From Prostheceraeus crozeri (taxonomy: Eukaryota > Platyhelminthes > Polycladida > Euryleptidae): a stretch of 64,000 bases of DNA. The stretch is taken from assembly GCA_907163375.1 (NCBI GenBank), contig CAJQUW010003430.1, forward strand, positions 62,001 to 126,000, read 5' to 3'. The translations under genes were made by a program, and so were the position numbers. Positions 1 through 64,000 of this stretch are shown piece by piece. A model generated the notes under the pieces. It made no database searches, was not told the origin of the DNA, and was given only the letters and a program-made list of their open reading frames with translations. Every line of letters begins with the position of its first letter. Position 1 is the stretch's first letter.

Positions 1-5
1 CGAAG

Positions 6-2548
6 TGTAGAGGAAATTACGAAGCTCTAGTGAAAAAATTACTGTCTACGGCTTCCCTTTGAGAGACAGAGAAGAACTTGGTCGCTGGTTATCTGCATTA
101 CTTAACATTATCGACGAACAGAATGTAACTCGAAATATGGGTGTCTGTTCACTTCACTGGCTTTCAAATGCTTCCTTCAAATCTTGTTTCGGAAAGTCGG
201 TACCAGTGGATCCGCCATCTATTTTTCCAAATTGTCCAAGCCCATTCAATCGCCAGACGTGTCCCACTAATTCTCGATCCACAGATCGCTCTTCGATGGA
301 ATATCGATCGTTGATTCCGGATGAACTAAAAACATTTGAACAGCAAGATAAACTTCCCAGTGATTTTGGTTTATTCTGCGGTGAAGTGTCACATCGAGAT
401 TTGACTGAAATTACCATCATTCGCGACTGTTCGTTATATTTGATGACATTTGACAAAGAATATCGTCAGCTGGAAACTTCTATTCGAATAAATCCTGATT
501 TTAGTGTCACAGCATGGCGGTATAATACGAAAGTCAGTCTTCGTCATCTGTTGGGGTTTCAATGGAAATTGCAAAGATGGTCTCAACTTGAAAATATCAT
601 CGCGCGAGTTGCATGTTCTTCATTCTCTGCCGAATGCGAATTGAACGAGACTCACCGCCGACTTCAACTGCTAAATTCGACTGATCATGACTTCTTGATA
701 GAGCAAGTATCCCTAAAATCAACAGATCCGAATGGTCGCCGTTACAGTGCAAATACTATGGTTGTTTCCCTGAACCGTTTCCTTCATAGCCGTTCTTGCT
801 ACAGGGAATTGAGAAAATATCTGTGTCTGCCTTATCCAGACACACTTCATCGAAATATTGGTACACTGAGTACTATATGCTCCAAAGAGGAGGTCCAACG
901 ATTATCATCCATAATTTTTGATAAGTTTACGGGGTTGAACCGTAAATGCCTGATACTATTTGACGAAATTTACGTCAAACCTTCGTTTCGCTATCGCGGA
1001 GGACATGTTATTGGATACTCAACCGATCGACCTTCACTTCCTGCCAAGACAATTCTAACTTTTATGGTTAAACCCTTTTCGGTGGTAAACAATTTGTCAT
1101 TCGCTTCATCCCAATTTTTGCAATTTCTGTAGATCTTATTGAGCAACATATCGTTCCTCTTATTCGACTCATCAAAAGTGCTGGTGGAAGAATTGAGGGA
1201 ATTATGTCTGATAATCATTCCTCTAACAGGAAATTGCATGACAATCTACGGTTAAGGTGTGGCTTTACGAACATTTCGAACAGTTACAAAATTCCGTATC
1301 CTGTGGACAGTAACCGATACCTATACCTTCTCTTTGATTCGGTGCATCTACTAAAATGCATCAGAAACAATTGGGTTTCAGAAAAGATGCAGATGATTGA
1401 ATTTTGTCCTCCAAATGGACAGGGAAAGGTGACAGCATCATGGAGAGACCTAATCGACATTTATAACTCGGAAAAAGGACAACGATGTGAAAAGAACCAC
1501 GCTTACGTATCAAGCTCTCCATCCATCTTCATTTGATAAACAGAAAGTGTCCTTAGTGCTCAAAATCTTCCATGAGAAAACTGTCGCAGCCCTAACACAA
1601 AGCGGTAAATCGGACACGGCGTGTTTTGTTGATGCGATTCTCAGAATGTGGAAAATACTGAATAACAAAAGCATCTGCTCATATTCACTTGAATGATCAC
1701 GACAGGAGGCCAATCTGCAGTTCCGATGACATAAATCTTATTTATCATCTGTGATTCATTCCAACAGCAAGCTCCTTGTCGTGGAAAACGTGTCCGAACA
1801 TTCACAACGGAGACGATCTTGAGTACTACTCAAACACTCAATGGTCTTACTGACATAGCTCGTTCGTTTCTCAAAGATGGAGCAGTGAAATTTATCCTTC
1901 TCGGTCGTTTTCAATCTGACAGTATAGAAGGTGAGTTTGGAATATACCGAGGAATGTTCGGCGGCCTGTACCACATATCCGTTGAACAAGTGTTAATGGC
2001 AGCTAAAGTACGTCGTTTGCAGTTACTTAACAAATTGGTAATCTCTCATAGTGCTCTTGCTGAATTCCCTCTTCATCAAGCCGATTGTTGTGCTTCAAGT
2101 TTGACTGAAGATGAAGTGGACCAAACAGACGAATCCATGACAAAAGTGAATGAAATTAGTGAAGAAGAGCGAAACACTTTGTTTTATATTTGTGGATACA
2201 TTGCATACAAAGAAAATTTTCCTCAGGATGTTAGCTGTGATTTCTCTGCATCTGAGTTTACTGAGTTAGTGTCCGTGGTAAATTGCGTATCCCCCGAAAG
2301 ATTTGTTTTATTTCAGTTTGTTAACTTACTCCGTTTTTCAGTCTTCTCGTCAATCTTGCAAAAAACGATTTTCACGTAAAATGTATCTCGTTTATGATCT
2401 TTTCTACAGTTTCAATAATCATTCCAATGTTATCAACAGACTTGCAAACACATTTTTTGCTGGTAATGTCAAAAAACTGAATGATCAAACAGCTGAATCT
2501 TCTGCTGAAAGTAGCCAACGTAAACGTATTACATTGTCTAAAAAATAA
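6..2548 (+). pseudogene. THAP9/P-element-like transposase, decayed
   Basis: Broken cut-and-paste transposase of the P-element/THAP9 superfamily. The first bases encode C-R-G-N-Y in another frame from the following V-Y-G-F-P, so an indel lies in the A-run near 32-38. The rest of the THAP zinc finger follows, with a CSLHW motif near 145-160 and PPSIFP near 211-228. The catalytic RNase H-like region is seen as LFDEIYVKPSFRYRGG (about 956-1005). The middle of the protein reads DNRYLYLLFDSVHLLKCIRNNW-like (about 1306-1370), and the C-terminal part has LLGRFQSDSIEGEFG (about 1897-1941) and CGYIAYKE near 2190. Reading frame changes near 1085, 1490, 1670 and 2300, so it cannot make an intact protein. 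THAP9 and P transposases are typically about 750-900 residues, which fits the 2.5-kb span. The start lies at or beyond the window edge. No terminal repeats were identified. The family call is firm; the subfamily is not. Confidence 0.88.
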
Positions 2549-5500
2549 ATCTCTTGTCAGCTACGTGTGTTTTGCGAATTGTGAACTCGAAAGAATCATA
2601 AGAAACTTATATACATAGGGTTATTGGTTTAACTACGCGTGCAAATGTTTGCAAAATGCTCTCAGAAAGTCAGCCTACAGCTCTCGGCCTACACTTTTGG
2701 AGAACGCCATCCCGGTATTGTTATTCATTCATAGATATCCCTGCTAGTACACATCTGAAGTATTATCGATGAAGAGAGCAAAGTAATTTAAACTGTGTGC
2801 TAAATGAATATTCAGCAGTGCTTACTGTAAAGTAATTGCAATTACGTCTCAGTTACATTGCTAAATATGTATTTGACAAAAATTGCAAATTGCTTATCAG
2901 AAAATGTTATTGATTACATTTTCCAATTACAGTAATTGTAATAGCAATTTGCGACACAAGTCTGATAAAACTTTCACACCCACTTGCTCTTCATCACGGC
3001 CAATGAACAGTTCGTCACGCATGTAAGCAGGAAGAAAATACAACAATACATGTATATACAGTGAAGCAATATACAAAATTGGATTCATCGCTAGTGAAGA
3101 TTAATTCATGACTTAGCGCATTTTGTCTCGACAAGCAATTATTAGTTAAGATTTGAGAAGAATACGTGGCTAATCCGACTAAGTGGACAGAAAGCGGGCA
3201 TTGTCGTCTTCGATCCAACAATTCTCCGTCCAACGCCATTTGTCAGCATGCCAGATCATGTGAACGCTTCTCGAAACGCATTTTTTCTCTTACTTCATTA
3301 TTTTGCGTTCTCTCAGGTCCTCATTTCTTCTACCCATTTTAGAGCCATTGTATACATCTAATTACAGTTCTGAACTTTTTATTCTCAAAGACTTAAAAAC
3401 AATTTGAGTTTACCTTGGTTTTAGCCTTCTCTTGTTGTCATGATTTAACTTTATATAGTCTTTTTTTACTGTTGTGTCTGCTGCTGCAGTGCTCAGATAT
3501 CATGCCAGTATTGCCCGAATGTCATTTGTCCGCTGACTATGCGGGTCCAATGAACTGTAGTTAAGTAAATTCTGTACATTTACTTGTTAAAACGGTTCTG
3601 CTGAAGAGAGGCCGCGAAATAGCTATCGGTATCATAAAAAATGCACTGTTCTTCTATAATTGGCCACAAATATTGCTTTAAAGTAATCCGACTAAGTTCA
3701 GACAAAGTGCCCTTTCACTTTTATACTGGAATTCGTGGCTGCTTTACTGCCAGAAAAATTGAAATGTCGCTTGCCGATGACTTGACTCAAACAACATTCA
3801 TGGCAGAACATACATGTATGACGTATCAGCAAGTTTCTACCCCGCGCTGACCAAATCAGAAATGACTCAAATGAATGCCTATTTCTATTGAATTGACAAT
3901 TATCAGCATCTTATCTGAAATGGTTTAGATTAATCTTTCGCAAAGTCCTTCACCACATAGCATGTATCAATTCTGACTTGATTTTGAAAGAATTACTCAC
4001 TATCATGGATATCATTTTGACCCTACGTACATTGTTGAACTGTATTTATTTCATGAGGAGATGAAAAAACTAAATCACCGATGGATGTACAGAAACATAC
4101 GCATGCGCTCTGATCTATTGAACTATAATTCATACAAATATGAAACAGCACTTATCAGCAATACAAAACACACACTTAATGCGTCAGATGTAAATGAAAA
4201 TTCTCGTGAAAGATTCCTGTGAAATTCAGAACCATCAGAATAACAGGTTGGCCGCGCAAGTTCGAAAAATTGTGTTTATTTCGGCTCTATATGTGACATG
4301 CCATGCTAATTCAAGTAAACCAAAATAAACAAATCAATATGCTGGCAATCGTATGGATTATGCTTCGCAGTGGTTATGCAATATGTTACTGATATTCGTG
4401 ACAAGATCTTTCGACTGCTCTACATTTCAGAGAATTAAGAAAGTATTCGAATCTGAAAAATAAGAATCAGTATTGCACGTCAAAAACTGTGTAACAGATT
4501 GAATAAGAAACAAATCCAGGAATAATACAAATTAAATGATCATCCTACTTCAGATAATGAAATATGCTTTCGTTCTTTTCAGTGAACGGGTAAAAGGGTG
4601 AAAGATACTATGTAGAATAAATGTTATCGAACTTCATCCCCATATCAATGAGCAAAAGAAGTAATTGCTCATCTGATTAAAGTCATCTAACGCAGTTGAC
4701 CAAACGACGGCAGATCATATTCATACTGAAAGCCAAAAACACTAAGTAAAGTCCCCTTTTTTTGTAAGGTTGATATCTGTTCTGTTGGCCTATAATTTAA
4801 CGTGTACCGAAGACTGTGAGAAGACAATACAAATCATGTAGAGATTACATTGATTTATGGTATTTCACATCATTGATGAGTTAGACAAAATGGAACTCTA
4901 ATTTGGATTTTTCATTAATCTAAACTTGGGAGAGTAAGATGAGCCTATACGCAAAGTCGTCTCTCAGTAGAATGAGAGGCAAGTAGAAAAGTAAATGAAG
5001 AAATAAAAAGCAATTAAAAGGGCATAGAATTATAATTGCACTATTGAATAAAATCAGGTCATATTGAATACATTTACAGAAACTGGAATGATTTTTCATC
5101 ATTTCATTCATTATATTGGTAGATTTTGATGGCAACTGCATTTGTCATCTGTACTGAGGCCACAACTTTCATGTTTCAAATCGCCTCTTCGTGTTTCCAA
5201 TTGATTCAATGTCTAATAATTCGTTCAAATTTGCTTTATGACTGCTGACTCATTGCTCATTGCCATTTTGATACTTATGTATCAATTTCTGATTTATCAC
5301 TCGCGAATTCAATGCATGCTACATTAAAGAGAAATGTCAGTTTCAGTGACAGATTCGTTCGTCATTAAAACCTTAAATTCAAGCATGATAGAAAGGCATC
5401 GATGAGAACAGATTGTAAGCAACATATTCTTGTGACTCTTGAAAGTACTTGTTTGCAACAAGTCGGCGTTTGAGAATTCAGAGGTTAACGAGTGCATCAT

Positions 5501-5958
5501 GACCTGACAGGCGATGACCTCATGCGAGCAACACACCACCGATTCTCTTGCCATCTGTTCATTTGGCATTGGTAAACATTGCAATATTTATTCATTTGGC
5601 ATGTCGCATTCTCAAAATGACACTATGGAATATTACCTTTGATTTAGCTCCTCGATTGTAGTCTCTTTTCACACTTAAGCTTCACACAAACAGTCACACT
5701 GAATACGCGGACACCCAAAATACGATGGCAATTCTCTCAAGGTTAAATGGTTGGTAGCCCTTCGGTGAAACAGATGACACATCCACAGACACAATCTTAA
5801 ACACGCGACACGCTACTGCTGCAAGGGGTCAAGGGACCGTCAGGTACTGAGGGGAGGAACTAGCTCACAATGCGGATGATTTCCGTACACCTGACATTGG
5901 CTAACCACAGGTCCCAAGGTTTGATCTGCGAAGAGGACACGATGTCGATTAAAAATGT
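2549..5958. other. no gene recognised; A/T-rich spacer
   Basis: No open frame here resembles a known protein. At 2816-2955 there is a run of alternating AATTAC / GTAATT words in both orientations, as in the ends of some hAT-type MITEs, but no clean terminal repeats or target duplication could be fixed. The rest looks like ordinary A/T-rich noncoding DNA. Confidence 0.4.
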
Positions 5959-6090
5959 TCACTTTTTTCGCAATACGATCACCTCCTCTTCCAATACCAT
6001 GAGTTCCATTCTCCGCTTCTTGATTTCTGCCTCTTTCAACGCCAATTCTTGGGCCGCCCTCTTACGCTCTCTTACTGCCGCGTCATCGTC
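5959..6090 (-). pseudogene. C-terminal coiled-coil coding remnant
   Basis: On the minus strand a 43-residue frame reads DDDAAVRERKRAAQELAL, then a charged heptad-like helix rich in E, K, R and L, ending VLRKK and a TGA stop at 5959. A TAA codon sits directly before the DDD, so this is only the end of a longer broken frame or an exon. Short charged coiled-coil tails of this kind close many Myb/SANT-like transposon-accessory proteins; that assignment is inference. Upstream on the same strand lies the duplicated segment at 6163-6362, which encodes a repeated peptide. No start codon or full domain can be seen. Confidence 0.35.
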
Positions 6091-6162
6091 TTACTGAGCG
6101 AAGCTTCATGAAAACCGAAAGTAACTCTTTTTGTAACAAGACTTTTCAAAAGGGAGATAGTC

Positions 6163-6362
6163 CCTCACACACTTAACAGTTTCTGGGTTTCCATCAGTAG
6201 GTACGCGGCGACCTGGACCCCTCACAGCTTGCTGTTGACACTCTTTGATCACTCTTGGTCATAAGACTGAACAAAACCTCACACACTTAGCAATTTCTGG
6301 ATTTCCATCAGTAGGTACATGGCGCTCTGAACCCCTCACAGTTCGCGGTTGACACTCATTGG
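6163..6362 (-). repeat. 114-bp imperfect tandem duplication
   Basis: Two diverged copies lie head to tail, offset by 114 bases (6163-6276 and 6277-6362). Both contain CACACACTTA, TTTCCATCAGTAGGTAC and CCCCTCACAG. Read on the minus strand both encode a motif like VRG..R.VPTDGNPE..KCVR, and this lies just upstream of the coiled-coil remnant at 5959-6090. It may be a duplicated coding exon of a decayed gene. Confidence 0.7.
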
Positions 6363-6699
6363 TTACCGGATCTCTTCACATTTAGCAGTCAGATGTTTCA
6401 CACCTATCACCGTCACAGGGTTGACTACTACCAACGTTATTGTGAATACAACCTATGTTCGAAAAGGAGATACATGTAAGTGCACCTTCGCCGTTTTTTG
6501 AAAACATGAGATATCTTTTCAAGTTACGGTCGTATGTACTAGACCCGCAGATAGTAAGAAAGTAGAGAAAATAAACACAACAGACTACACTTAATAACAT
6601 ATACCACCCAATACTACTAAAAATGGTAAGTTATGTTCAAACGGCAGAGACTGTTTTTAACCATTATGTTTCGAATTCCAAAGTATTATCTTCATCTCC

Positions 6700-6790
6700 A
6701 TTTTCCCTGTCTTTTCCCGGTTTTCCCTGTCATTTTAAAATTCCCTGTCTTTTCCCGGTTTTCTGGTCGGTATACACCCTGCATTGGATG
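6700..6790 (-). repeat. possible hAT-type element end
   Basis: The minus strand begins CAGGGTGTATACC and then has three runs of the type AAACCGGGAAAAGACAGGGAA. Termini starting CAGGGTGT followed by repeated CCGGGAA words are common in animal hAT elements. The opposite end was not found, so it may be a solo end. Confidence 0.35.
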
Positions 6791-6799
6791 ACTGTGTCT

Positions 6800-8400
6800 A
6801 AGCTGTCCTCAATATAGTCGTTTCTTCAACAGAATCAGTCTACTTCCTAACTAGTAAAATACGCCATGTTAATGGCAGGAGCTAACTGCGTGCCTACACA
6901 TTCCTCCAAGTGGCTGCATGAGAAGATAATGCAGCAGAGAATTTGAAAGTGCTACGAAAATGCAGGAAAAGGACGTAGTATCGCTTGCAAAATTGCAAAA
7001 GGCAAATAAATCACATTTATTTGTAAACATAATTAATTACTGATTCAATTGTCTTCCGAAAAAAATCACATGTCAACATCATAATTGGAGTCAGCGTGTG
7101 TCCTATCGATAACATTAGTTCTGAATGTTCGAATTGAACGTCTCGATTTCTCGGGTCAGGAGCGTCCGTAACCTTGGACGAGGAAATCTTGATGTCCTTT
7201 ACGTATTTCCTTTAAATCCTCGTAGCTTGGCAAGTTAAGATGCTGATTCTCATCGCCTTATTAGGTCAGGACCAGTCATGAATTTCATCTAGTTATGTTC
7301 CATATATCAACAACCGATCACATGACATCAAATTACCGTTATGACGTCAATGCCTGACTAGTAAGTATTATCACATTCGTCACCTTTTAATGAAAGGATA
7401 ACAGTAAGATGGCGATGTGATGTTGAATGCATAAATTGCTATAATTTTATCATCAATCCTAGATTCATGATTTCGTGTAATGATCACCATGACTGTTCGG
7501 TTTCAGGTCTCATGCGGGCTGTATATCCAGTTTCGATTATATTATTAGAGATATATTTGTACCGGCACACGTTTTTCAGATAACCAACTTTTTGAAACTG
7601 AGATTGTCCCATTTGAAACATATTCTTAATGATTACATTCATTCAGTAAAACACTTTTTCCGCGAAAACGAAAATCGTTCGCTGAGGACTTTTTTATTTA
7701 CAGTGATTTTTTGAATTTTTCAAATTTTGATTCAAATTTAAAAAATCTTGAAAAATAAAAGAAATTGTCCTATTATTGAATTTTCAGCTTTTGTTGATGA
7801 CATTGCCGTCGCTAATGCAACTCCGTACTGAAATTCATCTTCAAATTCATCCTTTCAATGATTTTGGAGATTGGTATGATGCATGGCTTTTGTGGATAAG
7901 ATACTTTGCTTGGAGGGGAAGCCCAAACTCAGCTAGCGGAAATGTAGGTTGATAATCTTATGACCTTATTGCCTTTCATTCCTAGCACAAGGTATGCATT
8001 CATGGAACGAAGGAACAATAGTATCATTGTTAAATGATCCGAAGAAATGCTACATGTAGACTAAATTTAGAAATGTCATTGATCTATGGACGGGTTTCTA
8101 TTTTTGGTTGCATGAAAGACAATATTTACGTACATTAAAACTGATCAAATATAATGTCCTTCAATTGACAGCCATTAAAAATTGAAATGAAATTTAACTG
8201 AATTTAAGTGACAGTTATCAACAAATCACCAAAACTCAAACAAATAGCGTAAATCGATGACAATCAAAATGGCACACACATTGCTTCTAACGTGAGAGAT
8301 TTTTTGGTATCTAATTAAATTAAGCTAACTAATTACGCTCTTTACTTTAACATTGTAACAGAAATCGTAGATTGTCGGGATTTATTGTTTCACAACACTC
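6800..8400. other. no gene recognised; A/T-rich spacer
   Basis: I see no supported gene, repeat array or terminal repeats. It lies on the 3' side of the minus-strand GPCR exons, so exons encoding the missing TM5-TM7 might be expected here. I could not recognise any. Confidence 0.35.
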
Positions 8401-8404
8401 CTGT

Positions 8405-8600
8405 TCCGAAAAAATGAGGTCCAACGTCACTAATCCCAATACTGGGGCTTGGATAGCGCTGAGACTTTCAGTCCGGGGCGTTGTGATCTTTTAGCCCGGA
8501 TGCCCTTCCTGACGACTTCCAATGACACTTTCGGGGCTCAACTTCTAGACCGAAAGATCGTTAGATCAAGCACCTAACCACTATCCCACAGAGACTACAA
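8405..8600 (-). repeat. tRNA-derived SINE, copy 1
   Basis: Read on the minus strand it starts with an A-box-like GGGATAGTGGTTAGGTGC, then a B-box-like GTTGAGCCCC. A core containing GAAGTCGTCAGGAAGGGC and GCATCCGGGC follows, then TAAAAGATCACAACGC and a 3' part with GTGACGTTGGACCTCATT. Related copies lie at 16362-16530 and 43120-43205. The A/B-box head plus shared body is the layout of a tRNA-derived SINE moved by LINE machinery. It is too diverged from a tRNA, and lacks a cloverleaf, to be a working tRNA gene. Confidence 0.7.
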
Positions 8601-8657
8601 TATTCCTGTTCATAAGTCAAGCAAATGGTTATGAAGAATTTTAAGCAGCATACTCAC

Positions 8658-9012
8658 CAAAGTTAGCATCACTTTCACCTCATTACGAATTTCGAACTCA
8701 GGCTTCACAGAAACTCTCTTGGATGATCCCACGGAAGATCTTGGAGGAGGTGTATTCTTTGGAGTCTTTATCTCAAACTCGACGACCTTGTACTGCAAAT
8801 ATTTTGGTGCCGTGTATAAAACAAGACATCCAAAAATAGTGAGAATGACCTTAGCACAAAGCGATCTTGAACAAACAGCCTTCGACTGAAATCCGTTGCG
8901 CAAGTAGAAAAAGCGGTCAACTAGCAATGCTATCACGATCCAAAAAGACATTAGTTCGCACAGTTCTAAGGCCGGCATTGCCGATGGAAACCAGTGTATT
9001 TTTTTTTTTAAC
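8658..9012 (-). CDS. peptide GPCR exon (TM3-TM4, ECL2)
   Basis: Minus-strand exon of a rhodopsin-class G-protein-coupled receptor of the cell membrane. It reads W-F-P-S-A-M-P-A-L-E-L-C, which fits ECL1 and the conserved TM3 cysteine. TM3 is WIVIALLVDRFFYL, where DRF stands at the DRY position. The second loop ends in K-A-V-C-S, and TM4 is AKVILTIFGCLVLYTAPKYL. This matches the usual FMRFamide/neuropeptide-receptor pattern of W..VALTVDRF...A..VC and VI...LY..P. The extracellular loop after TM4 is long and Pro/Ser-rich. The exon ends at a strong donor, CTTTG then GTGAGT, at 8658/8657. Its 5' edge is uncertain: acceptors TCCTCAG (used here), GGACAG and GCTCAG are all possible up to about 9040, and a stop lies just beyond in frame. 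Exons for TM5-TM7 were not found, so the gene is partial or decayed. Confidence 0.65.
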
Positions 9013-9089
9013 CTGAGGAAAGTCTTGTATACTGTCCTGCCTGAGCGTCACCAACTATAGGTCAGCAGGAACATTTATTCATTCATTAC

Positions 9090-9454
9090 ACCACACGTAC
9101 ATAATATAAGATCACAATGTGTCTCCAGACAAGCGATTTGCAGTCAATGTTAGAACGGTTGGCAGACGACCTGTTAGCATGTATATTAAACGAAGGAACA
9201 CATAATGTATTGGCCAGCACACCAATAACACAGAATGTTAAAGCAAAAATTCCTAAAAGGTAGTGATTCAAGTGAGCTAGGCTTTCAGTATCGCAATTGA
9301 AATCATCGTAGCAATTTTTCCTCCCAGCAAAACCATATCCGGCGGACGACCCAGTTCCTCCACCACCAAGAACTACTTGTGTCGCATTTTGAACCACAGG
9401 CCACAGAAAGTTGTTGGTATCATTAGGTATATCAATGTGTGATCTGAAATGCAA
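9090..9454 (-). CDS. peptide GPCR N-terminal exon (TM1)
   Basis: Minus-strand frame that encodes an N-terminal ectodomain and TM1, lying upstream of the TM3-TM4 exon in the right order. The ectodomain has two N-glycosylation sequons (NDT, NAT), a Gly-rich patch and cysteines. TM1 is about residues 65-90, HLNHYLLGIFALTFCVIGVLANTL, with LANTL at the usual GN position. After it comes a short basic loop, NRSSANRS. The following TM2 region (SLVWRHIVILYY) fits poorly and lacks the usual LAxxD, so a frameshift or a different exon edge is possible. The exon can end at TAT then GTACGT, near 9090, giving an intron under 100 bases to the next exon. The ATG at 9454 overlaps a TTGCATTTCAG acceptor-like sequence, so an additional upstream exon is possible. 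Confidence 0.55.
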
Positions 9455-10240
9455 GGCGATACTACTAAGGAGGGATTCAGATTTGCCATAAAAGTTACAA
9501 ATTAAATAATATCTTAATTGAGGGATGACTTCTATAAATAAATCTTATAAGATTTTCCTTCATAAATAGGAGTATCCATGAGGAGTTATTAAAATCAGTC
9601 AATCATTTAGGCAACTATACTATCGCGAAAGAGGTATGAATTTATACCAACATACTTAATATATATACATTTATAACAGTCAATTCTTACAGTAATACGA
9701 TTACAGAAAGTAAAAATTGACTACATGGACGATGCTTATTACCAACTTACTGTAAATTATGTGATTTTCAATTGCTCTAAGTGGCTAATGTGTGTGATGC
9801 TTACTAAATAAGCGTAAATAACTGTTTCATTCTTGTTGATTTGACCAACAATTTATCCTATTACAATGCTGAAGAGGACACACGTTGTGACCTACCCAAT
9901 TCTATCGCTCCTAATCCTCCTGTTACGTAATGTCATTTGGTTTGTGGCTATTTTCATTAACGAGGAAATTTAATCCTTATAGTTACAGGGTGGATCCCAT
10001 TACAAGGAGTGAGACAGTTTGAAGAGAAGAAAGATGAAATTAAAGATACCGATGAATCCATTGAGATGGACCTGATTGTTTGCTGTATACTCTTCTACAG
10101 AAATAAAGTTTTATATTTTCTATATTACCAGATAATGGTCCAAACCAAATAAAACATGTAAACGAGGAAATGCAGACTATCGAAAATAGTGAACGAATAA
10201 TGCAGTCAAAAACGAAATTATCTGGGTGGTAGCCGTCTAT
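9455..10240. other. no gene recognised
   Basis: A/T-rich sequence on the 5' side of the minus-strand GPCR exons. A promoter or upstream exon could lie here, but no TATA box, initiator or further coding segment stands out. Confidence 0.3.
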
Positions 10241-10374
10241 CAAGATGCCATGATGCCCGGGACCTTATTCTTCCCTACGATTGGATGGAAGCCGGGCAGG
10301 AACAGTTGCTTCAAGGCATTAATGTCAAAAAGCGTTTCCGTCAAAAATCAGTCAATATCAGTCTATAGAAGAGG

Positions 10375-10490
10375 TCATCAGCAGGAGGAAACTCGAAAAT
10401 TAGGATTCGTGTATTTCGGCCCCTGCTCCTGAACACTCAGACCCATTCGTGCGGGGGCCTAGCTATGAATCATGACAGCCTCCAAAATTG
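10375..10490 (-). repeat. LINE 3' tail, copy 1
   Basis: On the minus strand the segment runs GGCTGTCATGATTCATAG, AGGCCCCCGCACGAATGGG, GTGTTCAGGAGCAGGGGCC, ACGAATCC and then CTGATGACCTC. The same succession of words follows the LINE reverse transcriptase at 22.1-23.3 kb (copy 2, 23485-23590), on the other strand. No coding remains are visible here, so it is a strongly 5'-truncated insertion or a SINE that borrowed the LINE tail. Confidence 0.7.
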
Positions 10491-10499
10491 ATAATTTTA

Positions 10500-11600
10500 A
10501 CAGTTCGTATCGTATTGGCTTTTAGGCAAAGATGAGGCGATCTGTCTCGCCTGAGTACAGTCGAATTTTCTAAAATGTCATTTATGCTGTATTAAGTTAA
10601 GACTTTTCGTCGAAAGTCTCAGTTTCGGTTTCGGTATAAAACCCCTGTGCTGAAGGAGTAGCGCTAAAGGTTGTTTCTGGTTTTCTCCATGAAATATTTA
10701 TATGAAGAGCAAATTACGTCCTTATCTTATTATTTGGTCTACTCAAAGACATTAATTCCTGTTTTCCGAGGTATGATTATTTTCAGGGAAGGTCAAAAGA
10801 GTTACTTGAGAAAAACTGAAATAATCCACTTTATTGATACCACTGAGGTGTATTTAATCCAGAAGTCAGTTATGCTCTAGTTTGGACGTCTAATTATTCT
10901 ACTTCTTTAATTATTGTACGCCACAACTCCTGTTTGCTTACCAGACTCACTTGGGGGGATATATTTCTAGAGGAATAATCTGCATCAGAAAATGTTGTAT
11001 AATTGAAGATTGCATAAATCAATCTCTTTTGCTATAACTGGTTAGTGTTTGACAAATTAAACGTGCTTAGGTCCTACTCTCAATTTCCTCAGAAACAATA
11101 TCTCTCATATAACAGAATTCACAGTGTATGTAGTAGAAAACCAGAATCTGCTAACAAAGGACTGCAGGTGCCTCCCATTGGTTTATGCCACATTTTGTGT
11201 TTGAAAAACGTAATCTCCGAACGTGATGAATTACTTCGTTATAATTATGTAGGAAAAAAAATTTCGTGGGCCTTTGTTTTTTGTAAGTATCCTTCGTGGA
11301 AAAATAGGGAATAACGCCGCTGTAATCTTTTTGTGATGGATAGGAATGCCTTATCGTATCCAATACACAGGAATTTCACTACTGCTCTTCATTTAAAAAT
11401 GATATCAAGGTAGCGCTAATATGAAATGAATGTGGTTTCTTGAACCTCGCTTTGATTCTAAGTTATTATAATACTAATGTAGAATAAATTCAAATACTTG
11501 TAATATTATTCTAACTTTTTTTTACACTATTTGGGTCCTTTCATTAGGCTAAATTCTTCAGTTGACCTGAATTCGCTCAATAATTAATTGATTCAGTTGT
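10500..11600. other. no gene recognised
   Basis: Short open frames at 10671-10880 and 11045-11314 match nothing I know and have no coding signature. A/T-rich noncoding DNA is the best description. Confidence 0.35.
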
Positions 11601-11621
11601 TTGTTTCGGTATAAATGGCAG

Positions 11622-11745
11622 TTACAGTTTCCTTTTGAAGTGTTCCCTAATAACGGCCAAACCTTTATTTATCTTTACTGATAGTTGTTTAGTGGTGCAG
11701 CGTCTAGCTCCAGCAATAAAGCGAAACTTATATGGAGCACTTACA
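11622..11745 (-). pseudogene. Penelope-like reverse transcriptase fragment
   Basis: Minus-strand frame with APYKFRFIAGARRCTTKQLS followed by INKGLAVIREHFKR. A motif of this kind (P-K-x-R-F-I-A-x-x-x-x-C-T-T-x-x-L-S) belongs to a group of animal reverse transcriptases related to Penelope-like elements, near the conserved LPKLHK block. The stretch upstream in the same frame is degenerate and the rest of the enzyme is missing. The fragment is about 40 residues, so the family call is moderate. Confidence 0.45.
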
Positions 11746-11829
11746 CCTAATACAGCTTGACTCACACTTAGAGACGCTATGTCACAACAACTAAAAACTG
11801 TCAACATTACGGAGTAGAAATTCATTAAA

Positions 11830-12618
11830 ACGTCAAAACATACATAGGCATCGCAATTTAGTAACGAATCTTAATACCAAAACAAATCATTTAGAGGGTA
11901 CGCACTGTTTCGCCTTACTTTTGTCAGTCTCCAATGATTACGTAAACCGATATAATAGTTTAAACAATAGATTGTCTATAAACGATACAGGATACACATG
12001 AACAAGGCTTAAGAAAAATAATAATAATATCGTCTACTTCACATGCACAACAACTATACAAATTGCGATTTAAAAAAACAAGATTATTGACAAAACATAT
12101 TGAGACAAAACTTAGTAAGGCCTACAAGCAGTAAGAACACACGGGAATACGCATGGAAAAATATGAAGACGACTTCCAATTAAAAGTCACTAATGATCAA
12201 TTTTACTTTGAGAACACAAAGGAATACTGTTGAATAGTGTGAATGTAGTGGATGCTAAATCTGCCATTCCACCCTACGCTCCTGATTACGATATCATTCA
12301 AATAACTATTCTGAGCACTTAGCCAGTTAGCCTACACACACGCAAATGTGGATTGCATTTATATTCAATCAAAGACACGTACAATAAATGAGCTATTGTA
12401 AAAGGTAACCTAGACAATCAGTGTAGATTCTACTATCGGATTGACAACTCTGAAATGCTCAATATTGCCTCAACAGCTACAGACAACTACACGTTGCCTC
12501 TCTAATAGCATCCAATAATGTTTGAAGCTTTTAATGGATAGACCTTGCTGTTGTGCGGAAAAAAAATTGCGCATGTGAAACCTTCATTCCATGATCCTGA
12601 AAATCGGCTGTTCACTAA
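11830..12618. other. no gene recognised
   Basis: Ordinary mixed-composition noncoding sequence up to the abrupt start of the G/T-rich block. I see no repeats or coding signal. Confidence 0.35.
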
Positions 12619-13545
12619 TGCATGTTTTGATGTGATGGTGGGTTGATGTGATATTGGTTTGTTTGCTGGTGTTTGTGTGGGTTTGGATATTTGGTGTGTT
12701 TTTGTGTGGGTTGTGTGGGTTGGGCGGTGTTGTGGTGGGGTCGGCTTTGTTGTGTTGGGAGTTTCTGTGTCATGATTGTGTGGAGTTTGTTGATGACAGT
12801 TGGGGTTGGTTCAGGGTTGTTTGTGGGGTGTGTGTCTAACTATTGTGTGTTTGGGTTGTTGTGTTTTAGGTGAATTGTGTTGGTGGTGGGTTTTGTGTGT
12901 GGCAGGTTGGGGGTGGGTGGTGGTGTGGGAGGTGTGGTTGGGTGGTGGGGTGATTGTGTGGTGGTGTATGATTGGGGTGGTGGGTGTGGCGCTGTGAGTT
13001 GGTTTTGGGGTGTTTTGTGGTGGTGAATTGGGTTTGTCTTTGTGTGGTGAGTTGGGTGGTGTGATTTGTGTGATTTTGATTTGTGATGCATCAATTGTGT
13101 GGGGGTTGATTGTGGGGTGTGTGCTTGTGTGGGTGGGTATTGTGTGTTGTGGTGGTGTTGTGCTGTGGGGTGGAGTGGGGTAGTGTTTGGTTATTTTGTT
13201 GTTGAATTGTGTGTGCTTTTGTGGCATATTGGGTGATTTTGTGGTGTGTGGTGGGGTTGTGGTGGTGGTGTTTGTGGTTGTTTGGGTGGTTTGTGTGGGG
13301 TCGGGATTGGGTGGTGCGTGTGGGTTGTGTGGGATGCATATTGGTGGTGTGGTTGGCTGTGGGTGGGGTGTGGTGGTGGTGGGTTGATTTTTGTGGTTGA
13401 ATTGGATGATGGGGGTGATTGATGGTGTGGTGGTGGGTCGGGTGTGTGGGAATTATGTGGGTTGTATGTTGTGAATGTGGTGGAGTGGTGGTGTGTTGAA
13501 TAATTTGTGGTGTGTGCTTGTTGGGTAATTGTGGTTGACTCGACG
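12619..13545. repeat. 0.9-kb G/T-rich low-complexity block
   Basis: The + strand is made almost entirely of G and T, with words such as TGTGTGGG, GGTGGTG and TTGTGTGG. C and A are rare throughout, and composition changes sharply at both edges. It is not a simple (TG)n repeat: unit length drifts constantly. Frequent GGG and GGTGG runs give it G-quadruplex potential on the + strand. Long open frames on both strands here, which would be Gly/Val/Trp-rich or His/Pro/Thr-rich proteins, are by-products of the composition and are not listed as genes. Confidence 0.85.
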
Positions 13546-14614
13546 TGTCATGATCGTTCAGTTTAGTTATTACTTCACTTCTTTCTTAACATCCTTCAAC
13601 GAATCAGTCTCATCATCAGAGAACAGACATAGAAACGCAAGGTTGTCAGATATTGAGAGCTGGTGACGAAGTTTCAGATTTTATCAGTTCCTTGATATTT
13701 CCGGAAGACTTATAATTGACACGCTCGGTAGCCATCAGAATACCGACAACTACTCATTGGTATACATCGAGCCACACAGCATTTTCTTGAACTAATGACT
13801 AGATTAGGATTCCCATGGTTTGGCGAGTTAATTTTCAATGAAGAAATCAAGGATCGTCAAGGGTTTCAATCATAGAAATATACTGTTTATCTGAAGTTCG
13901 CTAGAATGGAAATTGACTCAAGGTTGCGGCACATCTGGGGGAACTAAGTTGGGGCATGAAGAACCAATTAAAAGCTTCGATTTACTCATGTGACTGATTC
14001 TAACCCAATGATACAGACGTTGGCAGGTGCATCTAAGTGAGAATGCGTGCGATTTATGTGCCGTTATTGTGCATTGCATGAAGCTTAATTTCCATTCTAG
14101 AGGTTTTATTGTTGTCAATTTCTATGGTTTCAATCAATTTAATCGGGCTAATGTTGTGCATACATAAGCATTCACATAACACAGCAAATTTTATTCCTTT
14201 CAATTCAAAATCGTATGAGCATGAGTACATAATGTGGCAATACATGGAAATAGCTAGCAAAAAGATACTAGATTCGAATTTTTGAGATCTCTGTGGTTGG
14301 TAGTATTTTTAAAATTCCAGTGGCATGAAATCGTTTACAGAGGTCTTTTGCATTAAGTCGGATTTAATAAATCGTCCCAGTAGCTAATTCATAAGCAAAC
14401 AAAAGTGCCATCATGATCAAAATGGTAGCACCGGTTTGTCAGTCTGACATTCTTTGAATTGAATAAAAAATCATGATCAAAGCAATTGAATGACAACACC
14501 ACTATTTTCCGAAATTCATTTTGAAGAATTTCAATATTTTTCGAAATTCAATGGGTTTCCTGACTTTGAATTATGTTTTTTATGATTCAAGGGTTTACGA
14601 CGGGCGCGGGAACC
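13546..14614. other. no gene recognised
   Basis: Normal base composition returns here. I see no coding segment that I can support and no repeat with clear ends. Confidence 0.35.
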
Positions 14615-14622
14615 CTGTAGAT

Positions 14623-15245
14623 CAGTGGTCTTCAAAGTGTGGTACGCGTACCATTTGGTGGTGCGCCGAGCATTTCCAGGTGGTAAGCGTACCATCTAAA
14701 AACGAGGTACCTGAGGAATCAAAGCATACGGCAAATATTCGGCATACTGTATCATCCACAATATTGTACAAGAAACGCGAGAAAACGGAAATAAATGTTA
14801 CATGAAGTTTATATGCATATACTATGCCATATTTAAGCAAGACAGACAAGAGATTGTCAATTACATGATTTCCAACACGGTGCATTTCAACAAATTCTAA
14901 CAATGGTACTGCCAGGTGAATAGTCAGTGACCACTCTGCTTAGCAGCGCAGAGTTTCGTCCGGAGAGAAAAGGCTCCGCAATGCAAGAAGTCTGTTTCTC
15001 CTTTTCTTCTTCACATCAGCATAGTGTGAGAAGCCTGTCTCACAGAATTGTAAGTTGCAATTTCATGTGACATGTGAGAAAATATGAAGGTATCTGTCTT
15101 CTTAAATATAACATATACTGTTAAAATTTGCTTTTATTATTCGTCTATACCTATTGTCGTCATTCTTCCGAATGAAACTGCAGGAAAGCTTTGAGATGCT
15201 TATATTTGAAAGTGGTGCGACGTGTATAAGGTATGAAGACCACTG
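14623..15245. mobile_element. hAT-type MITE, 623 bp
   Basis: Left end CAGTGGTCTTCAAAGTGTGG and right end, on the other strand, CAGTGGTCTTCATACC form a terminal inverted repeat of the hAT kind. The 8-bp target duplication CTGTAGAT lies directly before the left end (14615-14622) and at 15249-15256 on the right. Three extra bases, CTG, separate the right copy from the element, probably replication slippage at CTGCTG. No transposase coding remains; movement would depend on a related autonomous hAT. Confidence 0.8.
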
Positions 15246-15259
15246 CTGCTGTAGATGAA

Positions 15260-16360
15260 AAAGCCTGTTTTTCAATTAGTCCGCAATTCGCGCATTAATT
15301 ACCTAAGTTTTAGGCATGGGTACGCCCAAAAAAGATTTTTTTATATACAGAGCAGAGTATACTGTTGGAAAGATGATATTCTACAGTCGGAAGTTGTCAG
15401 ACTGTAATCAGCTAGCTTCATTAGTTCACAATGGTGAAGCAATATGCAATTAATCTAACCCCTTAGCACAATGGAATTCTATTAATCTGTACGAAATTCA
15501 ACAGCATGCATCAACGAAAACATGCACATTTCATTGACTAAGTTATATGCAATGACTTTGTCGTTAAACGTCTGCGATTGATGGTGAAGTGTGACGTTGA
15601 CAGTAAAGCTAGCCACTCAACACGACAAAATCTCTACATGCCTTTGGCATCTATTCGCTCTAGCAGTTTATTTTTCAGTAATTGACAAATTTTCATAAAT
15701 GAGAAAAAAATCAATCAAAACTCCCCCTTACAATTTGCAGGCCGATATAATAAAGTAAAAGTTAAATATTTCTAAGAGAGGCCTTCGGTGTTCAGTGCCT
15801 TCAACGGTCGATGCTTGGATGGCTGCTTTCTAGCAAAGCAGACTAGGATCCACTGAAGAATTCAAATGACTTTTTAAGAAGGTATGAAGTTGTCCACTTA
15901 ATAACATTGCTGGGTAATTGGTAGATTAATAATTGAATGTGAATACATGTTTTCAGTTTCAAATATGGTCGTTGATAATTTGTTTCTATAATCAATCAAG
16001 TTTGATAAGTTCGTTCACACCCGTGTCAGACATTTTGTGCTTGCCTGATTGCTTTAGCAACTGTAGCTTTGACTACATGTGAATAGAGTGTAGGGCTGTC
16101 CTATTTTCCATCTCCCCAACAAGCGAATTTGACATCAATTATATTACTTAATAAATGCTGGCATTATTATCAGTTGCTATAGAAAAATCAGTCAACATGA
16201 ATAAAGAACGTGACTTTTAAGATATTGTGCTCTTAGCAATACAAAAAAGAAGAAGCAATACACCAGCTCCTGAGAAGTTTAGAAGTCACTTCCTGCGATC
16301 GGTTTCTTATGGAAGTGTGATTGTAAACATTATTTCCTGAAATTTAAGCGTTTAGCGATC
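15260..16360. other. no gene recognised
   Basis: A/T-rich noncoding sequence between the hAT MITE and SINE copy 2. Nothing else is supported. Confidence 0.35.
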
Positions 16361-16361
16361 C

Positions 16362-16530
16362 CTTGTTGCAGTGGTTAAGTGATAGCCCTATTGAGATAGT
16401 GGTCAACCCCGAAAGTGTCTTAGGAAGTTGACAGGCATCCGCATTAAAAGCATCACAACGCTACATCTTAAGTCTGACTATGGCGGCATCGTCCAAGTAT
16501 CCAGAGCGGGGAGCAGTGACGTTAAAGCAG
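16362..16530 (+). repeat. tRNA-derived SINE, copy 2
   Basis: The same family as 8405-8600, here on the + strand. It has GCAGTGGTTAAGTG (A-box-like), CAACCCCGAAAGTGTC, GGAAGTTGACAGGCATCC, TAAAAGCATCACAACGC and GAGCAGTGACGTTAAAG. It is diverged by many substitutions and small indels, so it is an old copy. Confidence 0.65.
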
Positions 16531-16569
16531 GTAGTGTTTTGAGTTTGGTGCAGGCTGACTCCGGTCTAA

Positions 16570-18436
16570 CGGATCATTCTTCAGAAAATAAGATGGATAT
16601 ATTAATCATAATGTAGATAATTACCATAAAATGTATGTGTATATAGTATGCCCAACTCTTTTTCAATGTCGACATTTCGATAAAAATCTACTTAGCGTTG
16701 TCATGCTTGCTAGATCTGATTTTTTTGTAATAGCGGGAACGAGTGCCAACTTACTCTTCTAATAACATCTTCAGCATTTTATTCTCAAAACAGAAAAGAT
16801 GAGAAAAAGATTGTTTGACTTTGCACTCATGATAACGAGCACACAGAGTTCCATGCACCAACTACACTGAATAATATTACTTGTCTTTCATAATCATTGA
16901 CATTCAACTTAACAGTACAGCAGGACTGTAATCCTCTATGTTGTCATGACGTGCAACAAATTCGGTCATACGAAGGCCGACAGAGATAAAGCAAACCGAT
17001 TAGCTGATTTGTTTGAGAGGAAAGATTATCTTATAAAAAATCTGCTTTACGATCCTTTGGTTATGTAATTGCAAGGTTAGGCTGATAAGTTATCATAACC
17101 AAAATGTTTCGTTCATGGATTTACTGGTTCTCAGACATTCCATTATTACTCTATCCAAATATATATCGCAGATCACAACTACGATGACAAATCCTTATAT
17201 TAAAGGAAGAAGTATTTCAATTTTGTCAGTTGTTCGGATACGACCGGAATCAGACACGTGACTTTCAAAGTACATCGATCTGCTTCACAATGCATGACAC
17301 GAGCGAGCTTGCCGTTTCAAAAGTTTCGCAAATGTTCAAGGAACGTATGAGTCCTGTACCGAGTAGAGCAGTTTTGATGAAATATAGCATACCGCCAGCT
17401 GTTGGTCCCTTCAGGTTTACTAGTTTGAGTCATATAAGTTCCGAAAACAATACATGACATTCTACGCTATAATGGAATTAAGATATAACTATGGAGAACT
17501 TACCGCACATTGAAGCCGCTCTTGAATATATTATTAGTTGTAACCACGGACAATTCCATATTACAACTGTGATTTGACATCTCTAACGTAAATTGGATAC
17601 TTAGATGGTTTGGTAAACGCATGTATAGTAGTACGCAAGGTATTTTATGATATAATTATTAATAAAGCCCGCAAATTGGGTCATTTTCCACGTGTTCATG
17701 ACAATTGTGATGACCTAATGATGGGCTAATAGACAGCATATTTTTAGGGACATCTATGACTATTACATGATAATACAGATATTTACCATTCATTACGATG
17801 GGCATGAACCGTATGGAGATGATAATGTCTGCACCTTCATTTTAATACTACGCTTAAAAGCGATGGTTCATTCACTGTGCGTAGGGGTTTCGTTCAACAT
17901 TTCGCTTTTCAAATGGAAAAGGTTAAATTGTTCCTTATACTGCTACTTTCATTAAAAGTAAAAATACCATAAATCAAAATCAACAGACGCTTTTTGTCTG
18001 AAGGCAATCATGCTGTGGAGTCCAAGTCATAGTGTCAAGACCTTGTAGAGCGAAACGGCTGGAAGGGAATTCAGTGCTTAAATGAATAAAGTCTGAGGAA
18101 GTGTCCCGGCCAAGGATTTTCAGGAAATCTACGCCACACCCAAAACATTTGCGCCCTCTATGAATAATAGAAATTTGACTGCAAAAGCATTAAGTTCTTC
18201 ATTATGAATGATGTTTCTCTAGTGACAGTCTATCAAGTCGTGCGATAATTACGATAAAACCTTCATTGATTAAAAAAAAGTAAAAATTGCAAGATGCCAA
18301 GCTGAAAATTTCTGCAAAATGCAATGGATTAAAACAACAAGATGGGATAACGTAAGCTGTTGATAACGATCGCGAATCTCGATACACTTGATGCAGAGAT
18401 AATGATTTGACTAAATGCTTCATAACATAGCAAGGA
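16570..18436. other. no gene recognised
   Basis: No open frame here has recognisable similarity, and no inverted or tandem repeat with clear ends was seen. Confidence 0.35.
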
Positions 18437-18676
18437 TGAGAAAAGAAATGCGACACTCCCTTTAGTAACGGCCTGTTATAAAATAGTTGAAATAAACTTA
18501 TATACACGGCAAACGTTTTTCGACACAGTCGCTGCCTCAGTGCAGTAAATAGAATGTCTTCTTTTTAGTTCACTGAGGCAGCGACTGCGTCGCAAAACGT
18601 TTGCCGTGTATATACTTTTATCTCAACTATTTTATTGCAAGCCGTTACTAAAGGGAGTGTCGCATCTCTTTCCTCA
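18437..18676. mobile_element. fold-back MITE with 106-bp arms
   Basis: Left arm 18437-18542 and right arm 18571-18676 are inverted copies, roughly 89% alike by eye, separated by 28 bases. The outer parts share GCGACACTCCCTTTAGTAAC and the inner parts share CAGTCGCTGCCTCAGTG. The whole would fold into one long hairpin. No target duplication could be identified, and no coding capacity is present. Confidence 0.75.
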
Positions 18677-18989
18677 CCCTAACGATGAACACCCTTCCGT
18701 TAAGGCTATCAACTGCTTCATAGTATATTTTAACGCTGTTTTATAAGTCGCAAAGGTGATTATAATACATTATTTTCTACTATTGGATTGCCGTTTCGGT
18801 TCGAGGTCCAAGTGCAATCGAAACTCTGTATCAGCAGACATTCAAAAATACTTTTTTTCTTAGACATTTGCTGACTACATATTGAAATGAAACGTCTTCC
18901 ACTTGACAATCGATGTGGATGGATGTGAAGATGACTGATGTGCCGATACATTTATTACAATCAGCGACGATGGTCTTCATCATATGTGA

Positions 18990-19225
18990 TTGACATTCAT
19001 ATGCAAGATTCGATGCTACTGACTACACTGCACGGAAATTCGAATGACAAAGCATGAATATTCTGTAGAGATACAAAAGCAGCGCAGAGCCCTGTTGCAA
19101 TCCCCTTCTATCTCCATCTCTTCTGCATTACCGACAGCTGTCATGACATGTGTCGTACAGTTTTCGTACATGTCCTTAATGATTGCGATGTAGGTTTCTG
19201 GTAGCACTTCTGTAACACACACCAT
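18990..19225 (-). pseudogene. RTE-type LINE reverse transcriptase fragment
   Basis: Minus-strand frame LPETYIAIIKDMYENCTTHV followed by VGNAEEMEIE, then in the next frame GLQQGSAL. In RTE-clade LINEs the same order is PE.YI..I.DMYE..TT.V...VG..E.F.V..GL.QGSALSP, which is reverse transcriptase motif region 3-4. A one-base shift splits the fragment near 19105. Motifs before and after it are missing. A larger remnant of the same kind of LINE lies at 37.1-43.1 kb. Confidence 0.75.
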
Positions 19226-19229
19226 AGGC

Positions 19230-19715
19230 CCATGCTGTGACTAAAAATACATTGATTTTTAATGCACTAAGGCCACAAAAAATTGGAGTATATTAATAAC
19301 CAGTAAAATTTTGATGTTATATAAAGCGACGCAGGCTTTTAGGAGTTTGACTGGCAGCACTTAAGCTGTTTAAAGCGCCTGGAATGTATAGGCATGTTCT
19401 CGGCAATTATATCAAGCAGGAACTACAACTTTTCTGATCTCCATGTTATTTCAAAATGTCATGATATGAGGGAGGTTTCGTGAATCAAAAATTCTTGGCG
19501 TGCATAATGAGTTTCAATACGTACGATTAATGCTATATCCCGTATACAGTAGAATAAATGGAATTGCCTACTTCACAATTAACGGTATAGGAGAGAGGAA
19601 CTACTAAAGAATCAAAAACGCAACAAGGAAATAAAAATCACGTAGTGGGTATACAACACAAATAATGCATAGTCTGTTGAAAAATGTCTAACATCCTTAA
19701 AAAGGAGCATGTATG
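19230..19715. other. no gene recognised
   Basis: Noncoding spacer between the RTE fragment and the short tandem repeat. No supported feature. Confidence 0.35.
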
Positions 19716-19717
19716 GT

Positions 19718-19811
19718 CAGAGAGGGGCACTGATCTTCAGAGGGGGGTCCACTGATCTTCAGAGGGGCCAACTGATCATCAGAGGGGCCCACTGATCGTC
19801 GGAGGGGGCTC
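19718..19811 (+). repeat. minisatellite, about 4 x 20-23 bp
   Basis: Four imperfect units of the form CACTGATCTTCAGAGGGG lie in tandem, with point changes (CTTC, CATC, CGTC) and variable G-runs between units. It is a short minisatellite with no visible gene context. Confidence 0.8.
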
Positions 19812-19849
19812 AGAAGGGTACCTCGCCAACTTTTTCCTCGCTAATTCTT

Positions 19850-20575
19850 CCTAATTCGGAGGCGATCCGAGCAGAATAGGCGCGATGAGCAACTGTATGA
19901 GGAAATAAGGAATATAATGGAATTGAGGGTGATTGGATGAGTACTTTGATGATGGTGGGACGTCAGAAATTTTCAATATTTTGCATTATCGTATTTTAAA
20001 AGTTTTCTAGTTTTTCGTTCAAGTAATTATCAAAATAACTACTAATTAAAGAATATCCAAAATGTAGGAATAAGTAGGTTTTTCAAGGAAAAGCATGAAA
20101 AGGTAGGATAAAGTAGGTTGCCTACTTGAAAACCTGCAACAACAGACATGCAAGGTGTTCAACAAGTGCATTTCCCTCATAACAACTTCGAAATATCCAT
20201 TACGAGAGAACTCTATACTTATAGAGAACTTATAGTCTGATGCGATATCCATCCTTCAATGAGTGATATCATAACCCGGAGCATTAATCCTTTTTTAAGT
20301 TGCATGTTAAGCCTCATGTTATTCCATGAGGCAGCTTTTCGCATTTCATGAACATATTTAGTCTACCTCTCTCAAAAAATTCGAGCTTTCTTAATGCTTG
20401 GCTAAATAACTCAACTATTCTGTGTCATCTATGCCCCTAATGACATTCAAGCACTCGTCCTCAAATCACCTGCATGATAAACGGAACATTTGTCAAAACA
20501 GCGCAGTTAAGATTGTATAAAGCAACGCGCTGCAAAGATCTTACTTGTGCAGTAATGGCAACTTCGTACGTGAAA
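19850..20575. other. no gene recognised
   Basis: Noncoding sequence. A small repeated word, AAGTAGGTT / TAGGTAGGATAAAGTAGG, occurs near 20065-20120 but is too short to define a repeat family. Confidence 0.3.
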
Positions 20576-20581
20576 CATAGC

Positions 20582-20848
20582 TTACTTATTTAATTTTGAT
20601 GCAGCAGTCGAAATCAAATGAGTAGTAGTTGGCGAAAGCGTAGTTGGCAAAACTTTAGGGGCTTTGTAGTCTTCTAAGAATGCACACCAATCACGCAATT
20701 TCTTGTAGCTTGAAAAAAACGACCGACCACAATGTTTCTTCTGCTCCATCACTTTCGCTATGTACTCGTGCTTTGCTCGTTCATTCGCCATTGCCTTTAC
20801 TTGTTCCACCGTCAACAACTCCTTAAGTCTTTGGTTAACTGAAGGCAT
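20582..20848 (-). CDS. hypothetical protein, possible 5' exon
   Basis: I do not recognise this protein. The 88-residue minus-strand frame starts MPSVNQRLKELLTVEQVK, continues through a charged helix-like part (MANERAKHEYIAKVMEQKKH) and an aromatic part (SYKKLRDWCAFLEDYKAPK), and ends in a Ser/Thr-rich tail. Its composition looks like a real soluble protein. Just upstream of the ATG is an acceptor-like ATATTTTCAG, nine bases before the start, as if the first coding exon follows a spliced 5' leader. The frame ends LNK-TAA, and AATAAGTAAG at the end could alternatively be a splice donor region. No known domain is visible. It could still be chance. Confidence 0.35.
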   Translation of the reverse strand: MPSVNQRLKELLTVEQVKAMANERAKHEYIAKVMEQKKHCGRSFFSSYKKLRDWCAFLEDYKAPKVLPTTLSPTTTHLISTAASKLNK

Positions 20849-20849
20849 G

Positions 20850-22110
20850 ATTGAAATCTGAAAATATCATGAATTAAAGTTCTACGAAGATATAATCGTC
20901 AGCAGAAAACACAATATAACAAAAAATATATTGTGGCAACCAGATAGACCGCCGGAGTAAAAGCCATAGTAGACAGATAGACCGCCGACTAAACGGAAGG
21001 GTTGAAAGCATGCATGCACCGGATTCATACGTTGTTACATCAATGCACACCGCTCCGGCTATAGACCTATAAGATGGACATATTATTGCTACATGTAGGT
21101 TACATCTAACTTATCATTTATCTGGTGACCACAGTCCGATTCTTTTACCGAAGTTCTGGAAGGCCACTTGTACAAGGAAATGACTGAAAGGTATGTTGCG
21201 CTACGTTGTGAAATGAATGCAAATAGACTGTCGGTTCAAGGAAATTAATTGAATGAATTTTTCTCTCATATACTCCCGACGAATTTTTTACTATCAACAT
21301 GCCTACATCAAATGACGCGATAGCTAGGTAATCTTTTCTTACTGGGAAATGTAGTGATAAATAATAAATCAACTTTGGTCTTATATCAAACCTATCCATG
21401 CGTGCAAGGGGGTTCAGTCCCGTGTCGCATTTTTGCTGTGAACTTCTCAATAAAATTAAGCCGCACAACCTACTGAGCCGGATTACGTCTAGTATTAGGA
21501 AGTAGGCTGTCCTGATGATGGTTGAATATTTAGATCATTCTGAATTAATACATCTAAAATAGTCGAGCAGACTATCGATGCTGATGCAATGGTTTCCTGG
21601 CTTGTTTCATAGAGTACCGAGAACAATTGAAATAGCTACAACTTCATTTTATTAGGAAAATCGATCGAAAATTACAAAAGTCTGTAGTTGTAACAAGCTG
21701 GCACAACGCATTAGATAATGCCTAATCAAGTGACATCAATTACGACATTTTCCTTGATTTCTGCCTCCAAAAATATTAATGATTTTCAACTTTTATATCA
21801 CTTGACTCCTCACAGTTCATAACTTTCATAGGTCTCATTTTTCGAAATCAAGTAAATGGGTTTTTGATCGACAATCGCTATTTTTTTGCTTTCATCGTCG
21901 CAATAGCCAAAAAACTGCGCTCGCATGCAAGCCATTCAGCATTCACTTCCCCATCCGCTTGTTGTCATCCCTGTCTCCCTCCGATTTTGGTCAGTGCAAC
22001 AAAGCTCTTTCTACTACTGATTGGCATGACTTCTTGTTATCTCATGATAACGATGATAAGGTGAAGACTTCCAATCTTTTTACTGCACTGCCATGATCCC
22101 TTCTGTAGCC
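20850..22110. other. no gene recognised
   Basis: Noncoding. A short phrase, AGATAGACCGCCG, is repeated at 20941 and 20976 about 35 bases apart. The 107-residue minus-strand frame at 21145-21468 matches nothing I know. Confidence 0.35.
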
Positions 22111-22121
22111 TACAGTTAAGA

Positions 22122-23590
22122 ATGTTCGCATGCGTTCTTCAGACCCACCCTGCCTCAATCTTTCCTCAATCTAAAGATCGTTTCTTTGATCGCGTGCCTT
22201 TTCTCAAAAATGGAAATGGGCTAATGTACTTACCTTGCACAAGAAAGACAGTAATGACTTACAATCTTCCTCTCCCAAGTAAAATTCTTGAGAAACTGGT
22301 AAGAAATCTGGTACTTTTTCCTATTTTGACTCAACTACTTCACAAAAGACAGCTATATCTCAAGTGTCTTTGGTAGATCCACAAACAAACTTTTATCAGA
22401 CATTTCCCTTCACAAATCTAACATCGCATGAGTTCTTGCAGTGGATTTCAGAAATGCGTTTGATTGCATCAGTCACGATTTACTTTTGGGAAACTTCATG
22501 AAAAATTTTAACTGTTCCCCTGACTTGATTTCTCTAAGATATTCTCAAGTGATCGCCTTGAAAGAGTTTATATGAATAACTTTCTAACTTCGTGGAAAAA
22601 CATCACCACTGGAGTTCCTCAGGGTTCTGTTCTTGGCCTACTACATTTTACTACCTACATAAATGATCCCCCTACCTTTAAAATACGAAGATGGTTGCTT
22701 ATGCGGACGACAGTACTCTTCTTCATCTTCACTCTCAAGATTCAGATAACGCGTGCTCCTTTCAGACTGATGTTGACGCTTCATCGGAATGGGCTGCCTC
22801 TAAAAGACGCTAGCAATGTTATGAAAACTAAAACTATGCGCATGAGCAGAAACTCTAGTTTTGATATTCTTACTCCTATTGTTATCCTGGATCATATCAT
22901 TGGAAGTATTCATTGTTTTGAGATCCTAAGAGTCCCTTTCCAGTCTGACCTCAGTTGGTCCCGTCAGTTGTCAGATATTTATGCAAAATGTTGCAGAAAG
23001 ATGTCTTTCGTAAAGCGTATGAAATTCAATGCTAACGCCAATGAAATTGTTTGGCACGATTATGTCAGTTTCGTTTATTGTCATGTTGCTGCATGCTGGT
23101 CACATATCTGTGATCTGCCTCAAACTGACTTCTACGAACTTGAGAGGCTTGACCGCATTGCTCGGAAGTGGGCCAACATCCGCAACGACCATAAATCTTG
23201 TCTTGCAACGAAATGCTGGATACGTCATGTATCAAACTAATTAAGAATATTGCTCTCCACAATGACTTTCATTCCTCCTCACAGTATTTTGCTAAAAAAA
23301 CATCTCTCGCTCCTAGTCAATCGTACAGCTACTACTCTCATTAAGAGAATATAACAGCGCAGATCTCAAGCAAAGTGCTGAGAAGCAGCTGCATAAGCAT
23401 AGTGAAACTTTATTGAAATACGGATATTTGTCTGCTAAGCAGCTTCTTAGTAATTGTGCGTGCCTTCATTGATTTAATTAATTTCGAGGCTGTTTTCATA
23501 TAGCAGGGCCCCGCTTGGGTGAGTTTGAGCGTTCAGGAGTAGGGGCCGAAACGTGAATCCTTACCCAAGTTCCTGTTGATGACCTCAATT
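22122..23590 (+). pseudogene. CR1/Jockey-group LINE, decayed, with 3' tail
   Basis: Remains of a non-LTR retrotransposon polymerase on the + strand. In order: PLPSKILEKLVRN (about 22269-22310), VDFRNAFDCISHDLL (about 22441-22485), TTGVPQGSVLG (about 22602-22634) and YINDPPTF. The catalytic box is still readable as A-Y-A-D-D-S-T-L-L near 22694-22720, but in a different frame from the surrounding motifs. The region after it has SDLSWSRQLSDIYAKCCRKM and ERLDRIARKWAN, typical of the thumb and C-terminal part. Frame changes at several points show it is dead. The 3' tail at 23485-23590 holds GGGCCCCGCTTGGGTGAG and CAGGAGTAGGGGCCG, also seen at 10375-10490. The endonuclease part is absent, so the copy is 5'-truncated. 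Confidence 0.8.
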
Positions 23591-23599
23591 GCACATTTT

Positions 23600-24800
23600 T
23601 CAATTAGGTAATCTATTGTAGTTGTTATTTCCTTTAACCTGTAGGGAACGCCACATGGGTCCTTTTGAGGGATCAAATTCTTTTCACTTATCGTTATCTT
23701 CTACTTCATCTTCTCCTCAATCAAAGCATTAAATTTCATTCTGACGCAATTGACATATACAAGCATCTGGGCGACCAGACCTGCAGATTAAAGTTTTGTC
23801 AATATAAGCAAATTCCGCAATTACTACACTGCCCAACACACAGTGTGGCAGACAGGCAGGAGTTCTCGTGTAAATTTTCAAATTTTTTCCCACTCTTCTT
23901 ATATTTACACAGTCCTTTTTTTCATTACCTGCCATTTGAATATTGTCAACATTTACATTTGTGCTTTATTCTTATTTTTCACATTGGTTTTACTTACTGA
24001 ATAGTCCGATTTGTGATTTAATTCATTATTAATTGTGTTTCGCCTAAGGTTAGCCCTTGCTAATTTGATCCATGCATCATAGCAGAATTTTGCTTCCATT
24101 CCAGAGTCGGCCAGCCATGTACAATAAATGCCTTGTAAAATTTTCGCACGCGTCTTGATGCGTCTTGCACCCCGTTTTTGTCAAATACCGCTTTTGTATT
24201 GACGAAATAAAGAATCATCATCACCATTGAATAAGGCATAAACATGGAATAACACCAATGTATTCTCTACGAAATCACAGTACATGACGTGGCGTGCATC
24301 TGCACATAATGCACCTGTGCGATTCAATATCATCACTCCGCTTCCAACTGAGGGGTCCATTATCCTTCTGTTTCCCTGTGAAGGACCTATCATAATTCTG
24401 TTTCCCCTCCAAAGGGGCATATAGCGGTCTATCATCATTGTTTTAGGATCTGCAGTTCGCCACAGGCAGATTTACGGGAACCGCAGAAAAAGCGGCGGGG
24501 ATTGTGCTGACTCAATTATACTGCACTTGTGCCTCATTATTTACATTGGAGTTATTCGCGTATTGAACCTTGGAACTTGACACTTAACAGGATCTGATCT
24601 GAACAAATGTTTTAGTCTCATTAATATAACAATCATGCCACGATTTTGAAAGCATCAATGAGACGTACAGCTGAAGCCGCAAGGTGGCCGAGACTTTAAG
24701 GATTATTGATGCTGAAAAATCTAGTCATGATTGCTTTTGTAGCGAATCCTTTGATTCAATGAAATTTCAGACTGCATACATAGACAGTGATTTTTACTTT
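23600..24800. other. no gene recognised
   Basis: Noncoding. At 24348-24440 a loose tandem of about 35-bp units is visible (TTCTGTTTCCC and CCTATCAT words repeated), diverged. No coding segment is supported. Confidence 0.35.
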
Positions 24801-24801
24801 A

Positions 24802-24840
24802 GAAGCCGGCAACGACGATTGTTGCCGGCTCTTCTGGGAC
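24802..24840. other. short G/C-rich hairpin
   Basis: AGAAGCCGGCAAC and GTTGCCGGCTCTTCT pair around a short loop, in otherwise A/T-rich DNA. It lies about 310 bases upstream of the H2B pseudogene and on the wrong side for a histone 3' stem-loop. Function unknown. Confidence 0.5.
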
Positions 24841-25030
24841 GACATCAATGAAATAATGCCACATAGCATTCACTTCAAAAAATATTTCATCATCAATGTG
24901 ACGCCTGCTTCTACCAAACTATTGAAATAACCGGAATATTTCATCGCCGCCTTCTGGTCGAGGAAATTTGCACACTACTGTCAATTATGAGGGTAAAAAA
25001 TGGGCATCTTTTTCAAAATATCTCATGATT

Positions 25031-25107
25031 TTTAATGATGCTGTCACATGACATAGAATTTCTTTTAATGCCATTTTATTAGTGGCCCATCATCAAACAG
25101 CTAAAAA
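25031..25107 (+). repeat. 75-bp direct repeat, copy 1
   Basis: Contains TTTTAATGATGCTGTC, GACATAGAATTTC, TTTAATGCCATT and AGTGGCCCATCAT. A close copy lies in the same orientation at 26624-26701, about 1.6 kb away. The H2B-like frame starts 40 bases downstream of copy 1. Confidence 0.8.
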
Positions 25108-25146
25108 CAAAACATCATGTGCTACAAAATGGAATTCTGATTCGCA

Positions 25147-25566
25147 ATGGCACCGAAAGTATCTGGCAAAGCCGGAAAGAAGTCTAGCAAGGCTAAGGCC
25201 CCTGACAAGCAACGCAAGCGTAAGCGTAAGGAGTGCTATGCCATCTATATCTACAAGGTACTCTGTCAGGTGCACCCCAACACTGGCATCTTCAGCAAGG
25301 CCATGTCAATCATGAACAGTTTCGTGAATGACATCTTCGAGCGAATTTCCAACGAGAGCAGCCGACTTGCTCACTACAACAAGAAGTCGACTGTCTCCAC
25401 ACGGGAGATTCATACTGCCGTTCGCTTTCTTCTGCCCGGTGAACTCCTGCCAAACCTTGATAGTGCGAGCCGGCTCGCGAAAGCTCGGAATTGTACATAA
25501 CTTTTAGCAAATAGACTGTACATATTTTTAGCAGCTTATCTTTTTTCGGGGAGACGACACAAGCGG
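25147..25566 (+). pseudogene. H2B: histone H2B, decayed C-terminus
   Basis: Core nucleosome protein sequence. [12 protein letters not shown] is the canonical animal H2B start. A basic tail and the histone fold follow: [55 protein letters not shown] and RFLLPGEL. Differences from the usual sequence include Cys for Ser in KECYAIY and VLCQVHP where Lys is normal. After GEL the frame departs from the family. The expected AK...E...K..TKYTSSK tail can be traced in the +2 frame as A-K-P, two stops, C-E-P-A-R and finally F-S-K, ending near 25566, so an indel plus nonsense changes removed the C-terminal helix and its ubiquitination lysine. No histone stem-loop was found downstream. A divergent functional variant is possible but less likely. 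Confidence 0.8.
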
Positions 25567-25569
25567 AAG

Positions 25570-26620
25570 TGAGATTCACTATGAAATTAAACAACCTCCC
25601 GTCAGCTGCCATCAACTAGTGCTCTAAGTATTGTAGTACCCCAGCTCACAGGATTCCGAAAAAATCAGTATTATCCATGTTTAAAGAGTGGTCACAAATT
25701 TCGTAAAAAAAAGAAGTCTTCGTAAACCTTATGAATGCCTTATCTCTTGGCCTAATTCTTGTCTGAATCTTTTGTGTGTGATTTAACCTTTGTGAATACA
25801 CCCCTATTCACGGTGGTCACGTCCGTGTTGCTCACTTTCAAAAATTACACACCAGAAGATTATTTGCTTAAAACGTTTTAACACTGAATTAAGTAGCCAA
25901 AAAAATCACCAATTGTGTAAATTCAAAGTGGCTTCATATTTCGGAGTTCATCATTTTTGCAAACACGGAGTTACGGATGCACGGTGTCATTAATTGCTAT
26001 CTGCAATCATGTGCATATCAGGATCAGACAGGTCGTATCTATTATGATATAATGAAATGGCAAACGCCACATACTTGTCTGATTTCATGCAATAAGCCGT
26101 CACTGAATAACCAGCAAGTTTTGGACATCATCCAGTCACGTGCGTGTAACCTGCACTACAATATCACTTCGTGTGCTTCGGTCACACTATCGCACTACCG
26201 TTTATTATGAATTCAGCAAAGAGATTGAGCGAAGTAAATTTCTCACGCTTGTCAACTTCTAAACAAAGAATCTGACGAAACAACATTATCGAGACAGGAC
26301 AGTTGTACGAATGATCTGAATTCTCCGAATCTGCAGGAATCATGTTGATCGGAGGGAGCATTTTGAAGGAATTTACAGCAATCTGCAAGCGACGGACGAC
26401 TACCTTCTTCTGATCACTGTGAGGCATTAAGAATTCTTTTCCGCTACTGAACTTGCCACCGTTTTCAATAAGTCAAGACTTCTAGTAAACTGAATCAGTT
26501 AAACAATCTAATTGTATGGTTACGGGTGACATTTCAAGTAATTTCGAGTACCGTCATGATGCATCACTCACCTGGTTTCTACTTTTGGTATTTGCATCCC
26601 GCCTGGGAATCATAATCTAT
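25570..26620. other. no gene recognised
   Basis: Sequence between the H2B pseudogene and the second direct-repeat copy. The frames at 25977-26210 (+) and 26182-26427 (-) are not recognisable. If the direct repeats are duplication scars, this whole interval with H2B would be the inserted or duplicated unit. Confidence 0.3.
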
Positions 26621-26623
26621 TCA

Positions 26624-26701
26624 ATTTTAATGATGCTGTCGCACGACATAGAATTTCATTTAATGCCATTCTATGAGTGGCCCATCATAAAACAGTTAAA
26701 A
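26624..26701 (+). repeat. 75-bp direct repeat, copy 2
   Basis: Close copy of 25031-25107 with a few substitutions (for example GTCGCACGACATAG for GTCACATGACATAG). It is followed by AAAAGCTTAATC instead of the H2B leader. Confidence 0.8.
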
Positions 26702-26709
26702 AAGCTTAA

Positions 26710-29700
26710 TCTAGTATTTATATCGGGATTCTCATACGATGATGAAAATCATCCCAGCAGCCATTTACAATAGAATATAATGCTTATATAATGACTGATG
26801 GCGTTCTCCAATCCGCAAGTGTACAAAGGCAATGCTACTGCAACCATTGGATTAATCAGTTCTTAAAAGAACTCAATGGAGCTTTCTCGTGGCAACGAAT
26901 TAGAATTGATCAGCTTTGGCACAATATCTTGTAAAAATGGAAATCTTAAGACTTGTAACACTGTTCATTCTTACTATTAATATACTAATACCATAGATTC
27001 CAAACACTACCGCATACACGTTCATACATGTACCGACTACAGATGCAGATAGTAGAAATAGAATAGGACAATGGTCACCATAGGTTAAGGAAATTAAAAA
27101 TGGATATTAAAAAACAACAGGAGACCAATGAATAAAAATTGGAAAAGTGGAGGTAAAACATGGAAATACAACGATGTTACTACACTGATTACAAGTGAAC
27201 TATATCTGATACTACACATGGTGGATAATAATAAGAATGGATAAGTGGAAAGTGGAAAATGGAGGTAAAAAATAGAACTACAATGACACTACCACACCGA
27301 AAGCAATGGAATTATACACACTATTCCTAAGACAACACATGGTAAGTACTATTTCTTCATTTGAATTTGTTATCGCCAGTTTCTTCATCCGTCTATACTA
27401 CTTCTTGTAATCCCACATTTGTTCATTTCAACTACAATACATCGACCGCTACTTCAGCTGCCGATGAATTCTACATTTACACAACTTGTAGGCCTATCAT
27501 GCAGCCAATCAAGATTTTCTGTCATGAGATACGAATGCAATAACAAGCTGCGGCATATTAACTTCAACTTCTGGAAAACCGAAAAGCATGACATAACAAC
27601 GCATACAAATGGCAATATTGTATAAAATGTTCAGGCCTACAAGGCATCGCTTGGATACCGTAGAACCCTGTGGAACAATGCTCCTTTTCGAGATATTATC
27701 AATTGGCTTATTGGCATGTCTGTGTTGAAGCTTCCTTCATGCAGAACTGACAAATAGAAGAATGTTCGTATACGAAAACTTTTGCTGTGCTATCTAAAAT
27801 TAACATCGGTTCTTGAAACTGATTCTTCCAGAAACTCCGCTTACAGTCCTGCTAGTCATTCAGTTAATGTTATGTACAACTTTGCGGTTCAATCAAGCTA
27901 ACTAGCACATTTCACTAGTATCTGGTTCTTCAATTTTCAACACTTGACAATATCTTTCGACCTCGGGTTTGATCCATTGGACTTCAGGCTTAGACCTCCC
28001 TGCGGAGCCAAAATAAACAGGTTGATTTTGAACTACTTTGGTGCAATTTAGTTCCTAATTATTCTGCGCTGTCGTCATTTGCTACTTCACTATCTACTTA
28101 TTAGCCGATCATCTCATCACTGTACAGTTTACAGTTTACCAAGAATTCCTTGCTATAGCAGATGATTATTGGTGATTCTCATGTACATGGAAGCAAAATA
28201 TCTGTCACGTTTTCACCTACTTCATTAATGATGAAGGAATCAGATCAAAGTTAAACACTTTTTGTTTGAGGGATCTTGTTGTAGCAAAAATTGTAGATGA
28301 TTCATGCTGCACCAAATGAAGACAGCAATATGTATTTCCAAGTTCAAAATTTGTAACTTCACTAATTTGCATGTCTAACTCACCTAGTAAGTGGTTTTCA
28401 AGCAGTCAATATTAAGTTTTCAGAGAAGGTTACTAATGACTGCAAAGTGCCAACACCGGATAGTTGATCAAACCAATGAACTTGTAATCGAACGACAATT
28501 CCAATGACATCATATGATACTTAAACTGAAATTTTGTGAAAATCAGTTAATACAAATAATACGAAACAGTTAAACATAACTTTTTTTAGCATCATAGAAA
28601 TCCTTGTGAACTATCGTAATAATAGATTGTTTGGATCAAATTTGTGACCATTTTATCAAAAATAAAAAATGATGCTACATAAGCGCATTTATCGTTCACC
28701 TATTCACCGCACCAAAGACGAAATAGTTGGTCAAAATATTTGATTTAGTACAATATTTGATTTACGGAAGAAATTGTGCCCACGGACTTTCGTTGACATT
28801 TGCGGAAAAATAGTGTCCACGCAACTTTCGTTTATGCCGCTCCTTAGACCATTTCTTCAAAGAATGCTTCAAAACCATGCTTGTTCAAATCGCATTCGAG
28901 CATCTCGAAAATTCGAGATCATCGTACTTCTGCATTTCGAGTCTTTCGTAACGCATAACTGATTTAAAATGGAAGTCAATGTTCAATTCAATTCCGACAT
29001 TCTATCGCTACCGTCATGTTCTCTAGGATAATCTAAGATGATCTTAGCATATTCATGTTCTATGAGCATATCTACTGATTTCATTTTAGAATCTCAGTTT
29101 TCAATGTTTTTTTCAAACAGCAATCATAATCTTACTTGATTAAGTAGATTTGAAGTTATCTATTTTCGTTTTTGTCACATGGTCAATTGTCTATCACGTG
29201 CAGGCTAAGATGGTGCTAAGATGCAGGCTTTTAGATGGTAGTCCAATTCTTTCACAAATTTAGGAATATTGAATGGATACTGGCGGAGATAAGAATGTTC
29301 AATGGAGATAAGAAGTTTTCAATGCCATCTAAGAGTGAATGCCATCATCAGTGAATTGAACAATATTGACAAAACAAATCCTTAAGCCAATATTCAAAAA
29401 TATGACTTTAGTGTCAGATTCTCTCCATCAATTCTTCCTTTGCGATCGTCTCCATATCTTCCAAGTTTGATTGAATGCTCTCCATACGTCGTTTGAATCA
29501 TCTTATGTACTTATGTTTATCGTTCCAAAGTTCCATCACCAGACCTGTATGTGTATTATAGTGCATGCATCAGTTATCAGTTGTTCAAGTTTTCCACAAA
29601 CGTCTCGCCTCCACCGTCACGTTTTGCATATGAGTAGAAATCTTGAGACTAATTGCGGATTAGATGCTCGAGAATTGGTCTCAAGAATAGAAAGAATATT

Positions 29701-30085
29701 AACCTTGGATCAGCAGAACGACATCATAGGCTGTAGATCGTTTCAGAAGGCAGTAGGCACGAGAGTAGTCTTTACTAGAAATTCTATCACAATAAGATCT
29801 AGACTTAAGGTCCGATTAAATGAGGATTCCCAGATCGCTGACAGAATAAACAAGTCTTAAGGCAACATCATTCAGCATGTGATGAATGTCTTCAGAGAAC
29901 TTTTGCCAATAGAAAATGTACAGCATTTATCAACAGCTAAATTTAGTTTCCATGTACGACACCATGCAAGCCTCAAAAGTTTTTAGACCTATGAGCGAAA
30001 ATGTACTGCTACCATCACAGGAATGATAGAACAGAATCATCAGCAAATAGCTTCACAGATGTGCTTGATTCGAAACATTCAAAAA
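26710..30085. other. no gene recognised; one weak tandem repeat
   Basis: At 27134-27345 two diverged units share AAGTGGAGGTAAAA.ATGGAA.TACAA and end in ACACATGGT, about 115 bases apart. Otherwise no supported gene. The 129-residue frame at 29471-29860 is not recognisable, and its composition is not convincing. Confidence 0.35.
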
Positions 30086-30088
30086 TAT

Positions 30089-30096
30089 CATATATA

Positions 30097-30158
<62 letters not shown>
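30089..30158. repeat. (AT)n microsatellite
   Basis: About 70 bases of almost pure AT dinucleotides with one TATTAT interruption near 30102. Confidence 0.97.
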
Positions 30159-30161
<3 letters not shown>

Positions 30162-30339
30162 ATATTTATAAAACAAAAATATGACTAGACCAATTAACGA
30201 TTAATTTACTTTTTTAATTAAATAATACATTTTTTTGATAAACTGACAGCAACTGACCAATAACTAATTGGTGTAGTCTTATTTTTGTTTCATGAATTTA
30301 ACTGACCAATGGCGATCAAAAAAAAATATATATATTAGG

Positions 30340-32720
30340 AAAAGCAGGGGTTGAAGCACAGTACCTTGGGAAACCCCGACAATTGAGTTTACACTATGGG
30401 GTCCTCCACGACAGCCTGAGATCGACTATTTAAAAAAATTGAAATCCAGCTAAGAAGTTTATTATTGAATCCACAACTTTTAAGTTTCAGAATCAACTTG
30501 CTATGTACAAAAGAGTCGAAAGCTGGGGCCATGTCACTGTTTACAGTGTGATAAAAATGATTGTTCATAGATGATTAACACATTGATATCACTGTCACTT
30601 GATTATTATTTAGCAACGAATTTCTATCAGATATTCAAACATTCTTTCAGCAATTAAGCGTTCCATTACTTTTCAAAGATGTGAGGTAAGGAAGTAGGTC
30701 TGCAATCAGAGGTAGAGGTTGACTGACATTTGTGCTTGTAAACAGGAATAACTAACGCGTCTTTCCAGATATCGGGAGTGAAACCATACAATAATGACTT
30801 CTCAAACAATATTGTAAGATAAAGAGAATAAAAAAACCAAGTGCAACTTCCTTTAATTGGCAGGCCGATGAAGAATTGGTTGTGTGGGAAAGGGTTGGTC
30901 GCAAATTCATGATCGCCTTCGAGATTTCAGATGGAAAATTCTATCATGCTGAGGGAAAGGTCAGTTTTCAGTTCAGGGAACGGTTCTAGACGGGAAAGTG
31001 GGAAAATCGTTATCATATTTTGAAAAAATTGATGAAATGTAATATTCACAGCATTTGTTTTATGAAGCTCATTACTCACAGGTTCATCAGATTCTTTGTT
31101 GATTGTTGGTATACTGATAGTATATCTTAGCTCTCTGTTGATGTAGAAATAAGAGGAATTCAGGTTTCTGTTTTTTTACTTTCGGTTTTTTTAAGGATTA
31201 GTCTTTTTACATCGCGATTATACTCCAGCGTATATTTGATACATTAATTTGTCTCTTATCTTGTGCAGTAACTTTCTCAATGCTGTAGATTTCTTGTTGG
31301 TATTGTGCGTCACAGCACGTTGAGGAATGTATTTATTAATGTCATCAACCATGACAGAACGAAAGAAGGCCCACATATTGCTGATCCATTGGGATGGGTT
31401 AACATATTCGGAGTAGTACTCAAGAGAAAACATCTAAGAATGCCATGGAACAGACCGTACAAAGGCTGTCATGCCATCCACAGCCTTTCAATTGCTTATG
31501 AACTTTCCTGACATTAACTTGTATTGTAAAAAAGAACAGCAGCATGGTCACATGTAGAGTGATATGGATCTGACACTTTCAGCCGAGGAATATTAGAAGG
31601 ATAACGAGTGAGAATAAGATCAAGAGTTGACAGTTGACGAGTAGGCACATCGAACAACTGGATACGATCGTTACGATGAACCATTTCAGAGGTTCTGCCT
31701 TGCATCAGCAAGACTTTCAGGGACAACCCAATTGATTGATGGGAAGTTGAAATCACCACTTGCATGTATTACCAGAGAGTGATCAACTGATCAACAGTCA
31801 TAGCCGATTCAATTAGACGTTTAAAAGAAGAAACACAATCAGAATTGGTTCTAGGAGGATTATAAATGGCAGTAAATCTTAGAAAAAGATAGATCCAAAT
31901 ATACTATCTTGTTATTCGATTATCGTATCAGAGATACTTCAGCAACTACCAACTTTGTCCGAGTAAAAATTATGACTCCACCATAACCATCATGTCTATA
32001 GTAACGATAAGGACTACACTCGAAACCATTAAAGGTAGGGAATTAGGTGTACGGTGTCTCAACCACGATTCAGCAAATATTAAAATGTCATATCACATCT
32101 CTTTGATGAAAGAATGAAATGTGAATTGGGGAGTTTATTCTTCAATGATCTATCGTTACAGAAATAACACTTCAGAGAAGCGATGTCGCACTGATTGGCG
32201 TATGATTTGTTGGTGACAGGAACATTGAAATTAGGACCAACTTCATTTTGGGTAGATTCGGTGAGCGGAGTCTTTCACCAAGTTGTCGTAGTTATCGTAG
32301 GAGACTGGATTATCAGAAATACTTATCAAGCCAAGTTTCGGTAAACTGATCTCATCACTTTGATATTCTGAAGCTTTGAAGGGTAATCAATTTTATTGGT
32401 AAGGGATCTGGCGTTATACAGCAAGATCGAATGTGCAGGGACATAAACAGTTTTGGATCTTCGTTTTGAGAATCGGCTGATCGGTATCATCAGACTTTGG
32501 TAGACTGAGTAAATAAGGGAAAGAAACGGAACTAGTGTTAGGTGTAGCTAGAATTTTGTAATACCATGATTTGAGTCTATCAAGGCGAGGGATGTTAGCA
32601 CAGGGTTGACGTAATCGCAGGGTATTCTCACGAGAATATATTTTCGAATATTTCCCATGAAGTCGGATCGGCAACCGAAGCGAAAAGGCAAGGATGAAGC
32701 GACCAAATGATTTAGCCACT
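30340..32720 (-). pseudogene. CR1/Jockey-group LINE, decayed
   Basis: Minus-strand remains of a non-LTR retrotransposon, read from high to low coordinates. First comes an N-L-R-S-L-x-N-K-like line (YNARSLTNKID near 32400; DDRSLKNKL near 32140), as at the start of LINE endonucleases. Then IYNPPRTNSDCVSSFKRL (near 31860), and FDVPTRQLSTLDLILTRYP with PRLKVSDPYH (31740-31540), the endonuclease C-terminal block. The reverse transcriptase begins as ISGKTR/IWKDALVIPVYK (near 30770), then AFDSFVHSKLILKLKSCGFN (near 30490). It ends at a GFPKVL-type relic of GVPQGTVL (near 30360). Many stops and frame changes interrupt it. The palm with the YADD box and the 3' end are missing; the (AT)n tract lies beyond. 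Its 5' side carries a small MITE at 32725. Confidence 0.75.
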
Positions 32721-32724
32721 GAAC

Positions 32725-32847
32725 CAGGGATCGCAATTTTCCGTTTTTTTCCGAAATTAGTCTAATGCAAATATATCAAATTTATGCATTCAAGCCCCGG
32801 CTTTTCCCGATTTTCCGTTTTTCTTCTTGAGTGAATTTCGATCCCTG
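32725..32847. mobile_element. hAT-type MITE, 123 bp
   Basis: Ends CAGGGATCGCAATTTTCC and, on the other strand, CAGGGATCGAAATTCAC. Flanking 8-bp copies CACTGAAC (32717-32724) and CACTTAAC (32848-32855) agree at 7 of 8 bases. This fits an hAT target duplication with one later change. Subterminal TTTCCG/CGGAAA words are repeated. It has no coding capacity. Confidence 0.75.
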
Positions 32848-32859
32848 CACTTAACCATC

Positions 32860-33515
32860 AATGCATTGACCACATATGAGTAGACAAACTTGTGATCGCT
32901 GGCATGCATGAGTGACACACATTCAGTGGGTGAACTGAGTGAAAACTTAGGGAACATAAGTCTGTGACTGGGAAAGGCATGAGGAGAGAAGCTGAGGTTG
33001 CGAATGCGTTTGCTACGACGTTGATTTCGTAGACTGAAGGCCTAAAATGTGAAATATGCACATGACGTCGGCGGGAGTAACTCACGAAGGAAGTTGAAGC
33101 GAACATTGATTCATGCGGTGATTCAGGCCGCTTGGGAAAACCCAGATTGAAAAAATGGCCGTTGAATCATGGACTTGATTGAATAGGCAGCCAATAAGTG
33201 AAATTGAATAGCAACTTGAACAAGTATGAGATAACTGCGCACTTGGTGATGACTGCAAGCATCACCAATGAAAAGCAAATTCAATGCTATATAAGCTGAT
33301 GTAGGTTTTATGTATTTGCCCGGATAGAAACATGAACAATAGCTCAATATGAATTGCACCAAATGATTTAACGAGACGTCAGTATAGATGCACCCACTCG
33401 CTAAGCCAGCCGTCGCTGCTTGTCCTATTGACAGTCTAATTTTCATAACTTTCTTCTGTGTCCCTTCCATCTGTTCAATCTGACCTTCACTCAACTATTT
33501 TGCCGCCCAGCCATG
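32860..33515. other. no clear gene; minus-strand frames unassigned
   Basis: Two minus-strand frames (32858-33106 and 33123-33494) lie between LINE remnants. Neither shows a domain I recognise. They may be further LINE-derived sequence. Confidence 0.3.
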
Positions 33516-33519
33516 AAAC

Positions 33520-33835
33520 ACCCTTGGTAGTATAATAGTATTCCACATCACCTTTGTCAATTTTGCCTTGTAGTATTTCTCCTGTATGACCACCCAAATC
33601 CAATTTATTATTCTTCCCTATTCACGTATTCCAATCCACGTATTTCCTGCAGCAGCCCTTGTCCCGCCAATTTTAATCTTCTTTTTCATCCTATTTGTAT
33701 GATTTCGCTCTTCTCCATGTTAAGTGTTAACCCGCATGCCCTGATCACGTGCTTTAAAGCAATCAATTTTCCCTCCAACTCCTTCTCAGTGTACTAAGCG
33801 TCATCTTGTGTATATTCAAGACATTTGCCGCATTC
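33520..33835 (-). pseudogene. LINE polymerase fragment
   Basis: Minus-strand translation across frames gives TEKELEGKLIALKHVIRACG then LTLNMEKSEI, matching the part of LINE reverse transcriptases just after the YADD box (…L…CGL.LN..KTE.M). It is followed by NREE and GFGW words in other frames. Heavily decayed; the clade is unclear. Confidence 0.5.
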
Positions 33836-33839
33836 CATA

Positions 33840-34620
33840 TTTCATTTAATTTCTTGAATAACCTGATATGTTATTGATCGATTTTTTAACTTATTATGTT
33901 ATTGATTCGATTGTTAACGATTTTTTCGTTATGGGTCATTCCACATCAAAACGTCAAATGGCCTGTGGCGAAGGTTCTCAGATTTTCTTGAAATTCACAT
34001 ATTTTCATCATTTGGGTCTATCCAGATGAAATGCAAAATATTTCGGAAAAATTACATTCCATCGGGAAGGTCACTTGCGTGGTCTTGACCTATTCAAATT
34101 TTCTATTTTTAGAGAATTTATGAAAAATCATACACATCTTTGACAGCCTACATCACCGATCTCGCAGCGAAGTTGAGGAAAATTCTTCTTGGACTACTTA
34201 ATCGATTCCCAACCATAGATGTTCCAAGCGGAATTCATAACTTTTTCACTGCGAGAAAATTTCTGTGGGCCCTCAAAAAAAGTAAAAATTTCAGAAAATT
34301 TTTGAAAAAATCGAATTTTCAAACATTTCTTAAAAAATGCAAAATCAATTTTGCGGTCCCTTCTTCCACAGGCGACTACAAATACATCCAAATGATTGTA
34401 AAAAAATATTTAGAAAATCACTGTGGATCGGGGAAGTGGCTTTTTTTGATATCAAATTATATGAACAATGTTTAATTTTTGACATCTTGACTCAGTCCTG
34501 ACAATGTCTCGCAGCAGCTACGTCAATTTTGATAGGTTGAGTGTTTTACGCTTCACATTATCTATCTGAAACTGCAATCAGAAGTAACTTTTTCCACCCA
34601 GAAGCATGATTTTTTTTGAA
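33840..34620. other. no gene recognised
   Basis: A/T- and poly-A-rich. The 111-residue frame at 34140-34475 is Lys/Phe-rich and arises from AAA/TTT runs, so I do not call it. Confidence 0.35.
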
Positions 34621-34623
34621 TTT

Positions 34624-34704
34624 GAAAATGTGGCAAAATTGGCTTGTTTTTTTGTGCTGCTACTATCAAATTTATAAGTAGTACGTTCTCTGTAATTAAC
34701 AGAT
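34624..34704. repeat. 81-bp inverted repeat, left arm
   Basis: GAAAATGTGGCAAAATTGGC through GCTGCTACTATCAAATTTAT to TAATTAACAGAT. Its inverse, about 90% alike, is at 36431-36511. The pair could bound a 1.9-kb element (34624-36511). No clear target duplication was found. Confidence 0.75.
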
Positions 34705-36430
34705 ACTACTATTTCATATTAGCAACTCGCTAATTTGAACTCGGATGAATTATATGTTCGACCTATGTTGTTATCCTTTCCTCGGTGATCCTCTCAATTT
34801 CTGTTCTCAAAGGCATTGTGTATTATTGCATCTTATATTAAGACTCGTTAATTAGGGCCTCTAAGGTCTTAGCTCATTCACGGTCTTAATTAAAGAGTTT
34901 TGATTGTATCTCTAATAATCCGCTAAATGTTGAAACACGTTTCTCATTTTCCCCTTAATATTTGAAAGGCAGTCAAATTCTTTTAATTTATTGAGGCAAA
35001 AGGTAACCTCTGACCGGATTGCTTAATTATCTACAGACAAGATGAATGAAATAGGCACAGACCTAATTAAAGACTTCCTGCTTTCATCAACACGTGAAGC
35101 CGGTAAACAGATCATAAATGTCTCTCGCCAGGAAATACTTGGGCAAGTTCACGGCAATTATTGATGATAAAAACGTTCATAATTAGAAACTCATATGATA
35201 ATAGGTAAACATTTACACAATTTCTACTTATATATCGGTAAGTAATCACGCAGTGCGCATGGCTTCTGGTACAAGTTTTTATTAAGTCTTTCCACAATTA
35301 CAGCTTGATAAAATTGTATCCCAGTTATTTCACTGAGAGTAGGTGTGTATTAGCATCAGTGACTTCTTGGGTCTCACTCAATAAGTCTTCTCTGCGAATA
35401 CTTTTGATCTTCAAATTTGATGAATAAATGAGAATTTTTTTGCTTAAATGTGCTAGTCTCTCGCACTTGCCGCTCACAACGGACCATCCTAGAATTTCAG
35501 GGATTCCTTCACACACACGGCATCGAAGCTGCCGTGACTCAATCTAAACCAAGCAGCATACACGTGCTTGAAAATTGATAAATATTTATGTACATGAAAG
35601 CGGCTATCATTTTTTAAATCACTATAACTGATTAGTAGGAAATGTCCTAAGACTTGAAATAATCACGAAACTATTTGGCTACCGTTGACGATGCGCTTCG
35701 TCCAAAAAAGGACTCAACAGTTCGGCTCAGAAGGGCGAAAAATAGCTATATCTACATGCATTGGAAACTTAGGCCTATTGGAAATATACATGTTGAGATT
35801 AGAAACAACTCGACTGAAGTTCTCCCACTTCGAAGAAACAAGCATCAAGGAAAGTTTTCCCCCGCAAGTGTCTATAATCCACCTTGTCCTCTCCTCAAAG
35901 TATTTAACAGTCGACGGCAAATTGTGCCAGATTGAGCCATGATATAAAAAATGAAGGAGATCATTTAATCTGGACTTTTCTAACGTAAAAGAACAGTAAG
36001 TGTATTGCAAACTAAATTAGACATAAAACCAATATTTATTTACTTGCTTCTTATTTTAGTAAAGAAGAAAATGACTCGACAAATGATTGGGTCTTCGTCG
36101 ATTACTTAGGTGATCAATATCCTGGACAAATAATTTCGATTAGTGAAAATGGGCAGAGGTCAGCACGCTAGCCAGAGCAGGACAATATTTCAGGTACTCC
36201 AAGTCTCCCGATATTCACAGACATCCAGGGGAGGACATCGTAAAGAAAATTGAGGAACCAACACAAGAGGATTTTACAGGCCATGCTAATTCTGATAGAG
36301 ATTTTCCTATATTTGAAATAGATACTCGAGTTAACTAAGTTGAAATGTTTTGGTTTAGAAATATGAGTCACAGTAATCAATGAACTTATTTCCTTTAATC
36401 ATTGAGTAAATCCTTTCATTGAGATGAACA
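34705..36430. other. interval inside the 81-bp inverted repeats
   Basis: No transposase is recognisable. A minus-strand frame near 35714-36010 contains GSIWHNLPSTVKYF, loosely like the IWNSLP motif near the end of LINE polymerases, but the evidence is thin. Confidence 0.3.
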
Positions 36431-36511
36431 ATCTGTTAATTAGAAAACACATACTACTTATAAATTTGATGGTAGCAGCACAAAAAAACAAGCCAATTTT
36501 ACCACATTTTC
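36431..36511. repeat. 81-bp inverted repeat, right arm
   Basis: Inverse copy of 34624-34704, ending CCACATTTTC. It abuts the 230-bp tandem duplication that follows. Confidence 0.75.
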
Positions 36512-36960
36512 CTGATTTTTTTTCTTTTGATTAAATTCTTTTCATGATAGTACTGTTTCAATAATTTAAATGGTTGTTTGATATGAAATTGACCTTTCCG
36601 AGGCTCGTAGTGGATGGTCTGTTGTTTGTTTAGGGTACCATTACAATACGTAATGGCATAATGATACACTCAGGTTGCGATTCCAAACTGTCCTCTAATG
36701 ATTTCGATTAAGCAAAATACTATTGTGGCTTCCTGATTTTCCTGATTTTTTTTCTTTTGATTAAATTCTTTTCATGATAGTACTGTTTCAATAATTTAAA
36801 TGGTTGTTTGATATGAAATTGACCTTTCCGAGGCTCGTAGTGGATGGTCTGTTGTTTGTTTAGGGTACCATTACAATACGTAATGGCATAATGATACACT
36901 CAGGTTGCGATTCCAAACTGTCCTCTAATGATTTCGATTAAGCAAAATACTATTGTGGCT
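36507..36960 (+). repeat. exact tandem duplication, period 230 bp
   Basis: 36507-36730 and 36737-36960 are the same at every base I compared, offset by exactly 230. Both end AAGCAAAATACTATTGTGGCT. Identity without any change means a very recent duplication or an assembly artefact. Confidence 0.95.
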
Positions 36961-37010
36961 GATTAGATGACCCTTGTCTGGCGCATGTCATGCTAGATCC
37001 AGTCCTTCTC

Positions 37011-37062
37011 CATTGAGCGCGGTCGCTCGCAATCGACATTGAGCGCGGTCGCTCGCAATCGA
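37011..37062 (+). repeat. 26-bp unit duplicated in tandem
   Basis: CATTGAGCGCGGTCGCTCGC plus AATCGA occurs twice, at 37011-37036 and 37037-37062, with no changes. The unit contains a GAGCG...CGCTC inverted repeat. Confidence 0.95.
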
Positions 37063-37658
37063 GGCATTCACTGAGTTTCCCTTCATATCGGCGCTGCTAT
37101 CATTCTAAAAAAATTCAGGCTATCCTCGGACGGCCTCCAATTGTTTTCTCCACTCGTAGACGATGTGCCTTTCGAAGGGATGGTTCTCTTCACGACATTG
37201 TACATTTGCGAACCATGACAGCCTTCTCGATCTTTACACTTATTGGATTGTGGCTGTCTTTTCATTTTACTCAATTTTCATTGTTGGTCCAGCCGTGTGT
37301 AATCCTGCATCCAGCTTGAGATTAGCAGCATCTCAGCAACGTGGTGTCTCTGTTCATCCTCCTTAAGAGCACACCTTGATCTTGAGGGGTATCTTCCTAC
37401 CACCAATTTCTGGAGTCAGTTTCTTACAACTGTTCCATTCACATTTCACACGGTATCCGATGTCATTTTCACTGATCATCTCTGTATTGAGAATGGATCC
37501 CAGACACCTGAAGCGGTCCGCTCTCTTCAACGGCTGACCTTGGATCTCCATTGTTGCTCTCCCTGGGTCGAACGACAAAATCTCCATCCTGTAGTGACAT
37601 AATCAGAAGGCCTTGCTCGTAAAAGTTGTCCACATGTCTCCAACTTCTGCTTTACATC

Positions 37659-37666
37659 CAGATGAC
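37659..37666 (+). repeat. 8-bp target duplication, left (CAGATGAC)
   Basis: CAGATGAC directly before the hAT element. The same eight bases follow the right end at 39976-39983. Confidence 0.95.
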
Positions 37667-39975
37667 TAGGGACGAAAAAATATGCTCTAAAAATCATTGA
37701 AATATGCGCCTAAATATTCTCTAAAAATAGTCGAAATATGCTCTTTTATATGCCCTAACGAAGAACTAAATTACGCATGACAATAAACAATACGCATTTT
37801 TCTGATAGGTATATGTCTAATACATTGATATGTAGGCTATATCTGTTGTGAAATAACAAAAGAAAAATGCAAGTAGAATGTTTCAGAAGCCTTCAAACAA
37901 TCTAATACTAGGGCAAATGCGTAAAATTTGTGTAGATTCATTATAATATGTATAACTAATACCGGTACCTGGTTAGCTATAATAATACTTTGAAATAGGT
38001 CCTTCTATAATATCAATAAATACAAGTATAAGAATAACCATGATAAAACTAATATTCCTGGTAACTTCAATTTTTTTTTTTTTGGAAACCAATCGTGAGT
38101 TGAAGTGAACGACAATGTGCTGTTGCAAATGTTCGGCAGTCAGGTTACAGCGATTGCTACGAAAAAAAGCTTTGAACGCACTGAAACTGCGTTCCACATC
38201 TGCACTGGTCAATGGAGCAAATTTCATATTCAGGAGCATATCATTCGAGAAGCTATGAACCAAAGAAGAAAATTCACCATCCAGTGACTTTCTAATGTTT
38301 CTGATTTCGTCCCATCCGGGATTCTTTTCCAAACATGAAGTCAACTTACTCAAAGCGGTAAACCCTGTATCGCCTATGGCTTCAAGTGACTTCTTCAAAT
38401 TTTCGATGATGTCGAGTGATTCAAAAATGGTCAGACCTTTTGTTTCCAATTTAGTAATGCAATTCGCAATGATACTAAACTTAGTCGCAATCGTAAGCAA
38501 TTCAACACGTAAATTTTCCTCATTGAACAGTTCATGAGCTTGTTCAATGCAAGTAGCATCACTTGCATTTACACTCAAAATAAAATCTTTCATCTTTTCA
38601 AAATTTTCAGCATGATATACCGTATAGTTTAACCACGTACCCCACCGAGTTACAACAGGACCGTCCGTTCAACAGATGTCCGTTCAAGAAGAAGTTGACG
38701 TCTCATCGGCGCCTTCACAAAAATTTGCTTAGTGAGTGATATCAAAAGATTTGCCTTCGGATAGAGAAGTCTAACTGTTTCCGCTACCCTATGCAGAGCA
38801 TGAGCCAAACAGGTCAAATGAATCATGCAAGGATACAACGGCTTCAGGGACGCACCCATCTTCTTCATGTAGGCCGTGCCATCAGTTAAAAGCAAAAGCA
38901 CTTTGTTATACTGCAATTTTTCCGGTCATAAAATAATAAGAGCATCATTTACTGCTTGAGCCACGCTGTTGCCATTCACAGACTGCAGAATCGTAGAGCT
39001 CAGCAGAAGCGGCTCATGATATTCACTTGCATTCAATGATCCAATAAGTATATTACAGATGTATCGATTCATACAATCAGATGCCTCGTCGACAATGAGG
39101 TAAACGTAATTGTCACCAATTTCTTTGCGAATCTGTTGAATACATTCAACGTAAACTTCTTGCAGTTTTCCTCGAACGGTTGTAACAGAAGGCATGTTAA
39201 ACGAGGGAATGTATTGTTTAAAAAAGCCTCGAAGTTTGGGGTGTTCCATTTTTTGTAGTGGAATATCAGCACCAACAAAGGCTTCACAAATGTCGCGATT
39301 AAAAGTCTGTTGTTTGTCGCAATAACTCTTATCCACCATGTTTTTGAAAAGTTGTGTCGAATGAACTTTTGACTTTGCAGTACGTTTGCATCCTTCTGCA
39401 TGTGCCTTAGTATTTACATGCTGATCTACTTGGCTTCGTTTACATGCGACGACATTTTTATCGCATACTTTGCAATGAAGTACTTCGCCATCTGTACTGA
39501 ACACTTCTGCACCAAAAATATTGATAAATGTCCGCAGACGTGACGATGTAGTGGATTTCACCTCCGGCATGATGCTGAGAATGATGTCTACTGGTTAACT
39601 GCTAACGCCAAGACAATCATTAACATTGAACTAAGAGAATATAATCGAATGTGTTATGAGTGGAGACGGAGATTGGCTAACCAATACGTTGTGTGATAAT
39701 AGGACACTCGAGAAGCGTTGCTTGGCACGCTGAATTTCCTGGAAAACATGAATTATGACGTACCACCGCTGCTGTCCTCTGCGCCGTTGGCTTAACGAAG
39801 TTGAAAAAAGTTGTTCTCCATCGGTCTACTTACGACAAGCTACAAGAGTCTGTTGTCAAAGTAATAGAATATGCACTTAATTCTTGAAAAACGCAAAATA
39901 TGCTTTTATATGCTTTTATTACGAAAAACGATAAAATATGCATTTATATGCTTAATGCATATTTCTTCGTCCCTG
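37667..39975 (-). mobile_element. hAT transposon, 2.3 kb, almost complete
   Basis: Termini TAGGGACGAAAAAATATGC (left) and, on the other strand, CAGGGACGAAGAAATATGC (right) form the inverted repeats. Perfect 8-bp duplications, CAGATGAC, flank both ends, diagnostic of hAT insertion. Subterminal regions are rich in AAATATGC / GCATATAA words. It carries one minus-strand transposase (37988-39570). The element lies inside an RTE LINE whose frame is continuous when it is removed. Confidence 0.95.
37988..39570 (-). pseudogene. hAT transposase, two lesions
   Basis: DNA transposase of the 2.3-kb hAT. MPEVKSTTSSRLRTFINIFG starts at 39570. A BED-type zinc finger follows (CKVCDKNVV...QHVNTKAH, about residues 33-58), then a catalytic-domain part with YLIVDEASDCMNRYICN. 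A TGA at 38926-38928 interrupts after DALIIL, and the frame resumes at once with LQYNKVLLLLTDGTAYMKKM and CLAHALHRVAETVR. A frameshift near 38670 is followed by GPVVTRWGTWLNYTVYHAEN. The C-terminal dimerisation region has PLTSADVERSFSAFKAFF. The whole reads about 520 residues, close to family length for small hAT enzymes. With only one stop and one shift it is a fairly young loss. Confidence 0.9.
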
Positions 39976-39983
39976 CAGATGAC
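39976..39983 (+). repeat. 8-bp target duplication, right (CAGATGAC)
   Basis: Exact match to 37659-37666. Confidence 0.95.
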
Positions 39984-40524
39984 TGTCTCCAAATGTTTCG
40001 AGATCTTCAGTGTAAAACGCATTCCAGAGACCACCTTCTTTGCACTCATTCTAAATCACATCCATTATGACAATGCCTTGATGTACAACATCTGAGATCG
40101 GAAAAGTACGACTTTCTCCTCTACTTCTCACAGCCGTTGTACAGTTCCTGTACCAGTGTACATGTACTGCACAGGGACTTTACTGATTTCAATTTTCGTA
40201 AATTCTTTTATTGTTTGTTATTATGCGATTCTTTTTCATACAAATACATAAATTCTGTTCTACTCAGCATCAGACATTGGACGGCAACATTCTGGTACTT
40301 CCAGTTTGTGACAACATTTCCAAATTAGCTTCCTTGGGACCGCATCATAAGCCTTTGCAAGATCGACAAATGCTGCATGAAAGGGCTTACTTTTCTCTCA
40401 GAATGCTTCCATCGCCATTCATGCAAAATTCTGGGTCAGATGCACCAAGTCCTGATCTGAAGCCAAATTGACTCCCATTCATTTCAATAAGATACCACAG
40501 TCACTTCCTCAACATCGTCTCCAG

Positions 40525-43095
40525 GGGCCGTATCAATAGAGATAGCACTAGCCTAGCACTACCCTAGTGCTAGCCTAGCAGCAACTTCCGTATTAATAGA
40601 GCTAGCATTTGCTATAGCATTTCCTAGGGGTAGCGCTAGGCAAGTTGCTACTAGGGGCAGTAGCAACTTGAGTTCCGCATTAATAGAGAAAGCCTAGCGT
40701 CAGCTCCGGCGCCAGTTAATGCTTGATCAAGTTTCATTGACGTGCCGATTCAGCGCGCAGCTGCATTCACCACCTGCACTCACGCCCGGCAATCGAGTCA
40801 TAGAAATCTGGCAATTCGACGCACATTCCGAGTGAAAATATTTTGAAGCGCGCGCGTTCAGTGTTAACAATATAAGTGTGAATGTCGGAGATCAAAGCAA
40901 TTTACTTCATTCCCGCCTGTTGACTCTTATCATTCAGAGAAGATAAAACATCGAAATAACTGTTTTGCTAATGAACGATTGTCAAATAGTTTAATATATG
41001 AAATGGGGCTCATTCTAATCGACATAATCTCCCGATCTTCAATATGACATCAGAATGAACTAATTTTGCAAGTTATGAAGAAAAGAATACATTCTTCACA
41101 GTAAATGAATATGATGACGTCCTCAGCTTGTGGTGTTTAACGTCCTACACAATAGAGTGAAATGTAACGCGAGTATCAGCAGTAAACTATTTGCGGTTGA
41201 AAGGATGAATTTAAGAATTTTAGCCCCTTGACATCTCCGCACGTGCATTGAACTCCAAATTATGATTACTGTAATAGAGAACCTGAATTAACTCTACGAA
41301 ATTTTAAAACAATCCCTATAATTTTGCTGGAACAGTAGCGAAAATGTGGAGTATAGAAATCTGCCAATTAGACGCTCAACTTCGAAATAAAATTTGTACA
41401 TGCGCGCGGGTTCGGCTTTAACAATACAAGGTTGTTTGCTGGAGATTAAAGTTCCGTCTTTCCTGCCCGGCTGTTGACACTTATCATTCAGAGAAGATAA
41501 AACATCAAAAATTATGAAACCTTTCTTATGAATAATGGTTGAATAATTCGATGCATGAAATGGGGCTCATTCCAATCGGTATGTTCTTCCGATCTATAAT
41601 GTAACATAATAATTAGCTAAATTTCAAAGTGTAAAAACTGTGTAGAATACATTTCTAATAATATGTTGCCAAGCAAGTGACACAACATATGACACACCCC
41701 TACCGCACACGATGGAGCAATGGCAATCCAACTCAATGTGTAGTCTCTGTCTCATTATTTTGGTAGGTATTAGAAAGTAATTCTTTACAATTAACATCTA
41801 TGCGTAGTGGGATCCTCCCATGCCATGATCGCTCTAATTATGAATTTAAAGTATGCGCTAAAATCTGAGAATGAAATATCAGAAAATATATTTTTCTTTG
41901 AAAAATCCGAAAATAAATCCCTCGAATCGTCTGACTTATTACATTGTGAACAAGTCACTACATATAAATATAATTTGATGGATTATTGTAATTCCTATCT
42001 TGAACGTTTTTTTATCAAATCATTAGCAGTGTCAGATGTATTGATTTGGAGTTTTCTTCTTACTCTCTGAATTTCTTCTGTTATCTGAATTATTTCCGAA
42101 TTACTTTCTGAAGCCTTTTGGAGAGAAAATGTTTGTCAATTTATCGCCAATACATCTTGATTCTCATCAGGCTACTGAGATAAAGAATTACAATTCGATT
42201 ACTTATCAATTTTAAGCACACTATTTCATCACAATTTCATTATCATACAAATTTATCAACGATTGTGAATGTCAAGCAATTTGAAACGCGCTTGTAGGGA
42301 TATTCAAAAATGCGCTTGAGATTCTAAAATAGCAAACCCACGATTCAGTAAATTCAGTAGCTATGAAAATCACGGAAATTTTGCACCGTTATATTACTCC
42401 ATGCGCAAGCAATTAGTATCAATGATAATCTATTTTGACGTCATTAGGTGAAATTTATAAATAGGAATATTGGTTATCTAAATGTTGAAAATAACTATCC
42501 ATTTATCAGGACGTCTAGTACAAAAGTGTAATGCACAAATAGACTGTGTCGCTTAAATTCCATTTTAGCGCAAAATTTATTCAGTTATGGAATAACTTTT
42601 ATAATTGCAGTTTGTGATTCGACATGATTATTCAAATTAGAAAAATCACACACCATCTTGAAGCCAATGCGCTCAACATTACCATGCTGTAAACATCACA
42701 TTAGATATCCTTCAATATTGCTCTTAAATATTCAATCTAGCATCATCCCTAGCAAGGTCTCGACCTTGCTAGGGAATTTGCCAGATTTTGGACATAGCGC
42801 TAGGGTAGTGCTAGGCTAGCACTACGATAGTTACTATCTTTATTAATACGACATCCTAGCGCTAGGTCTCAGACATAGTGCTAGCCTAGCGCTACCCTCT
42901 TGCTACCTTTATTAATACGGAAGTTGCTGCGAGGTTAGCACTAGGGTAGAGCCAGGGTAGTGGTAGGCTAGTGCTACCTTCATTAATACGGTCCCAGCGC
43001 TAGGTCTCAGACATAGTGCTAGCCTAGTGCTACCCTTTTGCTACCTTTATTAATACGGAAGTGCTAGGCTAGTGCTATCTCTATTAATACGTCCC
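40525..43095. mobile_element. 2.57-kb TIR element, CTAG-rich subterminal arrays
   Basis: Ends GGGCCGTATCAATAGAGATA and, inverted, GGGACGTATTAATAGAGATA, both followed by GCACTAGCCTAGCACT. A 3-bp CAG lies at each side (40522-40524 and 43096-43098). Removing the element with one CAG restores the RTE reading frame, which proves insertion. Behind each end are several degenerate units built from CGTATTAATA(A/G)A and palindromic words such as AGCACTAGCCTAGCACTACC: about three on the left (to 40700) and four on the right (from 42750). Inside, 40780-41045 and 41335-41600 are diverged direct copies. No transposase is recognisable; an 87-residue frame at 41807-42070 is unassigned. A 3-bp duplication with GGG termini suits PIF/Harbinger, but this is not proven. 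Confidence 0.85.
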
Positions 43096-43119
43096 CAGAA
43101 GCTTCGAAGTCAAGCACTA

Positions 43120-43205
43120 TTATGGAGCTTTTCCGTCATTCCCCCTACCCTACCGCCGGATGCCCTACCTGGCGACTTCCAGTGATACTTACATGGCTCG
43201 ACTTG
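43120..43205 (-). repeat. tRNA-derived SINE fragment, copy 3
   Basis: Minus strand reads GCCATGTAAGTATCACTGGAAGTC, GCCAGGTAGGGCATCCGGCGG. This matches the core of the SINE at 8405-8600 (GTGTCATTGGAAGTCGTCAGG, AAGGGCATCCGGGC). Only the middle part is retained. Confidence 0.6.
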
Positions 43206-43339
43206 TGCCATGTCATTTACATTCCCAGTAATCAAGTTTGCTCATCAATCTTTACCTTTACTACAGCCTCTGCTGCTAGTGTTTCCAAAGGAGCAACTAG
43301 ATCAGAATTAGCACCTGTAGACGCCCTAGAGTAGACTTA

Positions 43340-43455
43340 AGGTCCATTCACACCGGACGCGGCGCGTCCGGTGTGAATAGCCCATAGCTTCATTAAAGTT
43401 CTGAACGAAAATTCTGGACGTGTAAGGACACGCCGCGTCCGGTGTGAATGGACCT
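43340..43455. mobile_element. 116-bp MITE with 25-bp perfect TIRs
   Basis: Both ends read AGGTCCATTCACACCGGACG plus CGGCG when taken inward, with no mismatch. A third, inner copy of ATTCACACCGGACGC in inverted orientation (to 43378) makes a 15-bp hairpin in the left end. Flanks TTA (left) and CTA (right) resemble the 3-bp TWA-type duplication of Harbinger-like elements with one change. No coding capacity. Confidence 0.8.
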
Positions 43456-43892
43456 CTAGGCTTCCTGGTCTGCATTAACTTTGCTTCTTTGCTTGTGTGA
43501 GTTAGTGAAATTGTTATCTTATTGAAATGTTGGTGACATAGTGCTGCAAATTGAAGTTCATAAAGTCAAGTATTTACTGAAGTCGCTTTTGCACGAAATT
43601 GCAATTATTAGTTGAAATGATTTGATAAATAGTCAATTCTGTCCTTCATGCTGTCATTTATTGTCTTCCTGAGCATGAACCGGGCAACATCCCTGAAGTG
43701 TTAATGTCAGGAATCAGGATCAGTCGTGTAGAAAACGACGACATTGATTAAATTTGTCGATAAGGATGAATAAAAAATGTCATGCATCATATTATTTTCA
43801 CCTTCATATTTTTCATATAGAGGTAGCTCATGCCCATGTGCCCTTATAGAGTAATTGCGCGTTTTCGTGCTTGTGCATAAATTCCGCTCTTT

Positions 43893-44007
<115 letters not shown>

Positions 44008-44099
44008 CAAAATTTCAGTCTTACTTATCAGGACAATGCAAGTACCACCCTTTTAAGTGATATTTCATCGACAGGATTGATAAAGTATTCACACGCCAC

Positions 44100-45255
44100 A
44101 CTCATGCAAGTGATGTAACTAGAGTCATCGTGAGTGAATGTCTTGAAAAATGCTGAAATCGCAGCGATGTGGACCGGAAAAGTCAATAAGGCAACAGGTA
44201 GTCTACTCTCATCGATGCGCTTGCTGAGCCGGCTACATAAGAAGAATTGAGAGGGTCCTTCACAAGCGCAATACTGAGCATGTACCGAGGTGGTTGTGAG
44301 AACAGCATGCTTCGACTATGATCTGAGCAGTCTCTGTCCTCCTCCATCACGCATCATCACTGGGGAATGCTTTCATAATGGCTCAAGAGACGACTTCAGA
44401 GTCGGGAAGTTTTGTAGGATATGTTGAAACTCATCAGTGAAGTTGTACCTATACGGCTTTCCAAACCATCACAGTGTAGACTGAAAGAGTTCACTGCTAC
44501 CAATGCTTCGACTCTTTTATTTTCCATCATTTCACATAATTTTTGCATTTTATTGATGCTAACACATCAGAATTTTTGTGCATAATTAATACAGTAGCCT
44601 TCTGTCTACAAGGAGTTACACGGTGAGAATCTCCGAGTCGAAGGCGAGGAGATTTCTGTGTAACTCCGAGTAGACAGGTAGCTTGCTGATATGTAACCCA
44701 CGAGAAGAAATGAAATATACCTAGGCCTATATATTCTATATATGTCTAGGAGTCCATGCCTATGCCTAATCCCAGATTCAGTACCATAGATCCATGCTGC
44801 GCTCTATAGATCCATTTTTATGAGAAACTTAGATATTTTAATGAAACACAAACATAACATTATCTTAAATATCATAGTGATTTGAGCGGAGAAATACTTG
44901 AATTTGAATTCAGCGGAGAAACACAAAGATAAGCATATGATCATGGAAATCTCCACAAGATAGATCAAATATAGTCTATTCTTTTGTGAAATTGGAGAGG
45001 AAGAGTACGGTCATCAACTTTGTAGTAGTGGATTTTGATGATGAGCTGTTAAACTTCAACAATTAGGAAAAGCAGTAGAAAAAGGTTGCGATCAAATAAG
45101 AAAGGAATTGAAAGAAGTCTAGACTCAACACTAGGACGAGAGAAAAGTCACGCTTTACTTCAACTGATTCAAGCGAAGGCATGAATAATGGAAAGTGGCT
45201 CTTGACTACCAGAGTAAGGTATCAAGAGAACTGAATGAGGATTACCTATCAAATG
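44100..45255. other. no gene recognised; one imperfect hairpin
   Basis: At 44602-44677 CTGTCTACAAGGAGTTACAC and GTGTAACTCCGAGTAGACAG are the outer parts of an imperfect inverted repeat of about 33 bases per arm. The inner part is GAATCTCCG / CGAGGAGATTTC. It could be a very short MITE or a structured RNA; there is no further evidence. Confidence 0.5.
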
Positions 45256-45266
45256 ATGGAGATGAA

Positions 45267-46829
45267 GCGTGTGTGAAGTTAGCGGAACCACCCAGCGGAA
45301 CCATTTTTTGTTATAGCTTAATTCTATTCGAAACAGCTGCTAGTTTGTCAATTTCAGTCTCCTGATTATGAATCTGAGCTCAGATTTCACAAATTAACAG
45401 TCGTTTTTGAGAAAATCAAGTTTGAAGATAAAAGTGGTTCCGCTGTGAAGTTAGCGGAACCATCCAGCGGAACCAATTGCTGAGTCTCGCTGATTGACGC
45501 AGTAAATCAATTTCTTTTGGTCACTACCCGATCAATTTTGTTGTGCTGATCACGAATATGTGCCTCATCTTTCAAAACAATGCAGATTTCACCCGGAAAT
45601 CTGAACTTCACTTTTTCTGTAAGCTGATTGTGAAGTTAGCGGAACCATTTTTTAATACAAAGAATTTTTCAGGAAAAAATCCATCCTCTCCTACTTATTT
45701 TGAAGCTCCTAATCACAAATCTGTAATCAGATTTGCAAAACTCGCCCGCATTGCAAAGATATTCGTCTATGTGGGTCCGCTGTGAAGTTCGCGGAACCAC
45801 CTACTGGCATTAAAATTTCAAATTCTAATTTTTGCAGAGAATCACTGCAATAGACATACCAAGAGAATGGAATTGCTTCACTGATCACGGTTTGCCGTCC
45901 GACTTCATGGGAGGATAAGTACTTGCCGAGAAAAATTGATTTTATGGTTTTCATGGACTTTTCTGCAAGCTGATTGTGAAGTTAGCGGAACCATTTTTTA
46001 ATACAAAGAATTTCTCAGCAAAATCCATCCTGTCCTACTAATTTGAAGCTCCAAATCACAAATCTGTAATCGAATTTGCAAAACTTGCCCGCATTGCAAA
46101 GATATTCCTCTATGTGGGTCCGCTGAGATTCCGATGAAATCCTTGAAAACCGTAAAATCAATTTTTCTCGGCAAGTACTTATCCTCCCATGAAGTCGGAC
46201 GGCAAACCGTGATCAGTGAAGCAATTCCATTCTCTTGGTATGTCTATTGCAGTGATTCTCTGCAAAAATTAGAATTTGAAATTTTAATGCCAGTAGGTGG
46301 TTCCGCGAACTTCACAGCGGACCCACATAGACGAATATCTTTGCAATGCGGGCGAGTTTTGCAAATCTGATTACAGATTTGTGATTAGGAGCTTCAAAAT
46401 AAGTAGGAGAGGATGGATTTTTTCCTGAAAAATTCTTTGTATTAAAAAATGGTTCCGCTAACTTCACAATCAGCTTACAGAAAAAGTGAAGTTCAGATTT
46501 CCGGGTGAAATCTGCATTGTTTTGAAAGATGAGGCACATATTCGTGATCAGCACAACAAAATTGATCGGGTAGTGACCAAAAGAAATTGATTTACTGCGT
46601 CAATCAGCGAGACTCAGCAATTGGTTCCGCTGGATGGTTCCGCTAACTTCACAGCGGAACCACTTTTATCTTCAAACTTGATTTTCTCAAAAACGACTGT
46701 TAATTTGTGAAATCTGAGCTCAGATTCATAATCAGGAGACTGAAATTGACAAACTAGCAGCTGTTTCGAATAGAATTAAGCTATAACAAAAAATGGTTCC
46801 GCTGGGTGGTTCCGCTAACTTCACACACG
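45267..46829. mobile_element. fold-back element, 690-bp near-identical arms
   Basis: Arms 45268-45957 and 46140-46829 are inverted copies with almost no differences; translated frames in the two arms are identical over 80 residues. The 182-bp spacer (45958-46139) is itself a diverged copy of 45605-45785. The words TGAAGTTAGCGGAACC and GGTTCCGCT recur about every 150-195 bases (45273, 45444, 45630, 45781 variant, 45976). A 10-bp direct repeat TGGAGATGAA flanks it (45257-45266 and 46830-46839). Long terminal inverted repeats with a 9-10 bp duplication are known for Mutator-like and Foldback elements. No transposase domain is present, so it would be non-autonomous. The class assignment is inference; the structure is seen directly. 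Confidence 0.9.
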
Positions 46830-47095
46830 TGGAGATGAACTATCTGTTGATCTACCTCTTCATAGAGCTCAAGAAACAATGGCGATCTGTATCCATTTTC
46901 CACATGGAAAACTATTATGTTCCTGTAACAATATTATAATAACTAAACGAAAGGAAGATGAGGGAAGGGTTCCTCCTTGAATTGACGACCACCTCAACAG
47001 CACAAAGTAAGTTTTCATCATATTTATTCTTGCCATATAAATATGCAAATTCTAAATTACTAAATGTATTGATTTAATTACCTTCTAATGCTAGC

Positions 47096-47100
47096 ATGCA
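47096..47100 (+). repeat. 5-bp target duplication, left (ATGCA)
   Basis: ATGCA directly before the CAGGGTTCCC end. ATGCA follows the right end at 52815-52819. Confidence 0.75.
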
Positions 47101-47544
47101 CAGGGTTCCCGCGGCCCTTGAAAACCCTTAAATTTTTAAAAAACAAATTCAAGGCCTTGAATACCCTTGAATTTTGAAATCGCCCTTGAAAACCCTTGAA
47201 TTTTGATGAAGTCATCAATTTCAATATTTTGCGTGTCAAGATTTTGATGTGGTCTACATATCATGTAACACAAATCACTTAATTTTGAAAATGAATATGA
47301 ATATATCTATTAATTAAGCTAGCTGCTTTAATCGGTTTACTCACTTCATCGTTTTCAGATGGTGTTTGCAGCATTAAAGGTCGGCTATATTGTTATTGAT
47401 GTTGACTTCTGGCTTGTAGAGCATTCCAATCTATGAAAAATGAATATGCTGATGACATCTCAATAGCCGAGAAATTTTCAGTTACATTGTTGAAGTAACT
47501 GATGGGATTGTGAACAGTGAACACAAACATTGAAAACAAGACTA

Positions 47545-48876
47545 CAGTGAAACTTCTGTAAACCGGTCCCTCATAAAACCGGTTTTCCCTTCAAACCGGC
47601 CATTCAGAAAAGTCCCTGCCAATATGCATTGCTTTCAGTGAGCATTTTATTCAAAATACCGGCCACCCCTCTATACCGGATATCGGCCGATTTTCTATAT
47701 TTCTTATTATATAAATCAAATGATTTTCACCTCATTATTCCGGCCGGTTCTTTTTGCACACAATAAAGATTTCTTCCTGTATGACAAACTTGTCAAAACT
47801 TCAAGCAAAGATGAGTATTTCAGTCAGTGGTTGGCAATCTCCTCCAAACAGAAGCCGACTTTACGCGCGCGGCTCATTAGACTTCCAAGAATCTCTGAGG
47901 TCAGAAAAAATGAATAAGGATGCGTCAGTCATGTCTCGACCGGTGAAGCGACGACGTGTGGAACTATCTCTCAGTGATAAATTTAACTTAATAAAAGATC
48001 ATGACACCATACCAAAACTCTCACAGAGGCAACTAGCAGAGAAATACAACGTGGGGAAGTCAACTGTTGGTGACATAATTAGGAAAAAAGACGCATATAT
48101 CGACCAGTATGAAAAGAATGCTAACTTAACCAAACAAAGATTGCCAGGGAACTCGGACTCAGGAACGCAGACCCCAGCTTCGATGACCATCTACCAACTG
48201 AAGATGACTCCGATGACTGGGAGAAGGAACTGATAGCCAGTCACACACAACAGCCAGACGCCGAAGAGAGTGACGAGGAAGACGTTACACCAGAGGCGAC
48301 ACCAGAGGAACACCTTTCACTTGAGGAAACACTAGCAGCAGTTAAGAAGATTCATCAGACTACAACCGTCAGTTCCATTCTACAGAAGACGCATACCATC
48401 ATCACCGACCTTGAGCAGCTAGTCGTACAAAAACGTGTCCAGAAGAAGCAGACCATCATAGATAGCTTCTTACAGTAGTGATCTAAGGAACTCATATCTT
48501 AAGTGCTTCTTACAACAATTTTCTAACGATTTGTTTTTTATTGATTCGTTTATTATCGATTTGTTTTCTATCGACTCGTAATTGCAATAAAAGAAAATAC
48601 ATTTCTCTACCCTTTTTTATTACATGCAAGGTATTTACGTACAGTGTATAATGTACAGAAAAATACAACTTTGCATGAGTAAATACTACATGTACAAATA
48701 TATACTCGCACAAATATCAATAAACAAACAAACATCCACATGTACAGTGCTATTTGTATACATGTCTGCAACGTCTTAAGAGAGTACTCAAGACACCTAA
48801 AGACTAAACCGGCCACCCCTCTAAACTGGCCATTATTTCCGGTACGGCCGGTGGCCGGTTTACAGAAGTTTCACTG
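47545..48876 (+). mobile_element. Tigger/pogo element, internally deleted
   Basis: Perfect terminal inverted repeats begin CAGTGAAACTTCTGTAAACC GG and are flanked by TA on both sides (47543-47544 and 48877-48878), the Tc1/mariner-superfamily target site. At 1332 bp it keeps the two ends of a pogo/Tigger transposase gene but lacks the middle. It sits inside the hAT element 47101-52814, so it arrived later. Confidence 0.95.
47928..48478 (+). pseudogene. Tigger transposase, DDE core deleted
   Basis: N-terminal part: MNKDASVMSRPVKRRRVELS begins near 47910, then the CENP-B-type helix-turn-helix LSDKFNLIKDHD...LSQRQLAEKYNVGKSTVGDI. After about YEKNANLTKQRLPG the reading frame shifts near 48150 into an acidic C-terminal tail: DDHLPTEDDSDDWEKELI, LSLEETLAAVKKIHQTT, QKKQTIIDSFLQ, stop at 48476-48478. 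Tigger transposases have this order with a roughly 1-kb DDE integrase-like core between; here the core and second DNA-binding half are gone. If any peptide is made it would be a DNA-binding domain without catalysis, but the frame is broken between the parts. Confidence 0.9.
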
Positions 48877-49471
48877 TATAAGGTTTGTTTTTTCTTCTGT
48901 TGAGTTACTTGTTACTTTCGTGGAACAACTTTTTTTATAAAAGTCGATTTCAGAAATTTCTAAGTATCAAATTTGTACTTCAAAGACACTGCAAACTTGT
49001 AACTTAGTTTGTGATTTAATATAGTGTTATTCTATAAAGTCTTCTTTTTATAATGAAGTCATGTACAAAACTGTCACAAATTCAAAGTAGATTTCTCCGT
49101 AAATTATTTACTGGTTATGATCAGCGAGTGGACTGGTTGAATTGGTCCCCTTGGGGAAGGTTACATAACCACAGAGCTTGTGACATTTTTGTCAGTTTCA
49201 TCGAATAATTAGGAAATTTGCTCAATATATTATTTAGGGAGAAATCGAATCATGATAATTTCTGACGAAATGTGGTTTAACAGAGTAACAGTATTTTACT
49301 TTGAGCTTAAGGGTCATGAAATAATACATGGAGGATGTTTTGTGGAAGAACAATGGATGGCATGGCGAAATTGTCTCAATATTTTTGATATAATTAATTG
49401 ATCTCTTTAATTTGTATTTACCAATGGCGTTTGTTGATAACATCTGTCAACATTTCAGGTGACTTTCGAAT

Positions 49472-51676
49472 ATGCCTGGTGGTATATGCACTTTCCAAGA
49501 CATGTGGTTGAAAGAAAAAGAGTTAAGTGATAGGTTGCGCGAAGGTAATAGTTCGACATTGCAGCTTTTGTGCTAAGTCGTTAAGTCTCGAGCGCATGGG
49601 AAGATCTGCTCTTTTAAGTCATATGTCTAGTAAAAAGCACGTTGCATTTGTAAAAAAAGGGTCGCAGAGCAAGCCGATCACTGATTACATAACTATTTTC
49701 AATTCACCGGTCGAAGAAACATCGACGTCTGATCACTCTCAATTACACGCAACTTCTGAGAAACCTGTTGATTCAAATTCATCATTCCTCTCATCCAATG
49801 CTGCTGCTGCATCTTCGTCTGTTGTTAAAGCCGAAATCAAATGGACGATGCATACAGTTTATGAGCATCATTCGTATAGGAGTAATGCGAACATAAAAGC
49901 TATATTCAATGACATGTTTTCTGACTCTATTATTGCCCAACAATTGACTTGCGGCGAAAACAAAACAAACTACTTAGCCACGTTTGGTTTAGCGCCTTAT
50001 TTTAAGTCGCTAATATCGAAGAACGTCGAAAATGCTGATGAATATGTTCTATTATATGATGAAAGTTTGAACAAAAGTTTAAAACAGAATCAGATGGATG
50101 TGCATGTGAGATACTGGCACTTGGATCAAGTGTCGACGGTCTATTTTCAGTCAGAATTTTTAGGTCATTCCAGGGCAGATGACATCTTTGATAAGCTCCT
50201 TCCCATCATTTTGGATTTCGACAAAACAAAACTTGTTCAGCTATCAATGGATTGACCAGCCACCAACTGGTTGGTTTTTAAAAAAAATTGTGAATGCCTG
50301 GAAATACACTCCAAAAGTTTATTGAATACTGGCTCATGTGGATTGCATACACTACATAACGCCTTTCGTAGTGGTTGTGAAGCATCAGGATGTGATTTGG
50401 AAGACGCACTTGGGTCTTTGTATTATCTATTCAAAGACTGTCCCGCATGACTATATATCCGTAAGTGGATCACAAGAATTTCCAAGCAAGTTCTGTAAAT
50501 GCCGTTGGCTAGAAACTGTTTTAGTCATGAGCCGAGCATTAGAAATAATGCCGAATGTAAGCAAATTTGTTGAATAAGTCAACAAGAAAGCAATAAATTG
50601 ACCAAAAACAAAATCATTTGCATCCGTACAACAGACTGTCAATGATCGCCTTTTTGAAGTGAAAGGAAAAGCTTTCATTTCTGTTGGAAATGAAATCGAG
50701 GAATTTCTAAGAAAATATCAAACGGATGCACCCGTTCCTCCTGTAATGATAACAGATTTGTATTTCCTTGTGAGGCAGCTGATGAAGCGATTTGTGAATG
50801 ATATGAATCATATCATGATGAATGATATCTCGTCTATCGATGATCTGCTACGAATTGATTTTGAAAATTCTGAAAACCATAGACGTCAAAAAAACAAATT
50901 GGATTTGCCGCTTCCGAAAGCCTTACAAGTGTGAGAAAGAAATTCAAGATATCAGATCTCAATGTGTTTCGTTTCAGGTCTGCATGCTTGGATTTCTTCA
51001 TGGCCACAACAAAGGAGATATTGGAGAAATCGCCTGTTCGTTATCGGCTTGCTCTAAATTTGGTGTGCCTCCATCGCGATTTAATCAAGCAAGACGAGGA
51101 GAAAATTATCAATCATTTTACCATCTGCCTCAAAGAATTGACAAGTGCTGGACCATTACCGTCAGAAAAGGCGGATCTCGTCATCAAAGAATTTACAGCA
51201 TTTCGAATTTATTTGATAGAAAATTCTGTTGAATTCAATGCTTCGAGTGATCGTTTAGATTCATTTTATTACCGACAATTGAATACAAAGGACGAATACA
51301 AACGACTTTGGCCAGTGGTAAAGGTATTGCTTTGTCTGAGTCACGGTCAGTCAACAGTCGAACGAGGATTCTCAACGAATAAGTACGCTGTGGTGGAAAC
51401 CAAACCGCACTCAACCTTACAGCCAGAAGACTTATTATTGATCACATTCAGAAGGCGGGTGGTGTTGAAAAAGTTAATATCACTAAAGACTTGATAATAT
51501 CAGCCGGAAATGCAAGACGCCACTATCGAACTTACCTCGAAACTAAAGTGAAAGAAAAGACAGAAGAAGAAAAGCAGATGAAGAGGAGAGCATCAATCGA
51601 CGAAATGGAATCAAAGAAACAAAGATTGGAAAATGACATCCAGGCACTGAACAAGGCAGGTCAAAATTGTCCATAA
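49472..51676 (+). pseudogene. hAT5-like transposase, decayed
   Basis: Transposase of the hAT at 47101-52814. It starts MPGGICTFQDMWLKEKELSD at 49472; a frameshift near 49540 leads to a zinc finger, CSFCAKSL...LLSHMSSKKH. Further parts are SIIAQQLTCGENKTNYLATF, FVLLYDESLN-like EYVLLYDESLNKS with KQNQMDVHVRYW (catalytic fold), and LSMD-stop-PATNW at 50253-50255, where the stop replaces an expected Gly. Then TGSCGLHTLHNAFRSG follows, then KGKAFISVGNEIEEFL. The C-terminal dimerisation motif is SHGQSTVERGFSTNKYAV (about 51339-51395). It ends in a coiled coil of charged residues (51491-51676). Several stops and shifts separate the blocks, so it is inactive. Confidence 0.88.
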
Positions 51677-52814
51677 GATTATAGCAATCATAAGAGTAGA
51701 TGGCAGCATTCTACAACTAATCATTGTATTGGAAAAAAGAACAAATGGGTTCGAAAATTTTTAATGGGTTTAGCTCCTTAGAAATGCTGAAGTCTCCTTG
51801 GAAGTTATTTTTATCATCAAATAACCAAATTTAAGCCTATGTATTTAAACTCAGATGCAACATTTAATATACGAGTATGTGCAGTAAATCATTGGAAAGT
51901 TATTGATTTTGATCAACTGTCTCAAAATTATCTTGACGTGAAATAGTTAGATAAATTCAATGACCAACTTTACTCTACTCCATACCACAATACCTACGCA
52001 TGAAAGGAAATATATTTTTTAGTTACATTTTGTTCTTTCAGTCATCCATTGAATGTGCTGAAAGGCTGAGGAGAATGCCGATTTGACCTTGGTGTCGAAA
52101 TCAAATGCTATGCGACGAAGGGCCAGCGAGAAAAAGGAAGAGCTCTCTTCTATCAACGTCGAACTCAATAAACTTAAATCTGTCTGATTCATTCACGATT
52201 ACTAAGCTTTCATGATCTGATCTACGCATACGCATTTTGTTATCCATCAAAGTTGTTACGAATTTAATCAGAACTTCTTTATCAATTTTTTTCATGAGAG
52301 TTGTTAATCCTGAACTGTATTGTTATGATCTGAGATTTTTTAGAGTTTATTAAAAAGCTGTAACCACTGAGATTTTTTTCACAATCATTCACATGTACTA
52401 ACTCTTGTTTAAGTCAAAATAGCTTTCTCATTTGCGTGGAGGGATTACACATGTAATGCCTCTACATGTTATACAATTCCGCAGGTAATTTGTGTTCGAA
52501 GTTGGCAACCAACGCGATAACACATTTTGCGTTATTAACCTATAATTGTCCCGTTTGTTAACTGCTGCCGTCAAGTCGGCTACGACGTCTAACCAGTATG
52601 ACACATCTGTCGCTGCCGCTTCTGGCCGCCTCATAGATCTTTAACTGAATATTCAAGTATTTAACATATATTTCAATTGATTTTCTACTCATTTTGATAT
52701 GTAAAAATGATCTATTGAATCATGGAAAAATCAAATTTACGTTACCCTTGAAAATTATTGATTTTGCCCTTGAAAACCCTTGAATTTTTTATTCGAAAAG
52801 CCGCGGGAACCCTG

Positions 52815-52819
52815 ATGCA
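52815..52819 (+). repeat. 5-bp target duplication, right (ATGCA)
   Basis: Matches 47096-47100. Confidence 0.75.
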
Positions 52820-52883
52820 TAATTTTTTAACCTGTAAATAGTTCATTTTTTGTGACATTTAGAATTCATATCGAGGTCTACAT

Positions 52884-55502
52884 AACAAGACATAACATTA
52901 TCTTTTACAAGAGTATCCCAGCGCTGAAGTTGCCGTTTTTGGTGACTTCAACGTGCACAATGTTGACTGGCTTGTGCACTCACGCACCACCGATCTCTCC
53001 TGTCAGGCAGCCCAGGATTTCGCTGTCTCTCACAACCTTAGTCAAATTGTCACTTGTCCTACCAGAGTGCCTGACAGAGCTGGGGATACTGGATATCTCC
53101 TTGACCTGTTTCTCACCTCAAGTCCAACTTGTTTTTCACACAAGGTTACTTCTCCGCTCGGCACGTCTGATCACTGTGTTATCACAGTTTCTGGCAAACA
53201 AATTTGCTCCACACCGTCTGCACCCTTCCATAGAACAGTTTATCAATTCTCCAAAGTAGACTGGTGTGGCTTCCGCACTTTTCTTAGTCAAGTTCAAGCT
53301 GAGAATTTGATTCTGAGCGAGGACGTCCACAAGTCGGCGCAAGAACTGACAGAGTGGCTTCAGATAGGGATGTTGGCCTACATTCCTCACCGTACTTTCC
53401 AAATGAAGCCCCACTCACAACCTTGGTTTACACCAGAATGTGCAGCTGCAACTTGCCAGCATGACCACTTTTTCCATAAGTATAAGCGTGACAGTAGCGC
53501 TGGCAATCTTGAATTGTACAAAACCGCACGTAGACATTGCAAGGAAACCATACATCAGGCCAAAAGCCGTTACGCTTTGTATGTACGGAAATCCATTGCT
53601 ACCCAAAAGCTTGGCTCTAAGGACTTCTGGAGGATTTACAACAGTGTCACCAATAGGAACAAATCCTCCATTCCAGCACTCCGTCATGCCGAAGTCAGTA
53701 GTTCTATGGTGACAACCTCAGCAGACAAAGCCGAGCTTCTTTGCAAGGAGTTTGCGAAGAATTCGTCATTAGGCGATGGAGGTAGAATTCCACCTCCAAT
53801 TCCTACGCCCACTGATGAGACAGTTAGTCCTCCTTCAGTCACAGTCCGAAACGTCAAAAAGATAATTGCAGGTCTCGATAGCTCTAAGTCTAGTGGACCA
53901 GATGGCATCCCAGTTTCGGTCTTCAAGCATCTCTCACCTGAGCTTTCCCCACTTTTATCTAAACTGTTCAGTAGATGTGTATCCACCGGTGAGTTTCCCT
54001 CTTGTTGGAAAGTGGCTTCCGTGGTTCCAGTTCCAAAGAAAGGTTCTGACTCATCTCTTCCATCTAGTTACCATCCTATCAGCCTGCTTCCAATTGCTGG
54101 CAAGATTTTTGAAACAGTGACTAACCAACACATTGTTAACTTCCTTGAAACTCAGAACCTTCTATCAGAAGAACAGTATGGCATCAGGCACTCTCGATCA
54201 ACTGCAGATCTTCTTTCATATGTCACTGAACATGTGAGTCGTGTCCTTGACAGACAAGGTGAGACGAGATCAGTTGCCCTGGATATTTCCAAGGCATTCG
54301 ATGAAGTCTGGCATCAGGGACTCCTTATGAAGCTAAAGTCCTATGGAGTTGCTGATCAACTCCACAAACTTCTTGCTTCTTTCCTTAGTGACCGGCAGAT
54401 ATCTGTCGTCTTAGATGGCCAAAAGTCTTCCACCAAGTTTGTCAATGCAGGAGTTCCTCAAGGGTCAATTTTGGGACCCACTCTTTTTCTGCTGTACATC
54501 AACGACCTCCCAGACTGCCTACTGAGCAAATTAGTGATGTATACAGATGACACGACACTCTTCAATTCCAATGAGTGACTTGCTAAGAACACTCAGCAAC
54601 GTCAGCAGTTATGCGACGTTCTTAATGAAGATTTACGCAGGGTCTCAGAATGGGGCGCCAATTGGTTTGTTTCCTTCAATCCTTCAAAAACTCAGAGTAT
54701 TCTACACTCACGACTCAAACTCAATCACGATGATGATCATGCACTAAGATGTCAGATAATAGGATCAGAGAACAAGATTCCATCTCCTTCCTTGGATTGG
54801 CGGTTACGAAAGACTTGTCATGGAAACCGTACATCCAATCCATCAGCAAGCAGGCAGCTCAACGCATTGGTAGTCTCTATCGTGCCAGCAGCTATCTTCC
54901 ACCACAGACTGTCTGCTATCTTTACAAGTCCACTATTCGTCCTCTGATGGAGTATTGTTCTCATCTGTGGGCAGGCGCCCCACAAGCACATCTTAGCCTC
55001 CTTGAACGGGTTGAGAAACATGTCAAGAATCTCATGGGTGAAAAACTTGCTAGCAAGTTGCAGCCGCTCTCCGTCAGACGGGATGTTGCTTCACTCAGTC
55101 TCTTCTACGGGTACTATTTCGGTAGAAGCAGCTCTGCAGTAAATGAGTGCGTACCCAAACCTAAGATCTTATCCAGAAGCACGCGCAGAGCTAATGCACT
55201 CACATGCTATCATGTGAGCTTAGAGCGCGCACGTACTGTGAGTCGCTCGAAAAGCTTTTTTGTTCGCACGGCACAGCTTTGGAATGAGCTTCCCCAGACC
55301 ACTTTCCCTGACCAATACAATCTTGATACTTTCAAGAGGCGTGCGAACAGGTTTCTGATGGGGACAGCTTAATCAGATTAGAAGATCTGTTTTTTTCATT
55401 ATATTTATTTAAAATAATACAATTTGTTACTTTTCATTGAGTAACCCCTAGCTTCGTTCATGGCTCATAGCTGTGCTAGGGGTGAAAATTCAGTAAAAAA
55501 AC
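52884..55502 (+). pseudogene. CR1/Jockey-group LINE, 5'-truncated, two lesions
   Basis: Non-LTR retrotransposon ORF2 that copies its RNA at a nicked target. It begins inside the endonuclease: EVAVFGDFNVHNVDWL, VTCPTRVPDRAGDTGYLLDL and GTSDHCVI give the conserved Asp/Asn and SDH residues. The reverse transcriptase follows: KSSGPDGIPVSVFKHLSPEL, CWKVASVVPVPKKG, YHPISLLPIAGKIFE, EEQYGIRHSRST, VALDISKAFDEVWHQGLL, GVPQGSILGPTLFLLYINDL. The catalytic box is YTDD rather than the usual YADD (about 54540-54551). A TGA at 54576-54578 and a frameshift near 54730-54775 break it. The C-terminal part continues [17 protein letters not shown] to NRFLMGTA, ending at 55372. The 3' end has a hairpin, ACCCCTAGC...GCTAGGGGT (about 55444-55483), then GAAAATTCAGTAAAAAAA. 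The most complete LINE in the window. Confidence 0.93.
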
Positions 55503-55509
55503 ACATGCA

Positions 55510-55935
55510 AAGTCGCATGATGGCTGGAGTGCATTTATGATTGAATGAAATCATTGGCTGACGAGCAATAGTGCATGGTGTATGAACATCAAGTAACGAA
55601 AATGAAATCAATCATGTAAATTTACAAAATATGCGCATGTTTATTTTGTATATGCTGCCCATGCAGAGAAATATTTGTCTCTTTGTATTTATGTTTGTAT
55701 AATAGTCCATAGGTATTTTTGATTCAACGCCAAAAGCTTGAGCTATTGATTGCTTTCGTCAATGGTGCTAGTAGCCCACTTTTGTGACTTGGATCTTCAA
55801 TTTAGCAAAGAAACCAGAGATTCAGCATATCACGACCATCTTTCAGTGTTTCTAGGCAGTCTTTTAGCATTTATCGCCATAAATCAAATGGCACGATGAG
55901 TACGCTTTTGAAGTTTCTCTTTCGATAATGAGTCT
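55510..55935. other. no gene recognised
   Basis: Sequence between the LINE tail and the hAT C-terminal remnant. It may be earlier, unreadable coding sequence of that transposase. Confidence 0.3.
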
Positions 55936-55938
55936 ATA

Positions 55939-57480
55939 ATGGATAGAGGTCCACACTATTCAATCAGAGATCTGGTGAGAAATCGCAACCGAAGGGTCGA
56001 TAATTTTTGGAGAGAGATCTTTAACTTAAAGACGCCTAGCCATCAATCGAAATATCCATGTATCACACCTGTGATCAAAAGTTCCTTAATACTTCCCCAC
56101 GGAAACGCAGACGTGGAGAGGTCGCTATCCAACAACATTTCTCTCGTCACACGAGAGGGCACTCTACTCGTGGAAAATGTTATTAACGGACACCGGCAAC
56201 CAAAGATACAGTTCACTTTTGTGACCCTCAACCAGGGATGCGGAGTCGGAGTCCTATCATTTTTGCTGGAGTAGGAGTCGGAGTCCTATCAAATGATAGG
56301 ACTCCGAACTCCGGACTATCATTAGACACGAAATATAATACAAGCAAATTGCTTATTTTCGTACATATAGCTGTTACTGTCTTGATATCAACTTTCTCCG
56401 TCAAACAAAAGTACAGAGACACTGCTGTATGCAAATCTTCTAATAGTTGAGGGAATGAACCGTGATAGTGGAAAAAGGATTGTCTTTTCACCAGGTGATT
56501 TAGTAGAGAAGACAAGCCTTCCTAGCCTCGATCACACCTATGCACCAAAGGTCACATCAGAGACAAAAATGAAATACTAGTTTGTTTGAGAACATTATCC
56601 TCTTGCCCTCACATCAATCGTGTGTGATGGGTCCTCTAAAGCGCATATTTTAAATAGAAGGTGTACTCATATTTTTTGAGAAGGATGGGGATTTTCCTGC
56701 CTGGTAGAGACTGGAGAAAAACCTTGTGAAGCACACATCAAGAAGATGGGAGGAGCCGAGTCGTATTCATCCAACTGAAAGCGACATTTGATGAACTTTC
56801 ATCGAAAATGATTGATAATTGATACAGCAATGATCCCTGAAAATAGGTTCAGGTAAGCCTATAATGATCTGTGATGTAGGTTGACAGTTTTTTCAAAAAA
56901 ATAGGCTTTATATACTTGCCACCCGGAGTCGGAGTCCTATCAAAATGATAGGACTCCGCATCCCTGCCCTCAACGGAATCGCCTTGAAAAACTGCCAATT
57001 GCAAATAAAAGTAATCAATGCTGCTAGATGTGCTCAATCTGAGTGTATAAGGAGACAAGAAATTGAACGCAAAAGGGAAGGAAGAGGAAAAGGAAAGAAT
57101 AGAAAAGGAAAATGCTCAACGAGCGATTTTTGGAGAAGGAGAGGGATCAAATGAAAAAGCAGAAGATAAGTCTCGAGGAGAAGGAAGAAGTATTAATCAG
57201 TAAAGAGAAAAACACGAACACGTACTTTTAGCAGCACAAGAACTATTAAATGATGGAAGCAACAAAAATCAAGACTTGCTATATAGGAAGGCGCTTTACA
57301 ACATGTCGCCACGGCTCAATTGAGGATTGAGACAGGATAAAAAAGACAAAAGAATGCACTGAGGCACTAGAAAAATTATTCCAGAAATACAGAAAACTAG
57401 TCGACCGAAAACGCAAACTTTTAGATAGGGATTCATGTTGGCTGGAATCCGTGAAAAAGATGAAAACTATCAACAAAATA
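55939..57480 (+). pseudogene. hAT transposase C-terminus, split by a MITE
   Basis: The frame before the MITE has SKYPCITPVIKSSLILPHGN then ADVERSLSNNISLVTREGTL, which is the hAT dimerisation motif (HG.A.VERSLS.N). After the MITE (56233-56966) the sequence resumes at the duplicated CCCTCAAC with residues QIKVINAARCAQSECIRRQE and a basic coiled coil (ERKREGRGKGKNRKG). Further decayed charged helix words (KECTEALEKLFQKYRKLVDR) run to 57480. The N-terminal two thirds is missing. It is similar in layout to the hAT at 49.5-51.7 kb but not the same copy. Confidence 0.75.
56233..56966. mobile_element. hAT MITE copy A, 734 bp
   Basis: Ends CAGGGATGCGGAGTCGGAG and, inverted, CAGGGATGCGGAGTCC. Perfect 8-bp duplication CCCTCAAC at 56225-56232 and 56967-56974. 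Near both ends GGAGTC and its inverse recur many times. It splits a hAT transposase dimerisation domain. A nearly identical second copy lies at 59887-60812. Not coding. Confidence 0.95.
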
Positions 57481-57489
57481 TGATTGATA

Positions 57490-59580
57490 CAACTAAATCT
57501 GCCATACTACTGAATTATCTATCAGCAGTTATCTATTTTTGAAGGATCTCTTCTGTTGATTGTTTTTCCTAATTGAAAGCAATTGGCCTTTTCAAGTATT
57601 GAATTTTCTTCTTAGCATTTTACCAAGTTGGGTTTTCTAAAGTACTTGTTATGATTAATTGAGTTCATTCTTATGATTTTATACCTACCAAGATTTTGTA
57701 ATCGATTTTTAAAGTTGTGTTTCGCCAAATTATAGCGAATCATTGACTCCAAAAACATCAACAATATATAAATAAAAAATATGGTGGAACGGGATGGCTG
57801 TAAGGGGAAGGTGGAGACCATCAAAACAGAAAACATAAACAACGCAATGCATGAAATACGTATGTTGCTTTTTTTAAATTTTGTAAAGGTTTCATGGCAT
57901 TTGGTAAAGGTTGGCTCATGGTAAAGGTTTTATTCATGGCATTTAAATATAATTTACTTGTATATGTAAATATCCTCACATTCTTATGATGTAAGCTTTC
58001 ACAACTTAATTGCTTACGGAATAAAGGTCGGTTTAGGCCTGCAATTTAACTCATATTTTATACAACATGCTTTTGGTCAATATATACAGTGTACTATCCT
58101 ATATTTGGTCCTATGTATTTTGAAAATCCTTTCCTATATACCTACATTTTTTGAAAATTTGAGTGGACACCCAGATGATATAAAAAAATTGATATCATTT
58201 TTGGTGTTTATTTCTGCAAAATGCTGAATTCAATAGTTTTATTAATTCCTTTTGGTAACATGTGCTACACTATACATAAATCACCATGAAAAAGTAAAAA
58301 GTGATAAAATAGCTTTGACTTCTTAAAATCTTTGTAATGGATATGTATAATCTACAAGCTCATTGGATTTGTGACATATACACTCATAGTAGATTTGCAA
58401 TAGATTCCCAAAGCTACATCACATGCATGTTATGACACATATAGCTTCATATTTTCGATCAATCGTGCAATTTAGTCCGAACTGTGCTACCATCTTAACC
58501 CTTGATGAATTTACATTGATGTTTTCCTTTAATATTAAGTATCTAGTAACTTATTTGCTACTCTGTATAAGTCGTACATCAGTTTGATTGCAATACCACT
58601 GTTGCTTGAGATTTTCTGAATATCATTAAAATCGAGCATCAAAATTATGTTGACAACCACTTCGTGTAGGCTACTTGTTTTCAGGAAAATTGTATTTGCG
58701 TAAGCAGCTCATGAAGAAGAGTATTACACAAAGTCATGTTCATATATTATTATGTACTGTATATACAATATTATATTATACATTAATATTATGTAATATA
58801 TTATGTCAATGTGTATATGAAATTAGCATCGATTGTTACATTTAGATGTTATTTCGTATTTATGAATTTGTACATGTATTTATAATCTTCGTCTAAAATC
58901 CAAGTAGTAGGATGACTTGTTCTATTTCCTTATTGCATCTTGCTGCATCGAGTCATTCAGTTCAACTGTTTTTATTTGTATCCTTTTAAATATTCAGTGA
59001 TGCATTTAACATTTACATGAGAGCAGTGATATAATCATGAGTAATTGCGTCGAACTTTCGAAACACTGTGTGATAGTGTTCATCTGAATTGCGTGCTACC
59101 CTCTATCTTCAGTATCCGATGCTGCTTATTGATAAGCTGAAGGATTACTTAAAAATGATGACACAAAACATCACGGGACTTAGCTGAAATGCGCGAAACG
59201 TTATCGTGTTAACTTGTCACGTCCGAGCACATTGTAAAACACAGCGGTGACCATAATTTTCATGTTCAATCATGCGCGTGATACGAGCCTGTTTTGAAAC
59301 AATATGTACATGACAAAAGGCGATGATTTAATCGGTATCTTGGTATCGAATTACTGATTGGATATTTGGCATACTAATGCCTCCGTACTTCAATGTGGTA
59401 ACTTTGTCGCAAAGTTTTCGCATAACAGGGTCCGTTCTCTACCTGGTTTTCCAGTAAAATCGGAAATGAAATTTCAGGCTCTAGATTTCCTGGAAAATCG
59501 AACCTCTTACTTGAATTGCGGACACGAACTGTTATCAAGCAACCATGACTGAGACTGATTCCAAATTCTGTGATCATAGT
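57490..59580. other. no gene recognised; very A/T-rich
   Basis: No coding or repeat structure that I can support, apart from a short repeated phrase CATGGCATTTGGTAAAGG / GGTAAAGGTT near 57890-57950. Confidence 0.35.
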
Positions 59581-59584
59581 TCGG

Positions 59585-59708
59585 TATCGGGCAGCCAGAG
59601 CAAGTTTCTTCAGGGAACGAGGCCGAAAATGAGACTATCGGAGAATGATATGCACCCTATGGCTATTACGAATCTGCGTATCTGCCGAGCTCTATCTGGT
59701 TTCCAGAC
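59585..59708 (+). repeat. fragment of the 62.9-kb TIR element family
   Basis: GGGCAGCCAGAGCAAGTTTC, CAGGGAACGAGGCCGAAAAT, GAGACT and TCTGCCGAGCTCTA follow the same order as in the left arm of the element at 62945-63669, with about one change in six. Only this end is visible here. Confidence 0.75.
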
Positions 59709-59886
59709 TTGCAAGAACTATGAACGTCTGAAGTCTTTTTTAACGTACACAAACTTCATTATTTCCAGATTATTTATTCCACTTATTCCAGATTATTTAT
59801 TTCCACTTTTAGTTTCATGTGGTCTAATTGCATGTCTGTTTTGTCTATTACATTTTGGTATGCTTAGTAGTACGGATACTTTACAT

Positions 59887-60812
59887 CAGGGATGCGGAGT
59901 CAGAGTCTTATCATTTTTGCTGGAGTAGGAGTCGGAGTCGGAGTCTTATCAAATAATATGACTCCGGACTCCGGCCTATAACTAGACCTGAGATACAATA
60001 CAAACAAATTATTTATCCTCGTACATAGCTGTCACTGTCTTGATGTCAACTTTCTCCGTCAAACAAAAGTACGGAGACACTGCTGTATGCAAATCTTCTA
60101 ATAGTTGAGGGAATGAACCGTGATAGTGGAAAAAGGATTGTCTTTTCACCAGGTGATTTAGTAGAGAAGACAAGCCTTCCTAGCCTCGATCACACGTATG
60201 CACCAAAGGTCACATCAGAGACAAAAATGAAATACTAGTTTGTTTGAGAACATTATCCTCTTGCCCTCACATCAATCGTGTGTGATGGGTCCTCTAAAGC
60301 GCATTTCATTGAATAACGGGCTAGCCATTTAAGTTCAACTATGACGGAAGAAGCCCAGGACTGGTGTTCGTCGTTGTTTATTACGAAGCACTTAAGCACG
60401 TAATAAACAACGACGAACACCAGTCCTGGGCTTCTTCCGTCATAGTTGATCTAAAGCGCATATTTTAAATAGAAGGTGTACTCATATTTTTTGAGAAGGA
60501 TGGGGATTTTCCTGCCTGGTAGAGACTGGAGAAAAACCTTGTGAAGCACACATCAAGAAGATGGGAGGAGCCGAGTCGTATGCATCCAACTGAAAGCGAC
60601 ATTTGATAAACTTTCATCGAAAATGATTGATAAAGCAATGATCACTAAAGATAGGTTCAGGTAAGCCTATCTTCTATGATGTAGGTTGACAGTTTTTCAA
60701 AAAAACTAGGCTTTATATACTTGCCACCCGGAGTCGGAGTCATATCAAAAGCCGGAGTCCTATCAACCCCGGAGTCGGATTCCTATCAAAATGATAGGAC
60801 TCCGCATCCCTG
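59887..60812. mobile_element. hAT MITE copy B, 926 bp
   Basis: Same family as copy A (56233-56966), with long stretches identical or nearly so. Target duplication CTTTACAT at 59879-59886 and 60813-60820, exact. It is longer than copy A because of a 157-bp gain (hairpin insert plus duplicated target) at 60305-60461 and an extra GGAGTC-type repeat unit near 60740-60775. Confidence 0.95.
60305..60449. mobile_element. 145-bp insert with perfect 51-bp hairpin
   Basis: Insertion within MITE copy B, absent from copy A. TCTAAAGCGCAT (12 bp) is present on both sides (60293-60304 and 60450-60461) but once in copy A, so it is a target duplication. The insert begins with 30 unique bases. Then arms 60335-60385 and 60399-60449 are perfect inverted copies of 51 bases around a 13-base loop. 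The right arm ends exactly at the duplication. Confidence 0.93.
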
Positions 60813-60824
60813 CTTTACATGTAT

Positions 60825-62940
60825 GTAAACTTTGCTGACGTTGACAATTTTTACTTACCGCAACCGCAACAGTGTAACCGAATGAGCGTGTGTTCCTGTC
60901 CGAATAGATGCGTCATTACTGAATTTTATGATTAATCTGATTACACTATCAACCTACCTATTTTGATCGGTCTATCATATAGTTGACTGTATAACCTAGG
61001 AATTATCTGATTACCATTCCTGCATAAAAGAAGACTGCTCAAACATTTATAGCTCGTGCAGTGTACGATTGTAGATTGTTGAAAATTAACCATGCAAAAT
61101 TCATAGCTGATTATTGATATTAACACATGAATTAAAAGGTGATTAAGTTCGCACTAACTGCAGTCTAACCTTTTTCAAATAATTCCCTCGCATCTGAAAA
61201 TTTAAATGCATGTATAAGTGTATTCTCCAACTAAGAATTCGCTCATCAATACCGCAAATTCTAAAACTGGGGAAAAGAAGTGAAATGAGTTTAAAACACC
61301 AAACTTTAATGCTAATATTAATGCTAACTTCACAGGCCATCCAAAAGGATTTGCTCGCCCATAAGAATAACCTATCATTGGCAATAGACTCATCTTCGAA
61401 TTTAATCGCATCTTTTCCAATCCCTCCTACCCTTCAAGTGCGCAGAATAACCATCTTCGGATCGAAATCAGCAGAAAATTAATTATAAAGTTCATGCTAA
61501 TTTTCTTGTCCGTAAAAACAATAGAGGATTGTCCATTCCCGAAATCGCTCGCACTATGGACTACCCGACGGCCATGAAGTTACTCAGATTAACCACGTAT
61601 GTATTGAAAATGTCACATTTTTCAATGTTCATTAATGCTGATCTAAAGGGCATTAAGGCTCAATTTTGTGATGGCGAGCAGATTGGGTTAGGTTCCCCAT
61701 AAAGCCATCATTAAGCTACGTTCACTTATAGGTTATAATCATGTAACCTATAATTTCATGATTCTATGCTATAACATAAATTTTTTAACTGGAGTACTTA
61801 AACTGATGTCCGACTCCGAGATGTCGTTAAAATGTTAACAATAACAAATCAATTTCATCGTACAACTTCATTTAACAATCAGCAGCAAAGCTTGCAGTAT
61901 TATTCATAATTAACCTAGGTGTGCATCATGATACTGCTTAAGGAAAGTCATGTTTTTCTAATGATGTGCAGTGATCATCGCTCTTATCTTCTTATTATCT
62001 GTGATATGTCATCGTGTCCTTGTAGCTTTCACCGAATCTTTACTTGAAAGGTTATGATTCAATAAAATCGATCAACAAGATCTAACACAGAATGTCGTTG
62101 TCGATGGTTAGACAAGAAAAGTTGACAAAAATAAGGGAAAATGTAGCGAGCTGGCGGGTAATGTCTTCCTATTGTCGTGACGACCTACGGTTCATGGGTC
62201 AAGAGCGCAAACGACGTTTTGTCTCGAGTGTCGGCGAGGCTGTCCATAAAACCTGGACTTACTAATATTGACGCAACTTCAATGACTCTCATGCGTTCCA
62301 ATGCGAGAATCCTTTTGTTGCGATGTGACCCGTCCCGCTTTCTTTTAGTCGTACAATATGTTTACATGATTTTTTATACTTCATATATTCATCTTTGAGT
62401 ATTGTTGTGATTTGTTAAACAAAATGTTGATACATAAAAAGATAGTTGATTTTTGTTGTTATTGCTCATTATTTCTCATCATTTTCTACGAGAAAACCCC
62501 TCATAAAAAGGATTATTGACGGACACGTGGTGGTCTACCTTCCGCTATCGATACGAACAGTCAAATCACCTTTCCCCAGGGTGACCACTCGGTCTTTTAA
62601 ACAGACCAGTCTGTATTGGTCTTTTTTGTCTTTTTTAGGACAAATCTATTTTTATTCATTTTTTATAGGAGTCGAGCTTTTATCTATAAGTTAGTGAAAA
62701 TGTATCAATCAGTTTGGTAGTCAGGCTGTCTAGTGCATCATTTTTTCTGATACATATCGTTTCCATGAACAGCAAGCCTGTATTGGAATGATGTTTGTAC
62801 ATGTTAAATTTGTTTTCATGATTCATGATGTGACATTAAATGCGTTTAAAAATATTTTATAATTTTAAAAATATGAACGTGCGAATACGTGGTAAACAGA
62901 AGCCAAATATTGGGGGAAGAGTCATATGCGAGGTAGGTGT
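60825..62940. other. no gene recognised
   Basis: A/T-rich noncoding sequence. Open frames at 61210-61482, 62177-62398 and 62446-62694 match nothing I know. Confidence 0.35.
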
Positions 62941-62944
62941 AATA

Positions 62945-63669
62945 GTCCGGCAGCCAGAACGAGTTTCTGCAGGGAACGAGGCCGAAAATGAGACTTTCAC
63001 AGAATGATGTACACCAAATGCGTACTACGAATCGGCACGTCTGCCGAGTTCTAGTGAGTTTCCTCTTCTTGTCAGACAGAATCAAAGACAAACACATGTA
63101 AATCCAATGGGACGCAGATTGCAGTTTTTGGTTAAAATGAAATTTTCTATGTTTTCTCTGATTAAACGAAAAGTGCGAAGCCCAGACTGACAATTTTTGA
63201 CATGGAATGTCTTCAGGTCATTTCCTTTCATGCTCATGCAACTCTGTCTAGAAACCTAGACACATTTAGATTTGGCGAGCCTCATAATGTCAGTAAACAC
63301 AAACATTTTGAGCAACTTTATCCACATTCAATCACATTCTACCATACATTGCCGCTCAGATGCATGATGTTGTCACATGCACATAATAGGAAATGACCTG
63401 AAGACATTCCATGTCAAAAATTATGACTCTAGACTTAATGCTCTCCAGCTGATAAGCGAAAACATAGAAAATTTTATTTCAACTAAAAAACTATAATCTA
63501 CGTCCTATTGGATTTACATGTGTTTTTCTTTGATCCTGTCTGACAAGAAGAGGAACTCACTAGAACTCGGCAGACGCACCGATTCGTAGTGGGCAGAAGA
63601 TGTACATCATTCTGTGAAAGTCTCATTTTCGGCCTCGTTCCCTGCAGAAACTCGTCCTGGCTACCGGAC
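62945..63669. mobile_element. 725-bp element with about 295-bp TIRs
   Basis: Left arm 62945-63239 and right arm 63368-63669 are inverted copies, about 88-90% alike by eye. They start GTCCGGCAGCCAGAACGAG and GTCCGGTAGCCAGGACGAG, with a 128-bp unrelated spacer. TA lies at both outer edges (62943-62944; 63670-63671), consistent with a TA target as in Tc1/mariner-type MITEs. A related fragment is at 59585-59708. No transposase. Confidence 0.85.
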
Positions 63670-63674
63670 TATAA

Positions 63675-64000
63675 TCTAGAGGTGAAATTGACATTGAGCT
63701 TTTTGCATTTAGATAACTTGGCTTCTCGTGATTCGAAAAAGAATGACGTCTGTATTTCACTTTTGTTACATTGCCGCTTCGATGGCAGGACATACACATT
63801 GAGTGACACAGAAATCAGTGATTTTCGACGCATTTGGTCTGATATACAGATTGTTTCATAAAAAATGGATCACCCTTAAACATCGCCTTATCTTCAACTT
63901 TGTCTAACTCCGCCAAACTTGAACGAATTTCTCTGAAATTTGGAAGATATGTCAGTTGTGCTTACTAATATCATTGTTGGAAATTTCAAGCATGAATATT
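63675..64000. other. no gene recognised at window end
   Basis: The end of the window. The frame running to 63861 is a chance extension of the element's TIR; no family is recognisable. Confidence 0.35.

Follow-up and report, generated by a model that had tools for sequence, protein, structure and literature searches.

Within the window, the whole stretch of 64,000 nt that we analysed, we delimited a foldback element at positions 45267–46830. Its left arm (45268–45960, forward strand) and right arm (46137–46829, reverse strand), which we took from the inverted-repeat listing and compared position by position, are inverse copies of 693 nt each with 690 identical positions; no difference occurs in the outer 677, and the three that exist are all at the inner end. 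This pair is the longest among the inverted repeats listed for the window, and the 176 nt between the arms (45961–46136) form an asymmetric spacer. The original prediction had described a self-inverse sequence of ~1.56 kb with near-identical 690-bp arms and a spacer made of a third, diverged copy of an arm segment. Both descriptions held, the spacer copy (45975–46121) being 92.0% identical to 45629–45780 over 150 columns. A BLAST search of the 64-kb window found no second copy of the element, and Rfam at gathering scores and a tRNA scan (bacterial code) gave no matches.

The arm consists of four units, all on the forward strand and each with TGTGAAGTTAGCGGAACC or a near-match at its opening: U1 (45272–45443), U2 (45444–45628), U3 (45629–45780), and U4 (45781–45974). 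A fifth, U5 (45975–46121, forward strand), lies in the spacer, so that unit starts follow one another in steps of 172, 185, 152, and 194 bp, in line with the predicted recurrence of a motif every 150–195 bp. U5 is a 92% copy of U3 and the remnant of a second U3-U4 module, which in longer copies stands in tandem at 343-bp steps; it is nearer to the U5 of three other copies (L009, 98.0%; L011, 97.3%; L012, 96.6%) than to the U3 of its own element. The idea that the units clearly descend by divergence from a single ancestor was rejected, as the bodies of U1–U4 are at most weakly similar when judged against shuffles and the U3-U5 likeness alone is clear. Sites matching AGCGGAACCA with at most one mismatch number 19 in the window, 18 of them inside the element (shuffle mean 1.98, maximum 6, 100 shuffles). 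They occur there in both orientations and, a point that the prediction did not mention, some face each other as dyads, such as the two sites at 45436–45461 (GGTTCCGC TGTGAAGTTA GCGGAACC), which have a mirror copy at 46636–46661. At all 15 sites counted in the window element the core reads GCGGAACC.

We searched the host assembly (2.05 Gb, 14,165 contigs) with the arm and found a large family, with at least 147 arm matches; these come from the 40 scored among 1,927 first-look candidates, making the copy number a lower bound. The copies we examined, given below by their locus numbers, comprised 20 regions, 30 loci found by terminus search (some overlapping earlier ones), and three further long copies, which together represent the best-scoring part of the family and not a random sample. 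Searches of phages, plasmids, and, with an exact 18-base pattern, viral contigs gave no match to the family. Among the papers listed by literature searches no description of it was seen, and those listed for the motif strings had apparently unrelated titles; we took these hits as chance primer strings.

Family copies start with ACGTGTGTGAAG and finish with CACACGT, and these termini (ACGTGTG...CACACGT) set the extent of the window element, whose first base is G where the family has A. Since the other copies end in this way, the T at 46830 is the last base of the element and the T at 45257 is a chance match. The 10-bp flanking direct repeat of the original prediction is therefore a 9-bp target-site duplication, GGAGATGAA, at 45258–45266 and 46831–46839, as defined by comparison of the flanks and by the termini of other copies. 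When we looked for such a match at the same distance, with 0–2 bases of slack per side, a 9-bp match occurred at 4 of 62,200 window starts, the element's own position included. The joined flanks of the window element, as a proxy for an empty site, matched only the window locus and short repeats among the window and the retrieved loci.

Both outer ends and flanks could be read in 29 elements. The census leaves out the overlapping loci (L029–L033, L039, and L042), inner-site pairings, one locus with its right flank beyond the locus (L046), and three with an outer end outside the locus (L040, L022, and L061). The duplication was exact over 9 bp in 18 of the 29 (the window element, L009, L012, L014, L016, L020, L021, L023, L024, L025, L026, L037, L048, L049, L055, L058, L059, and L060), and five more had near duplications: exact 10 bp in L010, exact 8 bp in L018, and 9 bp with one mismatch in L041, L044, and L047. 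In the remaining six it was doubtful or missing, with two mismatches in L035 and L054, none in L017, L036, and L043, and mirrored flanks in L028. Other copies with duplications of 9–10 bp, for which the original prediction had proposed to look, thus exist, and a general lack of them, which it had named as grounds for rejection, was not what we found. The predicted fold-back element is accordingly transposable, as its target duplication and numerous genomic copies show, and the insertion at 45267–46830 is an ordinary example of its kind. We also observed that the flanks of the L043 copy (1500–2713), which has no 9-bp duplication, share a 42-bp direct similarity (95%), and that the copy in L026 (1506–4553, duplication CTTTATCCG) interrupts a reading frame, leaving two pieces with matches to Endonuclease_7 and DNA_pol_B_2.

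Where the window copy came from is shown by long relatives of 4.8–9.6 kb (L022, L023, L028, L059, and L060), in which U1-U2-(U3-U4)n is followed by a 499-bp inner domain, a central foldback of a sister family, and then the mirror image; the window copy differs from them by a central deletion. Its right arm extends as far as the inner-domain edge (TTTCATCGGAATCTCAG) and continues directly with U5, which identifies the copy as a central deletion derivative. The junction between U5 and the inner-domain edge lies at 46116–46142, where three bases (CTG, read by eye) are assignable to either side. We found this junction, with at most two bases changed or missing, at ten distinct places (the window, L009, L010, L011, L012, L015, L016, L043, L048, and L049), and those junction-bearing copies that have exact duplications have duplications that differ from each other, so the deletion derivative moved as a unit.

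These observations bear on two explanations that need no transposition of the window copy. A fold-over during assembly or sequencing can yield perfect long arms, and one copy resembles such an event: in L028 (G000:C1746:1-8500) the flanks 10–1000 and 5493–6482 form a 991-bp inverted repeat (99.9%) that extends to the beginning of the contig; the assembly probably turned back at the palindrome. The window copy, against this, has unlike flanks with a 9-bp duplication, an asymmetric spacer, and a junction that recurs at nine other places, and we regard an artefact, which the original prediction had wanted checked, as excluded here for practical purposes. An inverted duplication that arose locally and stayed in place would fit the near-identical arms too; it is refuted by the target duplication, the common termini, and the junction at ten places, and we give it almost no credence at all.

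The long copies also showed how the arms vary in length. The U3-U4 module is 343 bp long and is repeated head-to-tail in up to 13 tandem copies, that number being reached in L061 (2240–6700), where the modules form a satellite-like array. In L022, whose left end lies beyond its locus, the covered part of the left arm holds nine full modules; of eight that were compared, six differ by 0–1 bases and the other two, which were compared out of register, match each other. Outer arms, inner domain, and sister are found together in L023, L059, and L060, all three of which have a 9-bp duplication. The right arm of the 9.6-kb foldback L059 contains a nested DDE_Tnp_1_7 transposase (6652–8469) with a zf-Tnp_2 zinc finger; from its name we take the transposase to be of the piggyBac type.

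In 10 of the 13 elements in which both arms were long enough, the nearest arm to each arm was its own partner, the exceptions with a nearer arm elsewhere being L023, L028, and L049. A tree built from 54 arms groups the window element's two arms as a pair (100/96), which share a branch of length 0.0059. This fits the suggestion of the original prediction that the likeness of the arms reflects a recent insertion or gene conversion. Conversion between the arms is consistent with these data but is not proved by them, because the shared changes could be present in source copies outside the sample.

The sister foldback at the centre of the long copies has the terminus ACGTGTGTGAAG of the outer family (one base is changed at the left end of the L059 sister). 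Its flanks are mutually inverse in L022, L023, and L059, so that in these copies it occupies the centre of the palindrome and has no separate duplication. In these three copies, from which we took the totals (L028 was excluded for its mirrored flanks), the sister sites read GCGCAACC at 35 of 36 (L059, 12/12; L023, 12/13, with one GCGAAACC; L022, 11/11) and never GCGGAACC, whereas the outer arms read GCGGAACC at 46 of 46 (18, 12, and 16 sites in L059, L023, and L022, respectively) and never GCGCAACC. The counts cover only sites of the form GCGNAACC, so that decayed sites such as GCGCGACC in the L059 sister drop out, as do part of the U4 sites (CCGGAACC in 26 arms). The window arm and the L028 sister agree in the positions of their first four sites (15, 28, 169 in reverse, and 187); in the L023 sister the first sites are at 15, 28, 166, and 184, and in that of L059 at 15, 162, and 180. 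Between the sites, the bodies of the window arm and the L028 sister are only weakly similar (z 4.2; one of 300 shuffles scored as high), and this, next to the matching layout, makes the array seem older than the split of the families.

The original prediction had proposed that the motif forms a transposase-binding array. The matched base switch in the sister speaks for this part of the claim, while within the family the motif columns are no better conserved than the rest of the sequence (0.959 versus 0.971), and we treat the binding as putative. The counts of 35 of 36 and 46 of 46, taken with the common layout of the first sites, suggest that putative binding arrays switched together. A tentative reading, to which we would give roughly one chance in three, is that the two are nested sister families with shared termini and site layout and with cores one base apart (GCGGAACC and GCGCAACC), whose arrays followed a change in transposase specificity as a unit, and that the long copies could be moved by either enzyme. 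It is also quite conceivable, at a little under even odds, that the array does not consist of binding sites, that the motifs are alike through duplication or gene conversion, and that the sister base was an accident fixed in one ancestor and then copied. The lack of extra conservation in the motif columns agrees with this, as do two sister units that are plain duplicates (z 20.3), owing to which the independent changes are fewer than the sites, and a 19-bp context common to sites 15 and 187 that could convert. Against it stands the layout of the first four sites, which the window arm shares with the L028 sister and, approximately, with L023, around a body of such weak similarity.

The architecture and the census together place the family among foldback transposons: long inverted repeats with internal repeats fill most of the element, and the dispersed copies have target-site duplications. 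The family also agrees with Mutator-like elements (MULEs), which are described as having long terminal inverted repeats (TIRs) and duplications of 8–10 bp (PMC5225508); here a duplication of 8–10 bp is exact in 20 of 29 elements and has one mismatch in three more, and the TIRs exceed 100 bp. We therefore think it probable (about 80%) that the window element belongs to a large non-autonomous family of foldback DNA transposons, whose cut-and-paste movement depends on a trans-acting transposase, most probably of the Mutator-like kind; the MULE assignment draws on duplication length and architecture and is provisional. No MULE domain was found in the 29 ORFs scanned, which are part of the ORFs present, and no transposase was found for L060 or L061: neither the L060 element nor L061 contains an ORF of at least 120 aa. 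L059, considered as an autonomous copy, was rejected; its transposase is the nested DDE_Tnp_1_7 one. In the mechanism that we propose, a MULE-like enzyme would act in trans on the non-autonomous foldback, binding the spaced GCGGAACC sites along the arms and cutting at the common end ACGTGTG. The likeness of the arms may be kept by hairpin-mediated copying or conversion, or the source copy may already have been symmetrical, and the U3-U4 array would grow by unequal exchange or slippage.

A foldback of the P superfamily, moved by a THAP transposase as Galileo is, would be another way to account for the element. The P element duplicates 8 bp at its target, and of the 7–8 bp that mark its superfamily we found a duplication of 8 bp in 1 of 29 copies. 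Fragments of P-like transposase (TNP-like RNase H) adjoin copies in L051 and L057 but lie outside the elements. Galileo of Drosophila resembles the present family in having long TIRs with internal tandem repeats, in which several transposase-binding sites have been demonstrated (PMC3688188), and TIRs that recruit inner sequence (PMC3688188, PMC3573991); it belongs to the P superfamily with duplications of 7 bp (PMC3573991), as opposed to 9 bp in 18 of 29 copies here. We consider this origin unlikely and keep the Mutator-like transposase as our preferred reading.

Among known systems, Tetris is the closest in architecture, followed by Tm1 and Muta1, and Galileo is the closest in possible mode of action. 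Tetris of Drosophila virilis is a non-autonomous foldback with duplications of 8–10 bp and a TIR that has an outer and an inner domain as well as ~220-bp tandem repeats in varying number; its repeats seed a satellite, and no transposase was found for it (PMC4079207). The present family is like it in these duplications, in being non-autonomous, and in its tandem repeats and inner domain, a likeness of architecture, and differs from it in the 343-bp U3-U4 module and in the sister foldback at the centre of the long copies. Tm1 of root-knot nematodes is likewise a foldback with composite TIRs, variable arm length, and mostly 9-bp duplications (8–10 bp in 45 of 53), and some copies carry a MULE-like transposase; its repeats are direct tandem repeats of 13–15 bp, whereas the sites here are 13–185 bp apart in both orientations, and its ends have asymmetric 7-bp motifs, whereas the ends here match each other (PMC3169594). 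Muta1 of Aedes aegypti, a MULE termed a type 2 foldback, is similar in its 8–9 bp duplications, subterminal repeats, and many non-autonomous derivatives, while the 145-bp TIR with 12-bp repeats and a transposase of its own are particular to Muta1 (PMC5225508). Galileo suggests that some transposons may retain kilobase hairpin arms packed with sites because the transposase binds at several of them (PMC3688188), and sister families with matching layout and switched sites, if real, would make that idea directly testable. With its 343-bp module the family, like Tetris, adds to the examples of transposons that build satellite-like arrays.

The rest of the window has further repeats. ORFs in the window include one for a LINE reverse transcriptase and others from transposons, and at 25020–26702 a histone-like ORF (25141–25500) stands beside sequence that recurs 1.6 kb further on (88%); together these ORFs point to a eukaryotic host, probably an invertebrate. 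A GT-rich stretch at 12502–13585 shows strong strand asymmetry and several short tandem repeats, and at 36506–36960 a 230-bp sequence is present in two perfect head-to-tail copies. A dispersed repeat rich in CGGAGTCGGAGTCCTATC occurs in two copies, 56268–56967 and 59928–60813, that are 83–99% alike in blocks. Repeats of the CCCTTGAAAACCCTTGAATTTTG type are found at 14539–14618, 47100–47206, and 52743–52788, one of them directly to the right of the foldback element.
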